DNA of 40,468 nt from positions 1 through 40,468 of the forward strand of contig JAOUPN010000003.1 of the NCBI GenBank assembly GCA_029879905.1, in the 5' to 3' direction. The translations under genes and the position numbers were made by a program. The DNA comes from Nitrospira sp. GTDB lineage: Bacteria; Nitrospirota; Nitrospiria; Nitrospirales; Nitrospiraceae. This document shows positions 1 through 40,468 of this stretch, piece by piece. Under the pieces are notes generated by a model. The model made no database searches. It saw nothing but the letters and a program-made list of their open reading frames with translations, and was not told the DNA's origin. How positions within the stretch are numbered: position 1 is the first letter of the stretch; each line of letters starts with the position of its first letter.

Positions 1-325
1 ACCCGAGATGCCGTCCGGTAATGCCGGGGAATGACTCGATATGTTCTTGGATGCAGGGTAGTTGCAGGCGGGAAAGAAATCGACCGCCCTGATGAGGATC
101 GATGTCCGCCTTGGCCCAATTGCCGGAATAGGGAAAATCCTCGCGAACGTTCGGGAGGTCTTGCAAGCTTCGCCACACTGCCTGGCCCATCGCCTCGCGA
201 AACTCATGCCGTTCCTCCGCCGACCAAAAGTTCTCGACGACAAGGACGGGACTCTGCCGGAATGAAAATTCCGACAAGGCTTCAAGCGGTACGATCGATG
301 GGGAGACATCCGAGAGACTGGCCAC
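1..325 (-). CDS. N-terminal part of an unidentified protein, truncated by the left window edge
   Basis: Reading the minus strand from a GTG at 325 gives 108 codons without a stop, running off the window. A strong Shine-Dalgarno (AGGAGG) sits just upstream of the GTG, which is why I take this frame rather than the overlapping plus-strand ORFs. The N-terminus contains VLVVENFWSAEER followed by GNWAKADIDPHQGGRFLSRL, an acidic/aromatic composition typical of a soluble cytoplasmic protein; no signal peptide is seen. The opening VVENFWSAEE resembles the start of 2-oxoglutarate/Fe(II) oxygenase-like proteins, but the catalytic His-Asp-His region would lie outside the window, so that family label is only a guess. 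Reading frame confident, function unknown. Confidence 0.65.
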   Translation of the reverse strand, partial: MASLSDVSPSIVPLEALSEFSFRQSPVLVVENFWSAEERHEFREAMGQAVWRSLQDLPNVREDFPYSGNWAKADIDPHQGGRFLSRLQLPCIQEHIESFPGITGRHLG

Positions 326-408
326 AGACTCCTCCTGTCAGTGAAGAAGGTCCGACATCCGACAGAATTTCTTATCACCCTGCTCACTCGAATGACAAGA
401 GAACGGCA

Positions 409-424
409 GGGGACTCCCCCCTTC
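409..424. repeat. Partial GGGGAC-type repeat
   Basis: GGGGACTCCCCCCTTC is a near match, in opposite orientation, to the GGGGGGCAGTCCCC arm of the hairpin repeats at 1215-1254, 5320-5365 and 5466-5538. It lacks one base of the usual GGGGACTGCCCCCC arm and has no convincing partner arm, so it is probably a degenerate copy. Confidence 0.4.
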
Positions 425-438
425 ATACGTAAGGCTCA

Positions 439-523
439 ATTTTCAATGGTACATGTTGAATGGTGAGTACTACGCTGTGGACCTCACCCCCAGACTCAGC
501 AGTGAACATTCAACATTGAAAAT
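439..523. repeat. Interrupted inverted repeat in the PEP-CTERM gene upstream region
   Basis: The left arm ATTTTCAATG (439-448) plus TTGAATG (456-462) is the reverse complement of the continuous right arm CATTCAACATTGAAAAT (507-523); a 7-base insert (449-455) splits the left arm. The arms are separated by 44 bases. This lies in the roughly 330-bp gene-free stretch 326-660 between the divergent partial gene and the PEP-CTERM gene. It may be a remnant of a mobile or REP-like element, or an operator. Apart from this and the GGGGAC remnant at 409-424 I see nothing else in the stretch. Confidence 0.55.
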
Positions 524-660
524 TTCTGACTCGGAGACGTGAAGGCTGTCCCCATCGGATAGCCCGTCTGTACGTATTTTCACGAATTGCGTAACACGCT
601 CACCGCAGTCTACATTTTCCACCCACTACTTGCTCACTCGCTCTCACGAAAGGACATACG

Positions 661-1164
661 ATGCTGACCAAGCTGCCAGGAAGACTCTTCAGACGCACCA
701 TGCATTCCCTGCTCCTCGGTTTTAGCTTGGCCACCATCCTCATGACAACCACGGCCCCCTCTGCGTTTGCCATTCCGTCGGAGGGAGACTATGAATGGGA
801 TTCAGGGCCAACCATCACCGGAACATTTCACAGTAATGGGATCGACCAATTGACGACCTGGAACTTTATTGTTTCTGGAATCACTTTCACAGAACCATTA
901 AATAACAATGGTATCGACGAGAATACTGCCTCACTATTTCGACAGACCGATGGACAGCTGACGTATTCCATCAGCTGGTATCCCGGAACTTACGGCAATG
1001 TTCAGGTGTGTGACATTACAGTTTGTGACCAACCCGTTCTAGTCGGGTTTTCCCGCGTCCCTGAACCCACAACGGCCCTGCAGTTAGCCCTCGGCTTGGG
1101 CTTGCTAGCCGGCGTGAGATATGGGATGCGTCAACGGCAGTCAGCAGGGCTGCAAATCGGGTAA
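661..1164 (+). CDS. PEP-CTERM-tagged exported protein
   Basis: A 167-residue exported protein. It has a long Sec-type signal peptide (residues 1 to about 37, ending AFA-IP after a hydrophobic LLLGFSLATILM core). The mature domain, about 95 residues, is unrecognised and holds a CDITVC pair (117-122). The C-terminus has the three-part PEP-CTERM sorting signal: VPEP at 133-136, a hydrophobic stretch 139-151, and a basic tail RYGMRQRQ. Members of this family are recognised by exosortase, processed in the inner membrane, and usually delivered to the surface or exopolysaccharide matrix. An AAAGGA ribosome binding site precedes the ATG. No exosortase or polysaccharide gene lies in the window, so the sorting machinery must be elsewhere. 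The biological role is unknown. Confidence 0.85.
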   Translation: MLTKLPGRLFRRTMHSLLLGFSLATILMTTTAPSAFAIPSEGDYEWDSGPTITGTFHSNGIDQLTTWNFIVSGITFTEPLNNNGIDENTASLFRQTDGQLTYSISWYPGTYGNVQVCDITVCDQPVLVGFSRVPEPTTALQLALGLGLLAGVRYGMRQRQSAGLQIG

Positions 1165-1214
1165 GCCCCCTGCCGCCCACCGCTACCAGTAGGACACGTA
1201 CATACCCAGAAGAA

Positions 1215-1254
1215 CGGGACAGCCGCCAGGAGCAGGGAAGGGGGGCAGTCCCCT
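1215..1254. repeat. GGGGAC-type hairpin repeat, copy 1
   Basis: GGGACAGCCGCC (1216-1227) is followed by AGGGAAGGGGGGCAGTCCCC (1234-1253). The two G/C blocks are complementary and can fold back. The same right arm recurs at 5345-5365 and 5518-5538. It lies between the PEP-CTERM gene and the end of the frameshifted secreted-protein gene, and could also act as a convergent transcription stop. Confidence 0.6.
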
Positions 1255-1303
1255 CTGGCGCCTCTGATAGTGAACGCCCACAACGCATGCCACCACGCTC
1301 TCA

Positions 1304-2109
1304 TCATGGCCCAGGGTCGGCTCCATCCGGTGTAGGGGTCGCCACCGGTGGTCCAGACAGGTTCCGTCCCACGTAGCACAGTTCCTCCAGCCCAATTGGA
1401 TTGCCCTTGGCAGGTTGGATCCTCCATTTACGGCGATCGTAGGGTGGCGGCGGAATCGACGGCCGCGTGTACTGGGCAATGACATGGATCCCCCCCCTCG
1501 GCCGGGCACGATGTGGAGATAACTGTCCCCGTGAAAGACAAAGAGGTAGAGAAGGGGCGCCAAATTGATATGGGTGACCGGGTACCATTCCGGAAACCAA
1601 TACTCCTGTAATTCCAGTCCTCCTCCAAATCCCTTCTGTGCACGGCTTCGGAAAAATTCTTGCCTCGTGTGAGTTTGGCGCAATCCACGGTACGACACGT
1701 CAAAAAAGTAGAACGCATTGCTCTGCAGATCAGGATATCCGAAGACGTTCCACGTATGTTGAACGACGATGTCTTCTTTCCCATCATGATTGAAGTCGAG
1801 CGTGGTCCGATGAAACTGTTCGCTCGCCCCCTCATTCTCCTTCAACGGACTCTCCAACTCCTTCATCGGACGCCAACGGATCGACGCCATTCCTGGGTGC
1901 GCATCATAATTGAGCGGCCCCGCGTAATCCGGCTCAAGAACCGTGCTTCGTTCATTTAATTCATCCAGCACGATCTGGCACAGCTGATCCTGCTTACTCA
2001 TGAGTATTTTGTACGTGGAGGGCGCGTCCTCTCCCGCTGTTGCCAGATCGGCCATCAGCAGCCAGAGTAGCCCCAACACCAGACCTGAACATTTGCGTAG
2101 GTATGTCAT
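1304..2109 (-). pseudogene. Secreted protein of unknown function, frameshifted in an 8-G tract
   Basis: From ATG 2109 the frame encodes a signal peptide (residues 1 to about 25, ending ATA-GE) and a periplasmic domain. Near 1490-1497 (eight C on the plus strand) the frame leaves homology. Read on without shift it gives a low-complexity tail ending at 1183. Shifted by one base it continues as GIHVIAQYTRPSIPPPP to a stop at 1304. The shifted product would be 268 residues, exactly the length of its paralogue at 4351-5157. Shared features are MSKxDxLC, a WRPM block, and a calcium-loop-like DxNxDGxxD at 105-113 followed by VV. The shift may be a real mutation, phase variation in the homopolymer, or an assembly error. 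Function is unknown. Confidence 0.75.
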
Positions 2110-2188
2110 CCCACCACCCCTTCGTCGATCCTCACGGCCGTTAGTCCGTCAAGACACTCACACGCTTTGGTATCCTGCATGAGATGAG
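2107..2188 (-). repeat. Conserved upstream module of the secreted-protein cluster, copy 1
   Basis: The sequence just before the start of the 1304-2109 gene matches that before the 3232-4041 gene. Written on the plus strand the shared blocks are TCGATCCTCACGGCCGT, TCAAGACACTC and GCATGAGA. A weaker match (CTTCACGGC, CTCGC, ATGCA) precedes the 2271-3137 gene. It includes the ribosome binding region (AAGGGGTGGTGGG) and probably the promoter, so it looks like duplication of gene starts with their control region. Confidence 0.6.
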
Positions 2189-2270
2189 ATACTCCGTTTA
2201 TTCTGAACCGAGACTGGATTGGGCAATCCTTTGAACAAAACCACATCCGCAACCCAGATGAAGGCCATGG

Positions 2271-3137
2271 CTAGTTCCCCTCCTTCAAGGCCTTCAGATA
2301 TTGATAGAGATCATCGTCAACTGGCTGATGGGGAAGGTCGTGATCGTCCGCATCTGTCGTTAACGACTTCCTGTTACGGAAAAAACTCTGATAGTCTTCT
2401 CTATCCATGACGAAAATGCGGCGATTGAATAGCGGAGATTTGCTCTGCAACTGTGCGTCGAATCGGAGTGCTACCCCATGCTCATAATCCACCACAAGAA
2501 ACGTATTATCTTCGAGTGGAACGATATCGCCGAACATCGTGACCATCCGATACGAAAACGCCGGGGCATTATAGGGTTCACCCTCACACATCCCGCTCGG
2601 CACAAAGATTTCAGGATGATCCAATACATAGAACAGTATCTTGTGCGCCAGTTCATTCTCTTTGTGATCGCGGACCTTGAAGTATCTCCTATATAACGAA
2701 AAACAGTCGCTATTGCTCCAAGAAGCATGACTCTCAATTATTTTTCCATTTGGAAGCCTCGCTCTCCGCTTCTGACGAGGACCATCAATGTTTGCTGGAG
2801 GGGTGACCGCCTGCTTCCCAAAAAAGAGAACGCTCAATGTTTCTCCACGAGGGCTGATATCTTCTGTGGGCGTGGGGGTCTTGCTCTTGAGCTGATACGC
2901 TAGCTGCACCTCCCCATCCGGCAGAAGATCCGCCTGAAATCGATGGCTCATGCGTGAGGGAAACGGTGCGACCCACTCCCATACATCCGGATACGGGGGA
3001 TACTTTTTGACGACGGCGGATTCTTTTTTCGTGTCGCCTGCCTGTGCCGGTTCCCCCGCCCACGCCGGCACCATACCCATGGCACAAACCGCCACTCCCA
3101 AAATCAGCGATACCACTCTGATTACCGCTATTCTCAT
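2271..3137 (-). CDS. Secreted protein of unknown function
   Basis: A 288-residue protein with a Sec signal peptide (VSLILGVAVCAMGMVPAWA, cleavage near residue 27 before GEPAQ). The mature part is polar and rich in charged residues, with no repeats or transmembrane segment after the leader. Recognisable stretches are YPDVWEWVAPFPSRMSHRF near residue 50 and DYEHGVALRFDAQLQSKSP near 215, but I cannot place the family. AAAGGATGGCGGG before ATG 3137 resembles the start region of its neighbours. It sits between two other secreted proteins on the same strand with gaps of 94 and 161 bases, so the group is probably co-regulated and exported to the periplasm. Its product is not obviously homologous to the two 268-residue paralogues. 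Confidence 0.7.
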   Translation of the reverse strand: MRIAVIRVVSLILGVAVCAMGMVPAWAGEPAQAGDTKKESAVVKKYPPYPDVWEWVAPFPSRMSHRFQADLLPDGEVQLAYQLKSKTPTPTEDISPRGETLSVLFFGKQAVTPPANIDGPRQKRRARLPNGKIIESHASWSNSDCFSLYRRYFKVRDHKENELAHKILFYVLDHPEIFVPSGMCEGEPYNAPAFSYRMVTMFGDIVPLEDNTFLVVDYEHGVALRFDAQLQSKSPLFNRRIFVMDREDYQSFFRNRKSLTTDADDHDLPHQPVDDDLYQYLKALKEGN

Positions 3138-3231
3138 CCCGCCATCCTTTCGCCAATCTTCACGGCTATTACGACATATACTCGCTCAATATTATGCAAG
3201 AGCCGTGAGTACTATTTCGCCATGCCCTTTC

Positions 3232-4041
3232 CTATGGGTTGCCAGCAACCTTTTTCGGGACACGCGGCGAATAGCCGCACATGAAGACCAAGCGATCAGG
3301 AGAGCCTTCAACAATTCGCTTCCGCTCCTCTTCCAGAGGATACCCCCAGAGGTCGAGCCGATAATTGCCAGCACCGCGGTGGAGATCAAACACGTAGTGC
3401 TGTCCACGATAGCGAATGATGCCCGAATAGGCTGGCGGCATATGTGGATCGCCTAGGGCATATCCTCCTCTGTTTCCTACGGGTAGCACACTTGGAATTT
3501 GACACGAGTCAAAGTCAAGGACTACATACTGTCCACCTTGATGAACTTCATCTCCTGGCAGGAGTTCACCATTTTCCCAAACCGGTTTATGTACCCAATG
3601 CTCCATGAAGATGACGGTTTCCGGTCCATCCGCCGGCCGATTGTTGAGATCCACCTTATAAAGCCGAACGTTGTCGGTGTAATAGATGGTCGGCTGAGGC
3701 GGGCCTTCGAATGTTTCTTCCTTGTTCAGTTGAAGGTTCGGACATCGCTCCAGGATGGGTTTCAGGACAGGGTCTCTATACTTCTCGGCCTCCAGCACGG
3801 GCTGAATATGGGTGATGTGCCGTTGAACTTGGAAGTCATTGAAAAATGCCTGACAGAATTGGGCATCGCGCAACGCTGCATACACCTCGACGACCATGCG
3901 TTGTGCGATCTTCTGGATTTGTTCACTGAGCGTCGAAGGCGCCTCCCCCCGCGCTAAGGTCGCTCCCGTCATGCCAAGAACTACCGTCACACACCCTGCC
4001 AGCATCCATGCCCTCACCGACGCTCTCCAGTGCTTTATCAT
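3232..4041 (-). CDS. Secreted protein of unknown function
   Basis: A 269-residue protein when started at ATG 4041, which has an AAAGGA site about 8 bases upstream; a GTG at 4068 would add nine residues ahead of the signal peptide and is less likely. The leader AWMLAGCVTVVLGMTGATLA ends near residue 32. The mature protein contains FCQAFFNDF, CPNLQLN, a DFDSCQIPS block and YRGQHYVFDL near residue 215. It ends in a cysteine-containing VFMCGYSPRVPKK, loosely like the ends of the two 268-residue neighbours (ICYFMAEVPKRRP, LCYVGRNLSGPP). I do not recognise a family. It shares its upstream module with the gene at 1304-2109, suggesting duplication and common expression. Confidence 0.7.
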   Translation of the reverse strand: MIKHWRASVRAWMLAGCVTVVLGMTGATLARGEAPSTLSEQIQKIAQRMVVEVYAALRDAQFCQAFFNDFQVQRHITHIQPVLEAEKYRDPVLKPILERCPNLQLNKEETFEGPPQPTIYYTDNVRLYKVDLNNRPADGPETVIFMEHWVHKPVWENGELLPGDEVHQGGQYVVLDFDSCQIPSVLPVGNRGGYALGDPHMPPAYSGIIRYRGQHYVFDLHRGAGNYRLDLWGYPLEEERKRIVEGSPDRLVFMCGYSPRVPKKVAGNP

Positions 4042-4123
4042 GCCGTCATCCTTTCCATCGATCCTCACGGCCGTCGCTTCTTCAAGACACTCGCAGGCAC
4101 TTGGGATTCATGCATGAGACGAG
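4039..4123 (-). repeat. Conserved upstream module of the secreted-protein cluster, copy 2
   Basis: This is the second copy of the module at 2107-2188. It carries TCGATCCTCACGGCCGT, TCAAGACACTC and GCATGAGA blocks in the same order and spacing. The start region here reads GGAAAGGATGACGGC before the ATG. Confidence 0.6.
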
Positions 4124-4188
4124 GAACCACTGACATCCATGGAGAGGGAAACAGGCGATTCAGAAATTCGTATGACTGCCGCTTGCAT

Positions 4189-4216
4189 CCCCTCTCCCTC
4201 TGTTGAGGAAGAGGGG
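4189..4216. terminator. Hairpin between secreted-protein genes
   Basis: CCCCTCT with CCTC pairs with GAGG and AGAGGGG around a TGTT loop, with one unpaired base inside. It lies 135 bases beyond the stop of the minus-strand gene at 4351-5157 and has no clear T run, so termination is only possible. The rest of the stretch 4124-4350 shows no gene. Confidence 0.35.
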
Positions 4217-4350
4217 AAGAGTGAGGGTGGAAGTCATGGGAAGTATATTGAGATAGCAACGCCTGCCACCAGTACACCAATCTGCCACAGATCAGTGCAC
4301 TACATCGCCTTGTTCATTCGCTAACGATTTTATGAGGACCATCTCACGTT

Positions 4351-5157
4351 TCAATGCCTCAAGATATATCCGTCCTCCAGTCGCTCAAGCGGCCGCCGTT
4401 TCGGCACCTCTGCCATGAAGTAGCAGATATCCTCAAGCCCTTCTAACCAGTGCTTAGGCAGACGACCGCCTGGCGTTTTCTTTACGTTCCGTGGCGGCAG
4501 CACCTCTCGCATATACTTCGCCACAATATGAACGGTAATACCCATATTACTGGGAACCTGATGATCGACATGCAAATACGTGGCATCTTGAAATCGAAAG
4601 GGCGTGATGAAGACCGGAGCATCATTGCGCTCGTCTAATCTGAGATCCATGTTTGAATCAGGAAGGTTCCTGAGGTAATATCCGGGCAAATCCAGCAAGC
4701 CTGTGCCAACATTTCCATGCTGCTCATAAATATCTGAAAAAGTCCGAGCAGATTTGTACCCGACATACGCACCGTCAAACATCCAGAAATACTGGCGTGT
4801 GGTATCCCATCCTTCCGGCGAGTTCCAGCAGAGGCTACGCTTTACAACCACATCGATCGTGCCATCATTATTGAGATCAAATTGCGCCCAGCGCACCAAC
4901 TCGCATTCACCATACTCACTAAACCAGTCTTGAATTTTCGGCATTGGACGCCAATCGATGACGGGGGTCATCTGGTGTGTGCGAAACCGGATTTCTCCAT
5001 CGTATTCGCGCATGTCATGATTCAGCTGTGAACGGACCGTCTCGCACAATTTATCATCCTTACTCATGACCGGTTGATACTGAATGGTGGCCCCCGCTAC
5101 CCCCGTGAGAACCAGCACATACACGAGAACCAGCCCGCTCACCTTCATCTGTTGCAT
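4351..5157 (-). CDS. Secreted protein with DxNxDGxxD loop, intact paralogue of the frameshifted gene
   Basis: A 268-residue exported protein. The signal peptide spans residues 1 to about 23 (VSGLVLVYVLVLTGVAGA). The mature part opens with MSKDDKLCETV and has a WRPMPKI block near 70. A DLNNDGTIDVVV motif at 94-105 matches the DxNxDGxxD calcium-binding loop pattern of FG-GAP/VCBS, dockerin and EF-hand-like repeats. The C-terminal region has YLHVDHQVPSNMG and ends near DICYFMAEVPKRRP. It aligns along its length with the shift-corrected product of 1304-2109. GGATGGAAGGCA precedes ATG 5157; an ATG at 5148 is an alternative. Function is unknown; periplasmic or surface location is inferred from the leader. 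Confidence 0.75.
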   Translation of the reverse strand: MQQMKVSGLVLVYVLVLTGVAGATIQYQPVMSKDDKLCETVRSQLNHDMREYDGEIRFRTHQMTPVIDWRPMPKIQDWFSEYGECELVRWAQFDLNNDGTIDVVVKRSLCWNSPEGWDTTRQYFWMFDGAYVGYKSARTFSDIYEQHGNVGTGLLDLPGYYLRNLPDSNMDLRLDERNDAPVFITPFRFQDATYLHVDHQVPSNMGITVHIVAKYMREVLPPRNVKKTPGGRLPKHWLEGLEDICYFMAEVPKRRPLERLEDGYILRH

Positions 5158-5319
5158 TGCCTTCCATCCTTGAAAGAATAAAGAGACCGGCTACTGTTTC
5201 TGACGTCTCCCCTGCCTATCCGCGTACGGTTGCCACCATCAGCATATTGCCATTGCATCGTGTCTCCCCCCTGCTTGCCTTACGCCTTCTTGTTTCACTG
5301 CCGCGCCTCATCTTCTGAC

Positions 5320-5365
5320 GGGGACAGCCCCCACGCGCGGTCGCGGGGAAGGGGGGCAGTCCCCT
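5320..5365. repeat. GGGGAC-type hairpin repeat, copy 2 (best formed)
   Basis: GGGGACAGCCCCC (5320-5332) and GGGGGCAGTCCCC (5352-5364) form a 13-bp stem with one central A-A mismatch and a 19-base loop. It lies in the roughly 490-bp gene-free stretch 5158-5650, which holds two such hairpins and otherwise nothing I recognise. The layout resembles REP sequences mobilised by RAYT-type transposases; no such transposase is present in the window. Confidence 0.65.
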
Positions 5366-5465
5366 GGGCTCGCCTGAACGGCTGGTTCGGCGCGATACGG
5401 CTCCACTTTATCTCTATTCCTATGTATGTGGTAGTGAATCGTGCGAACGACTCAGACATTCGGAT

Positions 5466-5538
5466 GGGGACCAGACCCCACGCCTGCGGCGGGACTCGAT
5501 CCTCCGACATCCGGAGCGGGGAAGGGAGGCAGTCCCCT
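5466..5538. repeat. GGGGAC-type hairpin repeat, copy 3
   Basis: GGGGACCAGACCCC (5466-5479) is separated by about 38 bases from GGGGAAGGGAGGCAGTCCCC (5518-5537). The outer GGGGAC and GTCCCC arms pair, but the inner part has diverged from copy 2. It lies just upstream of the AbiEii-like gene pair. Confidence 0.55.
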
Positions 5539-5650
5539 AGTTGTTGCCCTTCCCCTCTTGACCATTGCTAGACACCCATCCGGTTGGCAATTGGAGCATT
5601 CCGGCGTAGAATTCGCCATCAGGTTTTGAGACATGCTTGGAGTGATCCCC

Positions 5651-5947
5651 ATGAATGATCCCCTCGCCGACCATCTGTTGCCGCTGGCCCGGAAGTATCT
5701 CTGGTGGATGCCACCGGACGAGGCGGTCACGATGCCTGACCGTGTTGTGGCACAGGTGATGAATCTTGGTGATTATGACGACGTGCTGCTTATAACCTCG
5801 GTTGTGGGCGAGGCCGCGCTCTGCCGAGTGCTACAGCAGGCCGAGATCGGGCAGTTTTCGCCGAAGTCATGGGCCTATTGGCACTATCGCCTTGGACTCG
5901 CCGCTCCTGACCACGTCCCCCCCATGCCCACCAGGACCGTGGCATGA
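5651..5947 (+). CDS. Small partner protein of AbiEii-like nucleotidyltransferase
   Basis: A 98-residue soluble protein when started at ATG 5651 (CTTGGAG lies about 9 bases upstream); an ATG at 5633 would add six residues with a poorer site. It contains ARKYLWWMPPDEA near the start, a central helical segment (DDVLLITSVVGEAALCRVLQQAE) and a C-terminal SPKSWAYWHYRLGL. This resembles the small DUF6922-like proteins found next to AbiEii-type genes, though the family label is from memory. Its stop overlaps the start of the next gene by four bases (ATGA), so the two are translationally coupled. By analogy with type IV toxin-antitoxin pairs it may be the antidote, but it has no obvious AbiEi winged-helix. 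Confidence 0.75.
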   Translation: MNDPLADHLLPLARKYLWWMPPDEAVTMPDRVVAQVMNLGDYDDVLLITSVVGEAALCRVLQQAEIGQFSPKSWAYWHYRLGLAAPDHVPPMPTRTVA

Positions 5948-6633
5948 TGCACCGTTTTGTCCCTTGCCTCTCGACTCTCCCGCCCGCACAACGACAGCTC
6001 TGGCTCGCGCTTCGACCCGCTCCGAACCTGGGCCTGGTCTTGTATGGCGGGACCGCAATCGCCGTACGATTAGGGCATCGGCCATCCGTCGATTTCGACT
6101 TTTTCACAGATCAGCCGCTGGACAAGCCGGCTCTGTTTGACGCTTTCCCCTTCCTCCGCCAAGCCACGGTGCTCCAGGATACCCCGAATGCACTCACGGT
6201 CCTCATCAAGTCGGAGCAAGCCGCGGACCAATTTGTCAAAATCTCATTCTTTGGGACCATCTCGTTTGGACGGATAGGAGAACCGGAGATGACCGATGAT
6301 GGGATACTCCAGGTTGCATCACTCGACGATCTGATGGCAACCAAGCTAAAGGTCGTCTTACAGCGGATCGAAGCAAAGGATTATCAAGACATTGTCGCGA
6401 TGCTCGCAGCCGGGGTGGATCTGTCCAAGGGGTTAGCCGGAGCCCGCGCCCTGTACGGCCCAGCCTTTCAACCCAGCGAAAGTCTCAAAGCACTGGTTTA
6501 CTTTGAAGGAGGCGATCTTCATCGTCTTTCGCTAGATGAACGTATGAGCCTCATCCAAGCAGCAAGCACGGTACGGACTCTTCCCCTCGTAACCATCCAA
6601 TCACACCATCTCGCCGCTAACGACAGGGGCTGA
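5944..6633 (+). CDS. AbiEii/AbiGii-family nucleotidyltransferase, putative toxin
   Basis: A 229-residue protein. The DNA polymerase beta-type nucleotidyltransferase core is visible as LVLYGGTAIAVRLGHRPSVDFDFF at about 32-55: a Gly-Gly motif followed by the DxD metal-binding pair (VDFDF). A later LDDLMATKLKVVLQRIEAKDYQDI helix (about 128-151) holds the Lys and Asp typical of the AbiEii/DUF1814 family. Characterised AbiEii toxins transfer nucleotides to tRNA or other acceptors and act in phage defence or plasmid stability; the substrate here is unknown. It overlaps its small partner by four bases, forming a two-gene module flanked by hairpin repeats, which suits a transferable element. Confidence 0.8.
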   Translation: MMHRFVPCLSTLPPAQRQLWLALRPAPNLGLVLYGGTAIAVRLGHRPSVDFDFFTDQPLDKPALFDAFPFLRQATVLQDTPNALTVLIKSEQAADQFVKISFFGTISFGRIGEPEMTDDGILQVASLDDLMATKLKVVLQRIEAKDYQDIVAMLAAGVDLSKGLAGARALYGPAFQPSESLKALVYFEGGDLHRLSLDERMSLIQAASTVRTLPLVTIQSHHLAANDRG

Positions 6634-6879
6634 CCGCCAAGATCCCTTCATTTCCTTCGTGGTGCAGGAGGAAGTCGGAGTGGCTGTTGCCGGACGATCT
6701 AGGCCCCACCGAGCCTCGGCCGGGAGAGGAAAGCGGAAACTGCGAGTCAGCTGGGAATTTCAGAAGGCTTGAGGCCGAAACGGTCACTCGTAGAGATATC
6801 GTGCGATAGCTTCCTGCAGGACACCGGCATGCCAGTTTCTTACTTACTCAGCACAGGGTTCTGAAGAGCTCAAAATACA

Positions 6880-6911
6880 GAGGGGCTGCCATTCTGCAAT
6901 GGCAGCCCCTC
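6880..6911 (-). terminator. Strong hairpin terminator of the RRM protein gene
   Basis: A perfect 14-bp stem, GAGGGGCTGCCATT / AATGGCAGCCCCTC, has a four-base loop. On the minus strand it is followed by TGTATTTT. It begins 24 bases past the stop of the RNA-binding protein gene. The rest of the stretch 6634-6879 has no gene I can support. Confidence 0.8.
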
Positions 6912-6934
6912 GTCAAAACGACCGACCGAGCATA

Positions 6935-7258
6935 TTACCAGCGATCGCGCTTATCTCCCCCTCTGCCACCGCCGCCGCCGCCAAAACCGCCGCGGCCGCC
7001 TGTGCGTGGCTCCTGAGGACGCGCTTCATTGACAGTTAAAGTCCGGCCGCCCATTTCGGAGCCGTTGAGCGCCGTGATGGCCGCTTGGGCTTCCCCATCG
7101 GACGACATTTCCACAAAGCCGAAGCCTCGGGATTGGCCGGTAAATTTGTCCGTGATGATCCGTGCGGACGCCACGGAGCCGTGGGCTGCAAACAAATCAC
7201 TCAATTGCTGTTCGGTCGCCGAATAGGGCAACCCACCGACATAGATTTTTGAACCCAT
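6935..7258 (-). CDS. Glycine-rich RRM RNA-binding protein
   Basis: A 107-residue protein with a single RNA recognition motif. RNP2 is KIYVGGLPY at 4-12 and RNP1 is RGFGFVEM at 44-51, with the aromatic residues that stack on RNA. The tail from about 84 is glycine- and arginine-rich (GGRGGFGGGGGGRGG). Bacterial proteins of this build are common in cyanobacteria and environmental Gram-negatives and are often cold-induced RNA chaperones. GGAGGAACCCCG before ATG 7258 is a strong ribosome binding site. It is monocistronic: a strong terminator follows and a 231-bp gap (7259-7489) precedes it. That leader could host regulation, but no cold-shock element was identified. Confidence 0.92.
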   Translation of the reverse strand: MGSKIYVGGLPYSATEQQLSDLFAAHGSVASARIITDKFTGQSRGFGFVEMSSDGEAQAAITALNGSEMGGRTLTVNEARPQEPRTGGRGGFGGGGGGRGGDKRDRW

Positions 7259-7489
7259 CGGGGTTCCTCCTTATAGATAAAATGATGACATTGTCTTGAA
7301 CACGAGAAACGGGGGGAAGGAACGGGCCGAAGGCGCGATCGCATGCAGCGACTTGGGTCTGACTTCCAACGAAATTCCCGGACAAGGCAACATCGACTAT
7401 TTGGGTCTACACTTTGAATCGCTCTCCCGCGAGACCCGGTACGGTAGAGTGGCGTGTACTCTAGCACAGTATTCTGGAAAATTACAACA

Positions 7490-8281
7490 TTACTCGCCAA
7501 CTCGGACAAGTAGTCCTTGGTCCTTACAATACGCAAATGTCCGGTAAAACCAGCCAATGACGGCAACCAATAGCAACCCGTTGAGCCCCACAGCCCATGC
7601 CAGACTGGTTCCCGGAGCACCGCCCCCTCCCAAAACCGCCCGCATCCCCTCGAAAATATGGGCGGCAGGATTCATCCAGGCGACCGATTGCAACCAATCA
7701 GGCAAGACCTCCATGGGATAAAAGACACAGGAAATAGGCTGAAACAAAAACACCATGCTCCAGGCTAAGACCTCTGCTTCCTGCCCAAACCGCATAATCA
7801 GGGAAGTCGTAAACACTCCGATCGCCCAACCGGTGATGACCAAATTCACCACAAACGGGATGATCCATAGGCCAATGACCAACACATTATACGAGTAAAA
7901 CAGTAGCGCACACACCGTCATCACAAGCGACACACAGGCGACCTTGAAGATACTCATGGCCATCGTCGCTGCGAGAAACTCTCCAGGATTGAGCGGGCTG
8001 GCGAACAGATTCATCAAGTTTCTCGCCCAGATCTCTTCCAGAAACGAGATGGTAATCCCCTGGTGAGATCGGAACAACATGTCCCACAAAATCAGCGCTC
8101 CAAGGAAAAAGGTGACGAACCCGGGGACCTCCTGCTGGTGGCGAGCCAAATACATGGTAATGAATCCCCAGATGACCAGATCTAAAAACGGCCAGTAAAA
8201 GATCTCCATGATACGGGGCAAACTGCGACGATACAGATACAGGTGCCTGGCGAGTAACGCATAGATGCGATGGAGCTTCAT
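7490..8281 (-). CDS. ABC-2 type transporter permease
   Basis: A 263-residue integral membrane protein with six hydrophobic segments: about 23-45, 55-72, 105-130, 137-160, 165-190 and 228-246. The hydrophilic N-terminus (MKLHRIYALLARHLYLYRRS) and the FYPMEVLPDWLQ segment before the last part match the ABC-2 membrane family that exports polysaccharides, drugs or lipids, or takes part in cytochrome or copper-enzyme maturation. Its start overlaps the end of the small membrane protein by four bases, and that gene overlaps the ATPase likewise. The three therefore form one transporter unit. The substrate is unknown; a hexahaem cytochrome and cofactor genes directly upstream suggest a maturation role. 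Confidence 0.9.
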   Translation of the reverse strand: MKLHRIYALLARHLYLYRRSLPRIMEIFYWPFLDLVIWGFITMYLARHQQEVPGFVTFFLGALILWDMLFRSHQGITISFLEEIWARNLMNLFASPLNPGEFLAATMAMSIFKVACVSLVMTVCALLFYSYNVLVIGLWIIPFVVNLVITGWAIGVFTTSLIMRFGQEAEVLAWSMVFLFQPISCVFYPMEVLPDWLQSVAWMNPAAHIFEGMRAVLGGGGAPGTSLAWAVGLNGLLLVAVIGWFYRTFAYCKDQGLLVRVGE

Positions 8282-8706
8282 CCACAGCCTCCGGATCCGT
8301 GCCCCGGTCCATCACCACATCCGCCGCTGCATCCGCCACACGCATGTTGATGACCAAGCAACTTGTCCCTCAACTGCCGCACCCCCGCGACCATATGCAC
8401 GACAGCCAATTGTCCGTCCGGCGCACGGCGTAATCCGAATCCGGCAAGAACCAGAGGAACGACGCTCAGCCCTCCGACAAACTCAAGCCCGGGCACCTGG
8501 CCGACTCCACGCCACCACAAAAGTACCGCAATCATCGCGAGAGGAACTCCGGACGCAGTCAGAGCACTCAACAGGATCTGGCTATTGCACGTTCCCCGTT
8601 GGAACCCGACCGCTCCAATGACGAGCCAAAACAATCCCCAGCAGGTGCTGACGCCAAGTCCGCCCATCAACAATCCTGCACCGAATTCGATCCACGCCTG
8701 CATCAT
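8278..8706 (-). CDS. Small membrane protein with Cys/Gly-rich tail, between ABC subunits
   Basis: A 142-residue protein with about four hydrophobic stretches (7-31, 43-63, 73-92 and a weaker one near 100) and a C-terminal tail that is an unusual metal-binding candidate: HQHACGGC, SGGCG, then GHGSGGCG. That gives four cysteines and three histidines in about 24 residues. The gene lies between an ABC ATPase and an ABC-2 permease with four-base overlaps at both ends, so it is an integral part of that operon. I do not recognise the family. The tail could bind copper, iron or zinc, or serve as a thiol relay, and would link the transporter to metal or haem-protein assembly. This is inference from composition only. 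Confidence 0.75.
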   Translation of the reverse strand: MMQAWIEFGAGLLMGGLGVSTCWGLFWLVIGAVGFQRGTCNSQILLSALTASGVPLAMIAVLLWWRGVGQVPGLEFVGGLSVVPLVLAGFGLRRAPDGQLAVVHMVAGVRQLRDKLLGHQHACGGCSGGCGDGPGHGSGGCG

Positions 8707-9455
8707 CGTCTCGTCTCCACACGAAGCCGTGCCTCACGCGCCAATTTAAGAAACACCTCTTCCAAATCTGTTTGGCCGAACCGATTCACAATTTCCTGGG
8801 CGGTTCCTTCCGCCACGATCTTGCCGTGTTGCAGAAAGATAATGCGATCGGACATCTCTTCCATCTCTCGCATATTGTGGGAGGTATAGAGAATGCTCAA
8901 TCCCGACGTTCTGCGTTCCTCTTTCAGTAAGACCCGAATCTTCTCGGCGATATCCGGATCCAGGCTGGCTGTCGGCTCGTCGAGGAAGAGAATCTTCGGT
9001 TCCGTCAGAAATGCCTTGGCCAGGGTCAGCCGCGTCATTTGGCCGGACGACAGCTTCCTTGTCACTTTGTGCTGAAAGTCGTTCATCTCCAATTTTTTGA
9101 TGATCGCATCCACACGCCGTGCAATATCCGACAAACCATACAACCTTGCGACCACCCACAGATTTTCTTCGACGGTCAGCGACTGCGGCATCGAGATATA
9201 CGTCGATGAAAAATTGACTTGTTGGAGAATCGCTTCACGATTCGTCGCCAGGTCCATCCCGAACATTTGAATCGATCCTGTCGTCGGCGTGACCAATCCC
9301 AACAACATTTGGATGGTCGTCGTCTTTCCGGCTCCGTTCGGCCCCAGTAAGCCCAGTATTTCACCGGGCTTTATCGAAAACGAAATGCCGTCGACGGCGG
9401 TAAAACTGCCGAACCGCTTCTGCAAATTGGTAGCCTGCAGTACAGGAATCATCAT
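8703..9455 (-). CDS. ABC transporter ATP-binding protein
   Basis: A 250-residue ABC ATPase. Walker A is GPNGAGKTT at about 39-47, the signature is LSSGQMTRLTLAKAF at about 135-149, Walker B is ILFLDEPTASLD at about 155-166, and the H-loop is in YTSHNMREM near 191. The signature Gly-Gln is intact but reads LSSGQ. Sequence style is that of the drug/polysaccharide-export (CcmA-like) ATPases that pair with ABC-2 permeases. It hydrolyses ATP on the cytoplasmic face to drive the permease at 7490-8281. It begins 9 bases after the hexahaem cytochrome gene, in the same direction, and overlaps the next gene by four bases. Confidence 0.93.
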   Translation of the reverse strand: MMIPVLQATNLQKRFGSFTAVDGISFSIKPGEILGLLGPNGAGKTTTIQMLLGLVTPTTGSIQMFGMDLATNREAILQQVNFSSTYISMPQSLTVEENLWVVARLYGLSDIARRVDAIIKKLEMNDFQHKVTRKLSSGQMTRLTLAKAFLTEPKILFLDEPTASLDPDIAEKIRVLLKEERRTSGLSILYTSHNMREMEEMSDRIIFLQHGKIVAEGTAQEIVNRFGQTDLEEVFLKLAREARLRVETRR

Positions 9456-9464
9456 AGATAGGGG

Positions 9465-10166
9465 TTACAACAGGTCTGCGATTTTGTCCGAGATATGGCA
9501 GGTATCGCACCTGCGGTCCAGCAACTTGCCACGATATTCGGTTTTCCCATCATGACACCGAAAACAGTCAGCCAAGGCTCTTTCACGAAGAGAAGACCCT
9601 TCCGGATGATCAGGATACCATGGTTTGTCGTCCGCAGCGACATGCCCCCTTGGAATCACGGTCGCATACCCCTTAATCGGCCGATCATGCACGACACCAG
9701 AGTGACAGGTCGTACATCCTTCCCCCCGGCCTCGTTCCCTAAATGCCTCCATATGCTTTCCGTGACTCATAATGAGGCCGACATCGTTCACCGGCGGCGG
9801 CAGATCCCGTGCGGCGACCTCGGACACCCGCACAATGCTCCGATGACAACTCAGACAGCGGCCGGAATCGACCGTGGCTTTCAAATTATGCGCATCAGGT
9901 GGATTGCCGAATACATACTGCACCGAATCCCGCACTCCCGCCAAGACCTTGTCCTGCAACCAGCCCTCAATACCAGGCCTCACATGGCAGGCCACACATG
10001 TCACGTCCTTATGCGATGACGTGACCCAACTCTCATACGAAGGCGCAATGGTGTGACAGCCGGCACAGAATTCAGGCTGGTTCGTCATCGGAACGGCGGC
10101 GGCACCAAGCGCGACCGCTCCGACCACGACACTCACGACGATGGGGATGTTAGATTTCCATCTCAT
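9465..10166 (-). CDS. Membrane-anchored hexahaem c-type cytochrome, NapC/NirT-like
   Basis: A 233-residue protein from ATG 10166; a GTG at 10181 would add five residues, and neither has a good ribosome site. A single N-terminal transmembrane anchor lies at about 7-26. Six CxxCH haem-binding motifs follow: CAGCH, CVACH, CLSCH, CTTCH, CFRCH and CDTCH. FCAGCH after a membrane anchor with a SYESW block is the NapC/NirT/NrfH quinol-oxidase arrangement, but those proteins normally carry four haems. It probably passes electrons between the quinone pool and periplasmic partners. It overlaps mobB by 17 bases and is followed 9 bases later by an ABC transporter, so it belongs to the tatC-mrp-moeA-mobB run. 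Confidence 0.88.
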   Translation of the reverse strand: MRWKSNIPIVVSVVVGAVALGAAAVPMTNQPEFCAGCHTIAPSYESWVTSSHKDVTCVACHVRPGIEGWLQDKVLAGVRDSVQYVFGNPPDAHNLKATVDSGRCLSCHRSIVRVSEVAARDLPPPVNDVGLIMSHGKHMEAFRERGRGEGCTTCHSGVVHDRPIKGYATVIPRGHVAADDKPWYPDHPEGSSLRERALADCFRCHDGKTEYRGKLLDRRCDTCHISDKIADLL

Positions 10167-10671
10167 GCTCTGATCGAGCACTACGGGGGAAATGCGTCAT
10201 AATGAGCGAGGCCACGGCGGACACATCATCAAGACCAAATGCCGGGACATCGAGATCAATCGGTTTATCGGATACCACGGCCAACAAACCTTCCGTCGAA
10301 AGGGGGACCTCCCCGAACCGGTCACGAATAATCACGATCTTGGGGTAGCCCTCGTGTTTCCATCCTTCCGCGATAATCAAATCATAGCTCTCGTCGAGAA
10401 ACCGATCTCGAACTTCTTCGACCGTCGGCTGATCCGACACATCGGCAAACAACGCCATGCTCCCCTTTGATAGAACGGCAACGCTGCTCGCCCCTGCCCG
10501 TTTATGCCGCCAACTGTCCTTGCCTTCGGTGTCCAGATCGAACCCATGACCGGCATGTTTGACCGTGGCCACCTTATACCCGGCGCGCACCAATTCGGGG
10601 ATCACACGTTCGATGAAGGTGGTCTTGCCGCTGTTCGAACGCCCGACAAAACACACAATGGGGATCGACAT
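10150..10671 (-). CDS. mobB: Molybdopterin-guanine dinucleotide biosynthesis adaptor MobB
   Basis: A 173-residue GTP-binding protein from ATG 10671 (MSIPIVCFVGRS); an upstream ATG at 10701 adds ten residues with no homologous character. The P-loop GRSNSGKTTF is at 9-18, a TVKHAGHGFDLDTEGKDSWRH segment characteristic of MobB at about 35-55, and an EGWKHEGYPKI block near 105. MobB assists MobA in attaching GMP to molybdopterin and may channel the cofactor to target enzymes in the cytoplasm. It lies directly downstream of moeA, with a gap of about 94 bases from this start. It would help supply cofactor to a bis-MGD enzyme, such as a nitrite oxidoreductase or nitrate reductase, if the host is Nitrospira-like. 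Confidence 0.92.
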   Translation of the reverse strand: MSIPIVCFVGRSNSGKTTFIERVIPELVRAGYKVATVKHAGHGFDLDTEGKDSWRHKRAGASSVAVLSKGSMALFADVSDQPTVEEVRDRFLDESYDLIIAEGWKHEGYPKIVIIRDRFGEVPLSTEGLLAVVSDKPIDLDVPAFGLDDVSAVASLIMTHFPRSARSEHEMEI

Positions 10672-10765
10672 ATTGATATACGGCCATCGGTCACTCGTCA
10701 TCGGTCATTGGGAGAACACGAACTCCTCTCCCCTGACGCACAACGAATGACGAGGGGCTCCTTCT

Positions 10766-12067
10766 TTAACAACAAAATGTTCGATGACCGCCCGAATGCA
10801 CATGATCCGTTTGTGCCGGCCAGGCCTCGCCGCTTAACAGTTGAACCGATACGGAATCCCCCGGATTCAACCGTTCGACCTCAGTCGGCACATCGATCAA
10901 GCAATTGGCCTTCACCATCGAGGTCAGAATTCCTGACCCCTGATCGCCTGTCGTCCGGACCTTAAACACACCATCTTCACGAGTCAGAACCCCACGCAAG
11001 AAATGGCGTCGATCAGTCCGCTTTGAAAATGGTTCCTGAAATACCGCCTCAACAACAGGGCGGCCGTAGCTGCGACGCCCGCTCATCTTGAGCATTGCGG
11101 GTCTGACCAACTGTTCGAACGTCACCATCGAAGAAACCGGATTGCCCGGAAGCCCGAACGCCAATCTGCCGTGAATTTTCCCGAATGCGAGCGGCTGCCC
11201 GGGCCTGATCGCCAATTTCCAGAAATTCATCTCGGCGCCGATTTCCTGAAAGACTTCCTTGGTAAAGTCGTAATCCCCCATCGAGACTCCACCGGACAGC
11301 ACCAAGATATCCGCACTCAATCCCTGTGCAATCTTTTCTTTTAACGCGTCCTTCGTGTCCCTGGCGATACCCAGCAACAAGGGAATCCCTCCGGCTTCCT
11401 GCACGGCTGCGGCGATCCCATAGCTGTTCGAGTTGATGATTTTTTCATCGCTGAATCGTTCGTCGAGGTCCGCCAACTCATCGCCCGTCGAAAGAATCGC
11501 CACGCGAGGCCGCTGATAGACAAAAAGAAACGACTTTGCCAGCACTGCCAACATCCCGGCTTCACCAGGTCGGATGTGCGTCCCCTTCGCGATAATACAC
11601 TCACCCTTCTTCACGTCTTCACCCTGTGGACGGATATTGGCGCCTTGGGGTTCCGGCTTCAGAACGCGCACCATATCCGGAGTCTGCTCCGTATCTTCCA
11701 CTTTTAGAACCGTATCCGCCCCATGCGGCACCGGTGCGCCGGTCATAATCCTAATAGCTTCTCCGGACCCGACTGTTTTCGAAGGCATTTTCCCGGCAGG
11801 CACATCTTCAATGACCCGCAATGTGACGGGCTTCTGCACAGCATGCTCTTGCTTGATATCTTCCCAGCGGACGGCAAACCCATCCATCGCACTGTTGTTC
11901 CATGGAGGATTATCCCGTTCAGCGACAATATCTTCTGCAAGCGTTCGGCCGAGCGCGTCAAGAATCGACACCTTCTCGACTCCCAACAACGCGGTCGAAT
12001 CAAGCACGATTTTCTGTGCCTCATGAAGGGGAGTCAGTTGGTGCATGGGGTTTCGTCGGTTAGCCAT
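10766..12067 (-). CDS. moeA: Molybdopterin molybdenumtransferase MoeA
   Basis: A 433-residue protein from ATG 12067, which has GGAAAGG upstream and starts one base after the mrp stop (TGA-A-ATG); a longer start at 12088 is less likely. It has the four-part MoeA build. The N-terminal domain contains NNSAMDGFAV; a barrel-like domain contains RIMTGAPVPHGAD; the MoCF domain has LSTGDEL near 195 and SGGVSMGDYDF near 255; GLPGNPVSS precedes the C-terminal domain. MoeA inserts molybdate into adenylated molybdopterin, completing molybdenum cofactor. Coupling to mrp, and mobB downstream, makes this a cofactor-assembly operon in the cytoplasm. Confidence 0.95.
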   Translation of the reverse strand: MANRRNPMHQLTPLHEAQKIVLDSTALLGVEKVSILDALGRTLAEDIVAERDNPPWNNSAMDGFAVRWEDIKQEHAVQKPVTLRVIEDVPAGKMPSKTVGSGEAIRIMTGAPVPHGADTVLKVEDTEQTPDMVRVLKPEPQGANIRPQGEDVKKGECIIAKGTHIRPGEAGMLAVLAKSFLFVYQRPRVAILSTGDELADLDERFSDEKIINSNSYGIAAAVQEAGGIPLLLGIARDTKDALKEKIAQGLSADILVLSGGVSMGDYDFTKEVFQEIGAEMNFWKLAIRPGQPLAFGKIHGRLAFGLPGNPVSSMVTFEQLVRPAMLKMSGRRSYGRPVVEAVFQEPFSKRTDRRHFLRGVLTREDGVFKVRTTGDQGSGILTSMVKANCLIDVPTEVERLNPGDSVSVQLLSGEAWPAQTDHVHSGGHRTFCC

Positions 12068-12068
12068 T

Positions 12069-13016
12069 TCAGCCTTTCCGTGACGCAATGTTCAGCAATG
12101 AGCCGCTTTTCTTGCAGAACGTTTCGACTTGGTTGGCGATGTGATGGTACGCTTCGGCCGTCGCCGTATCCGAATTGAACAACGCGAAGGGCTCTCCCGC
12201 ATCGGATTGCGTGACCACGTCAGGATCCAACGGAATACGTCCCAAGAACGGCACCCCCATGTCATGAGCGGATGCCTCACCGCCCCCCTTCCGAAACACA
12301 TCCACATGCTGATGGCAATGCGGACATTCCAAACCGCTCATGTTTTCGACGATTCCGACGATCGGCACTTCGCTGTCCTTGCAGAACGTGACCGACTTGC
12401 GCGAATCAAGCAATGCCACCTCCTGCGGGGTCGTGACGATCACGGCACCGCTCACCTTTCCGAGTAAATCGATCGTCGTGACAGATTCGTTTCCCGTCCC
12501 CGGCGGAAGATCGATGAGCAGAAAGTTCAAATCCTGCCACTCAACGCCGCCGAGCAATTGGTTCACGAACTCATATTTGTATGCATCGCGCCAGATAATC
12601 GGATCATCAGAGTTTTGCAACAGAAACGACATCGATGCAATTTTGAGATTGTACGCTTGAAACGGGATAATCCCGCCGCCCGTGCTGATCTTGAGCTTTT
12701 GGCCCTCCGCTCCCACCATTTTGGGGATGTTGGGTCCGTGAATGTCCAAATCACAGATACCGACATGCCACCCCTTGAGTGCAAGACTGACGGCGATGTT
12801 CGTCGTACACGTACTCTTTCCCACCCCGCCCTTGTTGCTCATGATGAGTACTTTGTACTCAATGCGCTCCATCCGCTTGGACACAAGCCATCGGCTATGC
12901 CCTTCTCTATCCTTCTGGCATCGTTCAGTCTCATCGCATATGGCGCACGCCCACATATAGGTGCACACATCGTCGCTTCCGCCGCCGCTGCTGATGATAT
13001 TCAATTCACGTCCCAT
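12069..13016 (-). CDS. mrp: Mrp/ApbC/Nbp35-family Fe-S carrier ATPase
   Basis: A 315-residue P-loop ATPase. The deviant Walker A SNKGGVGKST is at about 59-68, a Mrp-type DLDIHGPNIPKM block near 94-105, Walker B-like LIDLPPGTG near 168-176, and the CPHC cluster ligand pair near 232-235. Ahead of the ATPase is an N-terminal cysteine patch, C18-x5-C24-x2-C27-x5-C33, whose C-x2-C-x5-C part matches the eukaryotic Nbp35 ferredoxin-like site. Members bind and deliver 4Fe-4S clusters to apo-enzymes. AAAAGGATAAAGG precedes ATG 13016. It is 39 bases downstream of tatC and coupled to moeA, consistent with building Fe-S/molybdenum enzymes before Tat export. Confidence 0.93.
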   Translation of the reverse strand: MGRELNIISSGGGSDDVCTYMWACAICDETERCQKDREGHSRWLVSKRMERIEYKVLIMSNKGGVGKSTCTTNIAVSLALKGWHVGICDLDIHGPNIPKMVGAEGQKLKISTGGGIIPFQAYNLKIASMSFLLQNSDDPIIWRDAYKYEFVNQLLGGVEWQDLNFLLIDLPPGTGNESVTTIDLLGKVSGAVIVTTPQEVALLDSRKSVTFCKDSEVPIVGIVENMSGLECPHCHQHVDVFRKGGGEASAHDMGVPFLGRIPLDPDVVTQSDAGEPFALFNSDTATAEAYHHIANQVETFCKKSGSLLNIASRKG

Positions 13017-13055
13017 AACCTTTATCCTTTTCAGGGAATGTCTCGTTGCGTCCGA

Positions 13056-13982
13056 CTACCGCCGACGGTCCGACGGAGGCACCCCCAAATACTCACCTTC
13101 CGAAGATTTTCTTATCGCTGACGGCCCCGTCGCAGCCACGGCCACTGCCGGGACGCCTGACTCCTGATCTTCCGCAGACGGCTTCTTCCCGAAAAACTTG
13201 GCGCCGAAAATTCCCACTAAGTATAGAAGAAACATCGGAATCGCCATGAGACTCTGATTGAACGGATCGGGAGTCGGCGTCAGAATCGCGGCGATGATGA
13301 AGGATCCCAAGAACGCCCACTTCCAATATCGAATCAACAGCGGCGCATCCACCCACCCTAACTTCGCCATCAATGTCAGCGCCAACGGAACTTCGAAAAT
13401 CAATCCGAACACCAACAAGAACCACAGAGCAAACCCGACATACTGTGCAATCGAAATCTGCGGAATAAACCCCGCATCCACCCCGTACGAAATCAAAAAA
13501 TTCAACGCAAACGGGAGTACGAAGAAAAATGAAAACCCTACGCCCAAATAAAACGCCAACGCACTGAAACAGGCGAACGGCCCGACGAACCGGCGCTCCT
13601 GGACATGTAAGCCCGGCACGACAAACCGCCAAATTTCATACAAAATATAGGGCATCGCCAACACGACGGCAAAGAGTCCTGCAACCTTGACGTTCTGCCA
13701 CAGTGCTTCAGCCGGCGCGAGGAACACAAACGGCACGGTCGGGAGATCGGTCGGTTCCCAGGCGAGTTCGCGAGGAACGAACATGTTCTGTAAGGGGATA
13801 CGCAGCCATTTGACGAGTGTATCTGCGTAGAAAAATGTTCCGACGAAGATGATCCCCGTGACAATAACCGTACGGGTCAGTCGCACCTGGAATTCTACCA
13901 GGTGCTCCATCACCGGCATCTTTTTATCTTCCAGCGGCGTGAATACAGAATCCTGCAGCCACTGATTGAACTGTTTCAGCAC
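13056..13982 (-). CDS. tatC: Twin-arginine translocase subunit TatC
   Basis: A 308-residue membrane protein with six hydrophobic segments. The TatC hallmark MEHLVEFQVRL lies near residues 25-35, and an FAVVLAMPYILYEIWRFVVPGL segment near 118-140 has the family's conserved Glu in the second membrane part. TatC recognises twin-arginine signal peptides and forms the receptor for export of folded, cofactor-loaded proteins. Start GTG 13982 follows a weak GAGG; ATG 13919 (MPVMEHLV) would give a 287-residue protein closer to the family's usual length. The C-terminus has a charged extension rich in Ala and Ser. It heads the mrp-moeA-mobB-cytochrome run. No tatA or tatB lies in the window. Confidence 0.95.
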   Translation of the reverse strand: MLKQFNQWLQDSVFTPLEDKKMPVMEHLVEFQVRLTRTVIVTGIIFVGTFFYADTLVKWLRIPLQNMFVPRELAWEPTDLPTVPFVFLAPAEALWQNVKVAGLFAVVLAMPYILYEIWRFVVPGLHVQERRFVGPFACFSALAFYLGVGFSFFFVLPFALNFLISYGVDAGFIPQISIAQYVGFALWFLLVFGLIFEVPLALTLMAKLGWVDAPLLIRYWKWAFLGSFIIAAILTPTPDPFNQSLMAIPMFLLYLVGIFGAKFFGKKPSAEDQESGVPAVAVAATGPSAIRKSSEGEYLGVPPSDRRR

Positions 13983-14283
13983 ACCCCCTCACCCATACGT
14001 ATTCCATGAAACCTTGGCCCACACGGTCGAACCTTATCCATCGACAAATTATGCCTCTCTACGGCAAGTCCCCCATGACCCTTATCGGACCCTCAGCCGT
14101 CCTTGCCGTCCGATGTTCGCCGATGAAGACACTTCGGCACGTTGCCTATAGGCTCCGTGCCGACGAAGCGGAAGGCACCTGCCCTATATTCTTGCACAGC
14201 ATCGCCCATCCTCCGTTTCGGACGACCGAGGAGGATGGGCAACCGTGGCTCTCTGTAAGAGTCGCTGGATTTTTACCACTCTC
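13983..14283. other. Gene-free stretch upstream of tatC
   Basis: This 301-bp region separates tatC from degP. No ORF with family resemblance is seen. It contains the inverted repeat at 14204-14240 close to the degP stop, and must hold the promoter of the tatC run. I could not pick out a convincing -35/-10 pair. Confidence 0.5.
14204..14240 (-). terminator. Hairpin downstream of degP
   Basis: GCCCATCCTCC (14204-14214) pairs with GGAGGATGGGC (14230-14240) around a 15-base loop. It lies 44 bases past the degP stop on the minus strand. There is no T run, so it may act as an mRNA-stabilising hairpin or a Rho-assisted stop rather than a classical terminator. Confidence 0.5.
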
Positions 14284-15801
14284 TTACTTTGGGTTCACCG
14301 CCACAAACAAGCTGTTCCCCTGCCGGTTGACCAGCAACACGGCCAATTCCTCTTTCTTTATCTTCTTGGAGGCGTTCTGATAATCCTCCAGCGTCTTGAC
14401 GGTCTCATGATTCACTTCTTGAATCACATCACCACGCTGTAAGCCGGAGGCTTCTGCCTCACTGCCGGGTTCCACTCTGGTAATGACGACCCCCTCCGTT
14501 TTGGCCGGGATATTCAGTTGGCTCATCAGCGCATTATCCAGTTCTTGAACACGAAGAGATGCCAGCACGTTGTCCGGAGGCTTGACCTTTTCACTCCGTT
14601 CCTTGGACGGCGCCGGCTCTTTTTTCGCAAGCACTTCATCCGAAGGCCGCTCGGCAACCTTTATCTTAAAGGTTTCTTCCTTGCCTTCACGCAGTACCGT
14701 GACATGTGCGTCTTTTCCCACGATCGTTCGCGCCACAAGATTTCTCAACTGACTGACGCTTTGAATGGCTTTCCCGTTAAATGCCACCACAACGTCACCG
14801 CGCTTGATTCCGGCGGCATGCGAGGGACCGATTTCATTGACGTCGCTGATCAGCACCCCTTTTCGTTGTTCCGGCAATTTAAACGACTTCGCCAATGCCG
14901 GGGTAATCTCCTGAATGGCGACTCCCATCCACCCTCTCACCACCTTCCCTGTCCGAAGGAGGCTGTCCACGATATCGACCGCAATACTGCTTGGGATTGC
15001 AAATCCCACCCCCTCCGACCCTCCCGTCCTCGAGAAGATCGCGGTATTAATGCCGATGAGTTCGCCGTTCATGTTCACGAGCGCTCCACCTGAATTGCCG
15101 GGATTAATGGCGGCGTCGGTTTGGATGAAATCCTCGTAGTCCGCAATGCCGACATTCCCACGTCCAAGTGCGCTGATAATACCCAGCGTCACCGTCGATG
15201 TCAGACCAAACGGGCTCCCCACCGCCAACACAAGATCTCCGACATGCAGTTGTTCATAGTCCGCCCACTTCAAAGACACCAGATCCTTCGCTTCAATCTT
15301 AATCACCGCCAAATCGGTTTTCGGATCAGTCCCGATGATTTTGGCGGAAAACTCTCTCCGGTCGTTTAAGGTCACGGTAATCTGCACTGCCCCTTCCACG
15401 ACGTGATTATTCGTGACGATATACCCGCTGGGGTCTACGACCACGCCTGATCCGGCGCTTTGATCCGGACGCCCGTGCGGTGAGGGTGGCATCGGCGGTG
15501 GGATCGGTGAATCCTCTCCGCCGGGCTCTCCGCCCGGCTCTTCACCGGGAGGCTTGCTAAAGGGTCCACCAGGAGGAACACCCCCGCGACGGCGTCCCCG
15601 TTCCCCTCCTCCGGTTACGGCGATATTCACGACAGCCGGCGTGGTGTTTTTGACGATTTCAGAAAAACCTTGCGCAAACGCCGGCGGGACTCCCGCGTCC
15701 GCAGTAGATGCCCCGTTTTCAAAAGCAGCTAAGGCGGATAGCGCCAACAGCACGCCCCCGCCGATCGACCATTTGAACGTTTGCTGACTTCGCTTCACCA
15801 T
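14284..15801 (-). CDS. degP: Periplasmic serine protease DegP/HtrA
   Basis: A 505-residue protein from ATG 15801, which has a GGAGGATCC site; the frame is open further upstream but without protein-like sequence. Signal/anchor segment 11-27 is followed by a Gly/Pro/Arg-rich insert (about 64-115). The trypsin-like domain has the full triad: H133 (TNNHVVEG), D163 (KTDLAVIKIE) and S237 (GNSGGAL). Two PDZ domains follow at about 285-375 and 410-500. HtrA proteins degrade or chaperone misfolded envelope proteins. The disordered Pro/Gly insert before the protease domain is longer than in enteric DegP. It is divergent from the lipoprotein gene at 16053, with a 251-bp shared upstream region. Envelope-stress control is likely but no sigma-E-type site was identified. 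Confidence 0.94.
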   Translation of the reverse strand: MVKRSQQTFKWSIGGGVLLALSALAAFENGASTADAGVPPAFAQGFSEIVKNTTPAVVNIAVTGGGERGRRRGGVPPGGPFSKPPGEEPGGEPGGEDSPIPPPMPPSPHGRPDQSAGSGVVVDPSGYIVTNNHVVEGAVQITVTLNDRREFSAKIIGTDPKTDLAVIKIEAKDLVSLKWADYEQLHVGDLVLAVGSPFGLTSTVTLGIISALGRGNVGIADYEDFIQTDAAINPGNSGGALVNMNGELIGINTAIFSRTGGSEGVGFAIPSSIAVDIVDSLLRTGKVVRGWMGVAIQEITPALAKSFKLPEQRKGVLISDVNEIGPSHAAGIKRGDVVVAFNGKAIQSVSQLRNLVARTIVGKDAHVTVLREGKEETFKIKVAERPSDEVLAKKEPAPSKERSEKVKPPDNVLASLRVQELDNALMSQLNIPAKTEGVVITRVEPGSEAEASGLQRGDVIQEVNHETVKTLEDYQNASKKIKKEELAVLLVNRQGNSLFVAVNPK

Positions 15802-16052
15802 GGATAGGATCCTCCAAAAGATGGATGTCACCCTGACGATAATGCCAGGAGCAAGCCGCTCCCTTCCCCGCACAGCCAGAATACTCACCGACAATCGGTA
15901 TCTGTCGAACATGACATCTTACACCAACCTTTCCTTGAGCTTCAAAGAGGAAACACCTCCCCACCTCTGCCAATTATCGCGATCGGCGGTTGCTTTCACG
16001 CTATGTTTTCCAGTACGGTGGCGCCAACCTCGACAGGGTTCAAGAAGGTACC

Positions 16053-17144
16053 GTGAACGCATCATACCAAACATTGTTTTCACAAACACGGCGCCGCACC
16101 TGCTTCCCGCTCATGATCGGATGCACGGCCTTACTGGTTGCCGGATGTGTTCAACATCTGGAGTTCCCGGAAATGCCCCCACCCCTTCCCCATACGGTAA
16201 AAGTTGAATGGCCGCCGTTGATCGCACAACAAACCCTGTCCTACACCGATTCCTGCGGTCTCCCTGGCATCATTCCGGTCGGCCGACAGGTTGTGGACGC
16301 CTTGCGGGAAGCCTCCAGCCGGACATTCACAACGGTCCTCTACAACGAGGAGACCGACCACACCGTCACGCCGAACCATACCATCAAACTTGATGTGCGT
16401 GACTGGGCATTCACACTCGACAAAGACGCATTATACGACCGAGCCCCTGCAATCCTGCGCATGACCGCAACCGCGCGAATCTATGACGAAACGGGAGCCT
16501 TGCTGCGAGAAACCGAGTTTAAGGTAAACCGCATGGAGCGATTACGGCTCGAACGAGCCAGTAGAAATTGCGATTACATCATTGATCCGTTTATTCAGGA
16601 CACCGCCGTCGAATTAGCGTCGAAGCTCTTCCTCGACACCAGAATTGCATTCGGAGATCAACCCCCTTCATCTCCGATAACCCAAGATGATATGTCCGGA
16701 GAATCGAGCGGGGGCTCTTCGGTAGAATCTTCACACGGTACCGCACCTTCCGCCTCGCCTGCACTTCGATTCAAAGCCATGCTGCTTGACGAGAACAATA
16801 ATTTGGTTTTGGAGGGCGGCGAACATGTACGTGTGCGAATCGATGTAGTAAATACCGGCTCGAAGACCGTCCATCATGCCTCGGCATCAATCACAGGCAC
16901 ACCGTCGATCATGGGCCAATTCCCGACCACGACCCTGACCATTCCGCCGCTGCAACCCGGGCAAACGAAATTCCTCGAATTCGTGGCGACGCTTCCACCA
17001 ACCAATATGCCACAACAGGCCGAAATCCACGTCTCGGTAACCGAATCAGAAGGATTCACTGCACCTTCTCAAATCCTTTCATTGACGATTCACCCGGCAG
17101 GAACCAGCACAGACAATCGCGAGTCGATCCCCCCACGACCCTAA
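16053..17144 (+). CDS. Putative lipoprotein with CARDB-like C-terminal domain
   Basis: A 363-residue protein if started at GTG 16053, which follows AGAAGG; an ATG at 15990 would add 21 residues before the leader. The lipobox LLVAGC places the acylated Cys at residue 32. Residues about 40-210 form an unrecognised domain containing YTDSCGLPG and two further cysteines. A Ser/Gly-rich linker (about 205-235) leads to an Ig-like domain with EGGEHVRVRIDVVNTGSKTVHHASASITG, which resembles CARDB/NEW3-type adhesion or scaffold modules. Probable location is the periplasmic face of the outer or inner membrane. It is transcribed away from degP. The exact function is unknown. Confidence 0.75.
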   Translation: MNASYQTLFSQTRRRTCFPLMIGCTALLVAGCVQHLEFPEMPPPLPHTVKVEWPPLIAQQTLSYTDSCGLPGIIPVGRQVVDALREASSRTFTTVLYNEETDHTVTPNHTIKLDVRDWAFTLDKDALYDRAPAILRMTATARIYDETGALLRETEFKVNRMERLRLERASRNCDYIIDPFIQDTAVELASKLFLDTRIAFGDQPPSSPITQDDMSGESSGGSSVESSHGTAPSASPALRFKAMLLDENNNLVLEGGEHVRVRIDVVNTGSKTVHHASASITGTPSIMGQFPTTTLTIPPLQPGQTKFLEFVATLPPTNMPQQAEIHVSVTESEGFTAPSQILSLTIHPAGTSTDNRESIPPRP

Positions 17145-17268
17145 CCCATCAATAATACACACAAATCTATCAATATCGATTCCGACACACATCGAGACAC
17201 AGAGCGTTCGCCTAGACAACACTACACGGCAAATTTCTGAAAAACAGGAAATATGCAGAACGAAGCGA

Positions 17269-17297
17269 TTGAATTTTTTCTTCAAGGGGTGTAGTCT
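17269..17297 (+). promoter_or_regulatory. Candidate sigma-70-like promoter for the DUF2281-like gene
   Basis: TTGAAT (17269-17274), a 17-base spacer and TAGTCT (17292-17297) lie 31 bases before the ATG at 17328. The two hexamers are imperfect but the spacing is ideal, and the surrounding sequence is AT-rich compared with its neighbours. Confidence 0.35.
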
Positions 17298-17327
17298 TCG
17301 CTCGAATTTTTTGACTAGGGGAGCAAT

Positions 17328-17507
17328 ATGACGAAGACAGCTGAGCAGGCCATTATCGAGAAACTTCGTGAGCTTTCTCTGGAACGACAAGCTGAAGTCA
17401 CTGACTTCATAGACTTTTTATCCCAACGCGAATCTTCACATTTCGCGCAAACGGCACTGACGACCCTCTGGGACAAGCCGGCTGACACCGAATATTACCG
17501 CGCATAA
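17328..17507 (+). CDS. Short DUF2281-like protein, orphan antitoxin candidate
   Basis: A 59-residue protein. ATG 17328 is preceded by AGGGGAG at good spacing, and a promoter-like sequence lies further upstream. Its first half (AEQAIIEKLRELSLERQAEV, then TDFIDFLSQR) has the helical, leucine-patterned form of DUF2281 proteins, which often accompany PIN or RelE toxins. The tail LWDKPADTEYYRA resembles the extended antitoxin end that wraps its toxin. No toxin gene lies within 250 bases downstream, where only a terminator is seen. So it is either a solitary antitoxin left after toxin loss, or acts on a distant partner. Family assignment is from pattern alone. Confidence 0.72.
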   Translation: MTKTAEQAIIEKLRELSLERQAEVTDFIDFLSQRESSHFAQTALTTLWDKPADTEYYRA

Positions 17508-17573
17508 GCTGCACGCAGGCGTGAGATTTCCCCTCTCCAGCAACAAGGTTCAGCCTGTCGCCACCATCGGAGA

Positions 17574-17608
17574 GATGGGTGCCGGCCATACACCCATCCT
17601 CCTTTTCT
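17574..17608 (+). terminator. Terminator of the DUF2281-like gene
   Basis: GATGGGTG (17574-17581) pairs with CACCCATC (17591-17598) around a 9-base loop, followed by CTCCTTTTCT. It lies 67 bases past the stop codon on the same strand. Confidence 0.6.
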
Positions 17609-17717
17609 GATTGGTTCAAATAAACCTTTCGGCGACCACCGGTGACGCTCCATAACTTGCACCGACTCCGCTGAACAACTTCATCCACAACAATCTCATC
17701 GTCGTGTAACTCGGCAT

Positions 17718-17754
17718 AAAAAAAGGGTGAGGAGTTGTCTCCTCACCCTTTTTT
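17718..17754. terminator. Bidirectional rho-independent terminator
   Basis: GGGTGAGGAG (17725-17734), a TTGT loop and CTCCTCACCC (17739-17748) form a perfect 10-bp stem, flanked by seven A on the left and six T on the right. It therefore works on both strands. It ends the cytochrome c gene (stop at 17780, minus strand) and insulates the plus-strand small gene. Confidence 0.9.
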
Positions 17755-17779
17755 GAACTGAGAACGGTCTTCAAGACGA

Positions 17780-18223
17780 TTACTTTTGGCAGAAGCTCCG
17801 CTCGTAGTTGATGATGTTCCAGCCTTCTTCTTCGGTGATGGCGGCCGGAATCAAGGATACCATGCCGGTGCCGGGGCTGCCGTTCTTGAGAACCCACATC
17901 AGCTCGCCGTCTTTCCGCTTCTTGTGGAATTTGCAATTCGTGAAGTCGCGCGGGCTGGGGTTGAGCATAGCGCCGGCGGGACCATTGCCCTTACCATCCT
18001 TACCGTGACAATTGAAACAGGTCCCCTTGCCCTCATACAACGCCTTCCCCTTGGCGATGCTATCTGCCGATGCTTCGATCGGATTTTCCAAGGCCTTGGC
18101 AGCGGCCATTTGATCCGCCGGAACGCGAGGCTTTGTCGGGCTCGCTTCTTCGGCACCGACCACCGTGGCCGACAACAACATCAGCGCTGCGCTGATTCCC
18201 AAAAATCTAGACAGGTACCCCAT
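17780..18223 (-). CDS. Periplasmic monohaem cytochrome c
   Basis: A 147-residue protein from ATG 18223, with AGGAGG seven bases upstream; the GTG three bases earlier is too close to that site. The signal peptide ends after VVGA (about residue 24). One haem site, CFNCHGKDGKGNG, lies near 69-81, within the ALYEGKGTCFNCHG form of class I cytochromes. A GMVSLIPAAITEEEGWNIINYERSF segment near the C-terminus holds the likely methionine ligand and the final helix. It should be a soluble electron carrier in the periplasm. The gene stands alone: its own terminator follows and 345 bases of gene-free sequence precede it. Confidence 0.92.
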   Translation of the reverse strand: MGYLSRFLGISAALMLLSATVVGAEEASPTKPRVPADQMAAAKALENPIEASADSIAKGKALYEGKGTCFNCHGKDGKGNGPAGAMLNPSPRDFTNCKFHKKRKDGELMWVLKNGSPGTGMVSLIPAAITEEEGWNIINYERSFCQK

Positions 18224-18226
18224 CAC

Positions 18227-18568
18227 GCATCCTCCTTATATGTTGGATATGTTGCACACACCACACATGAATTCGGCACGAGGCCGCCGGTAAAAAACTC
18301 GCATTATGGACAAAGGTCGAAAAACTTTTGAACTATACCAATGCTGCTGAATTGCTGTCAAGAAATCGGTTTACCTGCCAGCCCCCCTACGAATCCTGGG
18401 TCAAAGAACATCTCTTACGGCAAATCTCCGTAAGTAAGACCTGTAACCATAGGATCACCCAACAGATTTGCCCGATTGGTCGAAACGATACACGAGGCTC
18501 CTGAACCGAGTCTAAATGATCTGACGACAAATGAGGACCAGTGTGAGCAGATACAATGCGATGGGGGC
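18227..18568. other. Gene-free stretch between rodZ and cytochrome c
   Basis: There is no ORF here with protein-like character. A small perfect hairpin, CTTACGG (18414-18420) / CCGTAAG (18428-18434) with a 7-base loop, lies about 135 bases past the rodZ stop. The region must carry the cytochrome promoter on the minus strand, but I could not identify it. Confidence 0.45.
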
Positions 18569-19507
18569 CTATCGTTTGAGGACAATATCACGTGCGACTT
18601 TTCCGCTTGGGCCGAACGGCTTTTGAGGCTGTCCGTTCAATTCCGCTTTGACACCGCCGGCATTGCCGAGCGTCAAGACAAACTGATCCTGGCCTTTCCA
18701 CTGGGACTTCTCCCCCGGCCTCAATAAGGACTCTTGCGGGCTACCGTTGTCGATCTGCACGACGACCCAACTGAGTTCGGTTGCCTCCAAATCCAGCACC
18801 AGTTGGTTATTGTCGGCAGGCCTATTGCCTTCGAGAGAAATCCCTCCCAGCGGCCCGTCTGCCCCTGGAGAAGATACTGACACTGTCTGGGATTCTTGAC
18901 CGGATACCGAAATCGGTGGAGGGGTCGGACTGGGATCACGGCCCTCTTCCACTGATGCCTGGGATGGCAGCGTGACAGGAGCCTCACTTTGCTTGGGGGG
19001 ATCGTGAGAAGGTTCGGATTCTGATTCTGCTTCGTTCTGCATAACCACAGCGGGGTCGTCTTTCGTCGGTTCAGCACTGTGTTTGGCATCGGAGGATTGC
19101 TCCGCATCTCCCATCCGAAGTACGGGTGACTGCTCCCGACTTAAGAGAAACATCAATGTAAGCACGGCAATTCCGATCGCGATGCTCACGGCCTTTCGAT
19201 TCGCCTGACGCTTCCGCTCCTCTTCGACTTGACGAACCTTCAGTCGTTCCCGTTCATCCTGCTTTTCATAATAGGCACCGGCAGATTTCGTAAAGCGCTG
19301 AATGGCATCTTCTTCGTCCAGACCGAGCGAACGCGCATACGAACGTACAAACCCCCTGGCGAACACCTGATCAGGCAGCTTGGAAAAATTCCCATCTTCC
19401 AACGCCTTGACGAAGTCCGAACGAATGCGCGTTTTGGACGACACTTCGTCGACGGTCAATCCCTTGGTTTCGCGAACCTGTCTGAAAAACTCGCCGACTG
19501 ACTCCAT
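18569..19507 (-). CDS. rodZ: RodZ-like cytoskeletal membrane protein
   Basis: A 312-residue protein with the RodZ/YfgA order of parts. A Cro-type helix-turn-helix lies at about 1-75 (VGEFFRQVRETKGLTVDEVSSKTRI, then FARGFVRSYARSLGLD), a charged juxtamembrane stretch at 80-102, one membrane segment at about 104-122, a Pro/Ser/Glu-rich linker, and a C-terminal DUF4115-like beta domain from about 235 (LVLDLEATELSWVVVQIDNG). RodZ links MreB filaments to the peptidoglycan elongation machinery and sets rod shape. It starts 11 bases after the TPR lipoprotein gene and closes the long minus-strand block. It may alternatively be a general HTH-DUF4115 protein if the host is not rod-shaped. Confidence 0.88.
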   Translation of the reverse strand: MESVGEFFRQVRETKGLTVDEVSSKTRIRSDFVKALEDGNFSKLPDQVFARGFVRSYARSLGLDEEDAIQRFTKSAGAYYEKQDERERLKVRQVEEERKRQANRKAVSIAIGIAVLTLMFLLSREQSPVLRMGDAEQSSDAKHSAEPTKDDPAVVMQNEAESESEPSHDPPKQSEAPVTLPSQASVEEGRDPSPTPPPISVSGQESQTVSVSSPGADGPLGGISLEGNRPADNNQLVLDLEATELSWVVVQIDNGSPQESLLRPGEKSQWKGQDQFVLTLGNAGGVKAELNGQPQKPFGPSGKVARDIVLKR

Positions 19508-19518
19508 AGCCCCCTCTG

Positions 19519-20217
19519 CTACTTCAATCGAACCAATAATTCCTTGGCGGCCGCTGAATGTTCCCCGCCTTGGTCGAGTGTCACCGCTTTTTCCAGAGCC
19601 TCACGCGCTTTCGCCGTATTCCCCAACTTGAGATAGACTCGGCCTAACTCCAATTGGGTCATCGCCGGAGGAACGCTGGGAGGACTCACAACCACGGCAT
19701 CCTCAAGCACCTCCACCGACGCCTGAAAATCCCCCCGTTGAGCCAAAGCGCGGCCCAGGTGAAATCGGGCCAAATCCGGAGTGCGATAGAGCGGATTGGC
19801 CAATGCCCGGTGGTAGGATTTGACCGCTTCATCCCATTGGTTCTGCATGGAAAGGATTTGGCCGAGATAGGTGTACGCTTCGGAGAAATCTCTGTCGATT
19901 CTGATCGCCGAGCGAAACTCTTCTTCCGCCTTAGCCAATTTCCCCTGCATAGCGTAGACATGCCCCAATGCGTACCGAGCCTCTTTGTTGTCCGGATCTA
20001 ATTGAACGGATTTTTGAAATGACACAAACGCCCGTTGCCTATCCGTCGAGAGATTGGCAATACCTTCTTGATAGTATCCCTGGGACCTCTTGAGCGTTTC
20101 TTCGCTGGCACAACCGACGAATGCGACGATCAATCCCACATACGCGAATACCCGACAGGATATGACACCGCATAGAGAAAGCCGGTTATTCCATTTTTTC
20201 AGAGACACCGTACTCAC
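19519..20217 (-). CDS. TPR lipoprotein, PilF/PilW-like
   Basis: A 232-residue protein with a lipobox-like AFVGC (Cys 36) after a hydrophobic leader, then four to five tetratricopeptide repeats from about 48 to 225. Examples are RAFVSFQKSVQLDPDNKEARYALG and AEEEFRSAIRIDRDFSEAYTYLG. Size and layout match PilF/PilW pilotins, which assist outer-membrane secretin assembly, but no pilus genes lie nearby and TPR lipoproteins are functionally broad. The start overlaps the PfkB kinase stop by four bases, so the two are translationally coupled, and rodZ follows 11 bases on. It is probably anchored in the outer membrane facing the periplasm. Confidence 0.85.
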   Translation of the reverse strand: MSTVSLKKWNNRLSLCGVISCRVFAYVGLIVAFVGCASEETLKRSQGYYQEGIANLSTDRQRAFVSFQKSVQLDPDNKEARYALGHVYAMQGKLAKAEEEFRSAIRIDRDFSEAYTYLGQILSMQNQWDEAVKSYHRALANPLYRTPDLARFHLGRALAQRGDFQASVEVLEDAVVVSPPSVPPAMTQLELGRVYLKLGNTAKAREALEKAVTLDQGGEHSAAAKELLVRLK

Positions 20218-21128
20218 CGGAGATCCTCGAAATGAGTCAACCGTTTGAATTCACGGAACCGCTCTTGCACTTCTTTGTAATCCAGGATGCGCAATCGGTC
20301 AAGACTAAAGGATTCTACGGTAAACGAGGCCATCACGCTTCCGAAGATCATCGCCTGCTTCATCGCCTCAGCCGACCGGTTTCCCGTCGCGGTCAGATAA
20401 CCTAAAAACCCACCCGCGAAAGTGTCGCCTGCCCCGGTAGGATCACGCACGTCTTCCAGGGGGAACGCAGGAGCTCCGAAAATCTGCTGCTCATTAAACA
20501 TCAAGGCCCCATATTCGCCGCGCTTGACGATGAGGTGCTTGGGACCGCGCGACAACACCATCTTCGCCACCTTGACAAGGTTTGAATCTTGACCCAGCGC
20601 CCGCGCTTCCCCGTCGTTAATGATCAGCACATCCACCTTCTCCAACACCTTCCACAGCGCATCGCGTTTGCCGTTGATCCAGAAATTCATCGTGTCGCAG
20701 GCAACCAGTCCAGGACGCTCGACCTTCTGAAGCACATCCAGCTGAAGTTCCGGATCAATATTTCCCAGAAACAAGACATCCGGCGACCGATAGGCCTCGG
20801 GAATTTTAGGACGAAAGGTTTCAAATACGTTCAGCTTCGTATCCAGCGTGTGTGCTTCATTTAACTGATGCGTATATTCTCCTTTCCAGCGAAAGGTCGA
20901 GCCGGGGCGCCGCTCAAGCCCTGTGAGGTCAATCCCACGGCTTTTCAAAAACGCCACATGCTGTTGGGGAAAATCTTCGCCGACAACGGCGATCAACGCC
21001 ACAGACGTAAAAAAGCTGGCCGAGGTCGAAAAGTACGTCGCGGACCCGCCCAGTATGTCCGTTCCTTCTCCGAATGGAGTTTTCACCGTATCGAGCGCGA
21101 CAGATCCGACCACCAACAACTGTCCCAT
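20214..21128 (-). CDS. PfkB-family carbohydrate/nucleoside kinase
   Basis: A 304-residue ribokinase-fold protein. The N-terminal motif GGSATYFSTSASFF lies near 27-40, and the second PfkB signature DPTGAGDTFAGGFLGY, with the catalytic Asp in GAGD, lies near 230-245. The fold phosphorylates a sugar or nucleoside hydroxyl with ATP in the cytoplasm. It is 17 bases downstream of mtnP, which releases methylthioribose-1-phosphate and adenine, so it may act on a salvage product, but the substrate cannot be read from the sequence. AAGGAG lies about 12 bases before ATG 21128. It overlaps the TPR lipoprotein gene by four bases. Confidence 0.88.
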   Translation of the reverse strand: MGQLLVVGSVALDTVKTPFGEGTDILGGSATYFSTSASFFTSVALIAVVGEDFPQQHVAFLKSRGIDLTGLERRPGSTFRWKGEYTHQLNEAHTLDTKLNVFETFRPKIPEAYRSPDVLFLGNIDPELQLDVLQKVERPGLVACDTMNFWINGKRDALWKVLEKVDVLIINDGEARALGQDSNLVKVAKMVLSRGPKHLIVKRGEYGALMFNEQQIFGAPAFPLEDVRDPTGAGDTFAGGFLGYLTATGNRSAEAMKQAMIFGSVMASFTVESFSLDRLRILDYKEVQERFREFKRLTHFEDLR

Positions 21129-21145
21129 GGGCGACTATTCTCCTT

Positions 21146-22030
21146 TCATCCGGCCCAGACTCGACGCGTCAGGAGCTCAAGCTTCTTCTTGACCGCGGTC
21201 GACGGGCCCTTTTGAGCCGTGATAATGGCATGATCTAATGCATGCTGACAGGAGCAGCCGTCCGCTCCGTCCATAGAGGGAATGAGCACGCGTAGAACCC
21301 GTTTAGCCAAATCTACATTTCGATGCAGCGTGCCCAGGATGGCTTCGACCGTTACATCTTCTTCTGTCTCGTGCCAACAATCATAATCCGTGACCAGTGC
21401 CATCGTCGCATAACACAGTTCTGCCTCACGGGCTAACTTGGCCTCCGGCATGTTGGTCATACCAATCACATCAACTCCCCACTGCCGATACAGCCGAGAC
21501 TCTCCTTTTGTTGAAAACTGCGGGCCCTCCATACACAGATAGACGCCTCCGTCGTGGATCGTGGCACCAAGGCCGGTTGCGGTCGAAACCAAGGTCCTGG
21601 CCAAACCGCCGCAAACAGGCTCGCCGAATGCGACATGCGCGACGATTCCACCTTCGAAAAACGTGGACGGACGCCGTTTGGTCAAATCGATAAACTGATC
21701 GGGGATGACCACATCACCGGGCTTGATCGCCTCTTTCATACTCCCCACTGCGCTCACGGAAATCACGCGCGACACACCCAACGATTTCAACGCATAAATA
21801 TTGGCCCGATAGTTGATTTCCGTCGGATTCAGTCGATGTCCGCGCCCATGCCGGGAAAGAAACGCCACCCGTGTCCCATCGATCGTCCCGACCACGACTG
21901 AGTCTGATGGTGGCCCAAACGGCGTGCGAACCCGAAACTCTCGAACCGATTGGAGCCCTTCCATACTATAGAGCCCGCTTCCACCAATGACACCCACCGA
22001 CGCCTGCCTCTGCGTATGCCGTCCCTTCAT
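21146..22030 (-). CDS. mtnP: S-methyl-5'-thioadenosine phosphorylase
   Basis: A 294-residue purine nucleoside phosphorylase of the trimeric MTAP type. The phosphate-binding start GVIGGSGLYSMEGL lies at about 13-26, SRHGRGH near 58-64, the central SAVGSMKEAIKPGDVVIPDQFIDLT near 97-121, MEGPQFSTKGESRLYRQWGVDVIGMTN near 170-196, and DYDCWH near 216-221. It cleaves methylthioadenosine, the by-product of spermidine and other aminopropyl or acyl transfers, to adenine and methylthioribose-1-phosphate in the cytoplasm. It overlaps miaA by four bases. That pairing is apt because S-adenosylmethionine-dependent methylthiolation of MiaA-modified tRNA belongs to the same SAM economy. Confidence 0.94.
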   Translation of the reverse strand: MKGRHTQRQASVGVIGGSGLYSMEGLQSVREFRVRTPFGPPSDSVVVGTIDGTRVAFLSRHGRGHRLNPTEINYRANIYALKSLGVSRVISVSAVGSMKEAIKPGDVVIPDQFIDLTKRRPSTFFEGGIVAHVAFGEPVCGGLARTLVSTATGLGATIHDGGVYLCMEGPQFSTKGESRLYRQWGVDVIGMTNMPEAKLAREAELCYATMALVTDYDCWHETEEDVTVEAILGTLHRNVDLAKRVLRVLIPSMDGADGCSCQHALDHAIITAQKGPSTAVKKKLELLTRRVWAG

Positions 22031-23067
22031 ACCGACCCTGCCCCCATGATGCCGGCCGGCCTCGCATGTAATTGCTCGTCCGAGTCCAGCGATTCAAGAA
22101 ACGCCTCAATCATTGAAATAATCTGCCGGACCGTCTGTTCGAACGATTCTTCCGATGTCACCGATACCCATTTGATACCCGGTTCACTCCGAAACCACGT
22201 CATCTGTCGTTTAGCAAAGCGCCTGGTATCGCGCTTGAACAAACGAACCATCTCCGACTCATCATACTCACCCGCTAGATGAGCCGCCACATGACGATAC
22301 CCTAAACCTTTCATCGAACCCAACTCGCGCCCATAGCCGCGACCGAGCAATGTGCGTGTCTCTTGTACCATGCCGTGGTCCAACTGCCAATCGATTCGTT
22401 TCTCAATCCCACGATACAAATCCTCCGTAGGCCTCTGTAATCCGATCAGACAGATCGAAAACGGGTCTTCTTGAAACCCATGACGGTGATGGAGCGCCGA
22501 CAGCGGCTGCCCAGACAACCGTTGCACTTCCAATGCCCTGATGATCTTGGATTCATCGTTGGGATGCACTCGTGCCGCTGTTACAGGATCGACCTCTGCC
22601 AATTTTGCATAGAGGTGCTCCCGTCCCTGCTCCTGACTCACCCTTAACAATTCCGCTCTCAGCTGCGGGTCTGACTCTGGCGCCGCACACAAGCCTCGCA
22701 CCAACGTTCGAATATAGAGTCCCGTTCCGCCCGCAACCAATGGGAGCCTTCGCCCGGCATATAACCGATCGATCTCCTCAATCGCAGCCCGTCTGTACCG
22801 TCCGGTGTTAAAGGACTCATCCGGCTCTGCCAGATCAATGAGCCGATGGGGTACACCGCGACGTTCCTCGACCGTGGGTTTGTCCGTACCAATGTCCATC
22901 CCTCGATAGACTTGCCGCGAATCCGCCGTCAACACCTCGGTATGAAATCGCTCAGCCACCCGAACAGCGGCACGACTCTTTCCCACTGCCGTAGGACCGA
23001 GCAGAACCACCAACGGACGCCGGCGACACAGCGATTCCGATAGATGCGACATATCCCGTACCATCAT
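22027..23067 (-). CDS. miaA: tRNA dimethylallyltransferase MiaA
   Basis: A 346-residue protein; alternative start ATG 23052 gives MSHLSESL. The P-loop GPTAVGKS lies near 23-30, the substrate-binding DSRQVYRGMDIGTDKP near 50-65, AGGTGLYIRTLVRGL near 114-128, and the C-terminal RRFAKRQMTWFR block near 280-292. It transfers a dimethylallyl group to the N6 of adenosine 37 in tRNAs reading UNN codons. It lies 96 bases downstream of mutL, the conserved mutL-miaA neighbourhood known from many bacteria, and overlaps mtnP. Confidence 0.95.
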   Translation of the reverse strand: MMVRDMSHLSESLCRRRPLVVLLGPTAVGKSRAAVRVAERFHTEVLTADSRQVYRGMDIGTDKPTVEERRGVPHRLIDLAEPDESFNTGRYRRAAIEEIDRLYAGRRLPLVAGGTGLYIRTLVRGLCAAPESDPQLRAELLRVSQEQGREHLYAKLAEVDPVTAARVHPNDESKIIRALEVQRLSGQPLSALHHRHGFQEDPFSICLIGLQRPTEDLYRGIEKRIDWQLDHGMVQETRTLLGRGYGRELGSMKGLGYRHVAAHLAGEYDESEMVRLFKRDTRRFAKRQMTWFRSEPGIKWVSVTSEESFEQTVRQIISMIEAFLESLDSDEQLHARPAGIMGAGSV

Positions 23068-23163
23068 CTCTCACAATTCATAGGAAAGGGGGTCGGACTA
23101 CGATGCGGTGAAAGAGGGGCGATGTCCCTCCTTGACCTCAGCCTTAACCTGAACCTCACCGGT

Positions 23164-24987
23164 CTACCAGCCCACCCGTCCGAACATTTTCTCCAAATCA
23201 TCCGTACCAAGACGAAATATCGTTCGTCGTCCGTGAGGACACGTCGTCATTTCTCCTTCTGCGCGCCATTCCTCAATTAATGTTTTGATCTCGGGTAATT
23301 CCAACGAACGACCTGATCTCACGGCTCCATGGCAGGCCAACGACGCGAGAACCGGGCGGACTTTTGTCTCCACTGTTGCGGCATATTCCCAGCGACTCAG
23401 ATCCTCTAGCACATCCTGCAAAAAGGGCTCCGGATCGATTTTTCCCAGACCCGTTGGAACAGCCCGAATTAAGACCGCTGCCCCTCCAAACGGCTCTAGC
23501 TCCAAGCCCAGCTTCTCAAGCTCATCTTGATAACGACGAACAAGGGCTGCATGAGCGCCCGATAATTCGATTGAATGGGGAAGCAGCAGGGGCTGAGATT
23601 GAATCCCTCTGGCAATCCACGCGCGATACAACCGCTCAAAAAGCACCCGTTCATGTGCGGTATGTTGGTCGACCACCGCCAGATCTCCGCCGATCTGTAC
23701 GATGAGAAAAGTCCGATTGATCTGCCCCAACGCCACGACGTCTTTTGACGGCACATGGACATACGATTCTGCTGCTTCGCTGACAAACTCCAACTGTGTA
23801 CCGGCCCCTGAGGGCCGTTCTGACTCCGCAGTCGCCCGAACCGGTGATGGCACTTCCCCGCCGTCTGCATCATGCGCCTCAGCCTGTCTCTGAGTCCCGG
23901 CCGGAGACGACGTCCAAGACGGTGTCGTCCCCGGAGACGCTTCACCATGGAGTGATAATCCGGATACGGTCGAAGAACGCTCCGCCGCCCCCATCGCCTG
24001 CCGAATTGCCCTCCGCACTAACTGGTGAATCAGTTCCTGATCTGCAAACCGGATGTCTCGCTTTGCGGGATGGATGTTCACATCGACACGATCCGGATCG
24101 ACATCCAAAAACAGCACAAACAGAGGATGAGATCCCTTTGGAAGAGAGGCTCCGTACCCCTCCGCCACGGCATGCAATACAGCGGCATTTCGCACGGGGC
24201 GTCGATTAAGAAACAATTCCTGGGGGGTTCGTGATGACCTCGCATGAACCGGATCGAGCGCATATCCTTCTATTCTGGCGATCGGAAGATGGGCCTCAAC
24301 CCGACAGCATCGCCCCAGAAACGACGCCCCGTACACCTGGCTGACACGATCCTGGTCCGATGACACAGCGGGACGATTCACCACCTCCGTGCCGTTATGA
24401 ATCAATCGGAAATGGACAGACGGCCAGGCAAGGGCTGCTTGCTGAACCACACGACTGATGTGGGAAAACTCCGTGGGGACAGACTTGAGAAATTTTCTAC
24501 GGGCCGGTTGATTATAAAATAGCTCGGCAACTTCGATACACGTTCCGGCCAACGGAGGCGCATCGACAAGACGACCGACCCGTCCTTCCTGGACTCGAAA
24601 CTCCGTTCCAACGTCTGCGAACCGCATCCCGGTGGTAACCCGAACGCGAGCAACGGAGGCGATACTCGGCAATGCCTCGCCACGAAACCCCATGGTCCGG
24701 ATCGACCACAAGTCGCTGTCGGACCTGAGTTTACTCGTCGCATGCCGTTCAAACGCCCGTGGGGCATCATCCCGGCTCATGCCTTCACCGTCATCCGTCA
24801 CACGGATCAGGGTTACTCCCCCGTCCTTAATCTCCACCGTGACGGAACGGCTCCCCGCATCCAAGCTGTTCTCGACAAGCTCCTTGACCACCGCGGCCGG
24901 ACGCTCGACGACCTCACCGGCCGCGATACGACTGACGACATCCCCCGGCAAGACATAGATCTTCCCGCTGCCGCCGGGCGTCAGCAC
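23164..24987 (-). CDS. mutL: DNA mismatch repair protein MutL
   Basis: A 607-residue protein from GTG 24987, which follows AAGGAG; a GTG at 25008 would add seven residues without a good site. The GHKL ATPase motifs are complete: VKELVENSLDAG near 35-46 (catalytic Glu and Asn), DDGEGMSRDDA near 64-74, and TMGFRGEALPSIASV near 103-117. A linker rich in Ser, Pro and Glu (about 340-440) joins the C-terminal dimerisation domain, which contains DQHTAHERVLFE, ACHGAVRSG and the CPHGR box near the end. DQHTAHERV and CPHGR are hallmarks of endonuclease-type or related MutL. MutL couples mismatch detection by MutS to strand incision; no mutS is in the window. Confidence 0.95.
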   Translation of the reverse strand: MLTPGGSGKIYVLPGDVVSRIAAGEVVERPAAVVKELVENSLDAGSRSVTVEIKDGGVTLIRVTDDGEGMSRDDAPRAFERHATSKLRSDSDLWSIRTMGFRGEALPSIASVARVRVTTGMRFADVGTEFRVQEGRVGRLVDAPPLAGTCIEVAELFYNQPARRKFLKSVPTEFSHISRVVQQAALAWPSVHFRLIHNGTEVVNRPAVSSDQDRVSQVYGASFLGRCCRVEAHLPIARIEGYALDPVHARSSRTPQELFLNRRPVRNAAVLHAVAEGYGASLPKGSHPLFVLFLDVDPDRVDVNIHPAKRDIRFADQELIHQLVRRAIRQAMGAAERSSTVSGLSLHGEASPGTTPSWTSSPAGTQRQAEAHDADGGEVPSPVRATAESERPSGAGTQLEFVSEAAESYVHVPSKDVVALGQINRTFLIVQIGGDLAVVDQHTAHERVLFERLYRAWIARGIQSQPLLLPHSIELSGAHAALVRRYQDELEKLGLELEPFGGAAVLIRAVPTGLGKIDPEPFLQDVLEDLSRWEYAATVETKVRPVLASLACHGAVRSGRSLELPEIKTLIEEWRAEGEMTTCPHGRRTIFRLGTDDLEKMFGRVGW

Positions 24988-25050
24988 GGCACAGGGCTCC
25001 TTATGCACGATGACGAAGGAACGCGGCGAGGCGGCGGACCGGAACAGCGG

Positions 25051-25806
25051 TCATCTGATTTCAGCCAACTTGTTTTTCGCCAACCTGGATTCGTTCGATG
25101 ACGGGAACTCTTCAAGCACACGTTTCAGGCTCTTTCTCGATTTTGCAAGATCACCCGTTTCCGCCGTCGCTAAGCCGAGCTTATACAACGCAGCCGGAGT
25201 TTTCTCATTTCCAGGATATTCCGTCACCAGGAACTCAAAGGTCTGGACGGCCCGCCCATAGTCCTTCAGATTGTAATAGGCCTCTCCCATCCAGTAATGG
25301 GCGTTCGGGCTCAACGATGTACCGGAAAAATCTTTTACGAAACGCTGGAACCCGGCCGCAGCCAGTTCGTATTTACCATTCAAGTAATCATTGTAGGCCA
25401 AATTGAATGCCGCCGTCGGGGTAATTCCCTGCGAGACCGGTGAAGCCGATCCAGACTCCTCCGAGACAGTTTGCTTGGTAAGCTTAGGGATGTACCGTTC
25501 AGGGGACACTTGCTCCGGCGCCCTTGCCGATACCTGCACCGTCGTACCCTCTAGTTTTGTCAGCCGACCTTCAAGCTTTTGGAGGCGTGCGACCACGTCC
25601 TCGATTCGCTGTTTACCGGGATCCGTATCTTTCACCCGTTCGATCGACTCCATTCGACGTGATACCGCATCCATCCGTTGATGATTCTGTTCCTGCGAGC
25701 GAGAAACCGTAGACAGCTGTTCGCGCATATCCAGAAAATCGGCATGTGTCGCACACCCGGCCAGGGCAACCATTGGGAAAAACGCGAGTATGACGATGGC
25801 AATCAT
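25051..25806 (-). CDS. cpoB: Tol-Pal system protein YbgF/CpoB, lipoprotein form
   Basis: A 251-residue protein with lipobox ALAGC (Cys 18) after a very short leader lacking an N-terminal basic residue, then a coiled-coil segment at about 22-75 (trimerisation region of YbgF), a Ser/Pro linker, and three TPR units from about 130 to 245 (NDYLNGKYELAAAGFQRF; AYYNLKDYGRAVQTFEFL; GLATAETGDLAKSRKSLKRVL). CpoB coordinates TolA and PBP1B during outer-membrane constriction. AGGAGGG precedes ATG 25806. Enteric CpoB is secreted, while this copy appears lipid-anchored. It follows a second, larger YbgF-like lipoprotein by 19 bases and is separated from mutL by about 63 bases. Confidence 0.9.
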   Translation of the reverse strand: MIAIVILAFFPMVALAGCATHADFLDMREQLSTVSRSQEQNHQRMDAVSRRMESIERVKDTDPGKQRIEDVVARLQKLEGRLTKLEGTTVQVSARAPEQVSPERYIPKLTKQTVSEESGSASPVSQGITPTAAFNLAYNDYLNGKYELAAAGFQRFVKDFSGTSLSPNAHYWMGEAYYNLKDYGRAVQTFEFLVTEYPGNEKTPAALYKLGLATAETGDLAKSRKSLKRVLEEFPSSNESRLAKNKLAEIR

Positions 25807-25825
25807 ATGACCACCCTCCTGAGTT

Positions 25826-27406
25826 CTATCGAACGTCCCTAATCTGCGCCAACTTGCTGGAGGCTTTCCCCGCTTCAGGGCTTTTCGGATACAATGTGAC
25901 CACTTGCTTAAATGCAGATGATGCTCGCTTCCTATCTTTTAAAGCTAAATACGCATAACCTTTCTTCAGAATTGCGGCGGCAACCTTTTCACTGCGAGGG
26001 TAGTGCATCTCAACCTGATCATACGACTCGATGGCTTTCTCGTACTCTTTTTTCCCGTAATACGATTCCCCCTGCCAATACCTGGCATTGGGGGCGAGAG
26101 TTGAATTCGGATACTCCGAGAGAAATGCCGTGAACCCAAGCCTGGCACCGTCAAAATCTCCCTCACGAAACAGCGTCAACAACCGCTCATATTGAACCCG
26201 GTCAAGACTGCGCACGGATTCCGGCTCAACTGATTCTTTTGGCTCGGAGATCGCCGCCGAAGCTGTCCCACCCTCCGATCCGCCGTCGGAAGCCGAACCG
26301 GTATGACCTGCAGACATTGTTGAGTCTGAACTCGCCGTATCGGAAAACACCTCCGTTGTGCCATTAGGTTGTTCTGCAGGTGTGGCAACGGATTGGCCGG
26401 ACCCAGCAGGCCGCTGATTCACCAGCTCCACGGTTTTCTCGATGGCTTTTCCAAGAATCTCAAGCCTACGATCCTGCTCATCAAGCCGTGCGCTGAGCTG
26501 CTTCCCGACGGATTGGCCGGACTCAGCAGGCCGTTGATTCACCAACTCTGCGGTTTTCTCGGTGGCTTTCTTAAGAATCTCAAGCCTATGAGCCTGCTCA
26601 TCAAGCCGTGCGCTGAGCTGCTTCCCGACGGATTGGCCGGACTCAGCAGGCCGCTGATTCACCAACTCCACGGTTTTCTCGATGGCTTTTCCAAGAATCT
26701 CAATCCTACGATCCTGCCCGTCAAGCCGTGCGCTGATCTGTTGCCCGACAGTTTCAAATCGCTTCCCCGTTTCCTGTTCTTCTTGCTCCGCCCGATTATT
26801 CAGCTCCGTGAGAGCCTCACGAAAACCGGTCAACGCCTGATTGAATTGCTCGAATTTTTCGGAGACGTGCTCAAGCCGTTTCCGATTATCGACGGCTCCT
26901 TTTTGCTGGTCGTCTAGTCTGGACTCCACCCGCTTCGCAAATGTATCGTTCGTCCGTTGAATGGCGTCGACGATATCTTTTCGTAGTTGCCCCGTGGCCT
27001 GTTCCATCGCCCGTGAAAGCTCATTCAGTTTCGCCGAAACCTTTGTTTCCTGGGTAGTGAGACTTTGCTGGACCCACGCATGTCGTGTGGAGTTATCGGC
27101 CTCCATCTTCTTCACATGCTGCTCCAAACTCGTCAGACGATATTTCAAATCGTCCTGCTTCGCCTGAAGATCCTGAGCCTGATTCACCGCCCGTTCCACG
27201 TCGCCTCGAAGCCGAGGCAAGTCCTGATCACGTAACGTAGAAATCTCCATGCTCTGCTTGGCTCGAGCCTGCGAAAGCTGGGCGTTCTGCTTCTTGATGC
27301 TGTGCTGCAGGTCCTTCTCGGTTTGCCGGAGATCGGCCTCCTGCGCCACACAACCAGTCAATATGAGGAACAAGACGATGATAATCACAGCCTCACCCCT
27401 TCTCAT
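25826..27406 (-). CDS. Long YbgF-like lipoprotein with coiled coil and three internal repeats
   Basis: A 526-residue protein with lipobox LILTGC (Cys 19 from ATG 27406). A GTG at 27388 has the better ribosome site (AAGGGGTGAGG) but would remove the basic leader residues. Residues 25-220 are strongly heptad-patterned coiled coil. Three copies of a 40-residue unit (KQLSARLDEQDRRLEILGKA, then IEKTVELVNQRPAESGQSV) at about 219-338 are encoded by 120-bp repeats. A Ser/Gly/Glu-rich linker leads to three TPR units (about 400-520) of YbgF type: NARYWQGESYYGKKEYEKAI, YPRSEKVAAAILKKGYAYL and SSAFKQVVTLYPKSPEAGKA. It lies between pal and cpoB, so it is probably a paralogue of CpoB acting in the same complex at the inner side of the outer membrane. 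Confidence 0.85.
   Translation of the reverse strand: MRRGEAVIIIVLFLILTGCVAQEADLRQTEKDLQHSIKKQNAQLSQARAKQSMEISTLRDQDLPRLRGDVERAVNQAQDLQAKQDDLKYRLTSLEQHVKKMEADNSTRHAWVQQSLTTQETKVSAKLNELSRAMEQATGQLRKDIVDAIQRTNDTFAKRVESRLDDQQKGAVDNRKRLEHVSEKFEQFNQALTGFREALTELNNRAEQEEQETGKRFETVGQQISARLDGQDRRIEILGKAIEKTVELVNQRPAESGQSVGKQLSARLDEQAHRLEILKKATEKTAELVNQRPAESGQSVGKQLSARLDEQDRRLEILGKAIEKTVELVNQRPAGSGQSVATPAEQPNGTTEVFSDTASSDSTMSAGHTGSASDGGSEGGTASAAISEPKESVEPESVRSLDRVQYERLLTLFREGDFDGARLGFTAFLSEYPNSTLAPNARYWQGESYYGKKEYEKAIESYDQVEMHYPRSEKVAAAILKKGYAYLALKDRKRASSAFKQVVTLYPKSPEAGKASSKLAQIRDVR
26391..26750 (-). repeat. Three tandem 120-bp repeats inside the YbgF-like gene
   Basis: Units begin at GATTGGCCGG at 26391, 26511 and 26631, exactly 120 bp apart, and are highly similar (for example CTCATCAAGCCGTGCGCTGA in units 1 and 2). 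Each codes for 40 residues in frame, so copy-number change would lengthen or shorten the coiled coil without frameshift. Confidence 0.9.
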
Positions 27407-27528
27407 CCAACACAGGTCAATTTTTGTCTTCCTACTTACGACAGAGTAATCATATCATGCCGACGGCATACGAAAAGCTACTCACCCGCAACCGACGGTT
27501 CACATCCGCACCAACCTAGATAAATCGA

Positions 27529-28197
27529 CTATTTAGACGTCTTAATGACAATGTGCCCCCGACGATTCTGCGAGTAGCATGACTCGGTATGGTCCATACA
27601 GAACGGCCGTTCCTTGCCATAGGACACCACTGCCAGTCGATTGGGCGATACACCAAGCTCGACAAGATAATTTCGCACAACCTTGGCACGTTTCTCCCCG
27701 AGAACCAAGTTATACGCCGACGTCCCTCGTTCATCGCAATGCCCCTCGACTTTCAACTGAGCTCCCGGGTGTGCCTTGATCCATTCCGCATCGTGAGATA
27801 AGGCGTGACGCGCTTCCTCGGTAATCACAAAGCTGTCATAGGCAAAAAAGACATCTCGCAATCCGGCAGCCTCTGAGGCAGCTTGTTCCGTACGAACTTC
27901 ACCCATCTGACGATCTGCACGACCGGAATCAGCCTTGGCCGTCACCGTATCCGCCTCGCTGCCGAGCCGTTCTTCCGATGGATTTTTGTCCAGTCCACGC
28001 AAGGCATTCGAGGAGTCTTTCCCGGAAAATGCCGTGTCGGGAGCAGCATCTTTACCGGAGCCCATCTTGCCTTCTTGTTGCGAAGACCGTGCCTCCCCTC
28101 CCCCGGACTGCACCCCCTTTGAAGCACAACCAAACATACCCAGCATCATGGCTCCAACAGCCAATGGGATACAGATTGTCGATCGGAACTTCGTCAT
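27529..28197 (-). CDS. pal: Peptidoglycan-associated lipoprotein Pal
   Basis: A 222-residue protein. Signal peptide with lipobox GMFGC (Cys 24), a low-complexity linker rich in Ser, Asp and Lys (about 30-110), then an OmpA-like peptidoglycan-binding domain at about 114-220: LRDVFFAYDSFVITEEARHAL, VEGHCDERGTSAYNLVLGEKRA and VSYGKERP. The Asp and Arg in CDERG that hold diaminopimelate are present. Pal anchors the outer membrane to peptidoglycan and is moved to the division site by Tol. AGGAGGGGCC lies upstream of ATG 28197. It is between tolB and the two YbgF-type genes. The linker is longer than in enteric Pal. Confidence 0.95.
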   Translation of the reverse strand: MTKFRSTICIPLAVGAMMLGMFGCASKGVQSGGGEARSSQQEGKMGSGKDAAPDTAFSGKDSSNALRGLDKNPSEERLGSEADTVTAKADSGRADRQMGEVRTEQAASEAAGLRDVFFAYDSFVITEEARHALSHDAEWIKAHPGAQLKVEGHCDERGTSAYNLVLGEKRAKVVRNYLVELGVSPNRLAVVSYGKERPFCMDHTESCYSQNRRGHIVIKTSK

Positions 28198-28296
28198 AGT
28201 CTCAGGCCCCTCCTCTGATTAAGTAGAACTATGTGTAGGATTGTCCTCTCTTCCATACAGTGAGGAACATGTTTCGGACAAGCCCACGGGTCGGCG

Positions 28297-29637
28297 TTAC
28301 GATGCCGGCGACCAAGACGGCGCACTGTTATGTCGGCCGGTAAACGTGATTCGCTCGAGATCCTTCCCGTCGGCATTGATCATGTAAATATGACTTTGGC
28401 CTTTGGCCGTGGAGCTAAAAACAAGGTGCCGCCCATCCGGCGACCATGACGGAGAATCATCAACCCCAGGCCCTGCCGTTAATTGTACGCGTTTCTGACC
28501 ATCCGGAGTGATCAGACAAATCTTATACTCCTTTTTAGGACTCCGGCATACATAGGCGATCCAATTCCCTCGAGGAGACCACACCGGTGCCGCATTATAG
28601 TCTCCTTCAAACGTCAATCGACGCACATTCGTGCCGTCTCCGCTCATGAGAAAGATCTGAGGCCCTCCGCTTCTGTCGGAAGCGAATGCAAGTTCGCGGC
28701 CAGACGGAGACCACGAAGGAGACAGGTCCCCTGAAGGGTGTGCCGTCATCCGCTGAATGGCCTTGGTACGAGTATCCATCCGGTAAATTTCCGAATTCCC
28801 CTCATGACTTGACGCAAATGCCAGAGAATTTCCATCAAACGAGAGAGTCGGCGTGATATTCAAACCGCCTAACGACACCAATGTCCAACGTTTCCCTGTC
28901 GCCAACTCCATCATGTCGATCGTTTGAGTGTTCCGATTTCGATAGGCGGTAAAGACAAGGAACCGCCGATCCGGCGACCATCTCGGCATCAGATTCAAGA
29001 AGCCATCGGCCGTCAACTGACGCGAATCATATCCGTCATAATCCATCACAAACAACTCGCGTGCACTCCCTTGCTGCGAGACATATGCGATCTTTGTTCT
29101 GGCAATTCCCGGTTCTCCTGTATACCGAAATACCAACTCGTCCGCAAATCGATGTGCCATGAGCCGTACGACCGACTGGGAACCCACATACCGTTTGCCG
29201 CCGACCATCTCATCATTGCCTGCATCATAGACATACCCGTCCATCTTGACGTCGGCATCCTTGCCTTCACTCTTCATCCCCGCCTTACCCCAAACGATGA
29301 CGGACACGCCCTTCTCAGCGGCTTGCTTAAATGCGGGATGCGGCTCGGCCCCCAATGTCCCGGCCTTTATGCTGATACCCTGCAGATCCACAAGGGAAAA
29401 GATCAATGACCGACGCACATCAGCCTTGAGTACCTCTTCAATACGTGCTCCCAGCCGTACCCGTCCCTCCGGCGATTCGCTCCCTCCGACATTGTCGATC
29501 CCCACAACAGCCAATGGAATTTTTTGGAAGTCCGGCCTGGTCGCTTCCAAAAACACATCTGTTGCCCCGGATTCAAGAATCCACGCCAGGCCAACCGACA
29601 CACACAGACTGATGACGACAACAATTCGTAACGACAT
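28297..29637 (-). CDS. tolB: Tol-Pal system periplasmic protein TolB
   Basis: A 446-residue protein. A cleavable leader occupies about residues 1-25, the N-terminal domain (KIPLAVVGIDNVGG onward) about 38-170, and a six-bladed beta-propeller about 180-446 with repeated PRWSPDRRFLVFTAYRN, PSWSPSGRELAFASDRSGG, PVWSPRGNWIAYV and PSWSPDGRHLVFSS blades. TolB binds Pal and the C-terminal domain of TolA in the periplasm. AGGAGGCC just before ATG 29637 is a strong ribosome site. It lies 9 bases after tolA, in the canonical tolQRAB-pal order. Confidence 0.95.
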   Translation of the reverse strand: MSLRIVVVISLCVSVGLAWILESGATDVFLEATRPDFQKIPLAVVGIDNVGGSESPEGRVRLGARIEEVLKADVRRSLIFSLVDLQGISIKAGTLGAEPHPAFKQAAEKGVSVIVWGKAGMKSEGKDADVKMDGYVYDAGNDEMVGGKRYVGSQSVVRLMAHRFADELVFRYTGEPGIARTKIAYVSQQGSARELFVMDYDGYDSRQLTADGFLNLMPRWSPDRRFLVFTAYRNRNTQTIDMMELATGKRWTLVSLGGLNITPTLSFDGNSLAFASSHEGNSEIYRMDTRTKAIQRMTAHPSGDLSPSWSPSGRELAFASDRSGGPQIFLMSGDGTNVRRLTFEGDYNAAPVWSPRGNWIAYVCRSPKKEYKICLITPDGQKRVQLTAGPGVDDSPSWSPDGRHLVFSSTAKGQSHIYMINADGKDLERITFTGRHNSAPSWSPAS

Positions 29638-29646
29638 AGGCCTCCT

Positions 29647-30696
29647 CTATCCCTGTGAGTCTCCGACCGAAAAGGTAAAATGTGCGTCGAAATGCGCCTC
29701 CTGTAATTCCGGGGGAAAGGCCGGTAGCGGCTTCGCGCTGAGCACCGCCCGTTTCCCTGCCAAATCGTAATACTCGTTGCCGGAGGATCGTTCAATCTCC
29801 ACCTTCGTCACTGAGCCGTCTCGATGGAGCCTGAATCGCACAACGACAACATAGGCCTGACCCGTAATGTCGACGGGTGGCGCAGTCCAAAAACTGCTGA
29901 TTCGCTGACGCACACGTCCCAAATACGCATTCGACCCCGGAGCCATCCCCGAAATTTTCAAGGCGGCATCAACAGCCTTGACACTCGGCGCCTTCGCCTC
30001 GACCTGAGGCGCCGGTTTCGGCATTGCTGCCGGAGCCGGATCTTGAGGGAGATCAATGTTCTTGATGTTCCGTAATTCCTCTTCCAAATCCTTGTTCAAA
30101 TCCTCGGTCAGCAACGGTTGTTGGTTGACATCAGGCTCATTCTTCGCACTCTCCTGCACCCCGGACACAACCGGAACATCGGGGAGCTTGAATTGTTTTT
30201 TGGCCGGCTTCGCCGATGGAGTAAAATCCCCTAATTTGGGAGCATCGGGCGGCAACTCAAGGCCCTTCATAATGTCACTGACCGACGCTTTCACCTGGGG
30301 TGGTGGAACGGCAGGTATCTCCTTGATCGGAGGAGCCGGAGGAACGACGGGGATATCCTTCACCGGGGGAGTTGGAGGAGGTTCCATCACTTTCTGTTGA
30401 CTCTTGGGCGGAGCAGAGGATTTTACCGGAGGAGGAGGCTTAACCTCTTTGGGTTGGCTCTTCGGTGGACTCACTTCTTTGACAGGCGGAGCCGGGGTAG
30501 GGAGAGAGGCAAGAGAGACCTCTATAGATGCCAATGGCTTCTCACTATGCTGAGGTAAGCGAACCAAGGCGGCTACCGCCAGGACACCCAGATGTAAAAG
30601 GAGAGAACTTCCTACGGCCAGCCACAACCGACGGTTGAATTCATCCCGTCGCTCATTATCCGACCAGATACCTGCCGATGCGGAGGCCTGTCCCAT
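29647..30696 (-). CDS. tolA: TolA/TonB-family energy-transducing protein
   Basis: A 349-residue protein with a cytoplasmic N-terminus, one membrane segment (about 24-45) carrying the S31-x3-H35 motif conserved for contact with TolQ/ExbB, a long linker and a C-terminal domain (about 255-345) of TonB/TolA fold (YLGRVRQRISSFWTAPPVDI, then VVRFRLHRDGSVTKVEIERS). The first half of the linker is TonB-like, with alternating Pro/Lys and PPAPPIKEIPAVPPPQVK patterns, not the Ala/Lys/Glu helix of enteric TolA. Location between tolR and tolB assigns it to the Tol system: it carries proton-motive energy from TolQR to TolB-Pal. Confidence 0.88.
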   Translation of the reverse strand: MGQASASAGIWSDNERRDEFNRRLWLAVGSSLLLHLGVLAVAALVRLPQHSEKPLASIEVSLASLPTPAPPVKEVSPPKSQPKEVKPPPPVKSSAPPKSQQKVMEPPPTPPVKDIPVVPPAPPIKEIPAVPPPQVKASVSDIMKGLELPPDAPKLGDFTPSAKPAKKQFKLPDVPVVSGVQESAKNEPDVNQQPLLTEDLNKDLEEELRNIKNIDLPQDPAPAAMPKPAPQVEAKAPSVKAVDAALKISGMAPGSNAYLGRVRQRISSFWTAPPVDITGQAYVVVVRFRLHRDGSVTKVEIERSSGNEYYDLAGKRAVLSAKPLPAFPPELQEAHFDAHFTFSVGDSQG

Positions 30697-30709
30697 GAGC
30701 GCGGTACCC

Positions 30710-31153
30710 TTATTTCTTTCGCGCCGACGTCATGGCGTCGGCAACACGTTCCGGACCGGCCGGATCCGTGACCATACCAAGCTTCTCAATCCCGGCCTTT
30801 TTCACTCCATCCATCACCTGAACGACCACCCCATACGGCACATCACGGTCGGCTCGGAGATAAATGGATACGTCCTCATGCTCCTCTTTCAGCACATGGA
30901 GTTTACGCTCCAGCTGCACCATGCTGACTTGATCTTTATCGAGATACAAACGTTGATCTTTTTCGATCGTCAGCACCGCACGCATCTCGGGCTTAATCGT
31001 ATTTGACGCAGACGTCGGCAAGTTGATATCCAGCCCTCGATCCAACATCGGTGCGGTCACCATAAAAATCACCAACAACACCAGCACCACGTCGACGAGT
31101 GGAATGATATTGATTTCCGCCAAAAATCTCCGCTGCCTGCTTTCAAGAATCAT
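30710..31153 (-). CDS. tolR: TolR/ExbD-family proton channel subunit
   Basis: A 147-residue protein with a short cytoplasmic N-terminus, one membrane helix at about 17-36 containing the essential proton-carrying Asp (D21 in IPLVDVVLVLLVIF), and a periplasmic domain with TIEKDQRLYLDKDQV and SIYLRADRDVPYGVVVQVMDGVKKAG near 100-125. TolR works with TolQ to convert proton flow to movement of TolA. Its start overlaps the tolQ stop by four bases, and tolA follows after 13 bases. Confidence 0.95.
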   Translation of the reverse strand: MILESRQRRFLAEINIIPLVDVVLVLLVIFMVTAPMLDRGLDINLPTSASNTIKPEMRAVLTIEKDQRLYLDKDQVSMVQLERKLHVLKEEHEDVSIYLRADRDVPYGVVVQVMDGVKKAGIEKLGMVTDPAGPERVADAMTSARKK

Positions 31154-31875
31154 CCCTTCACCCCCACAGAGACCAACTGGGGCTTGATATGAGCCGATTG
31201 CGGCTTGGCAAGAAGCAGTGTAAACAATTCAACGACCACGCCATCCATACGAAACGCGATACGGCGGATACGGGTCAGGAAAAAATTATAGGCGATGACG
31301 GCGGGAATCGCGGCAAACAACCCGGCCGCCGTTGCAATCAAGGCCTCCGACACGCCCGGTGCCACAGCAGCAATGCTGGCTGTGCCCTGAGATCCTATTT
31401 CACGGAACGAATCGATGATGCCCATCACCGTACCGAGCAAGCCCACAAACGGACTGATATTCCCGGTCGTCGCAAGAAACGGCAACAGTGATTCCAGTCT
31501 GGCAATTTGTCCTTGCGCGATATGCGAAGCGGTCCGTTCGATGACCTGCCGATCAATCGACGACACCCCCGCCGGATCATGAGACTCACGGCCTTCCGAC
31601 GACTCAGGCCTCAACCGAGCAACCACGCCATGAAAGATATTCGCGCAGGGGCTCCCGTTGATTCGGTGAGCACGCTGAGCAAGTTCATCGATATCATGTG
31701 ATTTGGTGAGCACGGTCATGAATCGGCGATCTTCCGCATCCGCCCCACTGAACGTTCTCCACTTGTACAGGATGATGGCCCAGGAGATAACGGAAAAGAC
31801 CAAAAGAACCAACAGGACGACTTTTGACACCAACCCTAGCGAAGCAAGAATTCCCATGGGACCGGCTTGAAACAT
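31150..31875 (-). CDS. tolQ: TolQ/ExbB-family proton channel subunit
   Basis: A 241-residue inner-membrane protein with three membrane segments: about 10-32, 135-160 and 175-200. The MotA/TolQ/ExbB signature ATTGNISPFVGLLGTVMGIIDSFREIG lies near 131-157, and the third helix contains EALIATAAGLFAAIPAVIAYNFF. Five TolQ units surround the TolR dimer and form the proton path. A G-rich ribosome site (GGGGAGGA) lies about 10 bases before ATG 31875. It heads the tol operon; a 223-bp gene-free gap separates it from the upstream tRNA-Asp. Confidence 0.95.
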   Translation of the reverse strand: MFQAGPMGILASLGLVSKVVLLVLLVFSVISWAIILYKWRTFSGADAEDRRFMTVLTKSHDIDELAQRAHRINGSPCANIFHGVVARLRPESSEGRESHDPAGVSSIDRQVIERTASHIAQGQIARLESLLPFLATTGNISPFVGLLGTVMGIIDSFREIGSQGTASIAAVAPGVSEALIATAAGLFAAIPAVIAYNFFLTRIRRIAFRMDGVVVELFTLLLAKPQSAHIKPQLVSVGVKG

Positions 31876-31988
31876 AACGATTATGTCCTCCCCCCTCTAG
31901 GGACCACGTGACTTGGTTACAGGAAGTGTATCAGACAATAAAAAAAGGGTACGGTAACAGAATATTCACACACACTCGATCACTGCCC

Positions 31989-32018
31989 CTTGCGGTAAGG
32001 AGATATCCCTTACCCAAG
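31989..32018. other. Hairpin between tRNA-Asp and tolQ
   Basis: CTTG-C-GGTAAGG (31989-32000) pairs with CCTTACC-CAAG (32008-32018) around AGATATC, an 11-bp stem with one bulged C. It lies 81 bases past the tRNA-Asp 3' end on the minus strand and 114 bases before the tolQ start. It could be the tRNA transcript's stop or processing hairpin, or lie in the tol leader. No T run follows. Confidence 0.5.
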
Positions 32019-32098
32019 CGTCTCCGCGAAAGAGACACACTCCCTGACGAAATCCCAATCGCGGATAACAGATTGCTGCGGCGCAGCATGGAGAAAAA

Positions 32099-32176
32099 TG
32101 GCGGGGCCGACGGGATTTGAACCCGCGACCTCCAGATTGACAATCTGGCGTCCTAACCAGGCTGAACGACGGCCCC
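32099..32176 (-). tRNA. tRNA-Asp (GTC)
   Basis: The minus strand reads a full cloverleaf: acceptor GGGGCCG / CGGCCCC, D arm GTTC / GGAC, anticodon arm CCAGA-TTGTCAA-TCTGG with anticodon GTC, T arm GCGGG-TTCGAAT-CCCGT, discriminator G, and an encoded CCA end (32099-32101). GTC reads Asp codons GAC and GAU. Confidence 0.95.
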
Positions 32177-32312
32177 GTGAAGTCTGCTTGCGGTAGTAGA
32201 TTCGAAACGATACAACCCGTTAAATGGTCATTGGACACAGCCTCGAACGGCATCTTCGACAACTCGATCTCCGTAGAGACCCCGCCCTGTTTCACGCATC
32301 CAACCATTTTCG

Positions 32313-32388
32313 TGGTAGGCGGAACAGGGATCGAACCTGTGACCTCTGCCTTGTAAGGGCAGCGCTCTCCCAACTGAGCTATCCGCCC
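32313..32388 (-). tRNA. tRNA-Val (TAC)
   Basis: The minus strand reads acceptor GGGCGGA / TCCGCCT (first pair G-U), D arm GCTC / GAGC, anticodon arm CTGCC-CTTACAA-GGCAG with anticodon TAC, T arm ACAGG-TTCGATC-CCTGT, discriminator A and encoded CCA (32313-32315). It lies 136 bases ahead of tRNA-Asp in the same direction, so the two may share a transcript. Confidence 0.95.
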
Positions 32389-32493
32389 GAATTCTTTGGC
32401 AACACCGGCGGAGGTTATCAAGTCCCTCTCACCTTGTCAACCAGTTCTCGCAAGGATGCTCAAATTCATTGTCCTGAAGACGGCAATCTTCCG

Positions 32494-33456
32494 TTACCGC
32501 CTGACCCGTGACGATCTTCGGCGAAACTGTCTTGGGAAGTATCGTCGGTGAACCTCCTGGAGTCGACTGCGCTCCACATGCGTATAAATCTGCGTCGTTG
32601 CGATATCGGCATGGCCCAGCATTGTTTGTACCGCACGCAAATCCGCGCCGCCTTCCAATAAATGCGTGGCAAAGGAATGTCGCAGCATGTGCGGCGATAT
32701 CGGTTTGGCGATGCCGGCGCGCTGAGCACGTTGTCGCAGCAACTTCCAAAACCCCTGCCTCGTGAGGGCCTGAGCACGCCGCGAGACGAACAACGCGCGT
32801 ACGACACGCCCCTTAAGCAGGACCGGACGAACATGAGCGACGTACTCGGCCACTAAATCTCGCGCCGTCTGCCCCATCGGCACGATCCGCTCCTTAGACC
32901 CTTTACCGATGACTCGCAGACAACTCCCGTTCAAATCAACCTGTGAGACGGCAAGCCCGACCAACTCCGACACACGAAGGCCCGACGCATACAAAAGTTC
33001 AAGCATCGCTCGGTCCCGATGATCTTCCGGGCTGGCCCCCACCGGCATATCCAGCAACTGAAGAACCTCCCGCTTCGTTAAGATCTTCGGCAGCACCACA
33101 GCCCGCTTTCTCGCCGAAAGATCACGCAGAGGATTCGTCTCGACAATCCGTTCCCGCACAAGAAAGCGAAACCACCCACGCATGGTCGACTGCATGCGGG
33201 CGAGAGATGAAGAAGCGAGCCGTTGCCGTCTCAAAGAAGCAAGAAACGCCGCTATAAGTGACGGCGCAATCGTCTCGCTCATCTGCAGCCGATGGTGCGT
33301 CGACAAATAGTGTTGCCACTTGGCGAGATCGACTCGATAGGCCTCGATGGTATTGATTGCAAGACCACCTTCGACCCGCAATTGTCGCAAATACCGTTCG
33401 ACAAGCGGATCCAACACCGATGTCGTTGAGCCACCCACAATCATAGGACGGAACAT
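32494..33456 (-). CDS. xerD: Tyrosine recombinase XerD/XerC
   Basis: A 320-residue site-specific recombinase. The SAM-like N-terminal domain, about 12-100, contains YLRQLRVEGGLAINTIEAY. The catalytic domain has R161 (ASGLRVSEL), a Lys in the IGKGSKER beta-hairpin, H256 and R259 (HMLRHSFATH), H282 (MLGHADIATT) and the nucleophile Y291 (IYTHV). All catalytic residues are present. With its partner it resolves chromosome dimers at dif during division. Length and the HMLRHSFATHLLEGGADLRAVQ form fit XerD, though XerC is hard to exclude. No phage or integron features adjoin it, which argues for the housekeeping role. The start is at ATG 33456, with internal ATG 33444 possible. Confidence 0.92.
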   Translation of the reverse strand: MFRPMIVGGSTTSVLDPLVERYLRQLRVEGGLAINTIEAYRVDLAKWQHYLSTHHRLQMSETIAPSLIAAFLASLRRQRLASSSLARMQSTMRGWFRFLVRERIVETNPLRDLSARKRAVVLPKILTKREVLQLLDMPVGASPEDHRDRAMLELLYASGLRVSELVGLAVSQVDLNGSCLRVIGKGSKERIVPMGQTARDLVAEYVAHVRPVLLKGRVVRALFVSRRAQALTRQGFWKLLRQRAQRAGIAKPISPHMLRHSFATHLLEGGADLRAVQTMLGHADIATTQIYTHVERSRLQEVHRRYFPRQFRRRSSRVRR

Positions 33457-33640
33457 GCCATGGAGTTATTCTTCGCCGTCTTCTCCGAATTCAGCTATGT
33501 GATAGAATGCGCCACTATAGCCCAGCCTTGCCGTCGGCACAACGAAGATGGAACACTCGGCGGTTCTCCTTGACAGGCTTCCCCCTTTCCGATAGTAGTC
33601 AACCTGTACGGCGCCGATTCCGCTCGCCGATAAAACGCAA

Positions 33641-35599
33641 ATGGTTCCCAACACACACACACTCGGCAAGGCATCTGGTTTGCCGCACGTCACAAGCATC
33701 GTACTGCTTGCTGCGCTGCTGTTTGCCCCTCCGGACCTCGGTGCCGCCACAAACAAATCGTCAGGCCCCCTTCCGACTCCCCCGGTTTTTGAGCAAGCCA
33801 CACGGCTCATTGAGAAGGGCGACCCTGAGTCCGCCGCGGCAGCCTTACACCAATTTCTCGCAACATCTCCGCCCCCCGAACATCGAGACGACGCCTATTT
33901 GCTCCTCGGTGCGGCGTTTTATCATATGCAGGACTACCCGGAAGCAGTGAAACATCTCACCCAACTTCAGCAGGAGTTCCCCAAATCCGAAAACAGTGAA
34001 CGCGGCACACTCTTGTTGGCCCGTGCCCATGCCGCGATGGGGAATCCGGACTTGGCGCTCCCGCTGCTGGCACACATACGCACGACGACAAAGAACGACA
34101 ACACCAAACACGAAGCACTGAAACTGACGGCAGATGCCTTTGTCCAAAAGAAAGACTATACCCGAGCCATTCGCACACTGTTGGAAACAATGGAGAACGG
34201 CTTGAGCGAACAGACCGCGGACTTGCACGAACAGATTCGTGAGATGATCGCGGAGAAGCTTGATCGAAAAGGATTAATTCGTGTCCGAGAAGCCTATTCA
34301 CGGTCCTACCCGGGAGATTTGGCCTCGCTTCGCCTCATCGACTCGTATATGGCCCGTGGTGAAGATCACTTGGCTGAACGCGAAAGCCGGCATTTTCTTG
34401 CCGACTTTCCCGATCATCCCCAGACAGCCACAGTCATGGATTCGTTGGCGAACCTTGATGACAGGCTCAAGTCCAATCAATTTCTCATTGCCACCGTCCT
34501 TCCGCTCTCCGGACACCTGAGGCCCTTTGCCAAAGACGTCCTCGAAGGCATCCAACTTGCCATCGAACAGACCCGGGAACTCATCGGAACCCCGTCGATC
34601 GGATTGATCGTCAAAGACCAAGACGCGAACCGCTTCGGATTTCTGGATGACCTCTCGTTGCTGCTCATTGAGGAACACCCGCTTGCGGTAATCGGCCCCT
34701 TGCTGTCCAAAAATCTCCCGGTTATGGCAGAAATGGCTCAAAAAACCGGCATTCCATTGATCACCCCCACGGCCACATTGCCGGATGTTCGACGGTTGGG
34801 CAACTATCTATTCAGCACCTCCTTGACCTACAACATGCAGGCGGAGCGCATCGCCACCTACGCCCTCCAACAGAACTATCGCCGGTTCTCCATCCTCCAT
34901 CCCGATACGACCTACGGACGTGAACTCTCGCGGCTCTTTGCACAAAAAGTCCGAGAGCGTGGGGGAGAAATCATCGGCATTGAGTCGTTCAAGGAAGGGG
35001 ATACGGATTTCGGCCCGCAGATGACCCGGATCAAAGATGAGGATCTCAAGAAATACGGACTCGCAGTGCCGATCACTCCGGCGCAATCGACCTCGAAAAA
35101 CGCCAATCGGAACGACAAGCGAATCCTCTACACCCCTGGGTTCGATGCCATCTTCATCCCAAGCCGGTCCAGCGACATCGGTTTAATCGCCTCGCAACTG
35201 GCCTTCTACGACATACGAGTTCCCCTACTGGGGACGAACGGATGGAATACACCGGATTTCATTCGCACGACCGATCGAACAGTCGAAGGCGCGACCTTCG
35301 TCGACGGATTTTTTGTAGACAGCCCGAGCCCCGTGGTCAAGGATTTCGTGGAGCGATATCGAAGACGGTTCCAATCCACGCCTTCGCTCTTTGCCATGCA
35401 GGGATATGATGCCGCACGTGCGGTTATTGAAGGAATCCGGAACGGCGTCACGTCGGGAGAAGCGTTGCAAGAATTCTTGATGACACAGCAACGCTTGCCG
35501 TCGCTTTCCGGGCCGGCCTCCTTCGGACCGGACGGCACCCTCCACCGCCCGCTCTTTCTTCTCCAGGTAAAACACGGTAAATTTGTACAACTGGACTGA
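33641..35599 (+). CDS. TPR plus periplasmic-binding-fold protein, LpoA/LivK-like
   Basis: A 652-residue exported protein. A leader (about 1-35: TSIVLLAALLFAPPDLGAA) precedes tetratricopeptide-type repeats at about 45-235 (AAALHQFLATSPPPEHRDDAYLLLG; YPEAVKHLTQLQQEFPKSENS). A type I periplasmic-binding domain of the Leu/Ile/Val-binding family then runs from about 285 to 645, with IATVLPLSGHLRPFAKDVLEGIQLA, AVIGPLLSKNLPVMAEMA and YSFL-like FSTSLTYNMQAERIATYAL. The same TPR-plus-binding-fold arrangement is found in LpoA activators of penicillin-binding protein 1A. No lipobox Cys is evident, so it is probably soluble in the periplasm or held by its leader. The ribosome site before ATG 33641 is weak. 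Confidence 0.85.
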   Translation: MVPNTHTLGKASGLPHVTSIVLLAALLFAPPDLGAATNKSSGPLPTPPVFEQATRLIEKGDPESAAAALHQFLATSPPPEHRDDAYLLLGAAFYHMQDYPEAVKHLTQLQQEFPKSENSERGTLLLARAHAAMGNPDLALPLLAHIRTTTKNDNTKHEALKLTADAFVQKKDYTRAIRTLLETMENGLSEQTADLHEQIREMIAEKLDRKGLIRVREAYSRSYPGDLASLRLIDSYMARGEDHLAERESRHFLADFPDHPQTATVMDSLANLDDRLKSNQFLIATVLPLSGHLRPFAKDVLEGIQLAIEQTRELIGTPSIGLIVKDQDANRFGFLDDLSLLLIEEHPLAVIGPLLSKNLPVMAEMAQKTGIPLITPTATLPDVRRLGNYLFSTSLTYNMQAERIATYALQQNYRRFSILHPDTTYGRELSRLFAQKVRERGGEIIGIESFKEGDTDFGPQMTRIKDEDLKKYGLAVPITPAQSTSKNANRNDKRILYTPGFDAIFIPSRSSDIGLIASQLAFYDIRVPLLGTNGWNTPDFIRTTDRTVEGATFVDGFFVDSPSPVVKDFVERYRRRFQSTPSLFAMQGYDAARAVIEGIRNGVTSGEALQEFLMTQQRLPSLSGPASFGPDGTLHRPLFLLQVKHGKFVQLD

Positions 35600-35634
35600 C
35601 GGAATACAGTAGCCACAGGCTACGGGATGTCCGT
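35599..35634 (+). terminator. Nested hairpin at the end of the LpoA-like gene
   Basis: GTAGCC (35609-35614) and GGCTAC (35618-35623) form a tight stem, enclosed by ACGGA (35599-35603) and TCCGT (35630-35634). It follows the stop codon closely, but no T run follows, so termination is only possible. Confidence 0.35.
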
Positions 35635-35718
35635 ATCATTGACCGGATGTGTGTACGCCACCAGCTCCGCATCCCGCGGAACATGTGTGCATAGAGACCT
35701 ATACCCAGATACGGCCGA

Positions 35719-36456
35719 ATGAACTCACTCTCACAAATCCTCCACACCATTTCCTACATGGGACTCCCCTTGCTGTTGGCCATGGTGCTCCACGAATATG
35801 CACATGGGTGGATGGCCGAGAAGTGCGGAGATCCCACCGCCAAGATGCAAGGACGGCTCACACTCAACCCCCTGGCCCATATCGATCCGTTGGGTACGGT
35901 TATTCTTCCGTTGATGTGCCTGCTTCTTCCGGGAAGTTTTATGTTTGGTTGGGCGAAACCGGTTCCGGTCGACCCACGCAACATGTACCGCCCCCGACGA
36001 GATATGGCCTTTGTGGCCGCCGCAGGCCCCATCATGAATCTGTTGCTGGCCGTGGCCAGCGCCATGGTCTTGGCTCTTCTTGTGACATTGGAACCGACGC
36101 TCACGGTCAAACAAGAAGCCGAGTCCGCCGCTACCTCGGGGCTGCTGAGCGAGATGGTGTTGCGTCCGCTTGCCGTGATGTCCTTGTATTCCGTCATCAT
36201 CAACGTCTTTTTCGCGCTCTTTAACCTGATCCCCATCCCCCCACTCGACGGTGGGCGTATTCTCACATGCGTACTCCCGGCCAGACCGGCCATCACGTTG
36301 GCACGCCTGGAACCATACGGGATGTTGATCTTGGTGGGGCTCATCGTCTTCGACCGCGAACTGCGGGTGATTCACACAATCAGCAATACCTTTGTTTCCG
36401 GTCTGTCCGGAACCATTCTCTCAACGGCCCTGGGTTTTGGAGGAGCCTCACAATGA
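35719..36456 (+). CDS. M50-family site-2-type intramembrane protease
   Basis: A 245-residue membrane protein with about five hydrophobic helices. The zinc site HEYAH (H25, E26, H29) lies within the first long helix, and the third zinc ligand is D177 in NLIPIPPLDGGRIL. A GDPTAKMQGRLTLNPLAHIDPLGT segment is characteristic of the short, PDZ-less YwhC/S2P-like group. These enzymes cleave transmembrane segments of regulatory proteins; the substrate is unknown. Its stop overlaps the trpS start by four bases (ATGA). The M50-trpS order is common in several bacterial phyla, which suggests a conserved operon. Confidence 0.93.
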   Translation: MNSLSQILHTISYMGLPLLLAMVLHEYAHGWMAEKCGDPTAKMQGRLTLNPLAHIDPLGTVILPLMCLLLPGSFMFGWAKPVPVDPRNMYRPRRDMAFVAAAGPIMNLLLAVASAMVLALLVTLEPTLTVKQEAESAATSGLLSEMVLRPLAVMSLYSVIINVFFALFNLIPIPPLDGGRILTCVLPARPAITLARLEPYGMLILVGLIVFDRELRVIHTISNTFVSGLSGTILSTALGFGGASQ

Positions 36457-37445
36457 CGACGATTCGGAAACGGGTGCTCAGCGGCATGCAGCCCAGCGGG
36501 CTCATGCATCTCGGCAATTACTTGGGCGCGATGGAAAACTGGAAAGCCCTTCAGGAGCAATACGACTGCTACTTCTTCGTCGCCGATTGGCACGCCCTCT
36601 CAACCAACTATGCCGACACCAGCCGCATCCGCGAGTTCGTGCGCGAAATGCTGACCGATTGGCTGGCAGCCGGAATCGACCCTGCGCGCTCAACGGTCTT
36701 CATCCAGTCCCATGTCCCGGAGCATGCGATCTTGCATCTGCTCCTTTCGATGATGACCCCGATCTCCTGGTTGGAGCGCAACCCGACCTACAAGGAAAAG
36801 CAGGAGCAAATTAAAGAAAAAGACCTCGGCACCTACGGCTTTCTCGGCTACCCCGTGCTACAAGCCGCCGACATCTTGCTGTACAAGCCTGATTTCGTGC
36901 CGGTGGGAAAAGATCAACTGCCCCATCTGGAACTCACGCGTGAACTGGCGCGGCGCTTCAACGACATTTACAAACTACGGGTCTTCCCTGAGCCGAAGGA
37001 ACATCTCACCAAGTTCCCCAAAGTGCTCGGCACCGACGGCCGGAAAATGAGCAAGAGCTATCACAACACGATCAATCTTTCCGACCAGGAACCGGTTGTG
37101 CGTCAAAAGCTCAAGACGATGGTGACCGACCCGGCCCGCATACGCCGAACCGATCCGGGCAATCCCGACATCTGTCCGGTCTATGAATTCCATAAGATCT
37201 ATTCAACGACCGACGTGCAAGAACAGATCAACAAGGATTGTCGCACCGCCGCCATCGGTTGCATCGACTGCAAGAAACAGGTTGCGGAGAAGATGGTCGA
37301 ACAGCTCACACCCGTCTGGGACGCTCGCGCGAAGCTGACCCAAGATCCGTCCCAGATCGACGCCATCGTCGAAGCCGGCAGCAAGCGGGCATCAGAAGTC
37401 GCAAAGGCGACGTTGCATGAAGTCAATGAGGCGATGAAGATCTGA
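36453..37445 (+). CDS. trpS: Tryptophanyl-tRNA synthetase
   Basis: A 330-residue class Ic synthetase from ATG 36453; upstream frame sequence overlaps the protease gene and is not protein-like. The HIGH-type motif PSGLMHLGN lies at 14-22, and KMSKS at 198-202 (GRKMSKSYHNT). The tryptophan-binding region FFVADWHALS lies near 41-50, and DILLYKPDFVPVGKDQLPHLELTRELARRFN near 140-170 is typical of TrpS. It charges tRNA-Trp. It overlaps the M50 protease stop and is probably its co-transcribed partner. Downstream 37446-37557 has no gene. Confidence 0.95.
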   Translation: MTTIRKRVLSGMQPSGLMHLGNYLGAMENWKALQEQYDCYFFVADWHALSTNYADTSRIREFVREMLTDWLAAGIDPARSTVFIQSHVPEHAILHLLLSMMTPISWLERNPTYKEKQEQIKEKDLGTYGFLGYPVLQAADILLYKPDFVPVGKDQLPHLELTRELARRFNDIYKLRVFPEPKEHLTKFPKVLGTDGRKMSKSYHNTINLSDQEPVVRQKLKTMVTDPARIRRTDPGNPDICPVYEFHKIYSTTDVQEQINKDCRTAAIGCIDCKKQVAEKMVEQLTPVWDARAKLTQDPSQIDAIVEAGSKRASEVAKATLHEVNEAMKI

Positions 37446-37557
37446 CCTGATTTGCTTAGCCTCTGCAGACTGCCGCGATCAGAGACTTCCCTTATTTTCA
37501 TCCCCTCCCCATCACAACGGTTTGACATATTGATGCCTATCGAGTACGCTTTGACGC

Positions 37558-37809
37558 ATGCGCACCACGATTCGTCTTGATGACCAATTACTCAAATCCG
37601 CCAAACGCTTTGCCCACGACACCGGCAAATCGTTAACTGCAGTCATTGAGGACGCGCTACGCCTCGTTTTGTCACGCCGAACAACCAAACAGCCTCGTAA
37701 CACCGTCAAATTAACTACCGTCTCAGGTCGAGGCGTCCTCCCTGGCGTTGACCTCGACGATTCCGCGGCCCTCCTCGCCCATATGGAACGGCCCCATGGT
37801 TCTTCTTGA
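37558..37809 (+). CDS. Antitoxin, ribbon-helix-helix VapB-like
   Basis: An 83-residue protein. The N-terminal MRTTIRLDDQLLKSAKRFAHDTG is a ribbon-helix-helix DNA-binding fold typical of VapB/CopG antitoxins that repress their own promoter. The C-terminal half, with SGRGVLPGVDLDDSAALLAHME, should be the flexible toxin-neutralising tail. It overlaps the downstream PIN toxin start by 14 bases, the usual translational coupling of such modules. The pair lies just past trpS, in the accessory end of the window. Confidence 0.9.
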   Translation: MRTTIRLDDQLLKSAKRFAHDTGKSLTAVIEDALRLVLSRRTTKQPRNTVKLTTVSGRGVLPGVDLDDSAALLAHMERPHGSS

Positions 37810-38224
37810 TGTGAATGTGCTGGTCTACGCCCATCGCGAAGATTCACTCCACCATCAACAGTATCTCATCTGGCTCGAAAAACTGATCAACTCCGACCAT
37901 GCCTATGGGCTGACCGATCTCGTCCTCAGCGGTTTTCTCCGGATCGTCACCCATCAGCACGTATTCAATCCACCCAGCAATATGGCCAAAGCCATGGCCT
38001 TCGCCCAAGAACTGCGCGGTCAACCCAATTGTACCCTTCTCAATCCCGGCCCGCGCCACTGGGAGATTTTTTGTCGCCTCTGCAAGACTGCTGAGGTCAA
38101 AGGCAACCTAGTACCCGATGCGTTTCTCGCCGCACTCGCTATTGAAAGTGGGAGCGAATTTGTCACGGCAGACCGAGACTACCATCGCTTCCCCGGCTTG
38201 CGCGTGCGCCACCCTCTGGAATAG
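37796..38224 (+). CDS. VapC-type PIN-domain toxin
   Basis: A 142-residue ribonuclease-fold protein from ATG 37796. PIN-domain acidic residues are D5 (LLDVNVLVYA), D41 in the LTDLVLSGFLRI helix, D108 (VPDAFLAALA) and D126/D128 (TADRDYHRFPGL). VapC toxins cleave structured RNAs such as initiator tRNA or the sarcin-ricin loop, and are held in check by VapB. The position where most VapC proteins have a Glu in their second helix is a Ser here (VLSGFLRI). D41 may replace it, as in other proteins of this subgroup. It overlaps its antitoxin gene. Confidence 0.9.
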   Translation: MVLLDVNVLVYAHREDSLHHQQYLIWLEKLINSDHAYGLTDLVLSGFLRIVTHQHVFNPPSNMAKAMAFAQELRGQPNCTLLNPGPRHWEIFCRLCKTAEVKGNLVPDAFLAALAIESGSEFVTADRDYHRFPGLRVRHPLE

Positions 38225-38282
38225 TAGTAGAAAGGAGTCGGAGCTAACCCTTCGTAACAAGACCCGCACCAAAACAATCGGT

Positions 38283-38852
38283 CTATCCCTCTATTCGCTT
38301 CTTCAATCCGCGATAGCCGTCATCCATCACGTAGTCGTGATTCTTCTTCAACAGAATCCTGGTGAACGACAACTTGCCCAGGAAATTGAGTAACGGATTC
38401 GACAGGCCGACGTCCCAGAAGTAGGTCACCGCTGTCCCGTGATCTTGCGAGTCTAAGATGAGCGAACCCGTGCCGATGAGATCTCCAGACGATGCGACCT
38501 CAAGCCGATGAGGAGACTGGAACAGTGTGACCACTACCCTGAAGCGCACACAATACGGCAAGGCTCCTCGTACCTCATGATCGATCACTGAGCCGAGCTG
38601 CAACGGTGAGGCTGAACCGTGGAACACAGCCTTTTTCCAACCTACCCACCAGGACGGCCAGGAGGGAATATCCACGATTTCCTCCCACACCCGCTCAATC
38701 GGGGCCTGGAAGACCCACTTCGTGACAAAGTAATACGGCACCATCCGAGGCGTCTCCTGCCCAACACGCATGAGAATGCTTGCGCAGATGAGGGAGATGA
38801 CTAACGCCCTTACCCAAGCTGCGCGGGATGTCTGAGTCCGGTCAACTGACAT
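38283..38852 (-). CDS. SRPBCC (START-like) family protein with N-terminal hydrophobic segment
   Basis: A 189-residue protein from ATG 38852 (GGAG lies four to five bases upstream); an internal ATG (MVPYYFVTKW) would give about 153 residues, closer to the usual family length. The N-terminal RALVISLICASILM segment could be a membrane anchor. The body has the SRPBCC form: YYFVTKWVFQAPIERVWEEI, DIPSWPSWWVGWKKA, and GTAVTYFWDVGLSNPLLNFLG before a C-terminal helix. Such proteins form a hydrophobic ligand-binding cavity and include polyketide cyclases and lipid carriers; ligand and role here are unknown. It converges on the toxin gene with a 58-base gap. Confidence 0.82.
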   Translation of the reverse strand: MSVDRTQTSRAAWVRALVISLICASILMRVGQETPRMVPYYFVTKWVFQAPIERVWEEIVDIPSWPSWWVGWKKAVFHGSASPLQLGSVIDHEVRGALPYCVRFRVVVTLFQSPHRLEVASSGDLIGTGSLILDSQDHGTAVTYFWDVGLSNPLLNFLGKLSFTRILLKKNHDYVMDDGYRGLKKRIEG

Positions 38853-38950
38853 CAATCTCCAGGAAGGTAGCCTATTCCTCCTTTCCTTCCAACCAACAAT
38901 CCCGTGCTACACTATCGTCATATCAAACCTAACTGCCTCAAAAAATTAGC

Positions 38951-39511
38951 ATGACATCGTACTGGCCATTAATTTTCAAAATCTGTGTAGGGTTGACCAT
39001 CGTACAATTTGCTGGAGGCATTGTTTATCGCTTCTTCTTTCTGCATGGGGCAGACATTGATCTCGGTCACTTCACAACATACGTATCCGTCACGATCCTT
39101 TTGCTCATCAGCGGCCGCCTACTGCAACATCTTCTCTTGCATGACATCAAAGAAACCGCTTTTTCGTTTTCGCCCAAGAAACAAATTGACGGACCCCCTG
39201 ACATGCAAACACCATATTGGGTCTCCTTGTCTGGAGGCCTGTACGGAAGTCTTCTGCCTATAGTACGTTGGCCTTTGGCTTTGGTAACCGTGACAATTAT
39301 TGAGGCTCTATGGGGTGGTCAGAACTTGGCAAATAAACACGAAGCCCTAACGTTGAAACTATTTGGGCTCGGATCGATGACTACGTACTCGTACTCATCC
39401 AAGCTGATTTTCTATTCAGCGTGGTTCCTGATTGGAACACTGGCCATCAACTTGGGCTTACGTTTCTTCTGGATGCGTGCAAGTAACTCTGGAACATCTG
39501 TACCCCCTTAG
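38951..39511 (+). CDS. Integral membrane protein of unknown function
   Basis: A 186-residue protein with about four hydrophobic segments: 7-29, 42-60, 93-118 and 148-170. I recognise no family motif. GGLYGSLLPIVRWPLALVTV lies near 95-114, and a soluble loop with SFSPKKQIDGPPDM follows the second segment. No good ribosome site precedes ATG 38951. Base composition is visibly more AT-rich than the surrounding genes, suggesting a recent arrival. Its neighbours are an SRPBCC protein and a decayed toxin-antitoxin module, which give no functional hint. Confidence 0.65.
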   Translation: MTSYWPLIFKICVGLTIVQFAGGIVYRFFFLHGADIDLGHFTTYVSVTILLLISGRLLQHLLLHDIKETAFSFSPKKQIDGPPDMQTPYWVSLSGGLYGSLLPIVRWPLALVTVTIIEALWGGQNLANKHEALTLKLFGLGSMTTYSYSSKLIFYSAWFLIGTLAINLGLRFFWMRASNSGTSVPP

Positions 39512-39896
39512 GAAGGCAATAAGAAATCGGGGGCAAAGTACAGTTTCATGAGAACAGGTCAGGCCATTTGGGGTTTCCGCGAACGCAATACCACGCTTCC
39601 CCCCATCCTCCTCCGTTACGCATGTCTCATGCCTACCTACTTGGCATGACTAGACATTCTGAGCAACCTGTTAGGGAAGAACTCTACCGCAACGTGGAAA
39701 AGTTATCAAACAACACTATCAGGCATCATACCTGAGAGAAGCTGCAAATTTGACAAGCAACCCGGCGATCGACACCCAGAACATTCCATCTAAAGAAGAT
39801 GAGTCAAAGTGATCTGATCAAGGAGGGCATATCAAACCTCAACGAAACCCGGATCAAGCCTGACAACCGATTTCATGCACCTTCTTGCTTCTCCGG
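39512..39896. other. Gene-free stretch with an imperfect hairpin
   Basis: No ORF here is convincing; a 60-residue frame at 39799-39981 has no ribosome site, and the part past 39896 overlaps the ParE remnant. ATGTCTCATGCC (39622-39633) pairs with GGCATG-ACT-AGACAT (39643-39657), a stem with a 3-base bulge, about 110 bases past the membrane protein stop. Confidence 0.4.
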
Positions 39897-40190
39897 TTAC
39901 TCCCGGCCGACCCAATACATAGGCCGGCGCTTTAGGTTCATAACCGCAAGCACCCGTACCCTATCTGGTTTGATGGAATAGAGAAGCGCGTAAGGAAACC
40001 TGGGAAGGAGTCGGCGACGGATCGTCTCAGTGATCAGCAGACCAGCTTCAGGGAAGTTCACAATGGCTTGCGTACAACGCTCGACCTCCTCAAGAAACGC
40101 GGCTCCGAGACCAGGACTTTCCGACTCGTAGTACTAAGCAGCTTCGTTCAACTCGCGGCGGGCTATTCGATGATAGGTAACTCGCTCCAT
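39897..40190 (-). pseudogene. ParE/RelE-type toxin with in-frame amber stop
   Basis: Read from ATG 40190, the frame gives MERVTYHRIARRELNEAA, then TAG at codon 19 (40136-40134), then YYESESPGLGAAFLEEVERC and on through PRFPYALLYSIKPDRVRVLAVM to KRRPMYWVGRE and TAA at 39897. The full 97 residues make a complete ParE/RelE-type protein; homologues usually have Gln before the YYE, so one CAG-to-TAG change explains the stop. The ATG directly follows the antitoxin stop (TGA-ATG), the normal operon arrangement. The toxin is therefore inactive unless the stop is suppressed or translation restarts downstream. Confidence 0.85.
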
Positions 40191-40415
40191 TCACGTCAGC
40201 TTGGCCCGCGCCTCACGGAATACGTCCTTCGCGAAATCGCCAGAATCTGGATGGGTATCCATCTCCTCGTCTCTCCGCTGAGCCTCCTCAGCCCATAGCC
40301 GGGCGTTTTCCTCTTCGGAAAGGTTCTCCAAACTCTCCAACAGCTTTCCCGCCAATCGGGCACGCGACTTTGGGTCCAGCTTCAATGCCTCGGCTTCAAG
40401 TTCCTTGATGCTCAT
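40191..40415 (-). CDS. Antitoxin of addiction module (PF09720-like)
   Basis: A 74-residue protein from ATG 40415 (MSIKELEAEALKLDPKSRAR), the usual start of this family; an ATG at 40451 would add twelve residues. The first half is the helical LAGKLLESLENLSEEENARLWAEEA segment, and the second half is charged and probably disordered until bound. Members neutralise ParE/RelE-type toxins and usually precede them. Here the toxin frame abuts the stop codon but carries an amber mutation. This antitoxin may persist to protect against a related toxin elsewhere. The remaining 53 bases to the window edge show no further gene. Confidence 0.85.
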   Translation of the reverse strand: MSIKELEAEALKLDPKSRARLAGKLLESLENLSEEENARLWAEEAQRRDEEMDTHPDSGDFAKDVFREARAKLT

Positions 40416-40468
40416 GGGCGCATTGTACTCCAAACCAGATTTTTGAGCCAACCGATATGAGGTTATCT

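What the first reader, a model, noticed from the sequence alone, without database searches (positions are those of the whole stretch)
1304..5157. Four-gene cluster of uncharacterised secreted proteins with shared upstream modules
Four consecutive minus-strand genes all have signal peptides. Two are clear paralogues with a calcium-loop-like DxNxDGxxD. Two others have similar cysteine-containing C-termini or size. A roughly 80-bp block including the ribosome site is repeated ahead of the first and third genes, with a weaker version ahead of the second. This suggests amplification of a gene plus its control region, and a surface or periplasmic system with no known family.
Basis: partly seen in the sequence, partly recalled or inferred. 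Interest (0 to 1): 0.6.

Follow-up and report, generated by a model that had tools for sequence, protein, structure and literature searches.

The report
Toxin-less immunity gene array in Nitrospira
These four small secreted-protein genes look like leftover antidotes: in related Nitrospira bacteria the same families sit tightly beside genes for large exported lysozyme-type and other toxins, but here the toxin genes are gone, leaving at least one 24-codon stump, so the cell probably keeps protection against neighbours' toxins without making them.

Summary
Four minus-strand genes (A 4351-5157, B 3232-4041, C 2271-3137, D 1304-2109, D frameshifted at an 8-G run) encode signal-peptide proteins with no Pfam/NCBIfam match. 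A and D are paralogues. B and D share an 86-bp leader and C has a shorter version. The "amplified gene plus control region" reading fails: B and D share the leader but not the protein. In other Nitrospira these families lie inside islands built as X (conserved 105-aa gene) -> [signal-peptide protein -> RTX exporter substrate with lysozyme, lipase or unknown head]n, near type I secretion genes. Antidote class segregates with toxin class (0 of 10,000 permutations). The leader holds a junction motif (GAAAGGATGGCGGCATGA) found, in 1.3 Mb, only at antidote starts; after toxin genes it encodes the toxin's last residues. Right after C the window keeps a 24-codon stub of the toxin that follows C in relatives, and C-stub-D matches an X-C-toxin-A/D island in a relative. 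The window's genome shows no RTX repeats. Best reading: an orphan immunity (polyimmunity) array made by toxin loss. The inhibition mechanism (calcium-loop, XAC2610-like) is inferred, and the genome is a fragmented MAG.

The parts
4351..5157 (-). Gene A: 268-aa secreted protein, Ca-loop DLNNDGTID; A/D immunity family
   Evidence: ORF; in relatives, family members sit directly beside lysozyme-RTX genes
3232..4041 (-). Gene B: 269-aa secreted protein, immunity-type
   Evidence: Homologues: L052 4126-4863, between a lysozyme-RTX gene and a giant lysozyme-RTX gene; L018, directly after gene X with no toxin
2271..3137 (-). Gene C: 288-aa secreted protein, immunity-type
   Evidence: The two C homologues found in other genomes both lie in the order X - C - RTX effector; dN 0.26 / dS 0.80 against the second copy in the same genome
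1304..2109 (-). Gene D: paralogue of A, split by a frameshift at the 8-G run
1490..1497 (-). Run of eight G where gene D changes frame
2197..2268 (-). 24-codon stub of an RTX effector gene (MAFIWVADVVLFKGLPNPVSVQNK), starting 3 bases after the last base of the gene C ORF
   Evidence: 12/24 identical to the start of the effector that follows C in L087; gapless 85-nt DNA alignment, score 35 against background maximum 15; tblastn E 1.35e-7
2106..2188 (-). Leader/junction of gene D, copy of the B leader
   Evidence: 86-bp alignment
4038..4123 (-). Leader/junction of gene B
   Evidence: 86-bp alignment
3134..3171 (-). Leader of gene C, shorter version
4038..4055 (-). Junction motif GAAAGGATGACGGCATGA overlapping the start codon of B; reads MERMTA-stop, as the last codons of RTX effectors in relatives
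3134..3151 (-). Junction motif GAAAGGATGGCGGGATGA overlapping the start codon of C

Best explanation
The cluster is an orphan (toxin-less) polyimmunity locus. Each gene derives from an antidote-toxin module of a kind found across Nitrospira: a conserved small gene X, then one or more pairs of a signal-peptide immunity gene and a translationally coupled RTX effector exported by a nearby type I secretion system. In this lineage the effector genes were lost (a 24-codon effector stub remains between C and D) while immunity genes were kept. The four proteins would be exported to the periplasm and bind incoming effectors from kin or neighbouring Nitrospira. For A, B and D the effectors are probably peptidoglycan hydrolases of the phage-lysozyme type; for C the effector head has no known family. 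Shown: gene order, tight coupling, class segregation of antidotes and effectors, the stub, the junction motif, absence of RTX repeats from the held genome. Inferred: that the proteins neutralise these effectors, that the effectors kill bacteria, and that they leave by the neighbouring type I machine. More speculative: A/D insert the loop after their calcium-binding turn into the lysozyme active site, as proposed for XAC2610.
For: Pfam finds RTX repeats and Phage_lysozyme in the effector beside A-family genes in L016 and RTX repeats in the effector between C and A/D in L015. L052 has X - lipoprotein - lipase fragment - lipoprotein - RTX lipase - A - lysozyme-RTX - B - giant lysozyme-RTX. Gene X gives 48 loci, nearly all Nitrospira; 29 of 40 with at least 3 kb downstream have an RTX ORF within 6 kb. 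33 upstream-gene/RTX pairs lie -44 to +66 nt apart and their classes segregate, 0 of 10,000 permutations. C's effector start survives as a stub after window C, and after the C copy on C108 as a weaker in-place match without its start codon (E 0.62). L015 shows X - C (broken) - RTX effector - A/D family, the order the window would have had. The junction motif occurs in 1.3 Mb only at antidote starts. Own genome: no PF00353 match although 99.66% complete. C is under purifying selection. XAC2610 is the top PDB sequence hit of the widened A profile, aligned at the Ca loop and the loop after it, but at E 0.12 (XAC2610 function from PMC10933484).
Against: The genome is a 580-contig MAG and long RTX genes break assemblies: a type I ABC/HlyD pair ends at a contig edge (C111), so toxins could lie in gaps. 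Only gene C has a stub; none was found after A, B or D. The A family also has a roughly 206-aa single-copy member beside uracil-DNA glycosylase in many Nitrospira, so the family is not only immunity. Fold searches gave no convincing match. No cognate binding was tested.
Confidence: 0.8

Rival explanations
1. The genome still carries the cognate RTX toxins, unassembled, and the array protects against its own toxins.
For: MAG of 580 contigs; type I ABC gene cut at the edge of contig C111; many Nitrospira RTX genes are about 9 kb and repetitive.
Against: No PF00353 hit in a 99.66% complete bin, while 47 of 79 genomes of the genus search match a lysozyme-RTX query; C is followed directly by a truncated effector and then D.
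Confidence: 0.12
2. The signal-peptide proteins are not antidotes but chaperones or export factors of the RTX proteins.
For: Tight operonic coupling would fit either role.
Against: By general knowledge, type I substrates cross both membranes without a periplasmic stage, so a periplasmic partner has little to fold; partners change with the effector head although the RTX export part is shared; they persist without substrates here and in L019.
Confidence: 0.07
3. One reading: an independent surface system made by tandem amplification of a gene with its control region.
For: A and D are paralogues; B and D share 86 bp upstream.
Against: B and D are not detectably homologous proteins; A has no copy of the leader; the same junction motif precedes antidote genes in other genomes.
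Confidence: 0.03
4. The cluster is decaying debris without function.
For: D is frameshifted; homologues in L015 and L016 are broken; one toxin stub.
Against: A, B and C are intact; C has dN/dS about 0.32 against its second copy, although that divergence may predate toxin loss.
Confidence: 0.1

Closest known systems
Polyimmunity loci of polymorphic toxin systems (Zhang et al. 2012, PMC3482391)
   Same: Tandem, mostly unrelated immunity genes without toxins, proposed as backup against non-kin toxins
   Different: Secreted periplasmic proteins tied to RTX/type I effectors. In the text searched, that survey mentions type I export for large RTX toxins in its background and does not use the term periplasmic; extended polyimmunity loci were then reported only in proteobacteria, bacteroidetes, firmicutes and actinobacteria
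XAC2609/XAC2610 lysozyme effector and immunity pair of Xanthomonas (PMC10933484)
   Same: Lysozyme-like effector with a periplasmic inhibitor that has a conserved Ca-binding loop; the A profile aligns to XAC2610 over that loop and the following loop
   Different: Type IV secretion, GH19 enzyme, lipoprotein inhibitor; similarity here is not significant (E 0.12)
EsaG/TipC immunity arrays of type VII systems (PMC9484751)
   Same: Tandem immunity genes with short homology blocks reaching into intergenic DNA, where recombination reshapes the array
   Different: Gram-positive; tandem copies of one immunity family, whereas here one leader precedes different families
Cdz contact-dependent killing of Caulobacter (PMC5380434)
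   Different: Small glycine-zipper toxins and a membrane immunity protein; no RTX enzymes

Membership tests
Polyimmunity / orphan immunity locus | Tandem immunity-type genes whose homologues are paired with toxins elsewhere | tested here: met
Polyimmunity / orphan immunity locus | No cognate toxin gene beside them | tested here: met
   Only a 24-codon stub after C; no PF00353 match in the held genome
Polyimmunity / orphan immunity locus | Proteins neutralise toxins | not testable with these tools
   needs biochemistry or competition assays
XAC2610 family (gene A/D) | Sequence homology to XAC2610 | tested here: inconclusive
   Top PDB hit of the A6 profile but E 0.12
XAC2610 family (gene A/D) | Same fold | tested here: inconclusive
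   Models with pLDDT 67.7 (A) and 84.4 (core member L027); weak matches only, several of them beta-propellers
XAC2610 family (gene A/D) | Inhibits its lysozyme-like effector | not tested
   experiment needed
Known curated families (Pfam, NCBIfam, PADLOC) | Match above cut-off | tested here: not met
   A-D in Pfam and NCBIfam; A-C in PADLOC

The most novel reading that the evidence does not exclude
Nitrospira carry an undescribed polymorphic toxin system: gene X plus interchangeable periplasmic-antidote/RTX-enzyme pairs (lysozyme, lipase and unknown heads) exported by a type I secretion system, with a fixed junction motif that joins modules. The window is an immunity-only derivative of it.
Probability: 0.65. 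Interest if true: 0.7.

Novelty: new variant of a known kind. Interest (0 to 1): 0.57.

Why it matters
It points to a weapon system in Nitrospira, nitrifying bacteria common in water and soil, and to a way of becoming immune without paying for the weapon. It names matched toxin-antidote pairs that can be tested in E. coli. No paper in the searched library links Nitrospira with RTX type I effectors and immunity; the library lacks most subscription journals.

Tried and rejected
Profile-profile comparison with A3 failed for technical reasons; a rerun with A2 found no significant link of A to B. PDB sequence search with A alone: nothing credible. Foldseek and VIA on two models: no match above noise; CarG (Z 5.0) and KICSTOR (Z 5.4) are not used as evidence; XAC2610 was not in the lists, which excludes nothing. 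Gene X by eye resembled DUF3467, but Pfam gave no such hit. Toxin stubs after A, B and D: searched, none found. Gene X in the window: none.

Full report
What is in the window. Four minus-strand genes, A (5157-4351), B (4041-3232), C (3137-2271) and D (2109 to about 1304), encode proteins of about 270-290 residues that start with a signal peptide (judged from sequence). None has a gathering-level Pfam or NCBIfam match; A and D show only weak EF-hand or FG-GAP hints at the motif DxNxDGxxD. A and D are paralogues (34%, E 2.7e-14). D changes frame at eight Gs (1490-1497), and the C-terminus matching A lies in the other frame. The leaders of B and D align over 86 bp, far above shuffles, with a shorter version before C and none before A.

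Where relatives of these genes live. The window is contig C264 of a 4.15-Mb, 580-contig assembly. Two genomes of the same search genus have contigs equal in length to named Nitrospira records (G086:C15, 38,261 bases, and JARFXQ010000026; G098:C3, 100,766 bases, and CABVRR010000003), so the window is taken to be Nitrospira. In that genus the families are found beside RTX genes. G022 (L016): A-family gene, lysozyme-RTX gene, second A-family gene, second lysozyme-like gene. G062 (L052): gene X, lipoprotein, truncated lipase, lipoprotein, RTX lipase, A-family gene, lysozyme-RTX gene, B homologue, giant lysozyme-RTX gene, most of them overlapping or nearly touching. G018 (L015): gene X, C homologue (broken), RTX effector, A/D-family gene. 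G086 (L087, L147): X, C, RTX effector, then a type I ABC gene. G025 (L018): X then B, with no toxin listed.

A general architecture. Gene X (about 105 aa, no Pfam family) gives 48 loci in the species collection, nearly all Nitrospira. Of 40 loci with at least 3 kb downstream, 29 have an RTX ORF of at least 250 aa starting within 6 kb. The common order is X, signal-peptide protein, RTX protein, often near 3,000 residues, with lipase class 3, Mbeg1-like or lysozyme heads among those scanned. Type I ABC/HlyD genes follow X in L091 and L118 and lie nearby in L090, L147 and L055. Thirty-three upstream-gene/RTX pairs have gaps of -44 to +66 nt; clustering antidotes and effector heads separately, the classes segregate: lysozyme-type and other short effectors go only with A, B, C and EVCEAYL-type proteins, lipase-type effectors with other classes; 0 of 10,000 permutations reach the observed value (adjusted Rand 0.22). 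Two of these pairs (L098, L116) are split-ORF artefacts, and single linkage lumps heads coarsely. In particular the L015 effector joined the lysozyme group, possibly through a shared region outside the head, so the catalytic class of C's effector stays unknown.

The leader explained. The end of the leader, GAAAGGATGGCGGCATGA, overlaps the start codon. After an effector gene it also encodes the last residues of the toxin (MERMAA-stop). In 1.3 Mb of fetched DNA the pattern occurs only at such starts: window B and C, the C copy on C108, L052 twice, L015, L018, L123, L125, L126, L127. D carries a diverged form. The shared module is thus a cassette junction, not an amplified promoter-gene unit.

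The toxin stub. Three bases after the last base of the C ORF, the window reads MAFIWVADVVLFKGLPNPVSVQNK; the effector after C in L087 starts MPFTGTADVIRFKGLLNDVLIQNE. Twelve of 24 residues agree without a gap, the DNA aligns over 85 nt with score 35 against a background maximum of 15, and tblastn gives E 1.35e-7 against the four small downstream regions. The D leader begins 9 bp beyond. The order C, stub, leader, D equals C, effector, A/D-family in L015 with the effector removed. The second C gene of this genome (C108, L017) is preceded by a decayed end of X (E 0.05) and followed by a similar stub without its start codon (E 0.62; both weak alone, but in the expected places). The held genome has no RTX repeat, a diverged X remnant on C218, and a type I ABC/HlyD pair cut by a contig edge. 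G022 holds a comparable toxin-less stretch in L019: X remnants, a lipase-type antidote (32% to the L097 one, E 3e-33) and an A-family gene.

How it most likely works. Antidotes meet these enzymes in the periplasm, which fits the signal peptides. For A/D a widened profile finds XAC2610, the calcium-loop inhibitor of a lysozyme-like effector, as its best PDB sequence match, aligned at the calcium loop and the loop after it; E 0.12 is not significant (PMC10933484). The model of a related core protein is confident (pLDDT 84.4), but fold searches gave only weak matches, several to beta-propellers. C is under purifying selection against its copy (dN 0.26, dS 0.80), though that divergence may be older than toxin loss. 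I put 0.8 on the orphan-immunity reading and about 0.35 on the XAC2610-like mechanism for A/D.

Limits. The MAG may lack assembled toxins; only C has a stub; a roughly 206-aa A-family member sits beside uracil-DNA glycosylase in many Nitrospira and is not tied to RTX genes; no function was measured.

Noticed in passing
window 5944-6633 (+) and 5633-5947 (+): AbiEii-type nucleotidyl transferase (Pfam E 4.6e-16) next to a small ORF without a family, directly upstream of the array; possible AbiE-like defence pair.
   Followed up: partly
L027-L051: A roughly 206-aa single-copy A-family protein lies next to a uracil-DNA glycosylase gene in most of these Nitrospira loci; apparently a resident periplasmic protein, not found in the window's genome.
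   Followed up: partly
L015 6516-6842 and 47 other loci: Gene X, a conserved small protein of unknown family that heads the toxin islands; also in Variovorax sp. JS1663 (L129) and a betaproteobacterial MAG (L132, L134).
   Followed up: partly
window about 1230-1256, 5340-5380, 5500-5560; L146 2354-2380: Dispersed GC-rich repeats (GGGGACTGCCCCCCTTCCC) around the array, REP-like; RAYT-type transposase genes occur beside related loci (L019).
   Followed up: no
window 661-1164 (+): Secreted protein with a PEP-CTERM-like tail (VPEPTTALQLALGLGLLAG) just beyond gene D.
   Followed up: no
L145 (C111) 2373-5350: Type I ABC (cut at contig end) and HlyD genes next to a gene related to the one after TolC in L091; the TolC gene seen there is missing here.
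   Followed up: partly
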